From Nitrospirota bacterium (GTDB taxonomy: Bacteria > Nitrospirota > Thermodesulfovibrionia > Thermodesulfovibrionales > UBA1546): DNA of 53,258 nucleotides. Of the stretch, positions 1-53,258 are shown piece after piece (position 1 is the stretch's first letter; each line of letters starts with the position of its first letter). The stretch is taken from contig JAPLLK010000025.1 in the NCBI GenBank assembly GCA_026387575.1, positions 1-53,258 of the forward strand. Direction: 5' to 3'. Both the position numbers and the translations under genes were made by a program. The notes under the pieces were generated by a model. It was not told the origin of the DNA and did not search any database. It saw nothing but the letters and a program-made list of their open reading frames with translations.

Positions 1-191
<191 letters not shown>

Positions 192-249
192 TTATCATAT
201 CATAAAGCCGAAAAAAGCAGCTGACCATAGGAGGCTGTGCCTGTCTTTC

Positions 250-443
250 GGCAATATTAAACTACCTTTGTAAAAGTATAAATGTTCGTGCAATATATTT
301 GGTTCTTTCCATCTGTTATGCGGGCTATCCGCTCCACTTCGTTGTGACTTCAGCCCCTATTCTGGCAGACCCGTGAATCTTGCCTTAATCCAGACACAGC
401 CTCCTATCATCTTTTAGCCCCCATCCCTCTTTTGGCAGGCATA
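250..443 (+). repeat. Copy 1 of a ~190-bp dispersed repeat (inverted relative to 53071..53258)
   Basis: Shares GGCAATATTAAACTACC, GGCTATCCGCTCCA, GACTTCAGCCCCTATTCTG, CAGACCCGTGAATCTTGCCT, CAGCCTCCTATCAT and TTTTGGCAGGCAT, in the same order, with the reverse complement of the window end. Confidence 0.85.
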
Positions 444-494
444 CATGCCTGCCGTAAAACTTCATTTTTCGGGTTAAATGTTTTATAATTATCT

Positions 495-1331
495 ATGCAC
501 ATTTTGTTATTGCTCATCTTCGCTCTCAGTTTTTTAGCCTTAGGCGAACCCGCCAGAAGCGGGCAGCTCTTAGATATCAACTCTGCTTTTGCCTCAGTAC
601 CATGCGATACAGACTGCATGAAATGCCACACTATCAGCACAGATGAAGCCCGCAATATCCTCACAAAGATCAATGCGCCTGACGCAAAGATATTAAAGAT
701 ACAGATGAGCCCTGCGAGAGGGCTGTGGGAAGTTTCCATAGACAGTAAAGGCCAGCGCGGGCTGTTTTACTTAGATTTTTCAAAGAAATATTTGATAAGC
801 GGCAGCATCATTGAAGTAAATGCGGCAATTGACAAGACAAAAGAGCGGCTTGCTGCACTTAACAAAGATAGGCGGATTAACCGTTCGCTCATCCCGCTTA
901 AAGACGCTTTAATTTTAGGAGATAAAAAGGCAGCAAACAGGGTGATTGTCTTTACAGACCCTGACTGCCCGTTCTGCGGAAAACTTCACGAAGAAATCAA
1001 AAAAGTTGTTGAAAAGAGAAAAGACATCGCCTTTTACATCAAACTGTTCCCTCTGACAAAACTCCACCCTGATGCATACTGGAAATCAAAAAGCATAATA
1101 TGCGAGAAATCACTGAAGCTTCTTGAGGATAATTTTGAGAAAAAATCCATCCCAAAACCATCCTGTGAAACTGATGTGCTTGACAAGAACATAAAACTTG
1201 CGGCAAGTCTCGGCATCTCAGGCACGCCGACGTTAATCCTGCCTGATGGCTCTGTGCTCGCAGGTTTTTTACAGGCTGATAAACTTATAGAGCTTATAGA
1301 CTCGGCAAAAAAGAAAGGGGCAAACAGATGA
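495..1331 (+). CDS. DsbC/DsbG-like thiol:disulfide interchange protein with signal peptide
   Basis: Secretory N-terminus, thioredoxin-fold motif FTDPDCPFCGKLHEE, C-terminal SGTPTLILPDGSVLAGF; also an N-terminal CDTDCMKCHTIS motif. Confidence 0.8.
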   Translation: MHILLLLIFALSFLALGEPARSGQLLDINSAFASVPCDTDCMKCHTISTDEARNILTKINAPDAKILKIQMSPARGLWEVSIDSKGQRGLFYLDFSKKYLISGSIIEVNAAIDKTKERLAALNKDRRINRSLIPLKDALILGDKKAANRVIVFTDPDCPFCGKLHEEIKKVVEKRKDIAFYIKLFPLTKLHPDAYWKSKSIICEKSLKLLEDNFEKKSIPKPSCETDVLDKNIKLAASLGISGTPTLILPDGSVLAGFLQADKLIELIDSAKKKGANR

Positions 1332-1900
1332 AAAAAATTATACCCCTTATTTTATTTTTCACGCTGTTGATTATATCTGCCCCCTCATACGCTGATTATA
1401 AAATCATCCTCAAAAACGGCAGGGAGTTTGTTGTGGATGATTACAAGGATTTGAACGGCAAGATAAAGTTCTACAGGGAAGGCGGAGAGATTGAGCTTGA
1501 CAGAAGCAATATAAAAGACATCAAAAAAATTAAAGCCATAAAACAAACAGAAGAAAGCTTGCCTGCTGAAACAACTAAAGATACCACTCCTGAAAAACCG
1601 GCAGATGCAAAAAACACGCAGTCGCAGGGGCAGGAGGTCAATAATAAACTGAAAGAGCTTGGCAAAAAGAAGACACAGCTTATGGCAGAAGGAGAAAAAC
1701 TTACAGCCGACAAGAAGAAACTTGAGGAAGATATCAAGAAAAAAGGGCGTGTGTTAGCAATCCGTGAGAAGAGGGAGATCGAGAAACAGATATCGGAACT
1801 TGAAACTAAGATTAAAAAGTTCAATGAGGAATTCAGCAGACTTGAAGAGGAAGAGGGATTCCTGTTAAAGGAACGCGGAACTCAACAAAAGAAACAATAA
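1328..1900 (+). CDS. Secreted/periplasmic coiled-coil protein of unknown function
   Basis: 4-bp overlap with upstream gene; signal peptide MKKIIPLILFFTLLIISAPSYA; N-terminal YKIILKNGREFVVDDYKDLNGKIKFYREGGEIELDRSNI and C-terminal Lys/Glu coiled coil. Confidence 0.65.
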   Translation: MKKIIPLILFFTLLIISAPSYADYKIILKNGREFVVDDYKDLNGKIKFYREGGEIELDRSNIKDIKKIKAIKQTEESLPAETTKDTTPEKPADAKNTQSQGQEVNNKLKELGKKKTQLMAEGEKLTADKKKLEEDIKKKGRVLAIREKREIEKQISELETKIKKFNEEFSRLEEEEGFLLKERGTQQKKQ

Positions 1901-1906
1901 CCAGCC

Positions 1907-2746
1907 TTACTTTTCCGGCACTATCTCAAAAACAAAACTCTGAACCGCCTCTCCGCCGTGGCCGTCAGAAACAACAACCGCAACATCCGCCTTCCCTTTA
2001 AAAGCCTGCGGGACAATCCACTGAATCAAGCCTGTTGTTTTTTCAATAGTCATTCCTGCCGGCGCAGTTTTAAGAGAATAGGCAAGAGTGTCATTGTCAG
2101 GATCTACTGCCTTAACCTGATAAGAAAAATTTTCTCCGTCAAACGGAGTTATCTTGATTGAGATTTTATCGCCCCTTTTGATGGGAACGCCTATCTGCTT
2201 CTCTTTGCCTGCCAGCTCTCCATTTTTAGTCCATTCATACAAAATAGTTACCACATCGCCGTCTATATCGCTTCCAATAACATCAACATATAATACATCT
2301 CCTAATTTAAAGGTTTCCGGCATGATTTTTACTTTACTGATTTCAGGGAGAGCATTTTGTACTTTTACAATGTTGGATAAAATCTCTCTGTCCTTTACCA
2401 TTGCCTTTGCCTGAACTGTATCGCCTTTTTTGGTCTCTATCGCTTTAAATTGAGAGGGGGTTTCGCTGACAGCAGGGTTTCCATTCACCAGCCATTCTAT
2501 TTTTGCATCAGAAAGATTAAACCCCTTTGATGCCAATGATAATACAGAACTGCGCGAGGCATCCACAGGCATAATTTCCAGCGAATATTGAACACCGCTG
2601 ATTACAGCCTTTCGAGATGCGTCTTCCCCCGAAATACCGCTGTTTTCTGCCTTAAGGGTTTTCCCTTTGGCAATATCAGCAGGCTTTTCTGAAGAGCAGG
2701 ATAAAAATAACGATAGAATTATTAAAAAACCAAAGAACCTGTGCAT
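1907..2746 (-). CDS. Putative lipoprotein with Ig/cadherin-like repeats
   Basis: Lipobox-like LSLFLSCSS; C-terminal NDTLAYSLKTAPAGMTIEKTTGLIQWIVPQ...VVVSDGHGG (putative Ig domain motif). Confidence 0.68.
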   Translation of the reverse strand: MHRFFGFLIILSLFLSCSSEKPADIAKGKTLKAENSGISGEDASRKAVISGVQYSLEIMPVDASRSSVLSLASKGFNLSDAKIEWLVNGNPAVSETPSQFKAIETKKGDTVQAKAMVKDREILSNIVKVQNALPEISKVKIMPETFKLGDVLYVDVIGSDIDGDVVTILYEWTKNGELAGKEKQIGVPIKRGDKISIKITPFDGENFSYQVKAVDPDNDTLAYSLKTAPAGMTIEKTTGLIQWIVPQAFKGKADVAVVVSDGHGGEAVQSFVFEIVPEK

Positions 2747-2748
2747 GT

Positions 2749-3408
2749 TCAGTACTGATAAAGGACAGAAACCTTTGCCCTTTCATCGCTGTTATTAGGA
2801 TTTTCCGCATCTATCTCAATAGTATAAAGATACGGCTTGCTCTGCACTGTCACTTCTCCTGAGTTTGAAGATACTACACCGCCTTTAGTTAACCCTTCAT
2901 CTCCGCCGGAATTGCCTTCAACTGTGTCCACTATTTTTGCGTAAACCCTGTATGTGGTAGTTGTTCCAAGATCAAATTGCATATCGTAAGTGGTGTTGGT
3001 CCCTGGGGTAATAGTCACCGAACTGTCACACCCTGTCCAGCATAATGTTGGGAGGTTTAACTTAGCCGCCAGCCCTGTATAAGCAGCATAAGTAGAACAT
3101 GCTGCGGCTCCGCTTCTGGTGCATCCGACAGGCGTAGTAACAGATGCATTAAGACTAAGCCCTACCGCATTCAATTTATTAATAAACGCTTGTTGGTTTG
3201 CAGATTCCCCTCTCAGTGAAACAAGCTGATAGGTAACTTCACTGCCGCCTATTCCGGCTTCAAGGGCTGTTTTATACCTCTTTTGAATACCCGAAGTCTT
3301 AGTCCCTCCTACCAGCATATATATCAATGCTGTCATGATTGAAAGAGAGATTGCAGCGAGAATCAATACCATCACAAGGGCAATGCCTTTTTCGTTGTCA
3401 TGATGCAT
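2749..3408 (-). CDS. PilX-like type IV pilus assembly protein (ORF-track start at 3468 lies in a heptamer repeat; preferred start 3408)
   Basis: Short leader MHHDNEKG followed by IALVMVLILAAISLSIMTALIYML; sits in a minor-pilin operon. Confidence 0.7.
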   Translation of the reverse strand: MHHDNEKGIALVMVLILAAISLSIMTALIYMLVGGTKTSGIQKRYKTALEAGIGGSEVTYQLVSLRGESANQQAFINKLNAVGLSLNASVTTPVGCTRSGAAACSTYAAYTGLAAKLNLPTLCWTGCDSSVTITPGTNTTYDMQFDLGTTTTYRVYAKIVDTVEGNSGGDEGLTKGGVVSSNSGEVTVQSKPYLYTIEIDAENPNNSDERAKVSVLYQY

Positions 3409-3469
3409 GATGCATGATGTATGTTTTTTTATCTTGTATCTTGTATCCTGCATCCTGTATCCTGCCATG
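3399..3469 (-). repeat. Composite heptamer repeat: (AC/ATACARGAT)n + A-rich spacer + (ATCATGC)n
   Basis: Minus strand: GGCAGGATACAGGATGCAGGATACAAGATACAAGATAAAAAAACATACATCATGCATCATGCATCATGA. Confidence 0.85.
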
Positions 3470-3471
3470 TT

Positions 3472-4725
3472 TTACCTCAAATTATTCGGCCTTACAACTA
3501 ATGTATAGACCTTCCATCTGTAGTTCTGATAGTTTGTTATGATCGTCAAGTCAAATGTTCTCCCTAAACCCGCAGCAGGGTCTGAAGCGGGAGGGATTGC
3601 AATGCTATTGTTTGGATAGGTATAGTTAGCGTCCCTTTGCCCTTCATGCGCAAGGATATAAACCCTAATCTCTTTTACTCTCGTTCTTATCTGCGCCGCT
3701 GTTAATCCTGTAAGATTATCAGTATAAGCATCGGCAGGCGTTCCCTCTCCATTCACAAAATCCCCGTCTTCATCATTATCAAGTGCATAAACCACCTGCA
3801 TATCAGCCACACAGTCAAGAATGGGGAGTTCTGTAATTGTTCCGTTTGCCTGGCTGAGTGTCCCTTTATAGAGGATGCCTGTATTGGGAGCACATGCCGA
3901 AGGCATAGTGGCAGGCACTTTTATAAAATAATCTGCCCTGTTAAAAGGCATCCTCAAATTAGTGCCTCTGTCAACACCATATACCATATAAGTTTCTGTT
4001 GAACCTGCGGGCGGGGCAAAATTTGCAGTGCCGCTGTATTGTGTAAAAAAGACGCCTGCGTTTGTTATTAATGAACGTGTATTGGCAGCACTACTTCCGC
4101 CCGGAGAAATGACAATTACCCTGACAGTATTCTCAGTAGAGGCGCCGGTACTACAATCCGTGTCTCCGGCTCCGGCATTCGGATATTTGTTCAGATTTTC
4201 ACAGGCAGGAGTCCATGTATTTTTGTTGTCGCCGACTCTTAGGTAATTCCATTTTTTGGCTGTGTCATTTGTTGCAATTGTTGTGGATTTTATTGAGAGG
4301 TAGTCCGCGCCGTTCCAGCCTGTATTATTGCCGCTTCTAATAGCCATTGGCGCGCTACCGGCTGTAACCGCAGCGGGGCAGGCTCCGGCAACAGTAGCGC
4401 CATTGTTAAAGGTTGTAGGATTAGGGGTAATAGTGACATCTGAAACAGCCTCGCAGTAACCAACAAGCTGTTCCCAGTCATTCCCATCATTATCCCCGTC
4501 TACCTCCACATTCCACGGTAACCCGTATCCCGCACTCTCTAAATCCCGCCTTAATATCTCAAGCCCGATTGCGCCCTCTATATTGGTCTCTGCTACCTTA
4601 CTCTGCTGTTTAAACTGGGTTAAAAGGCTCGTAAATACCCCTGAAGCAGAGGCTATGATAAGCAAAAAGACAACCATGGTTATCATCAGCTCAATTAAAG
4701 AAAAACCATCCTGCCTCTTAACCAC
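3472..4725 (-). CDS. PilW-like type IV minor pilin
   Basis: Prepilin N-terminus MVKRQDGFSLIELMITMVVFLLIIASASGVF; operon context. Confidence 0.78.
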   Translation of the reverse strand: MVKRQDGFSLIELMITMVVFLLIIASASGVFTSLLTQFKQQSKVAETNIEGAIGLEILRRDLESAGYGLPWNVEVDGDNDGNDWEQLVGYCEAVSDVTITPNPTTFNNGATVAGACPAAVTAGSAPMAIRSGNNTGWNGADYLSIKSTTIATNDTAKKWNYLRVGDNKNTWTPACENLNKYPNAGAGDTDCSTGASTENTVRVIVISPGGSSAANTRSLITNAGVFFTQYSGTANFAPPAGSTETYMVYGVDRGTNLRMPFNRADYFIKVPATMPSACAPNTGILYKGTLSQANGTITELPILDCVADMQVVYALDNDEDGDFVNGEGTPADAYTDNLTGLTAAQIRTRVKEIRVYILAHEGQRDANYTYPNNSIAIPPASDPAAGLGRTFDLTIITNYQNYRWKVYTLVVRPNNLR

Positions 4726-5182
4726 TTTGTATCCTCACTACAGTGCTGATGTTATGATTGTAATCTTCGTTCCGCCATTTCCAGCCGACTCTGATAGTTA
4801 CCCGTTTTGTGTTGGAATCAATCGCGGTAACGCTCCTATTAGTGCAAAATGTAAAACCTGCTATGTTTCTAAAATCTCTTGTAATAACTGCGCCTGCTGC
4901 AAAAGGTGCAGGCGTTGCCGGGCAGTTCGGGTTGCCTGAAATATCCACAGCGTCTGAAACTAAATTGTCGGTGGATAAAGTATATCTGAGATTCCTTGCC
5001 TGCTCCATCCTCATTGCCGCAATGTTCGCCGCCTCATCTCTCAAGTTATTTTTCATGTTTGAGTCAATACTTACAAGCGCAGTCTGCATCAGGGCAAAGA
5101 ACACCAGAAGCGATATCGTAAGGGCAATCACCACCTCAACAAGAGTAAAACCTTTCTTATTTGGCAACGCAGTTTGCAGCAT
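4718..5182 (-). CDS. PilV-like type IV minor pilin
   Basis: NKKGFTLVEVVIALTISLLVFFALMQTA prepilin motif. Confidence 0.78.
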   Translation of the reverse strand: MLQTALPNKKGFTLVEVVIALTISLLVFFALMQTALVSIDSNMKNNLRDEAANIAAMRMEQARNLRYTLSTDNLVSDAVDISGNPNCPATPAPFAAGAVITRDFRNIAGFTFCTNRSVTAIDSNTKRVTIRVGWKWRNEDYNHNISTVVRIQSG

Positions 5183-5756
5183 TACACAGCCCCCCGCTTG
5201 TTATGAGTGTTGTAAGTTTCCCGATATTTATTGCTGATGCTGACACCTCAATGCAGTTGTAATCCGCATCATAACTTGTATTGCTGCAGATGGTTTTAGG
5301 CAAACATGTTTCGCCTGCGGGGCAATCATTATCAACTGCACATCTGGTCGCAGTAGTTGTTGAGCAATATCCGGCTATGGAAAGCCCTCTCGTATTAAAA
5401 TCCAACTGATTACTGCCAATCCATGCAATAGGATACCCTGAATCCAGTGTTCTTGTCAGTAGTTGAGTATCAGGGATGCCGGCTGTTTCAAGCGCTCCGT
5501 TTCCATCCGGAGCGGGCTTTGTGTCGGCATAGACCGTGTATGAAGTTGTAGCCAATGTCACAAAATGAACCCTGCTTCTGCTCATCGCATTTGCCCTTGT
5601 ATTCATTAAATCAGAATACATCTCCTTGATTTGGCCCTCCACTTTATATTTGCCCATCCAGCCTTGAAAAGAAAAACCAAGGGCGATAACCAGAATGCCG
5701 ATGATTGAGATGACAATTATCAGCTCTACTAATGTTACGCCTCTTGTATTAGCCAT
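5157..5756 (-). CDS. GspH/FimT-like type IV minor pilin
   Basis: MANTRGVTLVELIIVISIIGILVIALGFSFQGWMG prepilin motif. Confidence 0.78.
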   Translation of the reverse strand: MANTRGVTLVELIIVISIIGILVIALGFSFQGWMGKYKVEGQIKEMYSDLMNTRANAMSRSRVHFVTLATTSYTVYADTKPAPDGNGALETAGIPDTQLLTRTLDSGYPIAWIGSNQLDFNTRGLSIAGYCSTTTATRCAVDNDCPAGETCLPKTICSNTSYDADYNCIEVSASAINIGKLTTLITSGGLCNAANCVAK

Positions 5757-5760
5757 CCTG

Positions 5761-8700
5761 TTATCTCTCCCTCATGTGGAGTATCTTTTTTACAGGCGGC
5801 GGTGTTGAAATAAGAGATAACCCCTGCGCAGTCGGGGGAACGCCTTCAAGGGCGGTTGTCCTTCTTCCTCCTGCTCCTGAAAAGGCTGTTGATAAATCCA
5901 ACTGCTCAATGCTTCCTGTAGAAACCTGCATCAGCGCCTTCCCTTTTAATAAAGCGCCTGCTGAGCCTCCTGTGGAATATTTTACTGCCCAGATAAAGCT
6001 CTTGCCTCCGATGTCGCATTCATCAGAGTACGGCTTATATGTTGTAAAGAACACAACGCCGGATGCTGTCGCCAGCGGGTCAGTAATAACCCTTTCTGCC
6101 TTAAAATTCCTTGCCGCATCAGGGGAATAAGTATATGAACCGGAGCCCTCAAGATTTATATACCACCCTTTAAAGCTTGCATCCTCAGGGTTGATTGGGG
6201 TATTAGCAACATTAGTTACATTGGTTAATTCTCCGCAAAGCGCGGCGGAAGGCTCTGTGCAGGTGGGTGAATTTGTACACGGAGTTGAACAGAAAGTGCG
6301 CAGAGTCGTACAGGCTGTATCAAATCCGCTTATTGAGAAACAGGGGTCTTTTATGCCGAAAAGCATTCTGCGGTTATCAGCATCATCCACAGTGCTCCCC
6401 TGCACAAAATAATACCTGCCTGTGCCGAAATACAGCCATATAATCCCTGCGCTCTTTTTCTCAAGCCGCGCCACTGCTGATGTAACAGGCCCCACATCGT
6501 CTATTACTTTGCTCCATACCCAGTTATTGGGATTAAGCGCTGTGCTCCCTGTGCTTGATACATCATTACCGGCAAGGTCTTCCTTTGTTAGAAGCCTTCC
6601 AATGCCTCCGTTGGTCCATGTGTTAACAGTGCATATATTACTTGTAGCTGTGCATTTTTTTACATACGGGATATAGACAGCATCATCCTGATAATCCGTG
6701 TCGCTGTCGTGTGTGGCGTTAAGCATTGAGCCTGCAAAGGCAAATGTGATTCCTGTATCTATGGGGTTAGTCGTTGCAAGGGCACCGGTTTTTAAATCAA
6801 GGACAAAAAGCTTCATGTTTTGATCAGAACGCCCCAAAAATTGCATATCTCCTGTGCTTACCGGGCCTGTAGGCCCTGAACCAAAAACAACAAACCACCT
6901 GCCGTTTGTATCAGTATCAGGTGTGCTGGCAGATACGCCTGCAGTCCTTGATTTTATCCTTACTACAGCAGGGCCTGTGGTAGCAAAACCAAGCTCAGGA
7001 TGAGAAAACTCCCAGAGAAGCTGAGGATTATTCTGGTCAGTGATATCAAGGGCAAAATATGACGAATAACCAAGCCCTTCAGTGGTATGGCCAGAGGTCG
7101 GATCCAATTTCGGTGTATTTACACAATCAGTCCCGCTATTACATGCAACTCCTGTTTTTCTGCATGCGCCGCCTGTCCTCATGCCTCCGATAAGAATCGT
7201 CTTCCAGCTATTTACTGACTTTTTACACTTCCAGTAATCCGAATATGTTGAAGACGAACACTCTGCAATCTGGCCGGCAGCCGCTGTATCAATATTAATG
7301 CTTGCGTCAAATATATAGGGAGTGAAGTCAACGCTGTATACATGGCAGTAGTCGGTATCCAGCATATATCTGAGATATGGAAGCACATTCTTGGGAATAA
7401 AAGCCCACATCTCCTGACCCAAGGGTGTGGCAGGGTCAGGATTTGTTAGTTTTGCCTTTTCAAGCGCCGTATCCTGCCCGCTCCACTGTAATTCAAGTTT
7501 GCCGAGTTTAAAGGCATGGAGCATCCCATCGTTGCCTCCGGCAAAAACCATTCCCCTGTTTGTATATGCTGATGAATCTATGAAGGACTGATATGTTGTA
7601 TCGCTATAGGTGGTGTTGTAGCTGTTCAAAGGCAGCCATGACGCAATCTTCGGTGTTGAATTTAATATATCGCCGAGCTTCCATACATTTGTCGTTCCGC
7701 CGATTGTTACAGTCCTTGCCCTTTGCTCAAATATACCATCAGCATTTAAATCTATATCCTCGCCGTGAATATATTTAATCAGGGTTGTTGCATCGGCAGA
7801 ATTAACGCTCCCGTCATGATTGAGGTCGCCGTCAATCCAGCTGTCAGTGTTAACATCGCCGCTTGCCGGCAAATCAAAATAAGGCAGTAATGTAGCTGAA
7901 TTATCAGCATCTCCGTTAAGGGTGTCTTTTGAAAAATTGCCTGACAGAAAACCGGTTCCGTTAATTGTCGTATAAATCTTCCTTTTTGTTGCTGCAACTG
8001 TAACATCCCTGTTCCATAAGAGCTTGCCTGCCTCCCAGATATTCCCCAGATCTTCAAACGCAACAGTTGTCTTTGTTGTGTCGGCATCGCCGTCTCCGTC
8101 TGTGTCCTGATACCGCCTTGCTCTGGTTGTTTGTGTTGTGGTGTCAAAGTAAAGCTGCGCTATATAGTCATTTATGAGATTGAGTTTTCTGTCCGGCGTT
8201 TCCTGAAGCGTATCTTCTCTTATGTTGCTGTTGGCAAAAAACGGGTCAACATAATACCATAAATTCTGCAATGAGCCTGTCCAGTTGATTACATCATTGC
8301 CGAACCTGCGAGACGGATAAAAAACTGCCTGAATAAGGTTTGCGCCGCTTCCCTCGCCTGAGGCAAGCACAGATGCCGCAGTTCCTGAAGATGCCCTTTT
8401 AAGCATGGTAGAAAGCGCATTCTCTACAGCGGTTTGAATCTCATAACCATCACTGGCTTCATAATAATTATCCGGCTCGTTATTGCCGTCTTTATCCCAC
8501 TCTGACTGAAGGTCAGGAAGGTTATTTCCGTTGCTGTCTTCAAACCCGCCGTTTATTGCGGCATACCGGAGGAGCGTAGAACCCTTGCCAAAGGCAGAAA
8601 CAACATACAGGGTTAGATTTTGCGTGCCGGAAATGTTGCCTGAATTTGAAGTGCCTCCCAATGTATTATAATTTCTCAGGTCTTTTGTGTGCACCCACAG

Positions 8701-9951
8701 AGCCACATCCTCTAAACCTGCTACATTATGGCCCGCGCTGCAGGAAGGAAAGGTAGAGGCCGGGAACGGCGACACCGCAGGGCAGGAATTAGTGGCATTA
8801 GGGGCGCCGCAGTTAAAGCTGGAGCCGGCTGTCTGGGCATAATTTAATATGCCGCTCGGCAGATTGCCGTCCGAGCATGGCTCTCCATCTGTTATAAGGA
8901 GGACAAAACTTTTTGCGCAGACGGGCCATCTGCCGCCGCTGCTATAGTTGTATGGGTCATTATTATTGTTTATGGTATAGTCGCCGCCTGAATATCTTGG
9001 GCCGGGGCCGCTTGAATACCCCTGAAATCTATCTATCTGGGCAAAATAACCCGCCACTGTCCAGAGTGTCTCAGCAAGAGGGGTGTTGGCGTTTGGCCTT
9101 GTCAGGTTTACCTGATTTACAACGCTTGACAGGCTTGTGCCGCCGACAGCCACCTGAACTTTACCTCCCTCATCTGTATTAAAAAATGTAAGCCCAAGCC
9201 TTGCCTTTGTGCCGACTATGTTCTGGAGAACGCCTTCTACCGGTGAGGGCACCCGAACTGCAACATTAAAGGATGCTACTGAAGATCCCAATGTGCAGCT
9301 TAAGCCGCTTCTTATGGAAAACCCTGATGTGCCTGACCCGGTTGTAAATACAAAGCACCGCGTCCCCGAATAGGTATTATCAACCTTGCCGGTTACGTCT
9401 ATCTGTTTGTATAGACCTCTGATGTCCTCGTCAGCTTCTTCTCCTATTAGCCTGTCATACCCGCTTCCTTCTCCTGAAGTGTCTTTGCCGCCGGTTAAAA
9501 CCTTTCTTACTATATCTATCCTTCTCATGGCAAGCCAGTTGAGGAAATTCCCATCCCACTCAGCAGATGCCTTTGCCCTCGCTCCTGTGATTCCGCTTCC
9601 TGTCTTTGGAGCGGTTGCAATAAACCTGTTGCTCGTATAAGTGTACCAATAGTCCGGATCAAAATAGCCGTAATATTTATAAGTCGGATAGGCCCCCGGG
9701 TTGGTAAATCCTGTGCAAGGAAAGCCGCTGACCGCGCAATCGTTAGTTATTGTTGTCTCAAATCCGTCAGAATATGCAAAATTGAACATACTGCCTGAGT
9801 TATCAACGATAATCATGATATTTGAAGGCACGTTCTGGATAACATACGGGGGGACCTGACAGTAGTCATTCATGGTTGCGGCATGCGAATTATCTAACAT
9901 CAGAAGACTTAAAGATAAAAATAAAAAACTTATTAAAATTACTTTTTTCAT
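5761..9951 (-). CDS. PilY1-like type IV pilus tip/biogenesis protein
   Basis: 1396 aa; signal peptide, VWA-like NIMIIVDNSGSMFNFAY, C-terminal beta-propeller-type sequence (VFAGGNDGMLHAF...GQEMWAFIPKNVLPYL...ILIGGMRTGG) as in PilY1. Confidence 0.9.
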   Translation of the reverse strand: MKKVILISFLFLSLSLLMLDNSHAATMNDYCQVPPYVIQNVPSNIMIIVDNSGSMFNFAYSDGFETTITNDCAVSGFPCTGFTNPGAYPTYKYYGYFDPDYWYTYTSNRFIATAPKTGSGITGARAKASAEWDGNFLNWLAMRRIDIVRKVLTGGKDTSGEGSGYDRLIGEEADEDIRGLYKQIDVTGKVDNTYSGTRCFVFTTGSGTSGFSIRSGLSCTLGSSVASFNVAVRVPSPVEGVLQNIVGTKARLGLTFFNTDEGGKVQVAVGGTSLSSVVNQVNLTRPNANTPLAETLWTVAGYFAQIDRFQGYSSGPGPRYSGGDYTINNNNDPYNYSSGGRWPVCAKSFVLLITDGEPCSDGNLPSGILNYAQTAGSSFNCGAPNATNSCPAVSPFPASTFPSCSAGHNVAGLEDVALWVHTKDLRNYNTLGGTSNSGNISGTQNLTLYVVSAFGKGSTLLRYAAINGGFEDSNGNNLPDLQSEWDKDGNNEPDNYYEASDGYEIQTAVENALSTMLKRASSGTAASVLASGEGSGANLIQAVFYPSRRFGNDVINWTGSLQNLWYYVDPFFANSNIREDTLQETPDRKLNLINDYIAQLYFDTTTQTTRARRYQDTDGDGDADTTKTTVAFEDLGNIWEAGKLLWNRDVTVAATKRKIYTTINGTGFLSGNFSKDTLNGDADNSATLLPYFDLPASGDVNTDSWIDGDLNHDGSVNSADATTLIKYIHGEDIDLNADGIFEQRARTVTIGGTTNVWKLGDILNSTPKIASWLPLNSYNTTYSDTTYQSFIDSSAYTNRGMVFAGGNDGMLHAFKLGKLELQWSGQDTALEKAKLTNPDPATPLGQEMWAFIPKNVLPYLRYMLDTDYCHVYSVDFTPYIFDASINIDTAAAGQIAECSSSTYSDYWKCKKSVNSWKTILIGGMRTGGACRKTGVACNSGTDCVNTPKLDPTSGHTTEGLGYSSYFALDITDQNNPQLLWEFSHPELGFATTGPAVVRIKSRTAGVSASTPDTDTNGRWFVVFGSGPTGPVSTGDMQFLGRSDQNMKLFVLDLKTGALATTNPIDTGITFAFAGSMLNATHDSDTDYQDDAVYIPYVKKCTATSNICTVNTWTNGGIGRLLTKEDLAGNDVSSTGSTALNPNNWVWSKVIDDVGPVTSAVARLEKKSAGIIWLYFGTGRYYFVQGSTVDDADNRRMLFGIKDPCFSISGFDTACTTLRTFCSTPCTNSPTCTEPSAALCGELTNVTNVANTPINPEDASFKGWYINLEGSGSYTYSPDAARNFKAERVITDPLATASGVVFFTTYKPYSDECDIGGKSFIWAVKYSTGGSAGALLKGKALMQVSTGSIEQLDLSTAFSGAGGRRTTALEGVPPTAQGLSLISTPPPVKKILHMRER

Positions 9952-9958
9952 TTTTGCC

Positions 9959-10300
9959 TCACTCTACTATATATTCATAGATTATTATGGATGTTATCCT
10001 GCTGTTTTTAAAAAATATCTTTGCCTTTTTGCCGACTTTAATATCATTCCTTGCAGCTATTTTATCGGAGGTGTTTAGGGGAGGCACACCTGTAATGTCA
10101 TAATAAACGCCGCGAACCTTAATAGAGTTGGGGGTAACGTCTTCAATCAGCCCTTCAATCATTCTAACTTTATCATCTGCAAAACTCCGGGATAAAGTAA
10201 AAATTGTTGTGACCCCATAAAAAAGAAAAACACTTAAAATAATTAAAATAATGAGGTTTTGTTTTTTGCCATAAGTTGTATTTAATATGTTTTTATTCAT
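9959..10300 (-). CDS. Hypothetical membrane-anchored/secreted small protein of the pilus operon
   Basis: Complete ORF directly upstream of pilY1, N-terminal hydrophobic segment; only 7 bp separate the two genes. Confidence 0.5.
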   Translation of the reverse strand: MNKNILNTTYGKKQNLIILIILSVFLFYGVTTIFTLSRSFADDKVRMIEGLIEDVTPNSIKVRGVYYDITGVPPLNTSDKIAARNDIKVGKKAKIFFKNSRITSIIIYEYIVE

Positions 10301-10462
10301 GAGCTTTCCTCCTATTCAATAACTCTAATAAAAATCCTACCAGATTTGCCGCAACTTCCATGCCACAAAAAAATCCTTGCCAATCAGCGGGTTAGAGCAT
10401 CAAGCCTTTAGAGTTTTATGTAATCAGTTTCCAGAGTGTGTAATGAATTATATACATTTTTT

Positions 10463-10888
10463 TCAACCCTTAGGCGCCCAGACCTTTCCTTTGTCAATGA
10501 TATGCTCTACCTGCCAGCCGCGCATGTGAAGCTCCCTTGCAATCCACTTCCTATGGCACTTCCACGGAAACCTCTCTGCGCAGATGATTACCGTATTGCC
10601 TGATGAAGCAAAAGCTTCCAGCTTGTCCACGCCCTCTTTGAATTCCTCTGTCCCTGTATATGGCTCATAGCCGCCTTTTCTGAATCCGCCGAGTTCTCTG
10701 CCGAGGAAAACATAGTTTATGTCTTCTTTTTTGAGAAGGTTTTCAAGGTTTTCTCTTGTAAATAGCGGCATCTTGCTCTTTGGAAAGCTTCTGACATCAA
10801 TGAGGGTTTTGATGTCATAGTTAAGAAGGATTTCTACAAAATCCTCCTCGCTCCTTCTGGATGTGCCGAGTGTGTAGACTTTTTTCAT
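10463..10888 (-). CDS. DUF488 family protein
   Basis: MKKVYTLGTSRRSEEDFVEILLNYDIKTLIDVRSFPKSK...VIICAERFPWKCHRKWIA. Confidence 0.85.
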   Translation of the reverse strand: MKKVYTLGTSRRSEEDFVEILLNYDIKTLIDVRSFPKSKMPLFTRENLENLLKKEDINYVFLGRELGGFRKGGYEPYTGTEEFKEGVDKLEAFASSGNTVIICAERFPWKCHRKWIARELHMRGWQVEHIIDKGKVWAPKG

Positions 10889-11074
10889 TTCTACCTCAAG
10901 TGTAGCATGTCATCTGAAAAACTTTTTCACCCGACATGCCGGCAATGGTTAGCAGTAGGAAAAACTTTGATAGAAATTTCCCTTCTCTCTGTGATAAATT
11001 AGTAAACCCGGGTAGAAAGGGCAGAGTTTTCTGACTGGGTAAAACTCAAATATTTATGGAAAGGATAGGGATAG

Positions 11075-12097
11075 ATGATTAAGAAGAAGGCGAAATACAT
11101 TGTTGCTGTTGTCGGCGCAACAGGCGCGGTCGGGAATGAAATGATTGCAACTCTTGAGCAAAGGGGCTTCCCTGTTGAAAAACTCAGGCTCTTTGCCTCA
11201 GAGCGCTCAGAGGGTAAAAACCTTGAATTTCAGGGCAGTGAAATCCCTGTTGAGAGTTTAAATGAATCTTCCTTTAAGGGGATTGACATTGCGCTTTTCT
11301 CCGCAGGTGCTGAAAGGTCAAAGATATGGGCTCCGATTGCGGCAAAATCAGGATGTGTTGTGGTTGATAATTCAAGCCAGTGGAGGATGGACCCCGAGGT
11401 GCCGCTGGTTGTCCCTGAGGTTAACAGCCATGACCTTAAATGGCATAAGGGGATTATCGCAAACCCGAACTGCTCAACGATTCAGATGGTTGTGGTATTA
11501 AAACCTATACATGATGCTGCAAAGATAAAGAGGGTTGTTGTAACAACGTTCCAGTCTGTCTCAGGCACAGGCAAGAAGGCAATGGATGAACTGCTACAGC
11601 AGACAGCTGACATCCTGAATTTCAAGGAGGCAAAATGCAATGTCTATCCGCATCAGATCGCATTCAACGTGCTTCCTCACATAGATAAGTTCCTTGAAAA
11701 CGGCTATACGAAAGAAGAGATGAAGATGGTGAATGAGACAAGAAAGATAATGGGGGACAATTCAATAAGGCTCACTGCGACAACAGTCCGCGTTCCTGTT
11801 TTCAGATGCCACTCTGAGAGCCTGAACATAGAGACAGAGAAAAAGATTACAGCGAATGAGGTAAGGGCAGCGCTTTCTAAAGCTCCGGGCATTGTTGTAT
11901 TTGATGCGCCTGAGAAGAATGTCTATCCCCTTCCTGTGGATGTTGCAGGCAAAGACGAGACTTATGTCGGCAGGATAAGGGCGGATGAGTCAATAGAAAA
12001 CGGGATAAACCTGTGGATTGTTGCTGATAATCTCAGAAAAGGCGCCGCTCTGACTGCTGTACAGATAGCTGAAAAGCTTGTGGAAATGGCAGGGTAA
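11075..12097 (+). CDS. asd: Aspartate-semialdehyde dehydrogenase
   Basis: VAVVGATGAVGNEMIATLEQRGFPVEKLRLFAS...NSSQWRMDPEVPLVVPEVN...NPNCSTIQMVV. Confidence 0.96.
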   Translation: MIKKKAKYIVAVVGATGAVGNEMIATLEQRGFPVEKLRLFASERSEGKNLEFQGSEIPVESLNESSFKGIDIALFSAGAERSKIWAPIAAKSGCVVVDNSSQWRMDPEVPLVVPEVNSHDLKWHKGIIANPNCSTIQMVVVLKPIHDAAKIKRVVVTTFQSVSGTGKKAMDELLQQTADILNFKEAKCNVYPHQIAFNVLPHIDKFLENGYTKEEMKMVNETRKIMGDNSIRLTATTVRVPVFRCHSESLNIETEKKITANEVRAALSKAPGIVVFDAPEKNVYPLPVDVAGKDETYVGRIRADESIENGINLWIVADNLRKGAALTAVQIAEKLVEMAG

Positions 12098-12104
12098 AAC
12101 AGAT

Positions 12105-12187
12105 GCAAGATTCAAGATTCAGGATTCAGGATTCAGGATTCAGAATAAAAAATCATGCATCATGTATCATGCATTGTGTATCATGAC
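12105..12187 (+). repeat. Composite heptamer repeat (ATTCAGG)n + A-rich spacer + (ATCATGC/ATCATGT)n
   Basis: gcaagattcaagattcaggattcaggattcaggattcagaataaaaaatcatgcatcatgtatcatgcattgtgtatcatg. Confidence 0.9.
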
Positions 12188-14042
12188 GATCAAGCTCGCA
12201 ACAGGAGAAAGCATTTCCGCAGCAGACGGTGAAAGCATCCTCTCTGCGCTCAAAAAGAAGGGGATATATCTTGTTGCTTCATGCGGCGGTAAAGGGACAT
12301 GCGGAAAGTGCCGTATAAAAATTCACTCCGGGAAATACAGGACATCCGCATCAGGCAAACTTTCTCAGGCTGACAAAGAGAAAGGGATTGTCCTTGCCTG
12401 TCAGACATTTCCTGAAAGCGGCATCTCAGCAGAGATACTTGAAGAGGCGCGACTTGTTGTAGGAGACAGGATTGCCCTTGCAAAAGCAAAAGACCTTTCA
12501 GAGCTTCTCAGGTCATTTGACAGCGAGATAACACCCATTGTAAAAAGGCTTAACATAAAACTTCCTCCTCCTACGATAGAGGATCACATAAGCGACCTTG
12601 AGCGGCTGAAAAGGGAGCTTGAGATAAAAGGCATCAAAGGGATGAGGTTCTCCCAGACATTCATATCATCAATGGCTGATGACCTGAGGAAGCACAACTG
12701 GGAAATACATCTTGCTTATGTTGACGGACCCGAGGCAATCTTTGTGACATCTGACAAGCAAACCGCAAGATACGGAATTGCGGTTGATATCGGCACAACA
12801 ACGATTGTCGTATATCTCATTGACCTTTCTGACGGAAAACTTGTGGATGTGGGTTCAACATACAATTCACAGATAAGATACGGCGACGATGTTATCACAA
12901 GGATAGTCCATGCAACAGAAGGCGGCGGGCTTGAAGAATTAAGGGGAACTGTTACAGATGATATAAACAATATAGTTGAGACTGTTATTGAAAGGCATGG
13001 CATAAATAAAGAGCATATAGAATGCGCGGTAATCTCAGGGAATACAACCATGTCTCATATCTTCTGGGGGCTTGACCCCGGGCATATCAGGGAAGAGCCG
13101 TACATACCGACTGTAAATTCCTTCCCGCTGTGGAAGGCCGGGACAGCAAGGCTTCACATAAATAAACAAGCTTCTGTTTATACTCTGCCGTGCGTTGCAA
13201 GTTATGTCGGAGGCGATATTGTCTCTGGTGTGCTCGCCTCAAAAATGCACAGGAACCATGAAACAGCCTTATTCATGGACATAGGCACAAACGGAGAGAT
13301 TGCCATAGGCAATAATGAATGGCTTATGACAGCGGCATGTTCTGCGGGCCCCTGCTTTGAAGGAAGCGGGATAAAACACGGAATGAGGGCGACCGAAGGT
13401 GCAATAGAGGCTGTAAAGATTGCTCCTGATACATTTGAACCTTCCATCGCTGTTATCGGCAATACTGTGCCAATCGGCATATGCGGCTCAGGAATGATAG
13501 ACGCAATATCAGAGATGTTCATTGCAGGTGTCATAGACCGGAAGGGGAAATTTATCCGTGAAATAAAAACAGGCCGCATAAGAGAGGGAGACGAAGGCGC
13601 AGAATTTGTCCTCCATAAAGGGGTAAAAGATATTGTCCTGACAGAAGTTGACATTGAGAATATCATGAGGGCAAAGGCAGCGATTTATGCAGGGATATCA
13701 TCGCTTATAAAAGAGATTGGGTTCACGCTGGATAATATAGAGCGTGTATATATTGCAGGAGGGTTCGGCAACTACTTGAACGTTGACAGGGCTGTAATAA
13801 TCGGAATGCTCCCTGACATTCCAAGAGAAAAGTTCAGATTTTTAGGAAACACATCAGTTGCAGGGGCGTATCTGTGCCTACTCTCAGAAAAACTCAGGAA
13901 AGAGGCGGAGGATATTGCCCGGAAGATGACATACATGGAGCTTTCAGTCTCAAGGAATTTTATGGACGAATATATGTCGGCGCTTTTTCTGCCGCACACC
14001 GATCTGACCCTATTCCCGACGGTAGAAAAACTACTTAAATGA
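12183..14042 (+). CDS. ASKHA-domain / 2Fe-2S ferredoxin (DUF4445-type, corrinoid-activating-like) protein
   Basis: MTIKLATGESISAADGESILSALKKKGIYLVASCGGKGTCGKCRIKI (2Fe-2S) plus GIAVDIGTTTIVVYLIDL...ALFMDIGTNGEIAIG...AGGFGNYLNVDRAVIIGMLPD; ORF-track start at 12078 runs through the repeat. Confidence 0.87.
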   Translation: MTIKLATGESISAADGESILSALKKKGIYLVASCGGKGTCGKCRIKIHSGKYRTSASGKLSQADKEKGIVLACQTFPESGISAEILEEARLVVGDRIALAKAKDLSELLRSFDSEITPIVKRLNIKLPPPTIEDHISDLERLKRELEIKGIKGMRFSQTFISSMADDLRKHNWEIHLAYVDGPEAIFVTSDKQTARYGIAVDIGTTTIVVYLIDLSDGKLVDVGSTYNSQIRYGDDVITRIVHATEGGGLEELRGTVTDDINNIVETVIERHGINKEHIECAVISGNTTMSHIFWGLDPGHIREEPYIPTVNSFPLWKAGTARLHINKQASVYTLPCVASYVGGDIVSGVLASKMHRNHETALFMDIGTNGEIAIGNNEWLMTAACSAGPCFEGSGIKHGMRATEGAIEAVKIAPDTFEPSIAVIGNTVPIGICGSGMIDAISEMFIAGVIDRKGKFIREIKTGRIREGDEGAEFVLHKGVKDIVLTEVDIENIMRAKAAIYAGISSLIKEIGFTLDNIERVYIAGGFGNYLNVDRAVIIGMLPDIPREKFRFLGNTSVAGAYLCLLSEKLRKEAEDIARKMTYMELSVSRNFMDEYMSALFLPHTDLTLFPTVEKLLK

Positions 14043-14055
14043 TTTATAATATTTT

Positions 14056-14595
14056 ATGAATCTGTTGATGCACATCTGCTGTGCAAACTGCAGTCTCTAT
14101 CCTGTCAAAACACTCTCTGAAAAGGGCGTTTCCGTAACCGGGCTGTGGTTTAATCCCAATATCCATCCGTATACGGAATATGCTCTGCGGCTAAACGCCG
14201 TAACCCAGCTCCAGAAAGTATGGGGACTTCCCATTGAGTATATAGACTACTACGGCATCAAGGAATTCATACAGAAGACAGGAAACGGCGGCGAGAATCG
14301 TTGCAGCGCGTGTTATGAGATGAGGCTTGACAAGACAGCCGAAAAAGCACGGGAGATCGGCGCTGACGGTTTCACAACCTCGCTCCTTATAAGTCCCTAC
14401 CAGAAATTTGATGTTATAATAGACATTGGCAGGGAAATGGAGAAAAAGCACTCTGTGCAATTTTATTTTGAAGACTTCAGGCCCGGCTGGAAACAAGGGG
14501 GTGAACTTTCCAGGGAACTCGGTCTTTACAGGCAGAAATATTGCGGCTGCATCTATTCCGAGATGGAGAGACACCTTAGAAAAGTTAAGAGTTAA
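14056..14595 (+). CDS. queH: Epoxyqueuosine reductase QueH
   Basis: MNLLMHICCANCSLYPVKTL...CSACYEMRLDKTAEKA...TTSLLISPYQ...RQKYCGCIYS; next to queA. Confidence 0.88.
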   Translation: MNLLMHICCANCSLYPVKTLSEKGVSVTGLWFNPNIHPYTEYALRLNAVTQLQKVWGLPIEYIDYYGIKEFIQKTGNGGENRCSACYEMRLDKTAEKAREIGADGFTTSLLISPYQKFDVIIDIGREMEKKHSVQFYFEDFRPGWKQGGELSRELGLYRQKYCGCIYSEMERHLRKVKS

Positions 14596-14697
14596 GAGGG
14601 AGAAAGTGAGATGACAGGATACAGAATAAAGATTATATGCCTTTTCGTTTTTTTTATTTTTTCTCTGTCTGCTGTCTGCTATCTACTGTCTACTGAT
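14581..14697 (+). repeat. Composite heptamer repeats (AGAGTTA)n, ACAGGATACAG, (GTCTGCT / CTACTGT)n
   Basis: aaagttaagagttaagag ... atgacaggatacagaata ... tctgtctgctgtctgctatctactgtctactg. Confidence 0.75.
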
Positions 14698-15627
14698 GTT
14701 TATGCCGATACAATAAGAGTGCTTATCTTGGATGAAGATTCTCCGCGTATCCCTGCAAAGGATGAACCTCTGAAAAAAGTCAGTAAAAAGATAAAAGGCG
14801 ACTTCCTTGCAAACGGGGTTCATTACACGGGCGATATTGAAGTATGGAAAGGGAAAAACGGGCTTTATGTCATAAATGAAATCCCCTTTGAGGAATATGT
14901 CAAGAGCGTTGTCATGGCTGAAGTCGGGACAAAATGGGAAATGGAAGCGCTCAAAGCTCAGGCAGTTATTTCAAGGACGTATGCTGTATATCAAAAAAAT
15001 ATGAACGGGAACCCCCGTTATCATATAACATCCTCTGTTCTTCATCAGGTATACAAGGGGAACTCCTCCGATGCTATGGCAGCAAATGCCGTAGAAAAAA
15101 CATCAGGCGAGATACTCACATTCAACGGAAACCCAATAGAGGCGCTTTATCACTCCACATCCGGCGGAAAGACAGAGCTTCCCGAAGAGGTGTTTGGTAA
15201 AAGCTACCCTTATATTAAATCGGTGGAAACAAGCAGTGAAGCCTCGCCTTACTGGATATGGGAAAGAAAAATTCCATTATCAGAGATAGAAAAATCATTA
15301 AATATCTCCGGCTTTAAAGATATGGCTATCAGATCTTATACCTCAACCGGAAGAGTAAAAGAGGTAACTGTAACATCTGAATCAGGAGAGCGCACAATCA
15401 AATCCAACGACTTAAGAGAGCAACTCGGATGGCAAAGACTGCCGAGCACAAATTTCACCATGACAAAACTCAACGATTCCATAATCTTTGAAGGAAAAGG
15501 CTACGGGCATGGAGTTGGCCTCTGCCAATGGAGCGCGCTTGAGATGGCAAAGAAGGGGAAAAACTATAGAGAAATCCTTTCTTTCTTTTATCCCGGGACA
15601 GAAATTCAGTTATATGAAGGCCGCTGA
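14611..15627 (+). CDS. SpoIID/LytB domain protein
   Basis: FEEYVKSVVMAEVGTKWEMEALKAQAVISRTYAVYQK...YHSTSGGKTE...GYGHGVGLCQWSALEMAKKGKNYREILSFFYPGTEI. Confidence 0.9.
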   Translation: MTGYRIKIICLFVFFIFSLSAVCYLLSTDVYADTIRVLILDEDSPRIPAKDEPLKKVSKKIKGDFLANGVHYTGDIEVWKGKNGLYVINEIPFEEYVKSVVMAEVGTKWEMEALKAQAVISRTYAVYQKNMNGNPRYHITSSVLHQVYKGNSSDAMAANAVEKTSGEILTFNGNPIEALYHSTSGGKTELPEEVFGKSYPYIKSVETSSEASPYWIWERKIPLSEIEKSLNISGFKDMAIRSYTSTGRVKEVTVTSESGERTIKSNDLREQLGWQRLPSTNFTMTKLNDSIIFEGKGYGHGVGLCQWSALEMAKKGKNYREILSFFYPGTEIQLYEGR

Positions 15628-16720
15628 TTTTGATTTTTACCTGCCGGAAGGACTGATCGCAAAAAAACCTTCTGACAAAAGAGACCTCTCAAGGCTTTTA
15701 GTGCTTCACAAAAACGGCAAAATAGAGCACAGAATCTTCGGTGCTCTCCCCGACTATCTTAATGAAGGTGACCTGCTTTTACTTAATAATACCAAAGTTT
15801 TTCCGGCTAGACTTACAGGGGCAAAGCCTACAGGAGGAAGATTTGAATTTCTGCTGGTAAAAGAAATCGGTGTTGACAAGTGGGAAATACTATCAAAAGG
15901 GAAATACAGAGGGGGAATATCAATAGCAGAAGGATTTTCAGCAGACATAGAAAACGGGACAGCCCGGTTTTCGTATTCAGGAGACTTCATGGAAAATGTG
16001 TGGAGATGCGGAGATATGCCTTTGCCGCCGTATATAAAGCGCAAACCGGAGCCGGTTGACAGAGAATGGTATCAGACAGTATATGCAGAAAAAGAAGGGT
16101 CCATCGCAGCTCCGACAGCCGGAATGCACTTTACCGGAGAACTTATAGGCAAGATAAAGGACAAAGGCGTGAATGTCAGGTGCCTGACACTTCATGTAGG
16201 GATAGGGACATTCAAACCTATAAAAACAGAGAATTTAAGTGAGCATTCTATGGATGCAGAATATTTTGAGATAGGGAAAGAGATTATTGAAGATATAAAA
16301 AGAACAAAAGCCTTTGGCAAAAGAGTCTTATCTGTCGGAACCACAACAACTCGGGCTATAGAGGGGTATGTCAGCGGCAAATGGGCAAAACATGATACAA
16401 GATGCATGATACAAGATGCAGGTGACAAGATACAGGATACAGGACACAGGATTCAGGATAAAAAAATCATGCATCGTTCACCATGCATTGTAAATCATAA
16501 ATCTCAAAACATATGCGGTTATACAAACATCTTCATCTGTCCGGGTTATGAGTTCAGGGTTGTTGACTCCCTTATAACTAATTTTCACCTCCCCCGTTCA
16601 ACCCCGCTTATGCTGGCTTCTGCCTTCTGCGACGCCGAAAAACTGAGCGGCGCATACAGCGTTGCTGTGAGTCAAAAATATAGATTTTTCTCCTACGGCG
16701 ATGCTATGCTTATCCTGTGA
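15614..16720 (+). CDS. queA: S-adenosylmethionine:tRNA ribosyltransferase-isomerase (contains repeat-encoded insertion)
   Basis: MKAADFDFYLPEGLIAKKPSDKRDLSRLLVL...GSIAAPTAGMHFT...VGIGTFKPIK...GYEFRVVDSLITNFHLPRSTPLML...YRFFSYGDAMLIL. Confidence 0.95.
   Translation: MKAADFDFYLPEGLIAKKPSDKRDLSRLLVLHKNGKIEHRIFGALPDYLNEGDLLLLNNTKVFPARLTGAKPTGGRFEFLLVKEIGVDKWEILSKGKYRGGISIAEGFSADIENGTARFSYSGDFMENVWRCGDMPLPPYIKRKPEPVDREWYQTVYAEKEGSIAAPTAGMHFTGELIGKIKDKGVNVRCLTLHVGIGTFKPIKTENLSEHSMDAEYFEIGKEIIEDIKRTKAFGKRVLSVGTTTTRAIEGYVSGKWAKHDTRCMIQDAGDKIQDTGHRIQDKKIMHRSPCIVNHKSQNICGYTNIFICPGYEFRVVDSLITNFHLPRSTPLMLASAFCDAEKLSGAYSVAVSQKYRFFSYGDAMLIL
16390..16504 (+). repeat. Composite heptamer repeat embedded in frame in queA
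   Basis: catgatacaagatgcatgatacaagatgcaggtgacaagatacaggatacaggacacaggattcaggataaaaaaatcatgcatcgttcaccatgcattgtaaatcataaatc. Confidence 0.9.
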
Positions 16721-16721
16721 A

Positions 16722-17369
16722 ATGAAATACAGCAGCCTTAAAGCAAAACGGAAAACAGCCTTGCCGGACAGGAAATTCATCATAGCTATTATTGTATTTA
16801 TCTCTGCGCTGAGTTTTAGCCTCGGTTATTTTGTAGGGGGTGCAGGAGATAAAGGAAAACAGTCCGAATACCAGATAATCGCAGCTCCGGAACTTGAGGC
16901 GAACCCTCAAGTTCCGGAGCTGCCCGCTCCGGGCAATGCGCCTCAGATTGCAACTGCATCTCAGCCCGTGATTGTTGCCTCAGGCGACTCGCTACCTCTG
17001 CCTGTTCAGCCTTCTGCCCTAAAAGAGCCTGCCGAACCCAAGGTTGAAACTGACAACTCTCAGCAGGATGATATAAAATACACTGTTCAGGCTGGCGCAT
17101 TCAAAAACTTGAAGGAAGCGGAAACGCTCAAACACAAACTTGAGACTAAAGGGTACAAGGCATACATAAAAAAATATGCTAAATCCAAAAACCCGAAGTT
17201 ATATAAGGTAAGGACAGGAGAATTTGCTGTCAAGGAAGAAGCAACAGCGCTTGCGCTCAAACTGAAAAATGAGGGGCTGAAGGCCTTTGTAACCCTGAAA
17301 AATGAAGACGCTCGCAGGGATAAAAATTCATCCCAGCCCAGCACTGCCAAAAAGGAGAACCTACGGTAA
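16722..17369 (+). CDS. SPOR-domain membrane protein
   Basis: Single TM N-terminus FIIAIIVFISALSFSLGYFVGG and C-terminal SPOR-like YTVQAGAFKNLKEAETLKHKLETKGYKAYIKK...YKVRTGEFAVKEEATALALKLKNEGLKAFV. Confidence 0.82.
   Translation: MKYSSLKAKRKTALPDRKFIIAIIVFISALSFSLGYFVGGAGDKGKQSEYQIIAAPELEANPQVPELPAPGNAPQIATASQPVIVASGDSLPLPVQPSALKEPAEPKVETDNSQQDDIKYTVQAGAFKNLKEAETLKHKLETKGYKAYIKKYAKSKNPKLYKVRTGEFAVKEEATALALKLKNEGLKAFVTLKNEDARRDKNSSQPSTAKKENLR
16881..16923 (+). repeat. Perfect 19-bp inverted repeat with 5-nt loop inside the SPOR-protein CDS
   Basis: GCAGCTCCGGAACTTGAGG-CGAAC-CCTCAAGTTCCGGAGCTGC. Confidence 0.97.
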
Positions 17370-18328
17370 CCATAGAAATAGAACTTGACAGCGAAAAGGA
17401 ATTAACCTTCCTTTACAGCGGGTTTGACAAAAACCTCAAACTTATAGAAGAGGCTTTCAATATAACCGCAAGCTTCAGGGGAAACAAGATATTTATTCAG
17501 GGAGAACCCGAGCCTGCCGCAAAAGCTGAAAAGCTCATAAACGAGCTGCGCTCCATAAGTGAGGATGGTTATCTGCTTAAGCCTGAAGACATCAGTTACG
17601 CAATAAGGGCAGCGGCAGCCGGGCATAAAACATCCCTCAAAGATTTATTCCTGAACAATATACCTGTGTCTTCAAAAAAGAGATTTATCATACCGAAAAC
17701 CGAGACACAGAGGCAATATATTGAAGCTATGCGTAATTATGATATTGTCATAGGTATAGGGCCTGCAGGCACAGGCAAGACCTACCTTGCAATGGCAATG
17801 GCAATAAACGCCCTTCTGAAAAAGCAGGTGAGCAGGATAGTTCTTGCGCGGCCTGCTGTTGAAGCCGGAGAAAAACTCGGCTTTCTGCCCGGCGACATGT
17901 ACGAAAAGGTTAACCCTTACCTGAGACCCCTTTATGATGCCCTTTTTGATATGATAGAGGCGGAAAAGGCAAGCAAATTTATTGAGCGCGGCATCATAGA
18001 GATTGCGCCATTAGCTTTTATGAGAGGAAGGACATTGAATGATTCCTTTATAATCCTTGACGAGGCGCAGAATACAACATCGGAGCAGATGAAGATGTAT
18101 CTTACAAGACTGGGATTTAACTCAAAGACCGTAATTACAGGAGACGTAACACAGATTGACCTGCCGGCAGGGAAACTGTCAGGATTGATAGAGGCTGAAA
18201 AAATACTGAATGACATAGAGGGCATAAAAGTTATATATTTTTCCGAGAAAGATGTCGTAAGGCATAAGCTCGTTCAGGAAATAGTAAAGGCATATGAAAG
18301 ATATGAAAAACGGAACACGGAAGATTAG
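17363..18328 (+). CDS. phoH: PhoH family ATPase; apparent ACG start
   Basis: ORF track begins at internal ATG 17666 but the frame is open upstream (TVTIEIELDSEKELTFLYSGFDKNLKLIEEAFNITASFRGNKIFIQG...); core TETQRQYIEAMRNYDIVIGIGPAGTGKTYLAMAMA...DEAQNTT; AAAGGAG sits 5 nt before ACG. Confidence 0.9.
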   Translation, partial: TVTIEIELDSEKELTFLYSGFDKNLKLIEEAFNITASFRGNKIFIQGEPEPAAKAEKLINELRSISEDGYLLKPEDISYAIRAAAAGHKTSLKDLFLNNIPVSSKKRFIIPKTETQRQYIEAMRNYDIVIGIGPAGTGKTYLAMAMAINALLKKQVSRIVLARPAVEAGEKLGFLPGDMYEKVNPYLRPLYDALFDMIEAEKASKFIERGIIEIAPLAFMRGRTLNDSFIILDEAQNTTSEQMKMYLTRLGFNSKTVITGDVTQIDLPAGKLSGLIEAEKILNDIEGIKVIYFSEKDVVRHKLVQEIVKAYERYEKRNTED

Positions 18329-19742
18329 CAGAAAGATTGACATAAAAAAATATTTGCTGCTGATTGTATTTGGATTCTTAGCTACCATTGCAATACAGGA
18401 GAGAGCCGGCGCTGAACGTTTTGCGGGAGGACTGCTCACCACCTGCCTTCTTTTAACTATCCTGTACAGGGATATACTGCGGTATAAACCTGCTTATTTT
18501 AAAAACTACAACATGCTCGTCCTTCTCGGTTTTATGATTGTCAGCACACTTATTCTCGGAAGATTTTTTGAGTATATACTGGTAAACCTTGCACGTGGAA
18601 TCGGCCTGGCACCCATAGAAGTCACATTGTTCGGCATACCGATAGCAGCAGGCGCAATGCTCGTCACTCTTTTATTTGATTTTCACACCGCAATAGTGTT
18701 TTCCTTTGTAGTGAGCCTCTTAAGCGGGCTGTGGCTCAACAGTGCAATCTTTCCGGTATATGCTTTTGTTGGAAGCCTGACTGCCGCATTCAGCGTTATA
18801 AGGTGTAAAAGGAGGTCAGCGCTCTTGACGGGCGGGTTTTATGTTGGAGCGATAAACGGTGTCACTGCAAGCATCCTGTTGCTTTTTACAGGAGAGTTCT
18901 TTTCTGTTAAGGCATTTCCTGCAGTAATGTTTGCGCTGTCCTCAGGGATAAGCGTCACGGCAGTTGTCTCTGTAATGCTTCCCATTCTTGAATACACGTT
19001 CAAAGTCACAACTGATATAAGTTTGCTTGAACTCCTTGATATGGAACAGCCGCTCATGAAAAATCTCATGATAACTGCTCCCGGGACGTATCACCACAGC
19101 GTTATAGTCGGCAATCTTGTTGAGTCCGCAGCAGAGGCAGTAGGCGTTAATCCCCTGCTTGCAAGGGTAAGCTCATATTACCATGACATAGGCAAGATCA
19201 AGATGCCGGAATATTTTGTTGAAAACCAGAGCCATTCTATGAGCAAACATGAGCAGCTGGCTCCTCACATGAGCAGTATGATAATATCTTCGCATGTAAA
19301 AGAGGGCGTAGAGCTTGCAAAGCAGCATAAACTCCCGCAGCCGATTATAGATATAATAGAGCAGCATCACGGCACAAGCCTTATGACTTTTTTTTATCAG
19401 AAGGCAAAAGGACAGAGAGGTGAGAACGAGCTTTCTGAAGAAGAATATAAATATCCGGGGCCTAAACCGCAGACACGCGTAGCCGCGCTCGTTATGATGG
19501 CAGATGCTGTTGAGGCTGCGTCAAAGGTTTTAAATGATTCTACGCCTGCAAGAGTTTCCGCGCTTGTTGACAAGATAATAAACCATATATTCCTTGAAGG
19601 ACAGCTTGACGAATGCGAACTCACGCTGAAAGACATCTCAGAGATAAAGAAGCACTTCTCATATATACTCACAGGAATCCTGCACAAGAGAATAGATTAC
19701 CCGGGGTTTAATTTTAACGGCGGCTCTTCAAAATTTCAATAA
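18294..19742 (+). CDS. Membrane HDIG-domain (7TMR-HD/PgpH-like) phosphohydrolase
   Basis: Multiple TM segments then APGTYHHSVIVGNLVESAAEAVGVNPLLARVSSYYHDIGKIKMPEYFVENQ...IIEQHHGTSLMTFFYQKA; phoH-HD-ybeY order. Confidence 0.88.
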   Translation: MKDMKNGTRKISRKIDIKKYLLLIVFGFLATIAIQERAGAERFAGGLLTTCLLLTILYRDILRYKPAYFKNYNMLVLLGFMIVSTLILGRFFEYILVNLARGIGLAPIEVTLFGIPIAAGAMLVTLLFDFHTAIVFSFVVSLLSGLWLNSAIFPVYAFVGSLTAAFSVIRCKRRSALLTGGFYVGAINGVTASILLLFTGEFFSVKAFPAVMFALSSGISVTAVVSVMLPILEYTFKVTTDISLLELLDMEQPLMKNLMITAPGTYHHSVIVGNLVESAAEAVGVNPLLARVSSYYHDIGKIKMPEYFVENQSHSMSKHEQLAPHMSSMIISSHVKEGVELAKQHKLPQPIIDIIEQHHGTSLMTFFYQKAKGQRGENELSEEEYKYPGPKPQTRVAALVMMADAVEAASKVLNDSTPARVSALVDKIINHIFLEGQLDECELTLKDISEIKKHFSYILTGILHKRIDYPGFNFNGGSSKFQ

Positions 19743-19758
19743 GCACAACGGCAGATTA

Positions 19759-20208
19759 ATGAAGGTTCTAATACAGAACAGGCAAAAACCGACAAAAATA
19801 AACCAGCAAAAGATAAAGCGTGATTCAGCGGCATTGCTCCGGCTTCTCGGGCTGAAAGATGCAGAACTAAGCATGCTTTTTGTAAATGACCGCCAGATGA
19901 AGGAGTTGAACCATAAATACCGCGGCATTGACAGGACTACGGATGTGCTCTCATTTCCGCAGCATAGTGCCAAAGTAAATGAGAAGAAGGGGGACTATGG
20001 GACTAAGGAACTATTGCTCGGTGATGTTGTGATAAACCTTCAGGCGGCAAAGAGACAGGCGCCTAAGCATGGACTTACATTTAATGAAGAGTTCAGATGG
20101 CTTCTTGTTCATGGAATTCTTCACCTGATCGGATATGACCATGAAAGGAGCAAATACGCTGAGAGGAAAATGCGGACAATGGAAAGGGATTTATTGGCGT
20201 GCATTTGA
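19759..20208 (+). CDS. ybeY: Endoribonuclease YbeY
   Basis: YRGIDRTTDVLSFP...LLGDVVINLQAAKRQA...LLVHGILHLIGYDHE. Confidence 0.93.
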   Translation: MKVLIQNRQKPTKINQQKIKRDSAALLRLLGLKDAELSMLFVNDRQMKELNHKYRGIDRTTDVLSFPQHSAKVNEKKGDYGTKELLLGDVVINLQAAKRQAPKHGLTFNEEFRWLLVHGILHLIGYDHERSKYAERKMRTMERDLLACI

Positions 20209-20228
20209 TTAAGAAAGGATAAAAACTG

Positions 20229-21068
20229 ATGCTTGCAAAACGCATAATCCCATGCCTTGATGTTAAGGACGGAAGGGTTGTAAAAGGCGTAAGCTTTGTC
20301 AATCTCAGGGATGCAGGAGATCCTGTTGAGAATGCGATCTTTTATGATGAGCAGGGCGCTGATGAACTCGTATTCCTTGATATAACAGCATCTCATGAGA
20401 AAAGGCAGATAATACGTGATGTTGTTGAAAGGACTGCAAACGATGTCTTCATGCCGCTTACAGTCGGCGGAGGAATCGGCGCTCTTGATGATATAAGACA
20501 GCTTCTGAAATCAGGATGCGATAAGGTTTCTGTGAATACATCTGCTGTAAGAGACCCTCATTTTGTAAGCCGCGCAGCAGAGAGATTCGGAAGCCAGTGC
20601 ATCGTTGTTGCAATTGATGCGAAGCTTGTTACAAAAGAGATGACATTTACAGAAGGAGAGAAATGGTTTAACGATAAATCTTTCAGAGGAGTCTTGCTCG
20701 GAGATTTAAATGAAGGATTGACATGGGCGATATCTACACACGGCGGAAGAAAGATGAAAAGCATTGATGCAGTTCAATGGGCAAAGAAGATGGAGGAATT
20801 AGGCGCAGGCGAGATACTTCTTACAAGTATGAACAGGGACGGCACAAAGGACGGATATGACATTGAGCTTACAAAGGCGATTTCGGAGGCTGTGTCAATT
20901 CCTGTTATCGCCTCAGGCGGCGCAGGCAATTTGGAGCATCTCTACGAAGGGCTTGTGCTTGGTAAGGCTGATGCTGTATTGGCAGCATCCATATTTCACT
21001 ACAGAGAATATACAATTAAAGAGGCAAAAGAGTATCTGAAACAAAAGGGCGTAGCTGTAAGGCTCTAA
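20229..21068 (+). CDS. hisF: Imidazole glycerol phosphate synthase subunit HisF
   Basis: [34 protein letters not shown]...PLTVGGGIG...[20 protein letters not shown]...[11 protein letters not shown]. Confidence 0.97.
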
Positions 21069-22029
21069 GCCGGTAACGCTGCTTTTTTCTTCTCTGGCAT
21101 CTGTATCCTATATTTTTCAATCATCCCTTCTGTTGCAGGGCTTACCGTAACGCTAAATTTCTTGCTTTTCAAATGAAAAGCCACATCAACGGACGGAAGA
21201 TGTTTTGCGTCAGAATACCTTGCGCATATTGCTGCTGCAAGGTTAATGAAATCTTGAGAGCCATCGCCTGTGAGGAGTGTTACCGGGCTTCCGAAGTTTT
21301 CAACGCTTAAGATATAATCCCCTTCTCCTGCAAGGGACTCTATATTATCATTGTCTTTCTCATCCCTTCCGACAATTGCCTTGCATGACGGAGATAATCT
21401 GAAATGCCTTCCTGCTCTTAAGAGGTGCAAATCTTTCAAAGAGGGATTCGGATTATAATTCAAAAGCTCTCTAAGCCTGAAAGAGTAATTCGGCTCTGTA
21501 AGCAGACAGCCGCCGGCAGGCATCGGGTAGTCTGTAAGTCCGAACTCTTTTGCAAGCGCCATCTGCTGTTTCCTTGAGCGGCCGTTAAACGCATGAAGCT
21601 TATCACTGTCAACAATACCGTTTATTTCAGGAATGGTGGGTTCAAACAGCTTTGCGCTCAAAGGCCTGAGGACAATTCCTGACACGCCGGCTTTTTTATC
21701 AATCATGGCAAGCGTATTTCTCATCTGGCTCATCGGCCTTTGTCCTATCACTTCGCCTGTAATTATAAAATTAAATCCGGTTATATTCATTAATTCCTTT
21801 GCCTCTTTGAGCATAAGAATCCTGCAGTCAATGCAAGGGTTCATATTTCTGCCGTACCCGTATTTCGGATTTTTCACAATGCTGATGAACTTATCACCGA
21901 GATGGCAGAGTTTCATCCGAAATGCGTGAGGAATGTTATGGCAGTGACATCTATCCCCTGCCTGAGCATTGTGAGGATTGCAAGGGTGCTGTCAAGACCT
22001 CCTGAAAAAAGCGCTATTGCCTTTGCCAT
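21065..22029 (-). pseudogene. PP-loop (ThiI/MnmA-like) tRNA thiolase-type gene, split by frameshift/deletion
   Basis: 22029..21913 encodes MAKAIALFSGGLDSTLAILTMLRQGIDVTAITFLTHFG*; 21916..21065 continues MKLCHLGDKFISIVKNPKYGYGRNMNPCIDCRILM...; frames meet at ATGA. Confidence 0.7.
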
Positions 22030-22043
22030 AGTTTTATTCTTTT

Positions 22044-22718
22044 TCACCCTAATCTATGTTCTCTTCGGAACTCATTTAATGCTATGCTGTTAATTATCCT
22101 GACTACTTCTTTATGCACTGCCTCAATGCCCCTTGATGCCTTTACCAATTTTATTCTCTTCGGTTCTTTGGCCGCGAGTTTGAGAAAACCTTCCCTGACT
22201 TTTTTGTGAAACTTTACATCCTCAAGTTCAAGCCTGTCCACTTTATTGATATGTTTGTTTCTCATAAGACCGGTCTCAACATCAAGGTCAAGAAGTATTG
22301 ATAGATCCGGCCTCATCCTGCCTGTTGCAATCCTGTCAAGAGAGTCTATCAGCTTAAGGCTTATGCCCCTGCCATAGCCCTGATACGCAGCGGTAGAGTC
22401 GCTGAAACGGTCTGTAATGACAATGTTCCCTTTGGCGAGTGCAGGAGTAATTTTTTCTTTTATATGCTGGATTCTGGCAGCGTTATAAAGCAAAAGCTCT
22501 GTAAGATAGTCCATCTCCTTATGCTTGGTTGAAAGCAGCACCTTTCTTATCTGAAGGCTTATCGGAGTGCCGCCCGGCTCCTCTGTGAGAACAGTCTTGC
22601 GCCCTTTTTTTGCGAGATATTCGGACAGCAGCCTTGCCTGTGTGGATTTGCCGGTGCCTTCTATTCCCTCAAAGGATATAAAGACTCCCCTTCCCAGCTT
22701 TTGTTTTATGCCTTTCAT
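22044..22718 (-). CDS. tmk: Thymidylate kinase
   Basis: GVFISFEGIEGTGKSTQARLLSEYLAKKGRKTVLTEEPGGTPI...VITDRFSDSTAAYQGYGRG. Confidence 0.95.
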   Translation of the reverse strand: MKGIKQKLGRGVFISFEGIEGTGKSTQARLLSEYLAKKGRKTVLTEEPGGTPISLQIRKVLLSTKHKEMDYLTELLLYNAARIQHIKEKITPALAKGNIVITDRFSDSTAAYQGYGRGISLKLIDSLDRIATGRMRPDLSILLDLDVETGLMRNKHINKVDRLELEDVKFHKKVREGFLKLAAKEPKRIKLVKASRGIEAVHKEVVRIINSIALNEFRREHRLG

Positions 22719-23722
22719 TTTGAATACGCCTCTTTGAGATGCATAAGTATCTGGAATATCTTTAATGCCTCCTCAATGCTCCTTGAGCCTGCACCGCATG
22801 ACGGCGTAAGGATTATCCTTGAAAGAATAAGGTCTGATGAGATTGCCTTTGACATCTTTTCTATTTTCAGGTCAAATTGTTTTCTTATCGAATCGTAAGT
22901 TTCATGCCTTATCGCATCGGTTGTCGGCACAATCCCCCATGCAAGGCAGCCTCCTCTTTCAAGGAATCTGTCAACATCACTGCGATACATCAGGAGCGTG
23001 TCAAAATACCCGTATGCGTCAAAGTTCAGGATATCTATGCCTGTTCCCATCACACACGGCCAGTCAGCATTTCCGCAGCAGTGTATGCCTGAAATGCCTC
23101 CATTGTCTTTTATGGTATCTGAAGCCTCTCTTATAAGCCTCATTGCATCATTAGAGTTTACGCCAAGATAGGCTGTGCTGCCGAGAGCAGAGAGTATCGG
23201 CTCATCAAGAAATATAATCACATTATCTGCAAACTGCTTAAGCAGGCCTATCTGCCATCTGATTTTTGCCTTAAGAAGCATAAGCGCTATTTCCCTGAGT
23301 TCCTCATCAAAATAAACCGGCCTTCCATCCGCATCTTTTAGCCCAAGACTAAAGGTCAGAGGCCCTGTTACATGTCCCTTGAGAAACCCAAAAGGCGCTT
23401 TAATCATTTTGAGAAATGTATGAAGCCCTTTTCCATAATCATCGGAGATTGCAATCCTGCTGTCATCAGTGCATGACTCATAGAACCTTTCAAGCTCATC
23501 GCTCTTGTTTCTTTCAATCCAGACCAGTTCTTTTTCTGCATCTATCCTGATATAAGGCATTCCTTCGGAGTACTGAGGTATCATCCACTCCCTGAAGGAC
23601 ATCTTGGGAAGCTGAGGCCAGAAAGGGATGTCAAAAGTTTTGAGGATGAGCCTGCACGCTTCTTCGGCATCTTTGTGCGGAAGGCTTCCGATTCCTGTTG
23701 TTGAGAATAGCTTTGGCAGCAT
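22715..23722 (-). CDS. Cobalamin-independent methionine synthase (MetE C-terminal/UROD superfamily)-like protein
   Basis: STTGIGSLPHKDAEEA...GHVTGPLTFSLGL...SGIHCCGNADW...LTPSCGAGSRSIEEALK (HxC...C zinc-ligand pattern). Confidence 0.78.
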   Translation of the reverse strand: MLPKLFSTTGIGSLPHKDAEEACRLILKTFDIPFWPQLPKMSFREWMIPQYSEGMPYIRIDAEKELVWIERNKSDELERFYESCTDDSRIAISDDYGKGLHTFLKMIKAPFGFLKGHVTGPLTFSLGLKDADGRPVYFDEELREIALMLLKAKIRWQIGLLKQFADNVIIFLDEPILSALGSTAYLGVNSNDAMRLIREASDTIKDNGGISGIHCCGNADWPCVMGTGIDILNFDAYGYFDTLLMYRSDVDRFLERGGCLAWGIVPTTDAIRHETYDSIRKQFDLKIEKMSKAISSDLILSRIILTPSCGAGSRSIEEALKIFQILMHLKEAYSK

Positions 23723-23956
23723 CTAAGAATGATACATTATTGACTGAATTTGTTTCAAATAAAGAGCAGGTTGCTATTATAGATTTAAATAGGCTCCGTG
23801 TCTTTGCCTTTGACTATTTTAAAAAGAGTTGCCTAATTACTGAGCATGAACAACTATCCCCTTTAATTACTCTTGGGGTAATTTTCTATTGGACATCAAC
23901 ATTTATTTTTGTTATGCTTTTAAAAGGAAGCTGATATAGACTGTAGAGGAGGCACT

Positions 23957-24172
23957 ATGGAGATAGATACTCTTTTTGACATTTTTAAGATAGCAATAGA
24001 CAATGAACATGAGGCTCATGAATTTTACAAAAACGCAGCAACCAGCACCTTAGATTCAGATGCAAAAAAGCTCTTTGAGAATTTAGCGGTTGTGGAATTA
24101 CAACATGAGCATCTACTAGAAGAAAAATACAGAGATATGAAGGAACGGCTTTCTCCACCCCGCAAAGCTTAA
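23957..24172 (+). CDS. Short rubrerythrin/ferritin-like protein
   Basis: 71 aa: FKIAIDNEHEAHEFYKNAATSTLDSDAKKLFENLAVVELQHEHLLEEKYRDM, typical rubrerythrin helix pair; SD GAGGAGG-like upstream. Confidence 0.7.
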   Translation: MEIDTLFDIFKIAIDNEHEAHEFYKNAATSTLDSDAKKLFENLAVVELQHEHLLEEKYRDMKERLSPPRKA

Positions 24173-24252
24173 CACTATCATGGGCAAAAAAATGGGGGAA
24201 AGGGAGCGGTTGTAAATAATTCCTTTTTCACGCTTTCAAAATACAAAAATCC

Positions 24253-24927
24253 TCATGCCCCGAATTTTATGTAGTTCTCCCAGTAACCAAACAGTTCCTT
24301 TGTTGCCTTAATGTCTCCGAGGCAGTATCTTGCAATATCAAGATACCTCTTATCCGCAAACAGGTTTTTAATCTCATATCCTGTTATGCCTTCTTCTTTC
24401 GGGCTCTTTATGCCAAAAGTCTTGCACCACATATCAAGGCTGAACCTGCGCCTTGATGCGCCGTAAAATGTAAGCTGGTCAAGGAGGTCTATGTGAGCGC
24501 CGTTGTACCTGTTGGGCATAAGGTCTTTTGTAGGCTTTATCTTATGAACAGCAGAGCGGATTAGTATGAACGGGCAGTCAAATCCCCTCCCGTTGAATGT
24601 GATTATCTCTCTATAGCTTTTAACTGTATTCCAGAACTTTTCAAGAATTTCCTTTTCTGTTCCTGTTTCAAATTTTATCCCGTTCTCTTCAAAAGGAGTG
24701 ATTTGTGTTTCAGACGACTGGAAATACACCGCGCCTTTGTCTGTATCAGGATTAATAATGCCTATGGTGATGATTTCGCCTGTTAAGGGATAGAATGAAA
24801 GGCTTTCCTTTACATCCTTGATATCTTCTTCTGTCTCTGCCCAGCGAAGCAGGTATTCCTGAGTGCTCTTTTCAAGGGAATCAAAGTCCTTGCCGCTTGT
24901 CTCTATGTCAAAAATTATGCGGGACAT
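24253..24927 (-). CDS. RNase H-like 3'-5' exonuclease (predicted PolB-type exonuclease)
   Basis: SRIIFDIETSGKDFDS...GEIITIGI...IITFNGRGFDCPFILIRS...MPNRYNGAHIDLLDQLTFYG...YCLGDIKATKELF. Confidence 0.85.
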   Translation of the reverse strand: MSRIIFDIETSGKDFDSLEKSTQEYLLRWAETEEDIKDVKESLSFYPLTGEIITIGIINPDTDKGAVYFQSSETQITPFEENGIKFETGTEKEILEKFWNTVKSYREIITFNGRGFDCPFILIRSAVHKIKPTKDLMPNRYNGAHIDLLDQLTFYGASRRRFSLDMWCKTFGIKSPKEEGITGYEIKNLFADKRYLDIARYCLGDIKATKELFGYWENYIKFGA

Positions 24928-24937
24928 TGCTTAATAA

Positions 24938-25003
24938 GTTAAGAGTTGAAAGTTTAGAGTTAAGAGTTTCCTGACTTCTAATTTTAAACTTTTAACTCTT
25001 GCT
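24938..25003 (-). repeat. Heptamer-type repeat with dyad symmetry (AACTCTT/AAGAGTT) between ctpA and exonuclease genes
   Basis: gttaagagttgaaagtttagagttaagagtttcctgacttctaattttaaacttttaactcttgc. Confidence 0.75.
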
Positions 25004-26369
25004 ATGCTGCCTTGGGCAGTTCCTTAAAAACCTTCCATGTCTTAAGAAGGTCTATTGCCCTCTGGAGCTGAATGTCTTCTTTTTCGTCGACCTCCAGCGG
25101 CGCTGTTTCTTCGGGTGTCTTTTGCTTTTCCTCAAGCTGGTCGTTTTTTAGATGCCTTTCAAGGTCCTTCTCTCTTACCACAGTCTGTTCTTTTGCCCCG
25201 TTTTTCTGTTCCAGCTTCACAATAATATCAGGCGTAATTCCTGTTGATTGAATAGATATGCCTTTTGGCGTATAGTAGCGCGCTGTTGTAAGTCTTAACC
25301 CTGAGCCGTCGCTTAGAGGTACAACGCTCTGAACAGAGCCCTTTCCGAAAGTCTGCACCCCGAGGATAACAGCCCTGTTCCAGTCTTTAAGCGCTCCTGC
25401 AACAATCTCAGAGGCGCTCGCGCTTCCCTGATTTACAAGGACAATCAGCGGGATAGTGCTGAACATCTTTGCCTTCGTTGCTTCCTGCTCAGAACCCTTG
25501 CTGTCTTCTGTCTGATACTCTGCTTTTTCACCGTTCCTGCCCTTTATGGATACAACAACCTTGCCTGCCGGTAGAAACTGACTTGAAATATCGACAGCGC
25601 TGTTTAAAAGTCCGCCCGGATTGTTCCTGAGGTCAAGGATAAGGGAAGTTATATTCTTCTTCTCAAGGTCAGAAAGGGCGGCTTCAAGATCATACGCAGT
25701 GCGTTCCTGAAACTGGCTTACCTTCACATAGCCGATATTATTTTCTATGACCTTGGATTTCACGCTCTTCACTTTTATTACATCTCTCATAATCGTGAAG
25801 TCTTTTGTATCTTTCCAGCCCTCACGCATAATTGTAATCGCTACGGAAGTGCCTTTTAGCCCGCGCATCTTGCTGACAGCGTCTTGCAACCCCATATCTC
25901 TTGTTGACTCTCCGTTGATCTTTATTATTTTATCTCCTGCCTTTATCCCTGCATTATAAGCCGGCGTATCTTCAATAGGAGCTATTACGGTCAGAACCCC
26001 ATCCTTTAGTCCTATCTGTATCCCGATTCCTCCGAACTCGCCTTTTGTGTCAAGCTGCATATCCTTATATACCTCTGGAGGCATGAAAGCTGAGTGAGGG
26101 TCAAGCGAATTAAGCATTCCTTTTATTGCACCGTAGATCAAATCTTTTGTCTTTGCCTCTTCCACATAATTCTTCTTAACAATAGAAAGCACCTCTGTGA
26201 ATACCTTAAGATACTCATAGCTGTCGCCCTCGGCGCGCATGCTCCCGATTGATAGCCTGCCTATAAAAACGCCGCTCAAGGCAACTGTCAGAATAATCAC
26301 CCAAGTTAAAATAAGTCTTTTCTTTTTCATTCTCTCCTTAACCCCCATTTCCTCCCTTACAGGTGTCAA
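25002..26369 (-). CDS. ctpA: S41 family C-terminal processing peptidase
   Basis: PDZ GIGIQIGLKDGVLTVIAPIEDTPAYNAGIKAGDKIIKING; catalytic LVNQGSASASEIVAGALKDWNRAVILGVQTFGKGSVQ. Confidence 0.94.
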   Translation of the reverse strand: MTPVREEMGVKERMKKKRLILTWVIILTVALSGVFIGRLSIGSMRAEGDSYEYLKVFTEVLSIVKKNYVEEAKTKDLIYGAIKGMLNSLDPHSAFMPPEVYKDMQLDTKGEFGGIGIQIGLKDGVLTVIAPIEDTPAYNAGIKAGDKIIKINGESTRDMGLQDAVSKMRGLKGTSVAITIMREGWKDTKDFTIMRDVIKVKSVKSKVIENNIGYVKVSQFQERTAYDLEAALSDLEKKNITSLILDLRNNPGGLLNSAVDISSQFLPAGKVVVSIKGRNGEKAEYQTEDSKGSEQEATKAKMFSTIPLIVLVNQGSASASEIVAGALKDWNRAVILGVQTFGKGSVQSVVPLSDGSGLRLTTARYYTPKGISIQSTGITPDIIVKLEQKNGAKEQTVVREKDLERHLKNDQLEEKQKTPEETAPLEVDEKEDIQLQRAIDLLKTWKVFKELPKAA

Positions 26370-26373
26370 AAAA

Positions 26374-27510
26374 CTATCTCTTCTTTAACCACTGCATAGG
26401 GTCAAGCGGTTTCCCCTTATATCTTACCTCAAAATACAGGCCCGGCGCATTCAGGGTTCCTGATTCCCCGACCTTGCCTATGGCCTGTTGTCTTTTTATT
26501 ATATCTCCAACCTTATAAAAAATCTCGGCTAAATTTGCATATAGGGTATGATAGCCTTCCCCATGACTTATTATAACAAGCTGGCCGTAACCTTTGAACC
26601 AATCGGCAAATACAACTTTACCGCTATGCACTACCTTTGCTGAGGTATTGTCATCTGCTTTAATATGTATGCCGTTTCTGAATACCGGCGTGTTGAACTG
26701 AGGGTCTTTCTGCGCCCCGTACGGGATTACAACCTTCCCGTTGACAGGCCAGTCCAGCTTCCCCTTCAGATCATGAAAGCCCTTTGCGGCATATGCCTCA
26801 GCTTCCTCAGAATGCCTTATTATCTCCATAAGCCTGTTGGAAGCCTCTTTTAATTCCTTCAGCATTTTTTCGTAAGAAGATTTTTCCTTTCTTACAGAGG
26901 ACAGAAGCATTTCTTTGCCCTTTTTCTTTTCTGCGATTGTCTTCTCGTTTGCCTGTATCTTTTCCTCGCTCTTTTTTAGTTCGGCGTGCAGCGTCTTTAA
27001 ACGGCTTTCCTGCTCCGCAAGATTTTTTATAGTCTCTTTATAGCTGTCAAGCATCTTATGGTCGTACCCTGCCAGTTCCTTTATATACCTCCACCTTCTC
27101 ATCAGCTGAGCTATGTCTTCCGAGGTTGAAAGCAGAATCACAACATCGCCTGAATACCCATACCTCTGCATAACGCGAAGTTTCCTCTTAAGCCACTCCG
27201 CCTGCCTTTCGAGCTTTGCTCTGTTTACCGATATGTCTGCCTCAACCTTGCGTATCTCATTTTCCGTAACTTTCCGCTTTCCAATGTATTTTCTTAACTC
27301 CGCATGGGTCTGGCTGAGGTCCTTATTCGTCCTGTCGAGTTCTTCAAGGACCGAATGCTCCATCTTCTTGGCTTTCTCAAGTTTTTCCTTGTGGGTATCT
27401 ATTTCTTTTTGAAGGTTCTTAAATTCTTCCTTCGGATCTTTTGCAGCAGAAGCGATATTAGTGAACAGTGAACAGTGAATTGTAAACAGTAAGATTAATG
27501 CAAGGCGCAT
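26374..27510 (-). CDS. envC: Murein hydrolase activator EnvC-like (coiled coil + degenerate M23 peptidase); preferred start 27510
   Basis: Long coiled coil then KLDWPVNGKVVIPYGAQKDPQF...GIHIKADDNTSAKVVHSGKVVFADWFKGYGQLVIISHGEGYHTLYANLAEI; upstream of ftsX/ftsE. Confidence 0.9.
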   Translation of the reverse strand: MRLALILLFTIHCSLFTNIASAAKDPKEEFKNLQKEIDTHKEKLEKAKKMEHSVLEELDRTNKDLSQTHAELRKYIGKRKVTENEIRKVEADISVNRAKLERQAEWLKRKLRVMQRYGYSGDVVILLSTSEDIAQLMRRWRYIKELAGYDHKMLDSYKETIKNLAEQESRLKTLHAELKKSEEKIQANEKTIAEKKKGKEMLLSSVRKEKSSYEKMLKELKEASNRLMEIIRHSEEAEAYAAKGFHDLKGKLDWPVNGKVVIPYGAQKDPQFNTPVFRNGIHIKADDNTSAKVVHSGKVVFADWFKGYGQLVIISHGEGYHTLYANLAEIFYKVGDIIKRQQAIGKVGESGTLNAPGLYFEVRYKGKPLDPMQWLKKR

Positions 27511-27573
27511 GATGCATGATGCATGATGCATGATAAAAAGATGTCCTGTGTCTTTGTATCCTGTATCTTGCAT
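27461..27573 (-). repeat. Composite heptamer repeat: (ATACAGG)n + T-run + (ATCATGC)x4 + (TTCACTG)n
   Basis: Minus strand: ATGCAAGATACAGGATACAAAGACACAGGACATCTTTTTATCATGCATCATGCATCATGCATCATGCGCC...TTTACAATTCACTGTTCACTGTTCAC. Confidence 0.92.
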
Positions 27574-27579
27574 TTTTTT

Positions 27580-28458
27580 TCAGGAGAATCTTATTCTTCC
27601 CAGTGCAATTACAGCGCCTCCTATGCCTAACAGCAATCCGACAATAGGAAGGGCAGGAAAAGTTTCAAATGGGAACACAAGGATTTTCAGTATTGGGATA
27701 GTAGCGGTAACCTTATAGAACAGCACATGGTAAAATGCGAGCGCGGCTGCCATGCTTGCAATCCCGCCGAACATCCCGAGCACGCTCCCCTCTATAACAA
27801 AGGGCGCACGTATGAATCCCCTTGTTGCGCCAAGAAGTTTAAATGTTTCTATTTCTTCTTTTCTCCTATAAAACGCAATCTTTATGGTGCTGTAACATAC
27901 AAAAATCACTCCTGCCGACATTATGATAATAAGAGATAAACTGCCTGCCTTTGCCATTCCTTTGATAGAGTGGATGGAATTAAGGAATTGTTCGCCGTAC
28001 TCCACTTCTGCAATGCTTTTTATTTTTTTAATCTCTGCGGCAAACTTTTTAACGCTTGCGATATTGACAGATTCTTTCTTAAGCTTAATCTCAATTGATG
28101 CGGGGAGAGGGTTTTCGTCAATGCCTTCAAGAATATAATCTGCATTCTTTAAAACGCCTTTTAATTCCTCCAGCGCCTTATCCTTTGCTATATATCTTGC
28201 CTGTTCAACGGCATTATTCTTTTTCAGTTGTGCAATTATGCTTCCTGTTTCCTGCTCTGACAGCCCGTCATTCAGGTAAAGCATTACGGAGAACCTTGCT
28301 GGAAGTCTTTTTGTTGCAAGGTCTATGTTATAAACAACAAAAAGCGTGAGTGTAATCATAAACAGCCCTGCCGCTATTGTCAGTACTGAGAGGAGATTTA
28401 TCCACTTTTCACGCCATAAACTCTGGAGGGCAAGTCTGAACGAATATAAAAGATACAT
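27580..28458 (-). CDS. ftsX: Cell division protein FtsX
   Basis: FRLALQSLWREKWINLLSVLTIAAGLFMITLTLFVVYNI...RRKEEIETFKLLGATRGFIRAPFVIEGSVLGMFGG; next to ftsE. Confidence 0.92.
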   Translation of the reverse strand: MYLLYSFRLALQSLWREKWINLLSVLTIAAGLFMITLTLFVVYNIDLATKRLPARFSVMLYLNDGLSEQETGSIIAQLKKNNAVEQARYIAKDKALEELKGVLKNADYILEGIDENPLPASIEIKLKKESVNIASVKKFAAEIKKIKSIAEVEYGEQFLNSIHSIKGMAKAGSLSLIIIMSAGVIFVCYSTIKIAFYRRKEEIETFKLLGATRGFIRAPFVIEGSVLGMFGGIASMAAALAFYHVLFYKVTATIPILKILVFPFETFPALPIVGLLLGIGGAVIALGRIRFS

Positions 28459-29120
28459 TATCCTATCTCCTCTCCGACTATATTGCCGCTGTCAATTCTG
28501 AATACTCTCCGTCCTGTATTCCTGTAAAGTTCCCTGTTATGTGTAGCGATAACAACTGTAGTTCCCCTTGCGTTTATCTCTTTAAACAAGCGAGTAATTC
28601 CTGCCGCAGTGTCTGGGTCAAGGTTGCCTGTCGGCTCATCGGCGAGAAGGATGGTCGGCTCTCCGACTATTGCGCGCGCAATAACTACTCTCTGCTGTTC
28701 TCCGCCTGAAAGCGCCTGCGGGAAACTGTCCGCCTTATGCCTTAAATTCACCATCTTCAGTATTTCCATAACCCAATCCTGTATCTCGCTGTCCAGCATG
28801 CCTCGTATGCGCAAGGCTATGGCAACATTGTCAAAAACATTCCTGTTGTCAAGAAGCCGGAAGTCCTGAAAGACCACCCCTATGTTTCTCCTTAGAAAAG
28901 GGATGCTTGATTCTTTAAGTTTGCTCAGATCCCATTCTGCTATGGTTACACTGCCCTCATCAGGTTTTTCCGAAAGATAGATAATCTTAAGGAGCGTGGA
29001 TTTTCCTGCGCCGCTCGGCCCTGTCATAAAAATCATTTCGCCTTTTTCTACGGAAAAAGTTATATTTTTAATCGCTGCCTGCCGCTCATAAAACTTAGTG
29101 ACATTGGAAAAATGTATCAT
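28458..29120 (-). CDS. ftsE: Cell division ATP-binding protein FtsE
   Basis: MIHFSNVTKFYERQAAIKNITFSVEKGEMIFMTGPSGAGKSTLLKIIY...LSGGEQQRVVIARAIVGEPTILLADEPTGNLDPDTA. Confidence 0.95.
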   Translation of the reverse strand: MIHFSNVTKFYERQAAIKNITFSVEKGEMIFMTGPSGAGKSTLLKIIYLSEKPDEGSVTIAEWDLSKLKESSIPFLRRNIGVVFQDFRLLDNRNVFDNVAIALRIRGMLDSEIQDWVMEILKMVNLRHKADSFPQALSGGEQQRVVIARAIVGEPTILLADEPTGNLDPDTAAGITRLFKEINARGTTVVIATHNRELYRNTGRRVFRIDSGNIVGEEIG

Positions 29121-29123
29121 AAT

Positions 29124-30059
29124 TTATCTCTTCAATCCTTGCTTAACAGTCCTTACAATATCATCTGCTGTCAACCCGTATAATTTCATCAGTTCGTCAG
29201 AAGGTCCTGAACAGCCGAATGTGTCCTTAATCCCGATTCTTTTTACAGGCACAGGATAATTCTCCGCGAGGAATTCACACACTGCTCCACCGAGCCCGCC
29301 TATAACAGAATGCTCCTCTGCTGTTACAATTAATCCTGACGCCTTTGCAGCCTCAATAACTGCATCATTGTCCAACGGCTTGACAGTGGGCATATTTATT
29401 ACACCGGCATCAATCCCCTCTTTTTTCAGCATCTCCATTGCATCAAGCGAAACAGAAACCATTATGCCTGCTGCGATTATATTTGCATCTTTTCCTATAT
29501 GGAATCTATACGCCTTGCCTATTGTGAATTTATAGTCATCAGGCATAACCACAGGCACCTTTGACCTTCCAAGCCTGACATAAACAGGCCCGTAAAAATC
29601 AGCTATTGCCTCAATGACCTGTTTTGTCTCTATCCCGTCTGCAGGTACAATCACAGTCATGTTAGGAAGGACTCTCATAAGGGCAATGTCTTCTATTGCC
29701 TGATGCGATGCGCCATCCTCGGCAACGGTAATCCCACTGTGAGTTGCAACGAGCTTCACATTCAGGCTTGAGTAAGAGATGGTCTGTCTTATCTGCTCCC
29801 ACGCCCGGCCTGTCTCAAAAACAGCAAAGGTAGAAGCAAAAGGCAGCTTGCCTGTAAGCGAAAGGCCGCTCGCTGTGCCGATTAAATCCTGCTCTGAAAT
29901 TCCGATATTATAAAATCTCTCTGGGAAAACCTTTGCAAACTTTGCTGTCTTTGTAGAACCTGAGAGGTCTGCGTCAAGCACAACAACCTCTTTCCTTTTT
30001 TTGCCAAGTTCAAGAAGCGCATCTCCGTATGCGTCCCTTGTCGCTATTCTTTCACCCAT
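29124..30059 (-). CDS. Transketolase, C-terminal subunit
   Basis: ATRDAYGDALLELGKKRKEVVVLDADLSGSTKTAKFAKVFPERFYNIGISEQDLIGTASGLSL. Confidence 0.94.
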   Translation of the reverse strand: MGERIATRDAYGDALLELGKKRKEVVVLDADLSGSTKTAKFAKVFPERFYNIGISEQDLIGTASGLSLTGKLPFASTFAVFETGRAWEQIRQTISYSSLNVKLVATHSGITVAEDGASHQAIEDIALMRVLPNMTVIVPADGIETKQVIEAIADFYGPVYVRLGRSKVPVVMPDDYKFTIGKAYRFHIGKDANIIAAGIMVSVSLDAMEMLKKEGIDAGVINMPTVKPLDNDAVIEAAKASGLIVTAEEHSVIGGLGGAVCEFLAENYPVPVKRIGIKDTFGCSGPSDELMKLYGLTADDIVRTVKQGLKR

Positions 30060-30889
30060 TATTCTAACTCCTTTAACGCTCTTTCCAACTCCTCTGACGT
30101 GGGAGCCATGCCATGATACTGCACCTTCCCTTCAAAAAAGGAGACTCCTTTCCCCTTTACTGTTCTTGCAACTATCATAGTTGGTTTCTCTTTTATTCCC
30201 TCAGCCTCGTCGAGGGCGCCAAGAATAGCCTTCATATCATGCCCATCAATGTCAATTACATGCCATCCGAATGCATTCCATTTCTCTGTAATCGGCTCAA
30301 GCGCCATTATATCGCAGCAATGCCCGTCTATCTGAAGACCATTGTTATCTATGATTGCACACACATTATCAAGCCGGTAATGGGCTGCTGTCATTGCTGC
30401 TTCCCACACCTGTCCCTCCTGAGTTTCTCCGTCTCCTAACATACAGTAAACGCGTGAATTCATGCCGTCCATCTTAAGCCCCATTGCAATCCCGTTCGCA
30501 ATGGACAGCCCCTGCCCTAATGAACCCGTGGATATTTCTACGCCCGGTAATAGTTTTGAGCATGGGTGTCCCTGAAGCGGGCTTCCGATCTTGCGCAATG
30601 TCTTTAACAATGACTTATCAAAATATCCTGAGAGAGCAAGAACCGTATATAAGAGAGGAGCTGCATGTCCTTTTGAGAGTATAAATCTATCCCTCTCTTT
30701 CCATGCAGGGTCCTTGGGATTATGCTTCATCTTGGAAAAATACAGCGCAGTTGCTACATCGGCTGCTGATAGTGAGCCGCCTGTATGCCCTGACCCTGCC
30801 TCTGCAAGCATCTTCAGGATTCCAATCCTTACTGTCTTCGCCTGCTCTTTCAGAAATTCAATATCATCCGCTCTGGAAACCTGACTCAC
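30059..30889 (-). CDS. Transketolase, N-terminal subunit
   Basis: MLAEAGSGHTGGSLSAADVATALYFSKM...RDRFILSKGHAAPLLY...CMLGDGETQEGQVWEAAMTAAHYRLDNVCAIIDNNGLQIDG. Confidence 0.94.
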   Translation of the reverse strand: MSQVSRADDIEFLKEQAKTVRIGILKMLAEAGSGHTGGSLSAADVATALYFSKMKHNPKDPAWKERDRFILSKGHAAPLLYTVLALSGYFDKSLLKTLRKIGSPLQGHPCSKLLPGVEISTGSLGQGLSIANGIAMGLKMDGMNSRVYCMLGDGETQEGQVWEAAMTAAHYRLDNVCAIIDNNGLQIDGHCCDIMALEPITEKWNAFGWHVIDIDGHDMKAILGALDEAEGIKEKPTMIVARTVKGKGVSFFEGKVQYHGMAPTSEELERALKELE

Positions 30890-31281
30890 CTTTTCTTCTC
30901 CCTTTGCATGATGTAATCCAGAAGAATATCATCCAGTGTCTTGTCTTTGTTTTTTTTCATTTCAGGTTCAGCCATGTTTGCAACGCTCACCATTTCTTCT
31001 TTTTTCTCCTCTTCTTCTCCATCAACTGGATACTTCCCTGCAATCAATTCTTTGAGTATTGCCTTGTGCTGTTCCTTCATCATCTCTCTGACGCTTTTTT
31101 TGATGTCTTTGATTCCGATTAGGTGAGAATAGTTTGTTTTTTTTGAGGCAAGAATTGTGCCTTTAAAATACAGAAGTGTAACTATAATAGGGTTGTTCAA
31201 TCCGCTGTCCTCTGTCTGGACATGATAAACCTTTCCCTTGTAGGTTACATTATTATTATAACCGACAAGCATCGCTATCAA
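30886..31281 (-). CDS. Conserved hypothetical protein
   Basis: 4-bp overlap with transketolase N subunit; MLVGYNNNVTYKGKVYHVQTEDSGLNNPIIVTLLYFKGTILASKKTNYSHLIG looks like a conserved, non-random protein. Confidence 0.65.
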   Translation of the reverse strand: MIAMLVGYNNNVTYKGKVYHVQTEDSGLNNPIIVTLLYFKGTILASKKTNYSHLIGIKDIKKSVREMMKEQHKAILKELIAGKYPVDGEEEEKKEEMVSVANMAEPEMKKNKDKTLDDILLDYIMQREKKR

Positions 31282-31296
31282 TATTTTCTCTAAGAG

Positions 31297-31425
31297 TTAT
31301 AAGCCGCAACTTTCGATTATTATATTACAGCAGAGGCGGAAAATGGAAGGGAGGGGAATACTGTTAAATGTGTTTTCATACGAATATGGAGACGTTGACA
31401 GAAGTAATGTAAATGTTTTTCCCAT
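31297..31425 (-). pseudogene. Truncated DsrE/TusD-like protein remnant (42 codons)
   Basis: Minus strand ORF MGKTFTLLLSTSPYSYENTFNSIPLPSIFRLCCNIIIESCGL*; first ~20 aa match the DsrE-family N-terminus; preceded by AAAGGAGGG SD. Confidence 0.5.
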
Positions 31426-31440
31426 ATTCCCTCCTTTTAT

Positions 31441-31464
31441 ATTCAAATATTATTATATTTGAAT
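31441..31464. promoter_or_regulatory. AT-rich dyad (ATTCAAATAT-TATT-ATATTTGAAT), candidate operator, with TTGACA (-35) at 31469..31474 on the minus strand
   Basis: Perfect 10-bp inverted repeat between a TTGACA box and the SD of the DsrE-like remnant. Confidence 0.55.
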
Positions 31465-31470
31465 ATATTG

Positions 31471-32253
31471 TCAAGAGAAAATATCCAGCCAGACTTTTAT
31501 CGCAGTGGCAGAGATAATCAGCGCAAGAATCCATCTTAAAGTCTCTATTTTGGTCTTTTTGCCTACAATTCCGCCTAATCTTGCCATTGGAATTGCACCG
31601 GCAAGAAGGGCTATAGACATGTAGAACGGCACCTGCCCTGTTGCCGCTTTTCCGATTAAGCCTGCGGTTGCAGAGAAAAGGCCTATTGCAAGCGTGCTAC
31701 CAAGAGCGACTCTCAAAGGAATTTTTAACACATATAAGAGTATTGGTATTGTTATAAAGGCTCCTCCCTGTCCTACAAGACCTATTAAAAAGCCAATGAT
31801 GATTCCTATAAAGATAGCTGCCGGCTTATTAAAGACAACCTTCTCTTCCGTAAGCTCATCGCAGTCATAACTCCTTGGAATAAGCATCATTATGGCAGCA
31901 ATAAGCGCAAGCATGGCAAAAATAAAAAGTATGGGTTTGTCAGGGACAAGTTTTGATATAAGCGCTCCGGCAAGCGAGGATGCAAACAGCGAGGTCCCAA
32001 GCGTTAACACAAGAGGTTTATTAATAAGCCTGTTTTCATGGTAATAAAACATTGCTGAAAGAGATGCAAAAAAACCCTGCATCATCGTAATGCCTGTAAT
32101 GCTTTTAACATCTATGCCTTGAAACCCAAGCAGCGGAGGCGCATAAAACAAGAGCGGGAACATGATAATTCCACCCCCTAATCCAAGGAGGCCGGACAGA
32201 AACCCAACTCAGGCTCCGACAATGAAAAGAAAAATGTTGAACGTAAACGGCAT
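31471..32253 (-). CDS. TauE/SafE (TSUP) family permease with one in-frame UGA (codon 15, 32209..32211), candidate selenoprotein
   Basis: Full frame MPFTFNIFLFIVGA-UGA-VGFLSGLLGLGGGIIMFPLLFYAPPLLGF...; the GFLSGLLGLGGG motif continues directly after the UGA; ATG abuts the selD stop codon (TAAATG). Confidence 0.8.
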
Positions 32254-33300
32254 TTATTTCTCTACGTTTATTTTTCTGCCGGTATCAAAGGGTTTATCGG
32301 TAATATCTCCGATATAAGCTGCAAGTATATTTTCTTTTTGAAGAGCGCTGATTAGCTTGTCTTTTTTTTCTGCCGGCACAAATATTAAAAGCCCGCCTGA
32401 TGTCTGGGCGTCGTTCATTAAAATCTTTTCTACTTCGGGAACCCCTTTGCCCCACGTGACATAGGGTTCGTAATTTTTGACATTAGTATTTGTTCCTCCA
32501 GGCACAACACCGGCATCGGCGAGCTTTATTGCATCTTCAAAATACGGGACACGGCCCGAATAAATCTGCGCACGGCATTTGCTTGCAGTGAGCACTTCAT
32601 GGAGATGTCCTATAAGACCGAAACCTGTTATGTCTGTTGCGGTGCTTACGCCGATTTCAAGCATAATCTCGCTTGTCCTTTTATTCAATGTTGCCATTGA
32701 GGCTGTGAATTCCTCAATAACAGAATCACTGCACTTGCCTGCCTTTACTCCTGTGGCGATAATCCCTGTGCCTATTTTTTTTGTCAGTATTAATGCGTCT
32801 CCTGTCAGGGCTTTTGAGTTGTCAAGAATCTTCGCAGGATGTATCACTCCCATAATAGAAAATCCATATTTCGGCTCCTTATCCCTGATGGTGTGGCCTC
32901 CTATAATGGATACTCCAGCCTCCTTCATCTTATCTACACCGCCCTGCATGATTCTCTTAAGCGAAGGGAAGAACTCAGGATTATTAGGGAACATTGCTAT
33001 GTTCAATGACACTAAAGGCTTTCCGCCCATTGCATATACATCTGAGAGCGAATTCGCAGCAGCAATAGAGCCAAACCAGTATGGGTCATCAACTATAGGC
33101 GTAAAGAAATCGGCTGTAAGAACGACTGCAATGTCATCTGTAATACGGTATACGCCTGCGTCATCCGCATTGGCATGACCAACCAGAACATTCGGGTCTG
33201 TTATGTCAGGCAGCTGCCCCAGCACGTGGGACAGGTCCGATGGACTGAACTTTGCTGCTCAACCTGCGCAGCTTGAAAGCTCTGTCAGCTTGATATCCAT
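32254..33300 (-). CDS. selD: Selenide, water dikinase with in-frame UGA at codon 14 (33259..33261), selenocysteine form
   Basis: MDIKLTELSSCAG-UGA-AAKFSPSDLSHVLGQLPDITDPNVLVGHANADDAGVYRI; the CAGU/CAGC motif is the SelD catalytic site; ORF track begins only at 33225. Confidence 0.95.
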
Positions 33301-33327
33301 TTTGACCTCCAAATTCGAGCTAATCTA

Positions 33328-33384
33328 TATATTAAAGCATTGGCATATATTGTCAAGCATATATTGTCAAGCATATATTGTTGA
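33328..33384 (-). promoter_or_regulatory. selD-tauE promoter region: TTGACA-17-AATATA with 3 tandem 14-bp repeats GCATATATTGTCAA (plus-strand sense)
   Basis: Copies at 33343-33356, 33357-33370 and 33371-33384 (last degenerate); -35 at 33351-33356 and -10 at 33328-33333 on the minus strand. Confidence 0.6.
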
Positions 33385-33452
33385 CAGCGGCAGTTTTCAT
33401 GCTTTTCCCTGATTTAGACTTTTGCTGCGCTAATCTTTTATAATTATCAACT

Positions 33453-34997
33453 ATGCTTAAAGATAAAATTCTGGTGTTAGATTTTGGCTCACAGTATACC
33501 CAGCTTATTGCAAGGCGGGTGAGAGAGAACAGCGTCTACTCCGAGATATTCCCGTATAACGCACCTTTTGAAAAAATATTGGATTTTAAGCCTAAGGGGA
33601 TTATCCTGTCAGGCGGGCCGTCAAGCGTCTACAGCAAGGGTTCCCCAATCCCTGGTATAAAGATATTTGATATTGGCATTCCAATCCTCGGCATATGTTA
33701 TGGAATGCAGCTTATGGCTCATCTGCTTGGAGGCAGGGTTGCAAAAGCTGCAAAAAGGGAATATGGCAGAGCCGAACTCACCATAGATGATGATTCTGAT
33801 TTGTTTAAAGGTATCAGTACTAATCTCCAAGCTGTTGTATGGATGAGCCACGGAGACAGAATAGAGAAATATCCTGAAGGTTTTATGCCGATAGCACATA
33901 CAGAAAATTCTCCTGTGGCGGCAATGGCTGATAAAAAGAGAAACTTCTATGCGCTTCAGTTTCATCCCGAAGTTGTCCATACAGAGAAAGGCAGGGAGAT
34001 AATAAAGAATTTTATTTTCAATATATGCGGCGCTAACCTAACATGGACAATGAAATCCTTTATAGAGACTGCAAAGCATGAGATAAAGGAAAAGGTGGGG
34101 AATCAAAGAGTCGTATGCGGAATAAGCGGAGGCGTTGATTCTTCTGTCACTGCTGTGCTTGTTCATGAGGCAATAGGCGATGCGCTCACTTGCATTTTTG
34201 TTGACAACGGTGTTTTAAGGGAGGACGAGGCGAAAAAAGTTGAGCGCATGCTGAAGAAAAGTTTTCACATGAAGATAAAATACGTTGATGCCTCTGAAAG
34301 ATTCCTGAAAAAACTCAAAGGCGTAAAAGACCCGGAAAGAAAGAGGAAGATTATCGGCAATGAATTCATAAGGGTATTTGAAGATGAGGCGATGAAGATA
34401 AAAAATGTCGCTTTCCTTGCGCAGGGTACATTATATCCTGATGTGATTGAGAGCATGTCATTCAAAGGCCCTTCGGCAACAATAAAAAGCCATCACAATG
34501 TCGGCGGACTGCTTAAGAAGATGAAGCTGAAACTGATTGAACCTCTGAGGGAATTGTTTAAAGACGAGGTCAGAGTCCTAGGCCATGAGTTAGGGATGCC
34601 GGCTGAGACTATAAACCGCCATCCATTCCCCGGGCCCGGTCTTGCGATAAGATGCATCAGTGATGTCACAAAAGAACGGCTTGCTATTTTAAGAAAAGCG
34701 GATGTGATAGTTCTGGATGAGATAAAAAAGGCAGGGCTTTACGGAAAAATCTGGCAGGTATTTGCAGTGCTCCTCCCCGTAAAAAGCGTCGGCGTAATGG
34801 GAGATGAAAGAACGTATGACAATGTCATTGCTGTCCGGGCTGTTACGAGCGTTGACGGAATGACCGCTGACTGGGCTCAGATTCCCTATGAAGTTCTGGG
34901 ACGGATATCAAACAGGATAATTAATGAAGTCAAAGGCGTAAACAGGGTTGTCTATGACATAAGCTCCAAGCCACCGAGCACAATTGAATGGGAATAA
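33453..34997 (+). CDS. guaA: GMP synthase (glutamine-hydrolysing)
   Basis: [20 protein letters not shown]...[14 protein letters not shown]...[17 protein letters not shown]...[13 protein letters not shown]. Confidence 0.97.
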
Positions 34998-35000
34998 ACT

Positions 35001-35888
35001 ATGGACATCAAGACCTATCTCAGAGAGAAAAAGGAACTTATAGATTCATTTCTTAAAGAATACTTTTCTCCGAATTTTATTCCGACTGTCTTAAAAGACT
35101 CCATCACTTATTCCCTATCTGCGGGAGGAAAAAGGATAAGGCCGATACTTTGCCTTGCTGCGCATGAGGCATGCGATGGAGATTCTGAGGACATACTTGC
35201 CTTTGCATCCTCAATAGAACTCATTCACACATATTCATTGATACATGATGACCTTCCTGCAATGGACAATGATGATTTAAGGCGCGGCAAGCCGACAAAC
35301 CACAAGGTATTTGGAGAGGGCATGGCGATACTTGCAGGAGATGGCCTTCTTACAGAGGCGTTTTATATGATGGCAAATTCGCTCTCAAACAAAAACATCA
35401 AAAACACGGCATTAATAAGGGCAATAAAAGATATTGCCTTTACAGCAGGCATTCATGGAATGGTCGGAGGCCAGGCGCAGGATCTCCTCTCTGAAAATGC
35501 AGAGCCTGACAAAGAGACTCTCTCTTTTATTCACAAACATAAAACAGGAGCGCTTATATCAGGCTCTTTAAGGGCAGGCGCAATCCTTGCAAATTGCGGC
35601 AAGCCTTCCCTTAATGCAATCACAAGATATGGAGAAAACATCGGGCTTGCCTTTCAGGTGATAGATGATATACTTGATGTAGAGGGTAGCACGGATGAAC
35701 TCGGCAAGACCACAGGCTCTGATGCAAGAAGAAAGAAGATGACTTATCCATCAATATACGGTCTTGAAAATTCCAGAAAAAAGGCTGAAGAGTTGATAGC
35801 AGAGGCAGTCTTTTCCATTAAAGACTTCTCAGCTAAGGCAGAGCCTTTAAGAGAGATTGCCAGATACATGCTTGAGAGAAGAAGTTGA
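35001..35888 (+). CDS. ispA: Polyprenyl (farnesyl/geranylgeranyl) diphosphate synthase
   Basis: SAGGKRIRPILCLAAHEA...SLIHDDLPAMDNDDLRRGKPTNHKVF...IGLAFQVIDDILDVEG; upstream of dxs. Confidence 0.92.
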   Translation: MDIKTYLREKKELIDSFLKEYFSPNFIPTVLKDSITYSLSAGGKRIRPILCLAAHEACDGDSEDILAFASSIELIHTYSLIHDDLPAMDNDDLRRGKPTNHKVFGEGMAILAGDGLLTEAFYMMANSLSNKNIKNTALIRAIKDIAFTAGIHGMVGGQAQDLLSENAEPDKETLSFIHKHKTGALISGSLRAGAILANCGKPSLNAITRYGENIGLAFQVIDDILDVEGSTDELGKTTGSDARRKKMTYPSIYGLENSRKKAEELIAEAVFSIKDFSAKAEPLREIARYMLERRS

Positions 35889-37771
35889 AACTCATAAAAA
35901 AAATAAAATCCCCTGATGACCTGAAAACTCTGTCAGTTGAGGAGCTGAACAGCCTTTCGGAAGAACTGCGGGAAATAATAGTAGAACGCGTATCAATTAA
36001 CGGCGGACATCTCGCATCAAACCTCGGCACTGTAGAGCTTACACTGGCGCTTCAGTATGTATTCAATTCCCCTGTTGACAAGATTGTATGGGATGTAGGT
36101 CACCAGTCATATACGCACAAGCTTATCACGGGGAGGTATGAAAAATTTGAAACTATCAGAAAGTATAAAGGCATCTCAGGATTCCCTAAGATAGATGAGA
36201 GCGTTTACGATGCCTTTGGAACAGGACACAGCTCAACATCAATATCGGCAGCATTAGGAATCATAGAGGCGCGTGATAAAAAAAATGAGGCGTTTAAAGT
36301 TCTGGCTGTTATAGGCGACGGCGCACTGACTTCCGGCCTTGCGTTTGAAGGGCTGAACCACGCCGGACATCTGAAAAAAGACCTCATCGTAGTGCTGAAT
36401 GACAATGAGATGTCAATCTCAAAAAACGTAGGGGCATTGTCCGCGTATTTAAACAGGATACTTACAGGAGATCTATACCAGCGATTTAAAAAGCAGACGA
36501 AATCATTTCTTGAGGGCATTCCTAAGTTTGGCGATCAGGTTACAAAGATTGCACAGAAGGCAGAAGAAACACTGAAAGGGCTATTCCTTCCGGGAATATT
36601 GTTTGAAGAACTTGGCATTAACTATGTAGGCCCCATAGACGGACATGACATTAAACTGCTGATAGAGACCTTCAGAAATATTAAAAACTCAACAGAGCCC
36701 ACTTTAGTCCATGTCATCACCAAAAAAGGCAAGGGATATGAGTTCTCCGAAAAAGATCCCTGCATATTTCACGGAGTAGGGCCGTTTGAAATAGAAACCG
36801 GGTATTCTGTAAGCGATAAAGATGCGCTTTCATACAGTCAAATATTCGGCAGAGCAATTACTGAGCTTGCCGCAAACGACGAAAGAGTCATTGCCATCTC
36901 AGCGGCAATGAGAGAAGGCACAGGGCTTGAATGTTTTGAAAAAAAATTTCCCGACAGATTTTATGACGTTGGCATAGCAGAGCCTCATGCAGTAACATTC
37001 GCCGCAGGGCTCGCAGCGCAGGGATTGAGGCCTGTGGTCGCAATATATTCCACTTTCCTTCAGCGCGGTTACGATGAGATAATCCATGATGTCTGCCTCC
37101 AGAATCTGCCTGTTGTATTTGCGATTGACAGGGCAGGCATAGTTGGCGAGGACGGCCCGACACATCAGGGAGTTTTTGACATCTCTTATTTAAGGAATAT
37201 CCCTAATCTTACTGTCATGGCGCCAAAGGATGATCTGGAACTCAAAGCCATGCTTGAACTTGCTTTAAAACACAACGGGCCCTCGGCAATAAGATATCCA
37301 AAAGGGAAGATACAGCCATCAACCATCAGCCATCAACCATCAGCTTTTGATATTGGAAAAGCAGAGGCATTAAAAGAAGGCTCTGACATAGCGTTGATAG
37401 CAATAGGCAATGCTGTCCATCCTGCGCTTGGTGCAGCAGACAGGCTTGAAAAAGAGGGGATAAAGGCATCAGTCATAAATGCAAGATTCATAAAGCCCAT
37501 TGATAAGGAACTCATCTTTTCAGTAGCAAAAAATATAAAGCGGATAATAACAATTGAAGAGAACATGATTGCCGGAGGTTTCGGAAGTGCAGTCCTCGAA
37601 TATCTGAACAGCATGGATATTCCTGATATAAAGATTAAAATCCTCGGCATACCTGATGAATTTGTAGAGCAGGGCTCACAGGCTATATTGAGGAAGAAAT
37701 ACGGGATTGATGAAGAGGGGATTTATCAGACCTGCAAGGCATTTCTCTCAACGCTCACATCAGTTCATTGA
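35885..37771 (+). CDS. dxs: 1-deoxy-D-xylulose-5-phosphate synthase
   Basis: VWDVGHQSYTHKLITGR...AVIGDGALTSGLAFEGLNHAG...YDVGIAEPHAVTFAAGLAAQGLRPVVAIYSTFLQRGYDEIIHDV. Confidence 0.97.
   Translation: MKLIKKIKSPDDLKTLSVEELNSLSEELREIIVERVSINGGHLASNLGTVELTLALQYVFNSPVDKIVWDVGHQSYTHKLITGRYEKFETIRKYKGISGFPKIDESVYDAFGTGHSSTSISAALGIIEARDKKNEAFKVLAVIGDGALTSGLAFEGLNHAGHLKKDLIVVLNDNEMSISKNVGALSAYLNRILTGDLYQRFKKQTKSFLEGIPKFGDQVTKIAQKAEETLKGLFLPGILFEELGINYVGPIDGHDIKLLIETFRNIKNSTEPTLVHVITKKGKGYEFSEKDPCIFHGVGPFEIETGYSVSDKDALSYSQIFGRAITELAANDERVIAISAAMREGTGLECFEKKFPDRFYDVGIAEPHAVTFAAGLAAQGLRPVVAIYSTFLQRGYDEIIHDVCLQNLPVVFAIDRAGIVGEDGPTHQGVFDISYLRNIPNLTVMAPKDDLELKAMLELALKHNGPSAIRYPKGKIQPSTISHQPSAFDIGKAEALKEGSDIALIAIGNAVHPALGAADRLEKEGIKASVINARFIKPIDKELIFSVAKNIKRIITIEENMIAGGFGSAVLEYLNSMDIPDIKIKILGIPDEFVEQGSQAILRKKYGIDEEGIYQTCKAFLSTLTSVH
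37316..37343 (+). repeat. Four tandem heptamers (CCATCAA/CCATCAG) inside dxs
   Basis: CCATCAA CCATCAG CCATCAA CCATCAG. Confidence 0.9.
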
Positions 37772-38001
37772 AAAATATTCAACTTTATTCTTCCTTGTAG
37801 TCTTGCTACAGGGCACATTGTTGTCATTGCGAGCGTAGGGTCATATTTGTATCTTTGTATTTGTTTTGTATGACCCCATTTATCAACATTTATCAATGGT
37901 ATATCATTTAGAATAGATTCTTATGTGAGGCAACAGGTAGAAATTCCAAAACAAAAATATGTGTTAAAATAAAACATAAAAAGATTAATTGAGGAGAGAA
38001 T

Positions 38002-38763
38002 ATGGCGTTTGTGATTGCACTTGCAGGAAAAGGCGGGACAGGAAAGACGAGCATATCTGCCCTGACTGTAAAATATCTTGTTGAAAAAAGAAAGAAGGCT
38101 GTGCTTGCAGTTGATGCTGATAGCAATTCCTGCCTGAATGAGGCATTGGGTGTTGATGTCCATGCAACAATCGGACATCTGAGGGAGGAATCGCTCCAGA
38201 CAATAAGAGGCGGGACAGAAAGGCCCGGCGGCATGTCAATGGAACAGCTATTTGACTATCAGGTTCAGCAGTCAGTAATAGAGGCAAAGGGTTTTGATTT
38301 GATGGTAATGGGAAGGCCTGAGGGCCCTGGCTGTTACTGCGCTGCTAACAATATAATCAGAAAATACACAGACAAACTCTCAGAGACTTATACCTATGTT
38401 GTCATAGACAATGAGGCTGGGATGGAACATTTAAGCAGGCGTACAACTCATAAGGTTGACCTCCTTCTGATAATAAGCGACCCGACAGTGAGAGGAATTA
38501 AAACAGCAAAAAGAATCGCTGACCTTGTCAAAGAGCTTGACCTCGATGTTGATAAGCATATGCTGATAATCAACAGGGTAACAGGCGATGAGGGCGATGA
38601 TCTTAAAAAACTTGCCGAGTCTTTCGGGCTTGAAGTTGCAGGTGTTGTTCCTCAGGATAAGAATGTTTTTCAATACGACCTTCAGGGCAAAGCAATTGTG
38701 AAACTGCCGGGAGATTCACCTGCCATAAAAACTGTCTACGATATTCTTGGTAAATTTGTGTAG
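38002..38763 (+). CDS. cooC: CooC/AcsF-like nickel-insertion P-loop ATPase (CO dehydrogenase maturation)
   Basis: MAFVIALAGKGGTGKTSISALTVKYL...AVDADSNSCLNEALGV...GRPEGPGCYCAANNIIR (CxC)...VVIDNEAGMEHLSRRTT. Confidence 0.9.
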   Translation: MAFVIALAGKGGTGKTSISALTVKYLVEKRKKAVLAVDADSNSCLNEALGVDVHATIGHLREESLQTIRGGTERPGGMSMEQLFDYQVQQSVIEAKGFDLMVMGRPEGPGCYCAANNIIRKYTDKLSETYTYVVIDNEAGMEHLSRRTTHKVDLLLIISDPTVRGIKTAKRIADLVKELDLDVDKHMLIINRVTGDEGDDLKKLAESFGLEVAGVVPQDKNVFQYDLQGKAIVKLPGDSPAIKTVYDILGKFV

Positions 38764-38776
38764 ATAAAGGCAGGCA

Positions 38777-39775
38777 TTAGGAATCAGTTTTAACCTTTCT
38801 CAAAAACTCTGCAATCTCTTCAGGCAGAGATGTATTGATATACATGCCTGAGCCGAGTTCAAACCCTGCTGTCTGAATTACTCTCGGCACAATGCTCAGA
38901 TACCAGTGGAAATATTCAGAGCCGCTTTCCTTCGGGCTTTCAGAGCGTATGACATAGTTATAGTCCGGGTTATCCAGCCCATGATAAATCTTAGAGAGCA
39001 CTGTTTTTAGATTGTATGCGAGGTCAGCTATTTCCTCATCGCTTATGTCTCCGAAAGATGCATTATGCTTTTTAGGGAATATCCATGTGTGAAACGGAGA
39101 CAACGCCGCATATGGAATGAATGTCACAAAATGGTTTGTATCGAATATTATCCGCCTGCCCTCTGCAAACTCGGACTTCACAGTCGCACACATCAGACAC
39201 TCTCCTGTATTGTCAAAATATCTTGTTGTCTCATCTATTCTGTCCCTTACCTGCATTGGTGTTACAGGCGTGCCTACAATCTGTGAATGGGGATGTTCGA
39301 TTGATGTGCCTGCCTTCTCTCCGTTATTTTTGAAGATTATTACATGCTCTATTCTGGGATCGTTATAGATGTCAAGAAAACGGTTTTTGTAAATCCTTAA
39401 AATATCAGCTACATCCTCTGCAGGCATAAGTGCTGTTGGTGTATTGTGGAGGGCTGACTCTATTATTACTTCGTGCTTTCCGACACCAGTGACAAGATGC
39501 TTCAATCCTTCGTTTATCCGCTTTCTTTCCCCTTCAAAGCTCAGCGCGGAAAACTTATTAGGCGTTACCCTTATCTTCCAGCTCCCGTCAGAAGACACCT
39601 TCATTATTTCTCCGGGGGTTTTGTCTTCATTCCCGGGGCAGAAAGGGCAGCTTTTGTCATGGTCAGGCAGATATTTTTTGTCTCTTTTCTGGCGGAATTC
39701 ATCAGGCCGTTTTGCCCGCTCGGTTGCGATTATTACCCACTCTCTTGTTATAAGGTTTAATCTGAGTTCAGGCAT
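38777..39775 (-). CDS. galT: Galactose-1-phosphate uridylyltransferase
   Basis: MPELRLNLITREWVIIATERAKRPDEF...CPFCPGNEDKTPGE...IEHPHSQIVGTPVTP. Confidence 0.95.
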   Translation of the reverse strand: MPELRLNLITREWVIIATERAKRPDEFRQKRDKKYLPDHDKSCPFCPGNEDKTPGEIMKVSSDGSWKIRVTPNKFSALSFEGERKRINEGLKHLVTGVGKHEVIIESALHNTPTALMPAEDVADILRIYKNRFLDIYNDPRIEHVIIFKNNGEKAGTSIEHPHSQIVGTPVTPMQVRDRIDETTRYFDNTGECLMCATVKSEFAEGRRIIFDTNHFVTFIPYAALSPFHTWIFPKKHNASFGDISDEEIADLAYNLKTVLSKIYHGLDNPDYNYVIRSESPKESGSEYFHWYLSIVPRVIQTAGFELGSGMYINTSLPEEIAEFLRKVKTDS

Positions 39776-39787
39776 ACTATAAGCATA

Positions 39788-40936
39788 TCACAACGATAAT
39801 GCCTTTATAAGGCTCTCAATATCTTCAGCAGTATGAGCGGCTGTTACTGTTATTCTTATCCGAGGCTCTCTTACAGACGGTGGTCTTATTGCAGGGGCTA
39901 AGATGCCGTTTTCCATAAGATGTTGCGATATTTGCAGTGCTTCTTCAACTGTTCCTGTCCTGACAGGGATAATCGGAGTTTCGCTTCCCATTATATCGTA
40001 CCCGAGTTTTGTAATTCCGTGAACAGCCTGTTCTCTGTTTGTCCACAGTTTATTAACGAGTTCTGGTTCTTTTTCTATAACCTCTAATGCGGCAATTGAG
40101 GCTGCGGCAACGCATGAAGGCAGGGCTGTGGAAAATATAAAACTTCTTGCAGTATTCAGTATCCACTCTATAGTGTCTTTGTTTCCGGCAGCGAATGCTC
40201 CGAATGAACCCAGTGCCTTTGAGAAAGTTCCCATCTGTATAATCCACGGCTCTGATTTTATGCCAAAATGCGCGAGTGCGCCTTTCCCCTGACCAAGAAC
40301 GCCTGTGCCGTGAGCATCGTCTATATAGAGCAGAAAGTTAGGAATTGAGAGTGTAGAGTTAAGAGTTAAGCAAAGCTCATAAATATCTTTTAACGGAGCG
40401 ATATCGCCGTCCATGCTAAACACAGAATCTGTGATGATTATTTCCCTTTTTACTTTTTCTTTTTTTATCAATTCTGAAAGATGCCCTATGTCTTTATGTC
40501 TGTAAATTATTTTCTTTGCCCTGCTCAGCCTGCATCCGTCAACTATGCTTGCATGGTTGAGTTCATCGCTGAATATAACATCTCCTTCATCAGCAATTGC
40601 AGGGATTATCCCTGTATTTGCCGAATAGCCTGAATTGAAGATAAGGGCTGATTCTGTTCCCTTGAATTCTGCTGTCTTTTTTTCAAGTTCATCGTGAAGG
40701 ATGCTTCCTCCGCAGAGAAGCCTTGATGCGCCTGAGCCGAAACCGAATGTCTCAATAGCTTTCCTTGAGGATTCAATCAAGCGGGGTTGGCTTGCAAGTC
40801 CGAGATAGTCGTTTGATGAGAAATTTATGTAGTTTTTCCCGTTCATTGATATTCGTGAACCCTGTGGAGAATTGTGGTTTTTAATCTCACGCAGGAGGTT
40901 TTTTTCTTTAAGGCGGATGAGTGATTCGGAGAACAT
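39788..40936 (-). CDS. bioF: 8-amino-7-oxononanoate synthase
   Basis: NFSSNDYLGLASQPRL...FGSGASRLLCGGSILHDELE...LLYIDDAHGTGVLGQGKGALAHFG...GTFSKALGSFGAF. Confidence 0.95.
   Translation of the reverse strand: MFSESLIRLKEKNLLREIKNHNSPQGSRISMNGKNYINFSSNDYLGLASQPRLIESSRKAIETFGFGSGASRLLCGGSILHDELEKKTAEFKGTESALIFNSGYSANTGIIPAIADEGDVIFSDELNHASIVDGCRLSRAKKIIYRHKDIGHLSELIKKEKVKREIIITDSVFSMDGDIAPLKDIYELCLTLNSTLSIPNFLLYIDDAHGTGVLGQGKGALAHFGIKSEPWIIQMGTFSKALGSFGAFAAGNKDTIEWILNTARSFIFSTALPSCVAAASIAALEVIEKEPELVNKLWTNREQAVHGITKLGYDIMGSETPIIPVRTGTVEEALQISQHLMENGILAPAIRPPSVREPRIRITVTAAHTAEDIESLIKALSL
40337..40374 (-). repeat. Degenerate heptamer run (AACTCTT-type) inside bioF
   Basis: Minus strand: GCTTAACTCTTAACTCTACACTCTCAATTCCTAAC. 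Confidence 0.75.
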
Positions 40937-41014
40937 TTCTGCTATTATACCTCACAAATTAGGAAAACGTATAATACGATTTTAAAAATTCTTCCTGAGG
41001 TTTAAGCCCTTTCC

Positions 41015-41044
41015 TTGACAAAAGAAAAAAATATGTGATAAATT
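41015..41044 (+). promoter_or_regulatory. Candidate sigma70 promoter of the ATP synthase operon
   Basis: TTGACA-18 nt-TAAATT upstream of atpF'. Confidence 0.5.
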
Positions 41045-41104
41045 GCATCGTTTCCACTTTTGATTATCAAATAAATTTTTTATCAGAAAGAACAGGGCAT
41101 AGCA

Positions 41105-41524
41105 ATGTTAGAACTGAATAAATGGTTTTTTGTCCTCCTCATAAACTTTCTTGGTTTGCTCTATATACTGAATAAAATTCTTTTCAGGCCGCTCCTCAAA
41201 CTTTTTAAAGAAAGGCAAGACAGCATAAATGGCGCGCTTGGTTCTGCAAAGGATATGTCTCAAAAGAAAGACGATACTCTTGCAAGGCTGAATAAAGATT
41301 TAACTGATGCCAGAGATAAGGCGAAAGAGGCGTTTGAATCCCTTAGGGCAGAAGGCGGAAATAAGCAGAGGGAACTGTTTTCAGACGCCGAGGTAGAGGC
41401 AACAGGAATGCTTCGGAAGGCGAGGACAGAACTTAGGGCAGAGGCTGAAAAGGCAAGGCAGGCGCTAAGGGCTGATGTAGATAAATTCTCAGATGAAATC
41501 GTAAGGAAATTGTTAAAGGTATGA
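41105..41524 (+). CDS. F-type ATP synthase subunit b' (second b-type subunit)
   Basis: Single N-terminal TM (WFFVLLINFLGLLYILNKILFRPLLKLF) plus charged coiled coil; immediately upstream of atpF. Confidence 0.82.
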   Translation: MLELNKWFFVLLINFLGLLYILNKILFRPLLKLFKERQDSINGALGSAKDMSQKKDDTLARLNKDLTDARDKAKEAFESLRAEGGNKQRELFSDAEVEATGMLRKARTELRAEAEKARQALRADVDKFSDEIVRKLLKV

Positions 41525-42141
41525 GAAAAGTTCAAAGTTCAAAAACTGACAACTCGTCACTTGTTACTCGTCACTCGTTAATCATTTTAGCATTCTGTAT
41601 CCTGTATCTTGCATCTGCTGCGGTTGTTCATGCAAGCGGCGGAGGTGAAGAAGGCACTTCTGTAATACTGAAAGATTACCTCTGGAAGATTATAAATTTT
41701 GGAATTTTGTTTTTTATCATTTTCAAATTCGGCAAAAAGCCTCTACAGGATTTTCTGAAAAAGAGGACAGAACTTATAGAGAAGAGCCTCAAGGAAGCAA
41801 GGGAGGCAAAGGAACTAGCCCAGAAAGCCCTCGCAGAGGTTGAAGAAAGGCTTAAAGCAAGGGACAGAGAAATAGGGGAAATTGTTTCATCAGCAAAAGA
41901 GTCGGGAGAAAAGGAGAAAGGGCGGCTTATTGAAGAAGGCAGCAGGATGAAAGAAAAGATACTTGAGCAGGCAAGGACTAATATAGCGTATGAGGTTAAA
42001 AGGGCTAAGGAAACAATAATGGAAGAGGCATCTGCCATTGCAATAGAACTTGCAGAAAAAAAACTTAAAGAAAAACTTACTAAAGAAGAGCAGCTTAAGC
42101 TGCTTGAAGAATCTATAGCAAAGATAGAAGGCAAAAATTGA
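41521..42141 (+). CDS. atpF: F-type ATP synthase subunit b
   Basis: WKIINFGILFFIIFKFGKKPLQDFLKKRTELIEKSLKEAREAKELAQKALAEVEERL; operon position. Confidence 0.9.
   Translation: MRKVQSSKTDNSSLVTRHSLIILAFCILYLASAAVVHASGGGEEGTSVILKDYLWKIINFGILFFIIFKFGKKPLQDFLKKRTELIEKSLKEAREAKELAQKALAEVEERLKARDREIGEIVSSAKESGEKEKGRLIEEGSRMKEKILEQARTNIAYEVKRAKETIMEEASAIAIELAEKKLKEKLTKEEQLKLLEESIAKIEGKN
41527..41617 (+). repeat. Composite heptamer repeat (GTTCAAA)n + (CTCGTCA)n + (TGTATCC)n at the 5' end of atpF
   Basis: agttcaaagttcaaaaactgacaactcgtcacttgttactcgtcactcgttaatcattttagcattctgtatcctgtatcttgcatc. Confidence 0.88.
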
Positions 42142-42677
42142 AGCCGGCAAAAGAAGCTAAAAAATACGCAAAGACTCTTATAAATGTTGTAAGCATTGAT
42201 GGCATGCCTCAGGCACTGGCCGAGCTTGCCGCGATAGAAAACATGATGCTTAAGAGCTCTGATTTTAAGAGCTTGTTGTTAAACCCCGCATTTTCTCAGT
42301 CTGACAGGGAAAAGGCATTGAAGCAGATGGCAGAGAGCGCGGGGTTTTCTGAAAAGGTCGTCAGGTTTGTGATGCATCTTTCAGAGTTCAGGATAATTGC
42401 TGCTCTGTCTGAAATAATTAAGATAGCCACTGCCATTTATCTTGAAAAGAAAGGGCGTGCGAAGGCTACTGTTTTAACTTCTATAGAGATGAGCAAAGAT
42501 TATGAGGAGAGGCTTAAGCGTTCATTAAATAAATTGACGGAAAGGGATGTGGACATAGAATTTGTTATGGAGCCTGCTTTGCTTGGAGGAATCCTTGTAA
42601 AGGTAGGCAGCACGATGTATGACACAAGTATAAAAGGCCAGTTGAGGCTTTTAAAGAATGAGCTTATAAAGGGGTGA
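42138..42677 (+). CDS. atpH: ATP synthase delta subunit
   Basis: AKKYAKTLINVVSIDGMPQALAELAAIENMM...VMEPALLGGILVKVGSTMYDTSIKGQLRLLKNEL. Confidence 0.93.
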   Translation: MKPAKEAKKYAKTLINVVSIDGMPQALAELAAIENMMLKSSDFKSLLLNPAFSQSDREKALKQMAESAGFSEKVVRFVMHLSEFRIIAALSEIIKIATAIYLEKKGRAKATVLTSIEMSKDYEERLKRSLNKLTERDVDIEFVMEPALLGGILVKVGSTMYDTSIKGQLRLLKNELIKG

Positions 42678-42686
42678 GGTGAGAGA

Positions 42687-44195
42687 ATGGAAATCAAAGT
42701 AGATGAGATAAGTGAACTTCTAAGAAAACAGATAACAGATTTTGAAAAGAAGGTTGATGTCAGCGAGATTGGCACAGTCGTCTCAGTTGGCGACGGTATA
42801 GCGAGAATTTACGGGCTTGACAAATGCATGTCTTCGGAGCTTCTCGAATTTCCGAATAATGTTATGGGAATGGCGCTCAACCTTGAGGAAGATACAGTAG
42901 GAGCGGTTCTCTTCGGAGAGGACTCGTTTATTCATGAAGGCGATATTGTTAAACGCACAGGCAGGATTATGTCTGTTCCTGTAGGAGAGGCAATGAGGGG
43001 AAGGGTTGTCAATGCTATAGGACAGCCGATTGACGGAAAAGGACCTATTAACACAAAAGATTTCAGGATTGTTGATGTGGTTGCTCCCGGAATAGTTGAC
43101 AGACAACCTGTAAGCGAGCCTATGCAGACAGGCCTTAAGGCAATTGATTCCATGATACCTATTGGAAGAGGGCAGAGAGAGCTAATAATTGGCGACCGCC
43201 AGACAGGAAAGACGGCTATAGCAATAGATGCAATCATAAATCAGAAGGGCGGAGACGTTACATGCATATATGTTGCGGTCGGCCAGAAGCGTTCAAATGT
43301 AGCGCGTGTCATGAAGACTCTGGAAGAAAATGGTGCGATGGAGCACACAATCATAGTTTCCGCAACAGCAAGCGAGCCCGCACCATTGCAGTATATTGCT
43401 CCATACACAGGATGCTCAATAGGCGAGTATTTCAGGGATAACGGCAAACATGCATTGATAATATACGATGACCTAAGCAAACAGGCTACAGCGTACAGGC
43501 AGTTGTCACTGCTTCTCAGGCGTCCGCCAGGACGTGAGGCATTCCCCGGAGATGTTTTCTACCTGCATTCAAGGCTTCTTGAAAGGGCTGCTAAACTTTC
43601 CAAAGAACTAGGAGGCGGTTCGCTGACAGCGCTTCCTATAATAGAGACACAGGCCGGCGACGTTTCAGGTTATATCCCGACAAATGTTATCTCTATCACA
43701 GATGGCCAGATATATCTTGAGCCTGAGCTTTTCTATGCAGGCATAAGGCCTGCTGTTAACGTAGGCCTCTCTGTCAGCCGTGTCGGCGGTGCCGCACAGA
43801 CAAAGGCAATGAAGCAGGTTGCAGGCACACTCAGGCTTGACCTTGCGCAGTTCAGGGAGCTTGCCGCATTCGCACAGTTCGGAAGCGACCTTGACAAGGC
43901 AACACTGGCACAGATAGAGAGAGGCAAAAGGATGGTCGAACTTCTGAAGCAGGACCAGTTTGTGCCTATGACAATGATAGAGCAGGTTCTGGTTCTTTTT
44001 GCCGCGACACAGGGATTCATTGATGATATCCCCGTGGAATCAGTCAAGAAGTTTGAGCAGGAATTCCTGCGCTATATGAATGACCGCAAGGCGGATATCA
44101 AGAAGGAGCTTGGAGAAAAGAAGGCTATTGATGATGCCCTCAAGGCAAAACTAATCGCGGCAGTGGAAGATTTCAAGAAAGGATTCCGGGCGTAA
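42687..44195 (+). CDS. atpA: ATP synthase alpha subunit
   Basis: [35 protein letters not shown]...[20 protein letters not shown]. Confidence 0.97.
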
Positions 44196-44196
44196 A

Positions 44197-45066
44197 ATGC
44201 CGACTTTAAGAGATATCAAGAGAAGGATAAAGGCTGTTCATAGCACCAGCAAGATAACGAAGGCTATGAAGATGGTTGCTGCTTCCAAGTTCAGAAAGGC
44301 ACAGCAGAGGATGTTTGAGCTGAGGCCATATGCTGACAGGATGAGCGCTGTACTTTCAAGTCTTGCAGGCAGCGCGGAGAGCGAGATACATCCTCTGCTT
44401 GCGGTAAGACCCAGAAAGAATGTGGACATCATTGTTCTTACAAGCGACAGGGGGCTCTGCGGCGCCTTTAATTCTAATATACTGAGGGTTGCTTCAAAAC
44501 ACATATCGCATCTGAGGAAAGAGGGATTTGAAGTTAATGTCAGCGCTATCGGAAGAAAGGCGGTTGACTATTTCAAAAGGAGAAATGTCCCTCTGAAAAA
44601 AAGCTGGGTAGGGATTTCAGGAAGAATTTCATATGCAAATGCCCAGGAAATAGCAACGGATATTATCGAGCGCTATACAAATGAGGCCACCGATGAAATT
44701 ATTCTTGCATACAATGAGTTTAAATCAGTTGCTGCACAAAAGGTTGTTGTCACTAGGCTTCTCCCATTGGCGTCAATAGAGGCAGCGGTGGGAACACTGC
44801 CTGTTTTTAATTTCATATATGAACCTTCAAAGGAAAATATATTCAATAATCTGCTTCCTAAGAATGTTGAGATACAGCTTTTCAGGGCATTGCTTGAATC
44901 ACAGGCATCGGAAGAGGCTGCAAGGATGTCCGCAATGGAGAATGCGACAAAGGCTGCTAATGATATGATAAACAGTCTGACGCTGCAGTTTAATAAGGCA
45001 AGACAGGCATCAATTACCAAAGAACTTATGGATATAGTCGGCGGCGTTGAGGCTTTAAAAGGGTAA
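44197..45066 (+). CDS. atpG: ATP synthase gamma subunit
   Basis: MPTLRDIKRRIKAVHSTSKITKAMKMVAASKFRKAQQ...TSDRGLCGAFNSNI. Confidence 0.96.
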   Translation: MPTLRDIKRRIKAVHSTSKITKAMKMVAASKFRKAQQRMFELRPYADRMSAVLSSLAGSAESEIHPLLAVRPRKNVDIIVLTSDRGLCGAFNSNILRVASKHISHLRKEGFEVNVSAIGRKAVDYFKRRNVPLKKSWVGISGRISYANAQEIATDIIERYTNEATDEIILAYNEFKSVAAQKVVVTRLLPLASIEAAVGTLPVFNFIYEPSKENIFNNLLPKNVEIQLFRALLESQASEEAARMSAMENATKAANDMINSLTLQFNKARQASITKELMDIVGGVEALKG

Positions 45067-45085
45067 TTTGAGATTTGAAATTTGA

Positions 45086-46531
<1,446 letters not shown>

Positions 46532-46583
46532 AAAATAAAGTTAGAAGTTCAAAGTTGAAAATTGAAGGTTAAGGAATAAAAAA

Positions 46584-46994
46584 GTGGAAAATAAGATATT
46601 GCTGGAGATAGTCACACCTCACGGCCTGATATACAGCGAAGAGGTTGATGAGGTTACCGCTAACGGAAGCGAGGGAGAATTCTGCGTTCTTCCTGGGCAT
46701 GTGCCTTATGTGACAACGCTCAAGGCAGGGATGCTTATGTGCAAGACAGGGAAGGAGCCAGCAATCTTCTTTGTTAACTGGGGATATGCAGATATCGGAG
46801 CTGACAAAGTTCTGATTCTTGCTGACAGCGCTGAAAAGTCTGAGGAGATAGATGTTGAGAGGGCAAAGGAAGCGATGAAGAGGGCTGAAGAGCGCCTTAG
46901 AAAATGCGAGGAATGTGATTTTCACCGCGCTGAGGCATCGCTTGAGAGGGCAGCGACAAGGATTCAGATATCACAGATGAGGATTCCTAAGTAG
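46584..46994 (+). CDS. atpC: ATP synthase epsilon subunit
   Basis: LLEIVTPHGLIYSEEVDEVTANGSEGEFCVLPGHVPYVTTLKAG; operon end. Confidence 0.93.
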   Translation: MENKILLEIVTPHGLIYSEEVDEVTANGSEGEFCVLPGHVPYVTTLKAGMLMCKTGKEPAIFFVNWGYADIGADKVLILADSAEKSEEIDVERAKEAMKRAEERLRKCEECDFHRAEASLERAATRIQISQMRIPK

Positions 46995-47795
46995 TTAAAG
47001 ACGCTGTCTTGCAACCTCATAAAGGCATACCGCTGCCGAGGCAGAGACATTAAGGCTTTCCGCTTTTCCGAAGATTGGAATCTTTAAAATCAAGTCTGCT
47101 TTTCTCCTAATCTCATTGCTCACACCGTGCGCCTCGTTGCCGAATACAAAGGCAATCGGTTTTTTCAGGTCTGAATCAAAGATTGATTTGCCTGAATCCA
47201 GTGCTGTTGCAATGAACATTATGCCATTTGATTTCAGCCATTCAAGGAATTTATCTGTGCCGGTATAAATTATCGGGATGTTGAATATGCTTCCGGCAGT
47301 TGCCCTTATCGTTTTCTGCATAAAGGCATCGCATGCGCCTTTGAGGATTACCACAGCATCTGCGCCTGCGGCATCAGAAGTCCTTATTATTGTCCCTAAG
47401 TTGCCGGGCTCCTGAACTCTGTCAACTGCCACAATCAATGGAGCTGATTTGAATTTAATTTCTTCAAGGCTTTTTATGTCATATGATGCTGTTGCAATAA
47501 TCCCCTGAGGGGTCTCTGTGTCAGCGAGCTTGTTCATTATCTTCTCTGTGACCTCAAATATCGCATCTATCTTTTTTGCAATCTCTTTTAATATTTTCTG
47601 CCCGTCTTTTTTTGCCCTGAATGAATCTGTGAAGAAGACCGTGTTTATTTTATTGCCTGACGCCATAGCTGTCTCTATAAGATGCGGGCCTTCAATAATA
47701 AATGCGGCGTGTTTGTATTTGCTCCGCTTGTTTTTAATATCCAAAGCCTCTTTGATTTTGGGATTTGAGGCGCTTGTGATTTGAGTGTATTGCAT
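46995..47795 (-). CDS. TrmH/SpoU family RNA 2'-O-methyltransferase
   Basis: AAFIIEGPHLIETAM...DRVQEPGNLGTIIRTSDAAGADAVVIL...FVFGNEAHGVSNEIRRKADLILKIPIFGKAESLNVSASAAVCLYE. Confidence 0.93.
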   Translation of the reverse strand: MQYTQITSASNPKIKEALDIKNKRSKYKHAAFIIEGPHLIETAMASGNKINTVFFTDSFRAKKDGQKILKEIAKKIDAIFEVTEKIMNKLADTETPQGIIATASYDIKSLEEIKFKSAPLIVAVDRVQEPGNLGTIIRTSDAAGADAVVILKGACDAFMQKTIRATAGSIFNIPIIYTGTDKFLEWLKSNGIMFIATALDSGKSIFDSDLKKPIAFVFGNEAHGVSNEIRRKADLILKIPIFGKAESLNVSASAAVCLYEVARQRL

Positions 47796-47919
47796 GTTTA
47801 ATAAATTAACAGAAATCAGCATATTGACGCCATTGTTATTTGCACTGATAAAGGAATAATTGTGATATAATTTTCACAGGAAGCCCTTTTGTCCTGTTGC
47901 ATAAATATGAGGAGGAGAT

Positions 47920-48621
47920 ATGCGGAAAACAGCGTTTATATTTTTAGGTTTTTTGTTATTGATCCCTTTTGCTGTAAATGCAGAAGTTAAGGAGGTGAAT
48001 GGTATGCTGAAAGATATTCACTGGCTCGGCCACGATACATTTAAGATTATGGGAGAAAAGATAATCTATACCGACCCTTTCAAGATTAAGAAGGCAGACA
48101 GCGCCGATATAATCCTGATTACGCATGAACATTATGACCATTGCTCGCCTGAAGATGTAAAGAAAATTCAGAATGCCAATACTGTGATTGTTGCAACCGC
48201 AGACTGTGCAAAGAAGCTCTCAGGTAAAATAAAGATTGTCAAGCCCGGCGATAAGATTAATGTTGAGGGCATTGAGATTGAGGCAGTGCCGTCTTACAAC
48301 ACGAACAAGCAGTTTCATGTAAAAGAAAGAGGATGGGTAGGGTATATATTTACCGTGAAAGGGCAGAGGATTTACATAGCAGGAGACACTGACCATATCC
48401 CAGAGATGAAGACATTCAAAAATATAGATATTGCCTTGCTTCCTGTTTCAGGAACCTATGTAATGACTGCTGATGAAGCTGTAAAGGCAACGCTTGACAT
48501 AAAGCCTAAGATTGCAGTCCCGATGCATTACGGTTCAATAGTCGGGGACAAGAACGATGCCAAGAAGTTTGCGGAAGGCCTCAAGGGGAAAATTGAAGCG
48601 GTAATAATGCAGGAAGAATAA
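47920..48621 (+). CDS. MBL-fold metallo-hydrolase (UlaG-like) with signal peptide
   Basis: LKDIHWLGHDTFKI...IILITHEHYDHCSPEDVKKI...IYIAGDTDHIPEMK...KIAVPMHYGSIVGD. Confidence 0.9.
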   Translation: MRKTAFIFLGFLLLIPFAVNAEVKEVNGMLKDIHWLGHDTFKIMGEKIIYTDPFKIKKADSADIILITHEHYDHCSPEDVKKIQNANTVIVATADCAKKLSGKIKIVKPGDKINVEGIEIEAVPSYNTNKQFHVKERGWVGYIFTVKGQRIYIAGDTDHIPEMKTFKNIDIALLPVSGTYVMTADEAVKATLDIKPKIAVPMHYGSIVGDKNDAKKFAEGLKGKIEAVIMQEE

Positions 48622-48646
48622 TGCTTAAAAATAAATAATTCCCCAA

Positions 48647-49282
48647 ATGCCTGACGCTAAAAAGATAACAGCTCTTTTGCTGAAGAAATATCCGAATCCG
48701 AGGACTGCCCTCAATTTCTCAAATACGCTTGAACTTCTTGTTGCAACAATTCTCTCGGCGCAATGTACGGATACGAGAGTGAACGAGGTGACAAAGACGC
48801 TTTTTAAAAAATACAGGGATGCAGGGGATTACGCAGGCGCTGACTTGAATGCTTTTGAGAATGAGATAAGATCAACAGGATTTTATAGAAACAAGGCTAA
48901 GATGATTATAGGCTGTTGCCGGAAACTTATAAAGGAATTTAAAGGCAGAGTGCCGTCAACCATCGAGGAGCTTACAACCCTTCCCGGGGTTGGAAGGAAA
49001 ACAGCCAATGTTATTCTGGGGAGCGCTTTCGGGAAGCAGGCGATTGCTGTTGATACCCATGTATTGAGAGTTTCCAACAGGCTTGGCATTGCACATTCTG
49101 AAAATCCTGATAAAGTGGAAGAAGAACTTATGAAGCAGATACTGGATAACAAATGGACGGAATTTAATCTTGCCCTGATACTTCACGGAAGAGAGACTTG
49201 TATTGCAAGAAAGCCGAGGTGCGGTGCGTGTGTGCTTTATGATGAATGCGGATGGCCAGAGAAGAATAAGGAGAGAATTTAA
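48647..49282 (+). CDS. nth: Endonuclease III
   Basis: LLVATILSAQCTDTRVNEVT...LTTLPGVGRKTANVILGSAFGKQAIAVDTHVLRVSNRLG...HGRETCIARKPRCGACVLYDEC (4Fe-4S). Confidence 0.95.
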   Translation: MPDAKKITALLLKKYPNPRTALNFSNTLELLVATILSAQCTDTRVNEVTKTLFKKYRDAGDYAGADLNAFENEIRSTGFYRNKAKMIIGCCRKLIKEFKGRVPSTIEELTTLPGVGRKTANVILGSAFGKQAIAVDTHVLRVSNRLGIAHSENPDKVEEELMKQILDNKWTEFNLALILHGRETCIARKPRCGACVLYDECGWPEKNKERI

Positions 49283-50272
49283 ATGTTTGAAGGCATAATC
49301 AGGATGTTCAAGGAAAAGGATGGTTTTGTCTCAGGAGAGGAGATGAGCAGGAGGCTCGGCATTACAAGGGCGGCAATCTGGAAGAAGATAAAGGCATTGA
49401 GAGAGAGAGGCTATGTGATTGAGGGTTCCACTGCAAAGGGCTACAGACTTATAAAAACTCCTGAATTTTCAGTTGAAGAACTGAAGACTCTTGTTAAAGG
49501 TGATTTCGGGAAAGAGATAATTTTCCATGAAAGCCTTGATTCTACCAATACGCTTGCGATGGAGCTTGCAGATAAAGGAATTTCTCACGGAACAATAGTA
49601 ATCGCAAATCACCAGTTAAAAGGCAAGGGAAGGCTCGGAAGGACGTGGTTCTCGCCGCCCAAAGGCAATATTTATATGAGTGTAATTGTCAGACCTGAGA
49701 TTGAACCTAAAGATGCGACCCTTCTTACAATCATGAGCGCAATATCGTGCGCCAGAGCTGTAAGGAATTCAACAGGCATCGAAGTGAAGATAAAATGGCC
49801 CAATGACCTGATGGTATCCGAAAGAAAATTAGGCGGCATACTCACAGAAATGAAATCCGATCAGGACAGGATTGTTTTTGCTGTTATCGGTATCGGTATA
49901 AATGTGAATGCTCACCTTGATGCGTTTCCGGTTGATGTCCGTGCTGTTGCAGCATCGGTAATAGAAGAACTCAGAGAAGGGAAAGGCATCAAAGATTGTT
50001 CTCAGGAAATATCAAGGACATTAATTATTGCCGCAATACTGAATGAATTAGAAAGATGGTTTAAGGTTTTGATTAAAGGTAGCAAAATTCAATTAATCAA
50101 CGAATGGAAAAAACTTTCATCAACTCTTGGAAGAAAGGTTAAGATTATTTCCGGAAGAGATGCCATCTCAGGGATAGCAGAGGATATAGACGATGAAGGC
50201 ATGCTTATATTAAGGCTGCCATCAGGCGGTTTGAAGAAGATAAGCGCAGGCGATGTAATTATGCTGAGATAG
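49283..50272 (+). CDS. birA: Biotin--[acetyl-CoA-carboxylase] ligase / biotin operon repressor
   Basis: N-terminal HTH (GEEMSRRLGITRAAIWKKIKALRERGYVIEGSTAKGYRL); STNTLAMELADKGISHGTIVIANHQLKGKGRLGRTWFSPPKGNIYMSV...IKWPNDLMV. Confidence 0.95.
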   Translation: MFEGIIRMFKEKDGFVSGEEMSRRLGITRAAIWKKIKALRERGYVIEGSTAKGYRLIKTPEFSVEELKTLVKGDFGKEIIFHESLDSTNTLAMELADKGISHGTIVIANHQLKGKGRLGRTWFSPPKGNIYMSVIVRPEIEPKDATLLTIMSAISCARAVRNSTGIEVKIKWPNDLMVSERKLGGILTEMKSDQDRIVFAVIGIGINVNAHLDAFPVDVRAVAASVIEELREGKGIKDCSQEISRTLIIAAILNELERWFKVLIKGSKIQLINEWKKLSSTLGRKVKIISGRDAISGIAEDIDDEGMLILRLPSGGLKKISAGDVIMLR

Positions 50273-50310
50273 TTTATAAACTTTGATGCCCGAATATCTG
50301 ATGCTTAAAT

Positions 50311-51435
50311 TTAGTCCTTAAAGGTTTCGCATATCTCGTCAAACATAGGTGCAACCTCAATGAATGCCTTTAATACCTTTGGGTCAAAATGCTCGGGCAT
50401 TGTCCTGCCGTCTCCCTCTGTTATTATCTTGAATGTTTTCTCATGCGTAAACCCTTTTTTGTATGGCCTGTTGGTGCGCAGAGCATCATACTGATCAACA
50501 AGCAGGACAATCCTGTTTTCAATGGATATTTCTTCTCCCTTTAAACCTCTCGAATACCCTGTGCCATCCCATCTTTCATGATGGCTTAATGCAATAGACG
50601 CAGCTGTCTTGATCATCGGATAGTTTGAACCTGCAAGCACTTTTTCTCCTAGTATCGTATGTTTCTTCATGATTTCAAATTCCTCGGCTGTGAGAGCCCC
50701 GGGTTTTAAGAGGATGTTGTCGGATATTCCTATCTTGCCTATATCATGCATGGAACTTGCAAATGTGATTGTCTCGATGAACTCCATAGGCATAGCCAGA
50801 GCTTCGGCAATCTTATTTGAATAAAGGCCTACTCGCGTGATATGGGCTCCGGTGTCGCTATCCCTGTATTCTGCCACTGTTGTCAGACGCGTGATAAGCT
50901 CGCTGGTCATGTGTCTGACCATAATAAGCGCATCTGCGAGTTCCTTTGTTCTCTTTTGAACTGTATCCTCAAGCATCTTCTTGTAGTTTTTCTCCATTTG
51001 CAGAAGCCCGTTATACTTAATTGCCTTTTCTATTGAATGGATGAGATATTCGGGCTTATAAGGTTTGATTATGAAATCAAATGCGCCGTTTTTTATCGCT
51101 GCAACTGCCGCACCTATTTCTGAGTGTGCAGTTATCATGATTACAGGGATATCTTTATTGGTTTCACGGATTTTTTCAAGAAATTCAATCCCTGACATTA
51201 CAGGCATATTTATATCTGTTAAAACAACATCGAAGTTGTTTTCAAGGAACATATCAATAGCATCACCGCCATTTGAGCATGTTGAAATGAAATATCCATA
51301 CTCTTTTAACAGCACTGAAACAGATTCAAGGACATATTGGTTATCGTCAACAATGAGGATAGAGCCTTCATTTATCTCTGTCATCGATCCAGAACCTCCC
51401 TTACCTTTTTGCCTCTTCGTAAACACATCTGCCAT
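50311..51435 (-). CDS. Response regulator with HD-GYP-type phosphodiesterase domain
   Basis: ILIVDDNQYVLESVSVLLKEYGYFISTCSNG...DVVLTDINMPVMSGIEF; HDIGKIGISDNILLKPGALTAEEFEIMKKHTILGEKVL...SHHERWDGTGYSRGLKGEEI. Confidence 0.93.
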   Translation of the reverse strand: MADVFTKRQKGKGGSGSMTEINEGSILIVDDNQYVLESVSVLLKEYGYFISTCSNGGDAIDMFLENNFDVVLTDINMPVMSGIEFLEKIRETNKDIPVIMITAHSEIGAAVAAIKNGAFDFIIKPYKPEYLIHSIEKAIKYNGLLQMEKNYKKMLEDTVQKRTKELADALIMVRHMTSELITRLTTVAEYRDSDTGAHITRVGLYSNKIAEALAMPMEFIETITFASSMHDIGKIGISDNILLKPGALTAEEFEIMKKHTILGEKVLAGSNYPMIKTAASIALSHHERWDGTGYSRGLKGEEISIENRIVLLVDQYDALRTNRPYKKGFTHEKTFKIITEGDGRTMPEHFDPKVLKAFIEVAPMFDEICETFKD

Positions 51436-51581
51436 TCAACTCATAAAAATATAGTCTATCACGAACAGGCATAAGATAATAGAACAAAAGTATTGTTTTG
51501 CTGTCATCCCTGCAAACGCATGAATCCATATTTCCCCCTCTCTAAGCCGCGGGTTATTATTTTGACTTTGTCTGGTGGACT

Positions 51582-52880
51582 GTGTTAAAAAATATGAAAG
51601 CAAATCAGAGTAAAATTATGCATTTTTTCAGATATAAGAGGAATGAACTGTTTGCAGAGGATGTGCCTGTAAAAAGGCTTGCAGAGAGATATGGCACCCC
51701 TCTTTACATATACAGTTACAAAACACTCCTCAGGCATCTCAAGGCTTATGAAAACGCATTTAACGGTTATCCGCATATAATCTGCTTTGCGCTTAAGTCA
51801 AATTCAAATCCGGCTATATTAAGGCTCTTTGCAAAAAACGGAGGAGGCGCTGATATTGTTTCAGGCGGAGAGTTATACGCGGCTTTAAATGCAGGCATAT
51901 CTCCGAAAAAGATTGTGTATGCTGGAGTCGGAAAAACAGATGAAGAGATAAGGTTTGCGCTAAAGTCAAAGATACTTATGTTTAATGTGGAGTCTGAAGA
52001 TGAGCTGAAGGCGATAAACAGTATTGCAGGCGGGATGAAAACAAAGGCGCCTGTCGGATTGAGGATTAATCCTGATATTGACCCTGAGACGCATCCTTAT
52101 ATTTCCACAGGGCTCAGACAGCATAAATTCGGCATTCCGATTGAGGATGCAGTTGAACATTACAGAACTGCAAGCAGGCTTAAAAATGTTTCTGTTATCG
52201 GCATACACAAGCACATAGGTTCACAGATTACAAAGGTGTCTCCGTTTGTTGATGCGCTTAGAAGGATTCTGGTTCTTGTTGACGAACTCAGCGCTCAGGG
52301 AGTGAATATCAAATACCTTGATATAGGCGGCGGGCTTGGCATCTCGTATAAGGATGAAGAGCCGCCTGTGCCTTCAGACCTTGCAAGGAACCTTCTGCCT
52401 TTGCTTAAGGGAAGAAAGATGACTTTGATAATGGAGCCAGGCAGGTCTATAGCCGGCAATGCAGGAATACTCGTGACAAAGACCCTTTACCTGAAGGAGG
52501 GATGCGAAAAGGAGTTTGTGATAGTGGATGCAGGGATGAATGACCTGCTCAGGCCTTCGCTTTACGGCGCCTATCACCGCATTCTGCCTGTGGGAAAAAG
52601 GAGGAGAAGCGGAATATTTGCCGATGTTGTGGGCCCGATATGTGAGTCAGGAGATTTTATTGTCAAAGAGAGAGAAATGCCGGCAGTGAAACAGGGGGAA
52701 TATCTTGCTGTGATGGGAGCCGGAGCATACGGTTTCTCTATGAGTTCAAATTATAACAGCAGGCCAAGGCCTGCAGAGGTAATGGTTAAAGGTAAGGAGC
52801 ATTTTTTGATAAGGGAAAGGGAAACGTATAAAGATATATTAAGAAATGTGCGGATTCCGGCTTTTCTCAAAGGCGTTTGA
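51582..52880 (+). CDS. lysA: Diaminopimelate decarboxylase
   Basis: YGTPLYIYSYKTLLRHLKAYENAFNGYPHIICFALKSNSNPAILRLFAKNGGGADIVSGGELY...LDIGGGLGISY...EPGRSIAGNAGILVT...CESGDF. Confidence 0.96.
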   Translation: MLKNMKANQSKIMHFFRYKRNELFAEDVPVKRLAERYGTPLYIYSYKTLLRHLKAYENAFNGYPHIICFALKSNSNPAILRLFAKNGGGADIVSGGELYAALNAGISPKKIVYAGVGKTDEEIRFALKSKILMFNVESEDELKAINSIAGGMKTKAPVGLRINPDIDPETHPYISTGLRQHKFGIPIEDAVEHYRTASRLKNVSVIGIHKHIGSQITKVSPFVDALRRILVLVDELSAQGVNIKYLDIGGGLGISYKDEEPPVPSDLARNLLPLLKGRKMTLIMEPGRSIAGNAGILVTKTLYLKEGCEKEFVIVDAGMNDLLRPSLYGAYHRILPVGKRRRSGIFADVVGPICESGDFIVKEREMPAVKQGEYLAVMGAGAYGFSMSSNYNSRPRPAEVMVKGKEHFLIRERETYKDILRNVRIPAFLKGV

Positions 52881-53070
52881 TTCAATTATTACTTTAACCC
52901 GAAACCTGTATCGGCTAAACTGTCTGGCAGGCATATGCGCCTCAAAACCTTTGCGACGCAGCGAGATTTTATTGTATGGGTTCTTTAAATCCTTTGGGAT
53001 TCAAGCATGAATCCTTCTTCATTATCATAAATATTCCACAAAGGTGCTGCCGTAAAGCTTTTTCAGCCCA

Positions 53071-53258
53071 TATGCCTGCCAAAATAGTTATGGACTATGA
53101 TAGGAGGCTGGGACTGTATTGAGGCAAGATTCACGGGTCTGTCAGAATAGGGGCTGAAGTCGCAATGAAATGGAGCGGATAGCCCCGCCTGAGAAATTGC
53201 AATGTAATAATATAGCGAACCAACGTGTGCAGTATTACAAGGGTAGTTTAATATTGCC
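53071..53258 (-). repeat. Copy 2 of the ~190-bp dispersed repeat (inverted relative to 250..443); reaches exactly to the window end
   Basis: Reverse complement begins GGCAATATTAAACTACC and shares the block series listed for copy 1. Confidence 0.85.

Follow-up and report, generated by a model that had tools for sequence, protein, structure and literature searches.

The start of the envC gene in this Nitrospirota bacterium, which lies within the window (the whole stretch of 53,258 nucleotides that was analysed), is occupied by heptamer repeats and raises the question of whether the start codon and export signal of a murein hydrolase activator can have been assembled from repeat DNA, as the initial annotation of the locus had supposed. 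The reading that we consider likely is that the envC heptamers represent one copy of a dispersed, family-specific and non-autonomous element, here called R1, which has been copied through the genome, together with a local array. Taken as a feature of envC or of signal peptides, the repeat had been framed too narrowly: the same dispersed element was found inside many genes. Judged from the orthologous sequences, a signal peptide built partly from repeat DNA nevertheless appears right in kind and recurrent, the presequence being largely repeat DNA here and again in orthologs, whereas the part of the proposal that concerned the start codon is doubtful. Most likely, the locus reflects a dispersed, selfish or neutral, coding-tolerant hairpin element to which local heptamer expansion was added, and export signals would easily make use of such DNA. 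The statistics given here cover 807 kb of this genome (G000), 446 kb of its sister G001 and hit-centred stretches of four more genomes; R1 matches are those of a covariance model built from 19 copies.

The envC locus

The EnvC-like protein is encoded on the minus strand by an ORF of 399 aa (26374-27573) that carries an M23 domain (Pfam Peptidase_M23, E=2.9e-26) and a coiled coil and is preceded by ftsE and ftsX; its export signal was judged from residue features. The product is termed 'EnvC-like' since its score against the NCBIfam EnvC model, 122 bits, lies below the model cut-off of 270 bits. Orthologs were present in 61 of the 61 relatives searched. The upstream ftsX (27580-28458, minus strand; FtsX_ECD, E=1.6e-18; TIGR00439, E=3.7e-64) ends 6 nt ahead of an ATG at 27573, and two further ATGs in the envC frame lie at 27531 and 27510; the initial annotation had taken only the last of the three into account.

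Read along the minus strand, an R1 copy (27507-27573) makes up the n-region of the EnvC presequence. It was matched by cmsearch at 27513-27576 with 48.7 bits (E=6.6e-8) and is degenerate, with a T-rich spacer. Its left arm (27544-27571), read from the sequence as the CARGATD-type heptamers GCAAGAT, ACAGGAT, ACAAAGA and CACAGGA, belongs to the same element and had gone unmentioned before; it is followed by the spacer CATCTTTTT (27535-27543), which in the alignment stands where other copies have their A-tract, by the right arm (ATCATGC)x4 (27507-27534; TRF: 4.0 copies of a 7-mer, 100%) and then by GCCTTGCATTAATCTTACTGTTTACAATTCACTGTTCACTGTTCACTAATATCGCTTCTGCT. The right arm, which holds the ATGs at 27531 and 27510, had been described as four units running into a further ATCATG; the array itself is present, with four units in all, one fewer than claimed. 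Beyond it, a second heptamer array (27457-27492, minus strand), with the units TTACTGT, TTACAAT, TCACTGT, TCACTGT and TCACTAA (TRF: 27460-27490, 4.4 copies of a 7-mer, 79%), codes for LLFTIHCSLFTN of the hydrophobic core, which bears out the earlier statement that the hydrophobic segment MRLALILLFTIHCSLFTNIASAA, present in the translation, is coded in part by TTCACTG-type heptamers. This array, which makes up much of the hydrophobic core, is probably a local expansion of the conserved c-region TTCACTGACACTG.

As to the start codon, the ATG 6 nt past the ftsX stop is kept in nearly all members of the genus and family, including genomes that have no heptamers there, and in several envC orthologs it is the sole in-frame ATG. 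Both facts favour a start at 27573, ahead of the array, and speak against a start codon built by the repeat. We think that envC starts at this position and that the repeat lengthens the n-region, which would then have a net charge of -1; an internal start at 27510 (MRLAL...) is possible and would yield a signal of a more classical kind. A start codon made by the repeat is better exemplified by the RACo-like gene, which has an R1 copy upstream (12094-12186, plus strand; 66.6 bits) whose last ATCATG unit coincides with the conserved start codon of MTIKLATGE (12094-12193 in the window); a similar copy is found at its orthologs in G001 and G008 and is absent in G004, G006 and G010. Such cases might point to a selected translation-start or regulatory module, in which AGGA heptamers, an AT-rich spacer and ATG heptamers would form a portable ribosome-binding site plus start or a regulator site, a kind of role that has been proposed for the TAACTGA repeats of Beggiatoaceae (PMC4679880). 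Copies do occur at gene starts in sense orientation, and the array offers an ATG in every frame. However, about half of the in-ORF copies lie deep within coding sequences (genes were called simply as longest ORFs, and positions relative to gene starts are approximate), the start of envC that is conserved among orthologs precedes the array, and the host genes have no functional class in common, which leaves this explanation very unlikely.

Architecture of the R1 element

R1 is a dispersed, oriented quasi-palindrome of about 50-125 bp with the layout (CARGATD)n - A-tract - (ATCRTGH)n. Arrays of period 7 numbered 26 in a 321-kb sample of this genome and 93 in 807 kb of it, as compared to 0 or 1 and 0-10, respectively, for any one of the remaining periods between 4 and 13; since period 7 alone is enriched, the envC heptamers do not represent a chance occurrence. 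The same enrichment is what plain heptanucleotide microsatellites would give, with slippage in steps of 7 nt expanding local seeds into arrays that gene ends and signal peptides can accommodate, and with no mobile element involved: period 7 is enriched in many bacteria and attributed to polymerase slippage (PMC4692102; Mrazek in PMC4679880), and the TTCACTG array of envC may be an expansion of this type from TTCACTGACACTG. Slippage would not, however, lead one to expect arrays paired in inverted order about an A-tract, one strand polarity throughout, changes at only two positions out of seven, or 90-bp copies that are nearly the same in unrelated genes. Adjacent arrays in this genome were mutually inverted, with a mean distance of the unit to the reverse complement of its neighbour of 1.92 against a null value of 3.08 (0 of 5000 draws as low), and the same was seen in G001 (2.06 against 2.89, p=0.002); in neither genome were neighbouring heptamer arrays direct copies of each other. 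Within the main-family unit CANGATN, the mismatch between adjacent units was 0.35 at position 3 and 0.29 at position 7 and at most 0.03 elsewhere (the unit-variation filter ignored positions 3 and 7 and allowed 20% mismatch at the other positions), and not spread over head-to-tail units as mutations in a microsatellite would be. Furthermore, 26 of the 27 classifiable composites showed a single strand polarity: their arms share the purine/pyrimidine class on one strand, which gives the element a direction. Slippage as the whole answer was rejected on the inversion, polarity and copy tests, and as an explanation it is quite unlikely.

Of every 7 positions in the paired R1 arms, 2 are mismatched. 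Ladders of period 7, with 3- and 2-bp steps and regular mismatches, were obtained when two well-preserved copies outside the window were folded (z -3.6 and -4.1); the four copies in the window folded less well (z -1.65 to -2.96), that of envC having the value of -1.65. No match at the Rfam gathering score was found within the window, so that a known RNA family was set aside as an identity for the element there.

Copies within genes

Among 116 R1 copies in the six genomes, 81 lie in ORFs, 79 of them in the direction of the gene. The corresponding counts are 34 of 51 copies in ORFs for G000 and G001, with 33 of the 34 in gene direction, and 46 of 47 in-ORF copies in gene direction for the stretches of G008, G002, G011 and G013, where many G008 copies sit in paralogous genes and are hence non-independent. 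The peptide read from in-gene copies resembles (I/M)QDxxYxIQDKKNxxSCI(M/V)xxxS, and the hosts are core genes, such as those for TsaD, QueA, RimO (three copies), RsmE, TrpE, LpxK, KdsB, ThiL and YbeY. We propose that R1 copies survive mainly between genes, or within genes where they keep the frame, are free of stops in the gene direction and are permissively placed, permissive places presumably being surface loops, gene ends and presequences.

Stop codons are insufficient as the sole cause of the orientation bias, since intergenic copies have open frames on both strands (the sense frame in 12 of 17, the antisense frame in 10 of 17). The antisense reading of the right arm codes for the hydrophobic ILYLVSC, and the encoded peptide may therefore add to the bias; this is suggested by few cases, namely the two opposite-strand copies among the 81, both of which sit at hydrophobic N-termini (L102:286 and L290).

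In the window, an in-frame copy lies inside queA (16388-16500, plus strand; 55 bits), at about residues 300-341 of the longest ORF. Inserts in this loop among the orthologs measure 6-126 nt, every length being a multiple of 3, and distant members of the order have a loop of 7-9 aa. The AF2 model of QueA is mostly confident elsewhere and falls below a pLDDT of 50 over residues 262-296, the longest such segment, which is as expected of a disordered loop. Likewise, the TsaD loop carries repeat inserts of 42-147 nt in nearly every genome of the family, from different heptamer and palindrome families and always a multiple of 3 in length, and 39-60 nt of ordinary, non-repeat sequence in G009 and the outgroups in the order. 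C-rich palindromes of the type CCCCCCTTGGCAAGGGGGGG also occur at this insert site in tsaD of G003 and G012 (L225 and L226), with the frame kept. In G001, rimO (L199:7171-8685) holds three in-frame copies, the second of which has counterparts at that position in G011 and G013.

Copying between loci and distribution among genomes

Six copies with unrelated flanks match each other almost perfectly for about 90 bp, a stretch that contains a further short palindrome, GTCTCCTCAGGCGACTCGCCGAGGCGAGGA, within the left arm. These copies sit in tsaD, trpE, a cinA-like gene, a PMT-like gene, rimO of G001 and L099 (GTCTCCTCAGGCGACTCGCCGAGGCGAGGA at L100:5237-5268, L132:10701-10732, L099:10950-10981, L105:218-248, L146:19628-19656 and L199:7405-7435). 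Their presence in unrelated genes is best explained by duplication of the whole unit, and we infer from it that the element has been copied. In G001, neither a Y1 transposase (Y1_Tnp) nor a reverse transcriptase was matched despite at least 87 R1 copies, the maximum in the genus: a MITE or REP mobilised by a Y1 (RAYT) enzyme lacks its cognate transposase there, and neither RAYT nor reverse transcriptase can be an obligatory mobiliser. At the tsaD and queA sites neither a target-site duplication nor fixed terminal repeats were evident by eye, and the ends of the inserts are ragged heptamers.

From genome to genome, the tsaD and queA sites are occupied by different heptamer families, which agrees with repeated insertion wherever a loop is permissive and also with rewriting in place. 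In the latter case, one ancestral insert per site would have been repeatedly rewritten to other heptamer families by fold-back and template-switch synthesis in 7-nt steps. The occupation of these sites by different families in most genomes of the family, several with the same inverted layout, agrees with such a process, as does G009, which has no R1 among the matches listed and no insert at the sites checked. However, dispersed near-identical copies require copying between loci, and hairpin folding of the alternative families gives a mixed picture (z -5.8 to +0.1). Rewriting as the explanation is unlikely, if less so than slippage.

By the covariance model, R1 numbers at least 54 copies in this genome, at least 87 in G001, at least 97 in G008 and at least 50 in G002, and at least 5-40 in most other members of the family; none was among the matches listed for G009 and G012. 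Genomes beyond the family have almost none (at least 12 weak matches in G018, at least 2 in G025 and at least 1 in G041), and arrays of the related unit ATCYTGY were seen in 24 of 296 genomes of the phylum. The complete genome of the family member G009 has no R1 and no repeat inserts at the envC, queA, tsaD and RACo sites, and offers a natural comparison for finding the copying machinery. Carriage on plasmids was not indicated, a consensus-like 69-bp R1 query giving no match in PLSDB. The sequences come from metagenome-assembled genomes, which might raise the suspicion of an assembly or binning artefact; the same architecture in genomes assembled independently in different studies (GWF2_44_13, CG1_02_44_142, SURF_35, KR13 and others) and the reading frames kept in core genes make this extremely improbable.

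Turnover of the envC presequence

Comparison of the envC orthologs within the genus revealed a mean identity of 46% in the presequence (gaps counted) and of 89% in the first 300 nt of the mature part. Alignment to a non-repetitive ancestor, which would have spoken against a repeat origin, was not seen within the family, where congeners carry mostly other heptamer families: CACGATA followed by ATCTTGC heptamers (MHDTRYTIHDTRKRQ + LYLASCILYLASIFLF) in G006, G011, G013 and G015, the GTCAGTG family in G004 and G005, CTGTCTG and TTCACTG types in G007 and G012, and CTTGCTG heptamers in G008. A repeat-derived signal is thus not confined to this genome, as had been asked; the distant members of the order have ordinary envC signal peptides with no repeats. 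Conserved in the presequence are only its start (ATG, usually ATGCA, just past the ftsX stop) and its end, F-T-D/N-x-A-x-A. At the heptamer insert sites in envC of G003, G012 and G008 (L015, L016 and L021), C-rich palindromes of the type CCCCCCTTGGCAAGGGGGGG were observed.

We propose that heptamer DNA can occupy, and repeatedly reoccupy, whatever lies between the conserved start and the cleavage region (FT-D/N-x-A-x-A), since all that an export signal requires is a short polar or basic segment with a hydrophobic one behind it. The inverted arms would tend to provide this order: the peptide of the sense arm is polar (QDTRYKI, HDTRYTI), and that of the complementary arm is less polar or hydrophobic (IMHHASC, ILYLVSC). 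Many unrelated sequences can act as secretion or targeting signals, 20-30% of the random sequences tested (as cited in PMC7463930). In this respect envC offers a case from nature in which sister species have rebuilt export signals out of repeat DNA and yet share a mature protein of about 90% identity, and this has a bearing on how little constraint signal peptides are under.

A bolder and rather doubtful reading is that an undescribed DNA-writing process lays down and rewrites inverted heptamer cassettes, their direction being set by the encoded peptide, and so yields ready-made signal peptides. Heptamer 'words' that differ from genome to genome would then stand at the same codons of the same essential genes under one grammar, with five fixed and two free positions and arms inverted around an A-tract, the sense orientation being used in cytosolic loops and the antisense orientation, with its hydrophobic second arm, in export signals. 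The envC arrays of G006, G011, G013 and G015 are in the antisense orientation.

Relation to known repeat elements

By analogy, the dispersed element that we favour appears to behave like the Rickettsia palindromic elements (RPEs), but with arms made of heptamer arrays. RPEs, of 105-146 bp, lie in frame within conserved genes (PMC2229807, PMC3767692), and a host guanylate kinase is made and active with the insert (PMC2229807). Like RPEs and the Wolbachia palindromic elements, R1 is a dispersed element of about 100 bp that appears palindromic and is intergenic or fused in frame in conserved genes, where it adds a short peptide; orthologs may share the insert locus, and no transposase of its own is present (PMC2229807, PMC3767692). 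The likeness, which rests on multicopy dispersal and in-frame insertion in conserved genes, is one of kind, and descent is not claimed. Unlike these elements, R1 has arms formed by degenerate heptamer arrays of variable number, its layout is shared by several unrelated heptamer families, three copies can occur in one gene (rimO of G001), and some export signals are built in part from its copies. Moreover, its host is a family of Thermodesulfovibrionales, whereas that of the RPEs is an intracellular alphaproteobacterium.

The period of 7 is shared with TAACTGA of Beggiatoaceae (PMC4679880) and with the GGGNATC-type repeats of Xanthomonas and GGGGAYT of Nostoc (PMC4692102). As with R1, these intergenic heptamer repeats are abundant near start codons and occasionally form in-ORF arrays in a stop-free orientation (PMC4679880, PMC4692102), and in Xanthomonas GGGNATC variability is confined to certain positions (PMC4692102). 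They are, however, mostly direct arrays of a single unit between genes, whereas in R1 two inverted arms flank an A-tract, and the copies lie largely within genes and strongly favour one direction. Elements with four GGACCGG heptamers in Geobacter metallireducens are likewise multicopy, within and between genes, but have another unit and are called a predicted regulatory RNA, and the accessible part of that source describes neither inverted arms nor frame retention (PMC2700814). In the coding tandem repeats of Borgs, too, recent repeat DNA makes new protein segments and is enriched in proteins with signal peptides, but the in-ORF units there are direct and multiples of three, as opposed to heptamers in inverted pairs (PMC9879509). 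The literature searched, outside of which most subscription papers lie, contained no description of heptamer elements in Nitrospirae, of repeat-built signal peptides or of a palindromic coding repeat built from heptamers. Palindromic repeats that code for protein have been described mainly in Rickettsia and Wolbachia, and R1 represents an independent, larger case in a free-living lineage; with inserts by the dozen in essential genes and numerous relatives sequenced, it makes origin, tolerance and copying mechanism testable by comparison.

Other heptamer-coded N-termini and minor arrays

In the window, a further R1 copy (3395-3470, minus strand; 59.8 bits) occupies the beginning of a gene whose N-terminus is PilX-like and whose ORF had no Pfam or NCBIfam match. 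Heptamers were also found at further hydrophobic N-termini. A heptamer array (14650-14695, plus strand) codes for the hydrophobic core of the N-terminus of a SpoIID-family protein (gene from 14611, plus strand; SpoIID, E=5.5e-26), and arrays at 41552-41616 (plus strand) code for the N-terminal hydrophobic segment of an atpF-like protein (gene from 41521, plus strand; ATP-synt_B, E=3.4e-21). Elsewhere in this genome, the same was seen at L101:5077, at L102:286, in a DacA-like protein (L127:9848-10933) and in a TPR lipoprotein-like one (L130:166). Of the 12 ORFs whose first 180 nt hold an array, 8 had a hydrophobic N-terminal segment, as compared to 136 of 479 (Fisher p=0.007), a weak and partly circular association, since the array itself contributes to the segment and the sample of 12 ORFs is small.

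Additionally, a CAGCCATCAACCAT heptamer array (37313-37347) lies within the coding sequence of dxs (35885-37771, plus strand), and AT-rich heptamer arrays of the AGTTAAG, AATTTGA and AAAGTTA types are located near gene ends at 24934-24968, 40336-40370, 45058-45092 and 46538-46572.
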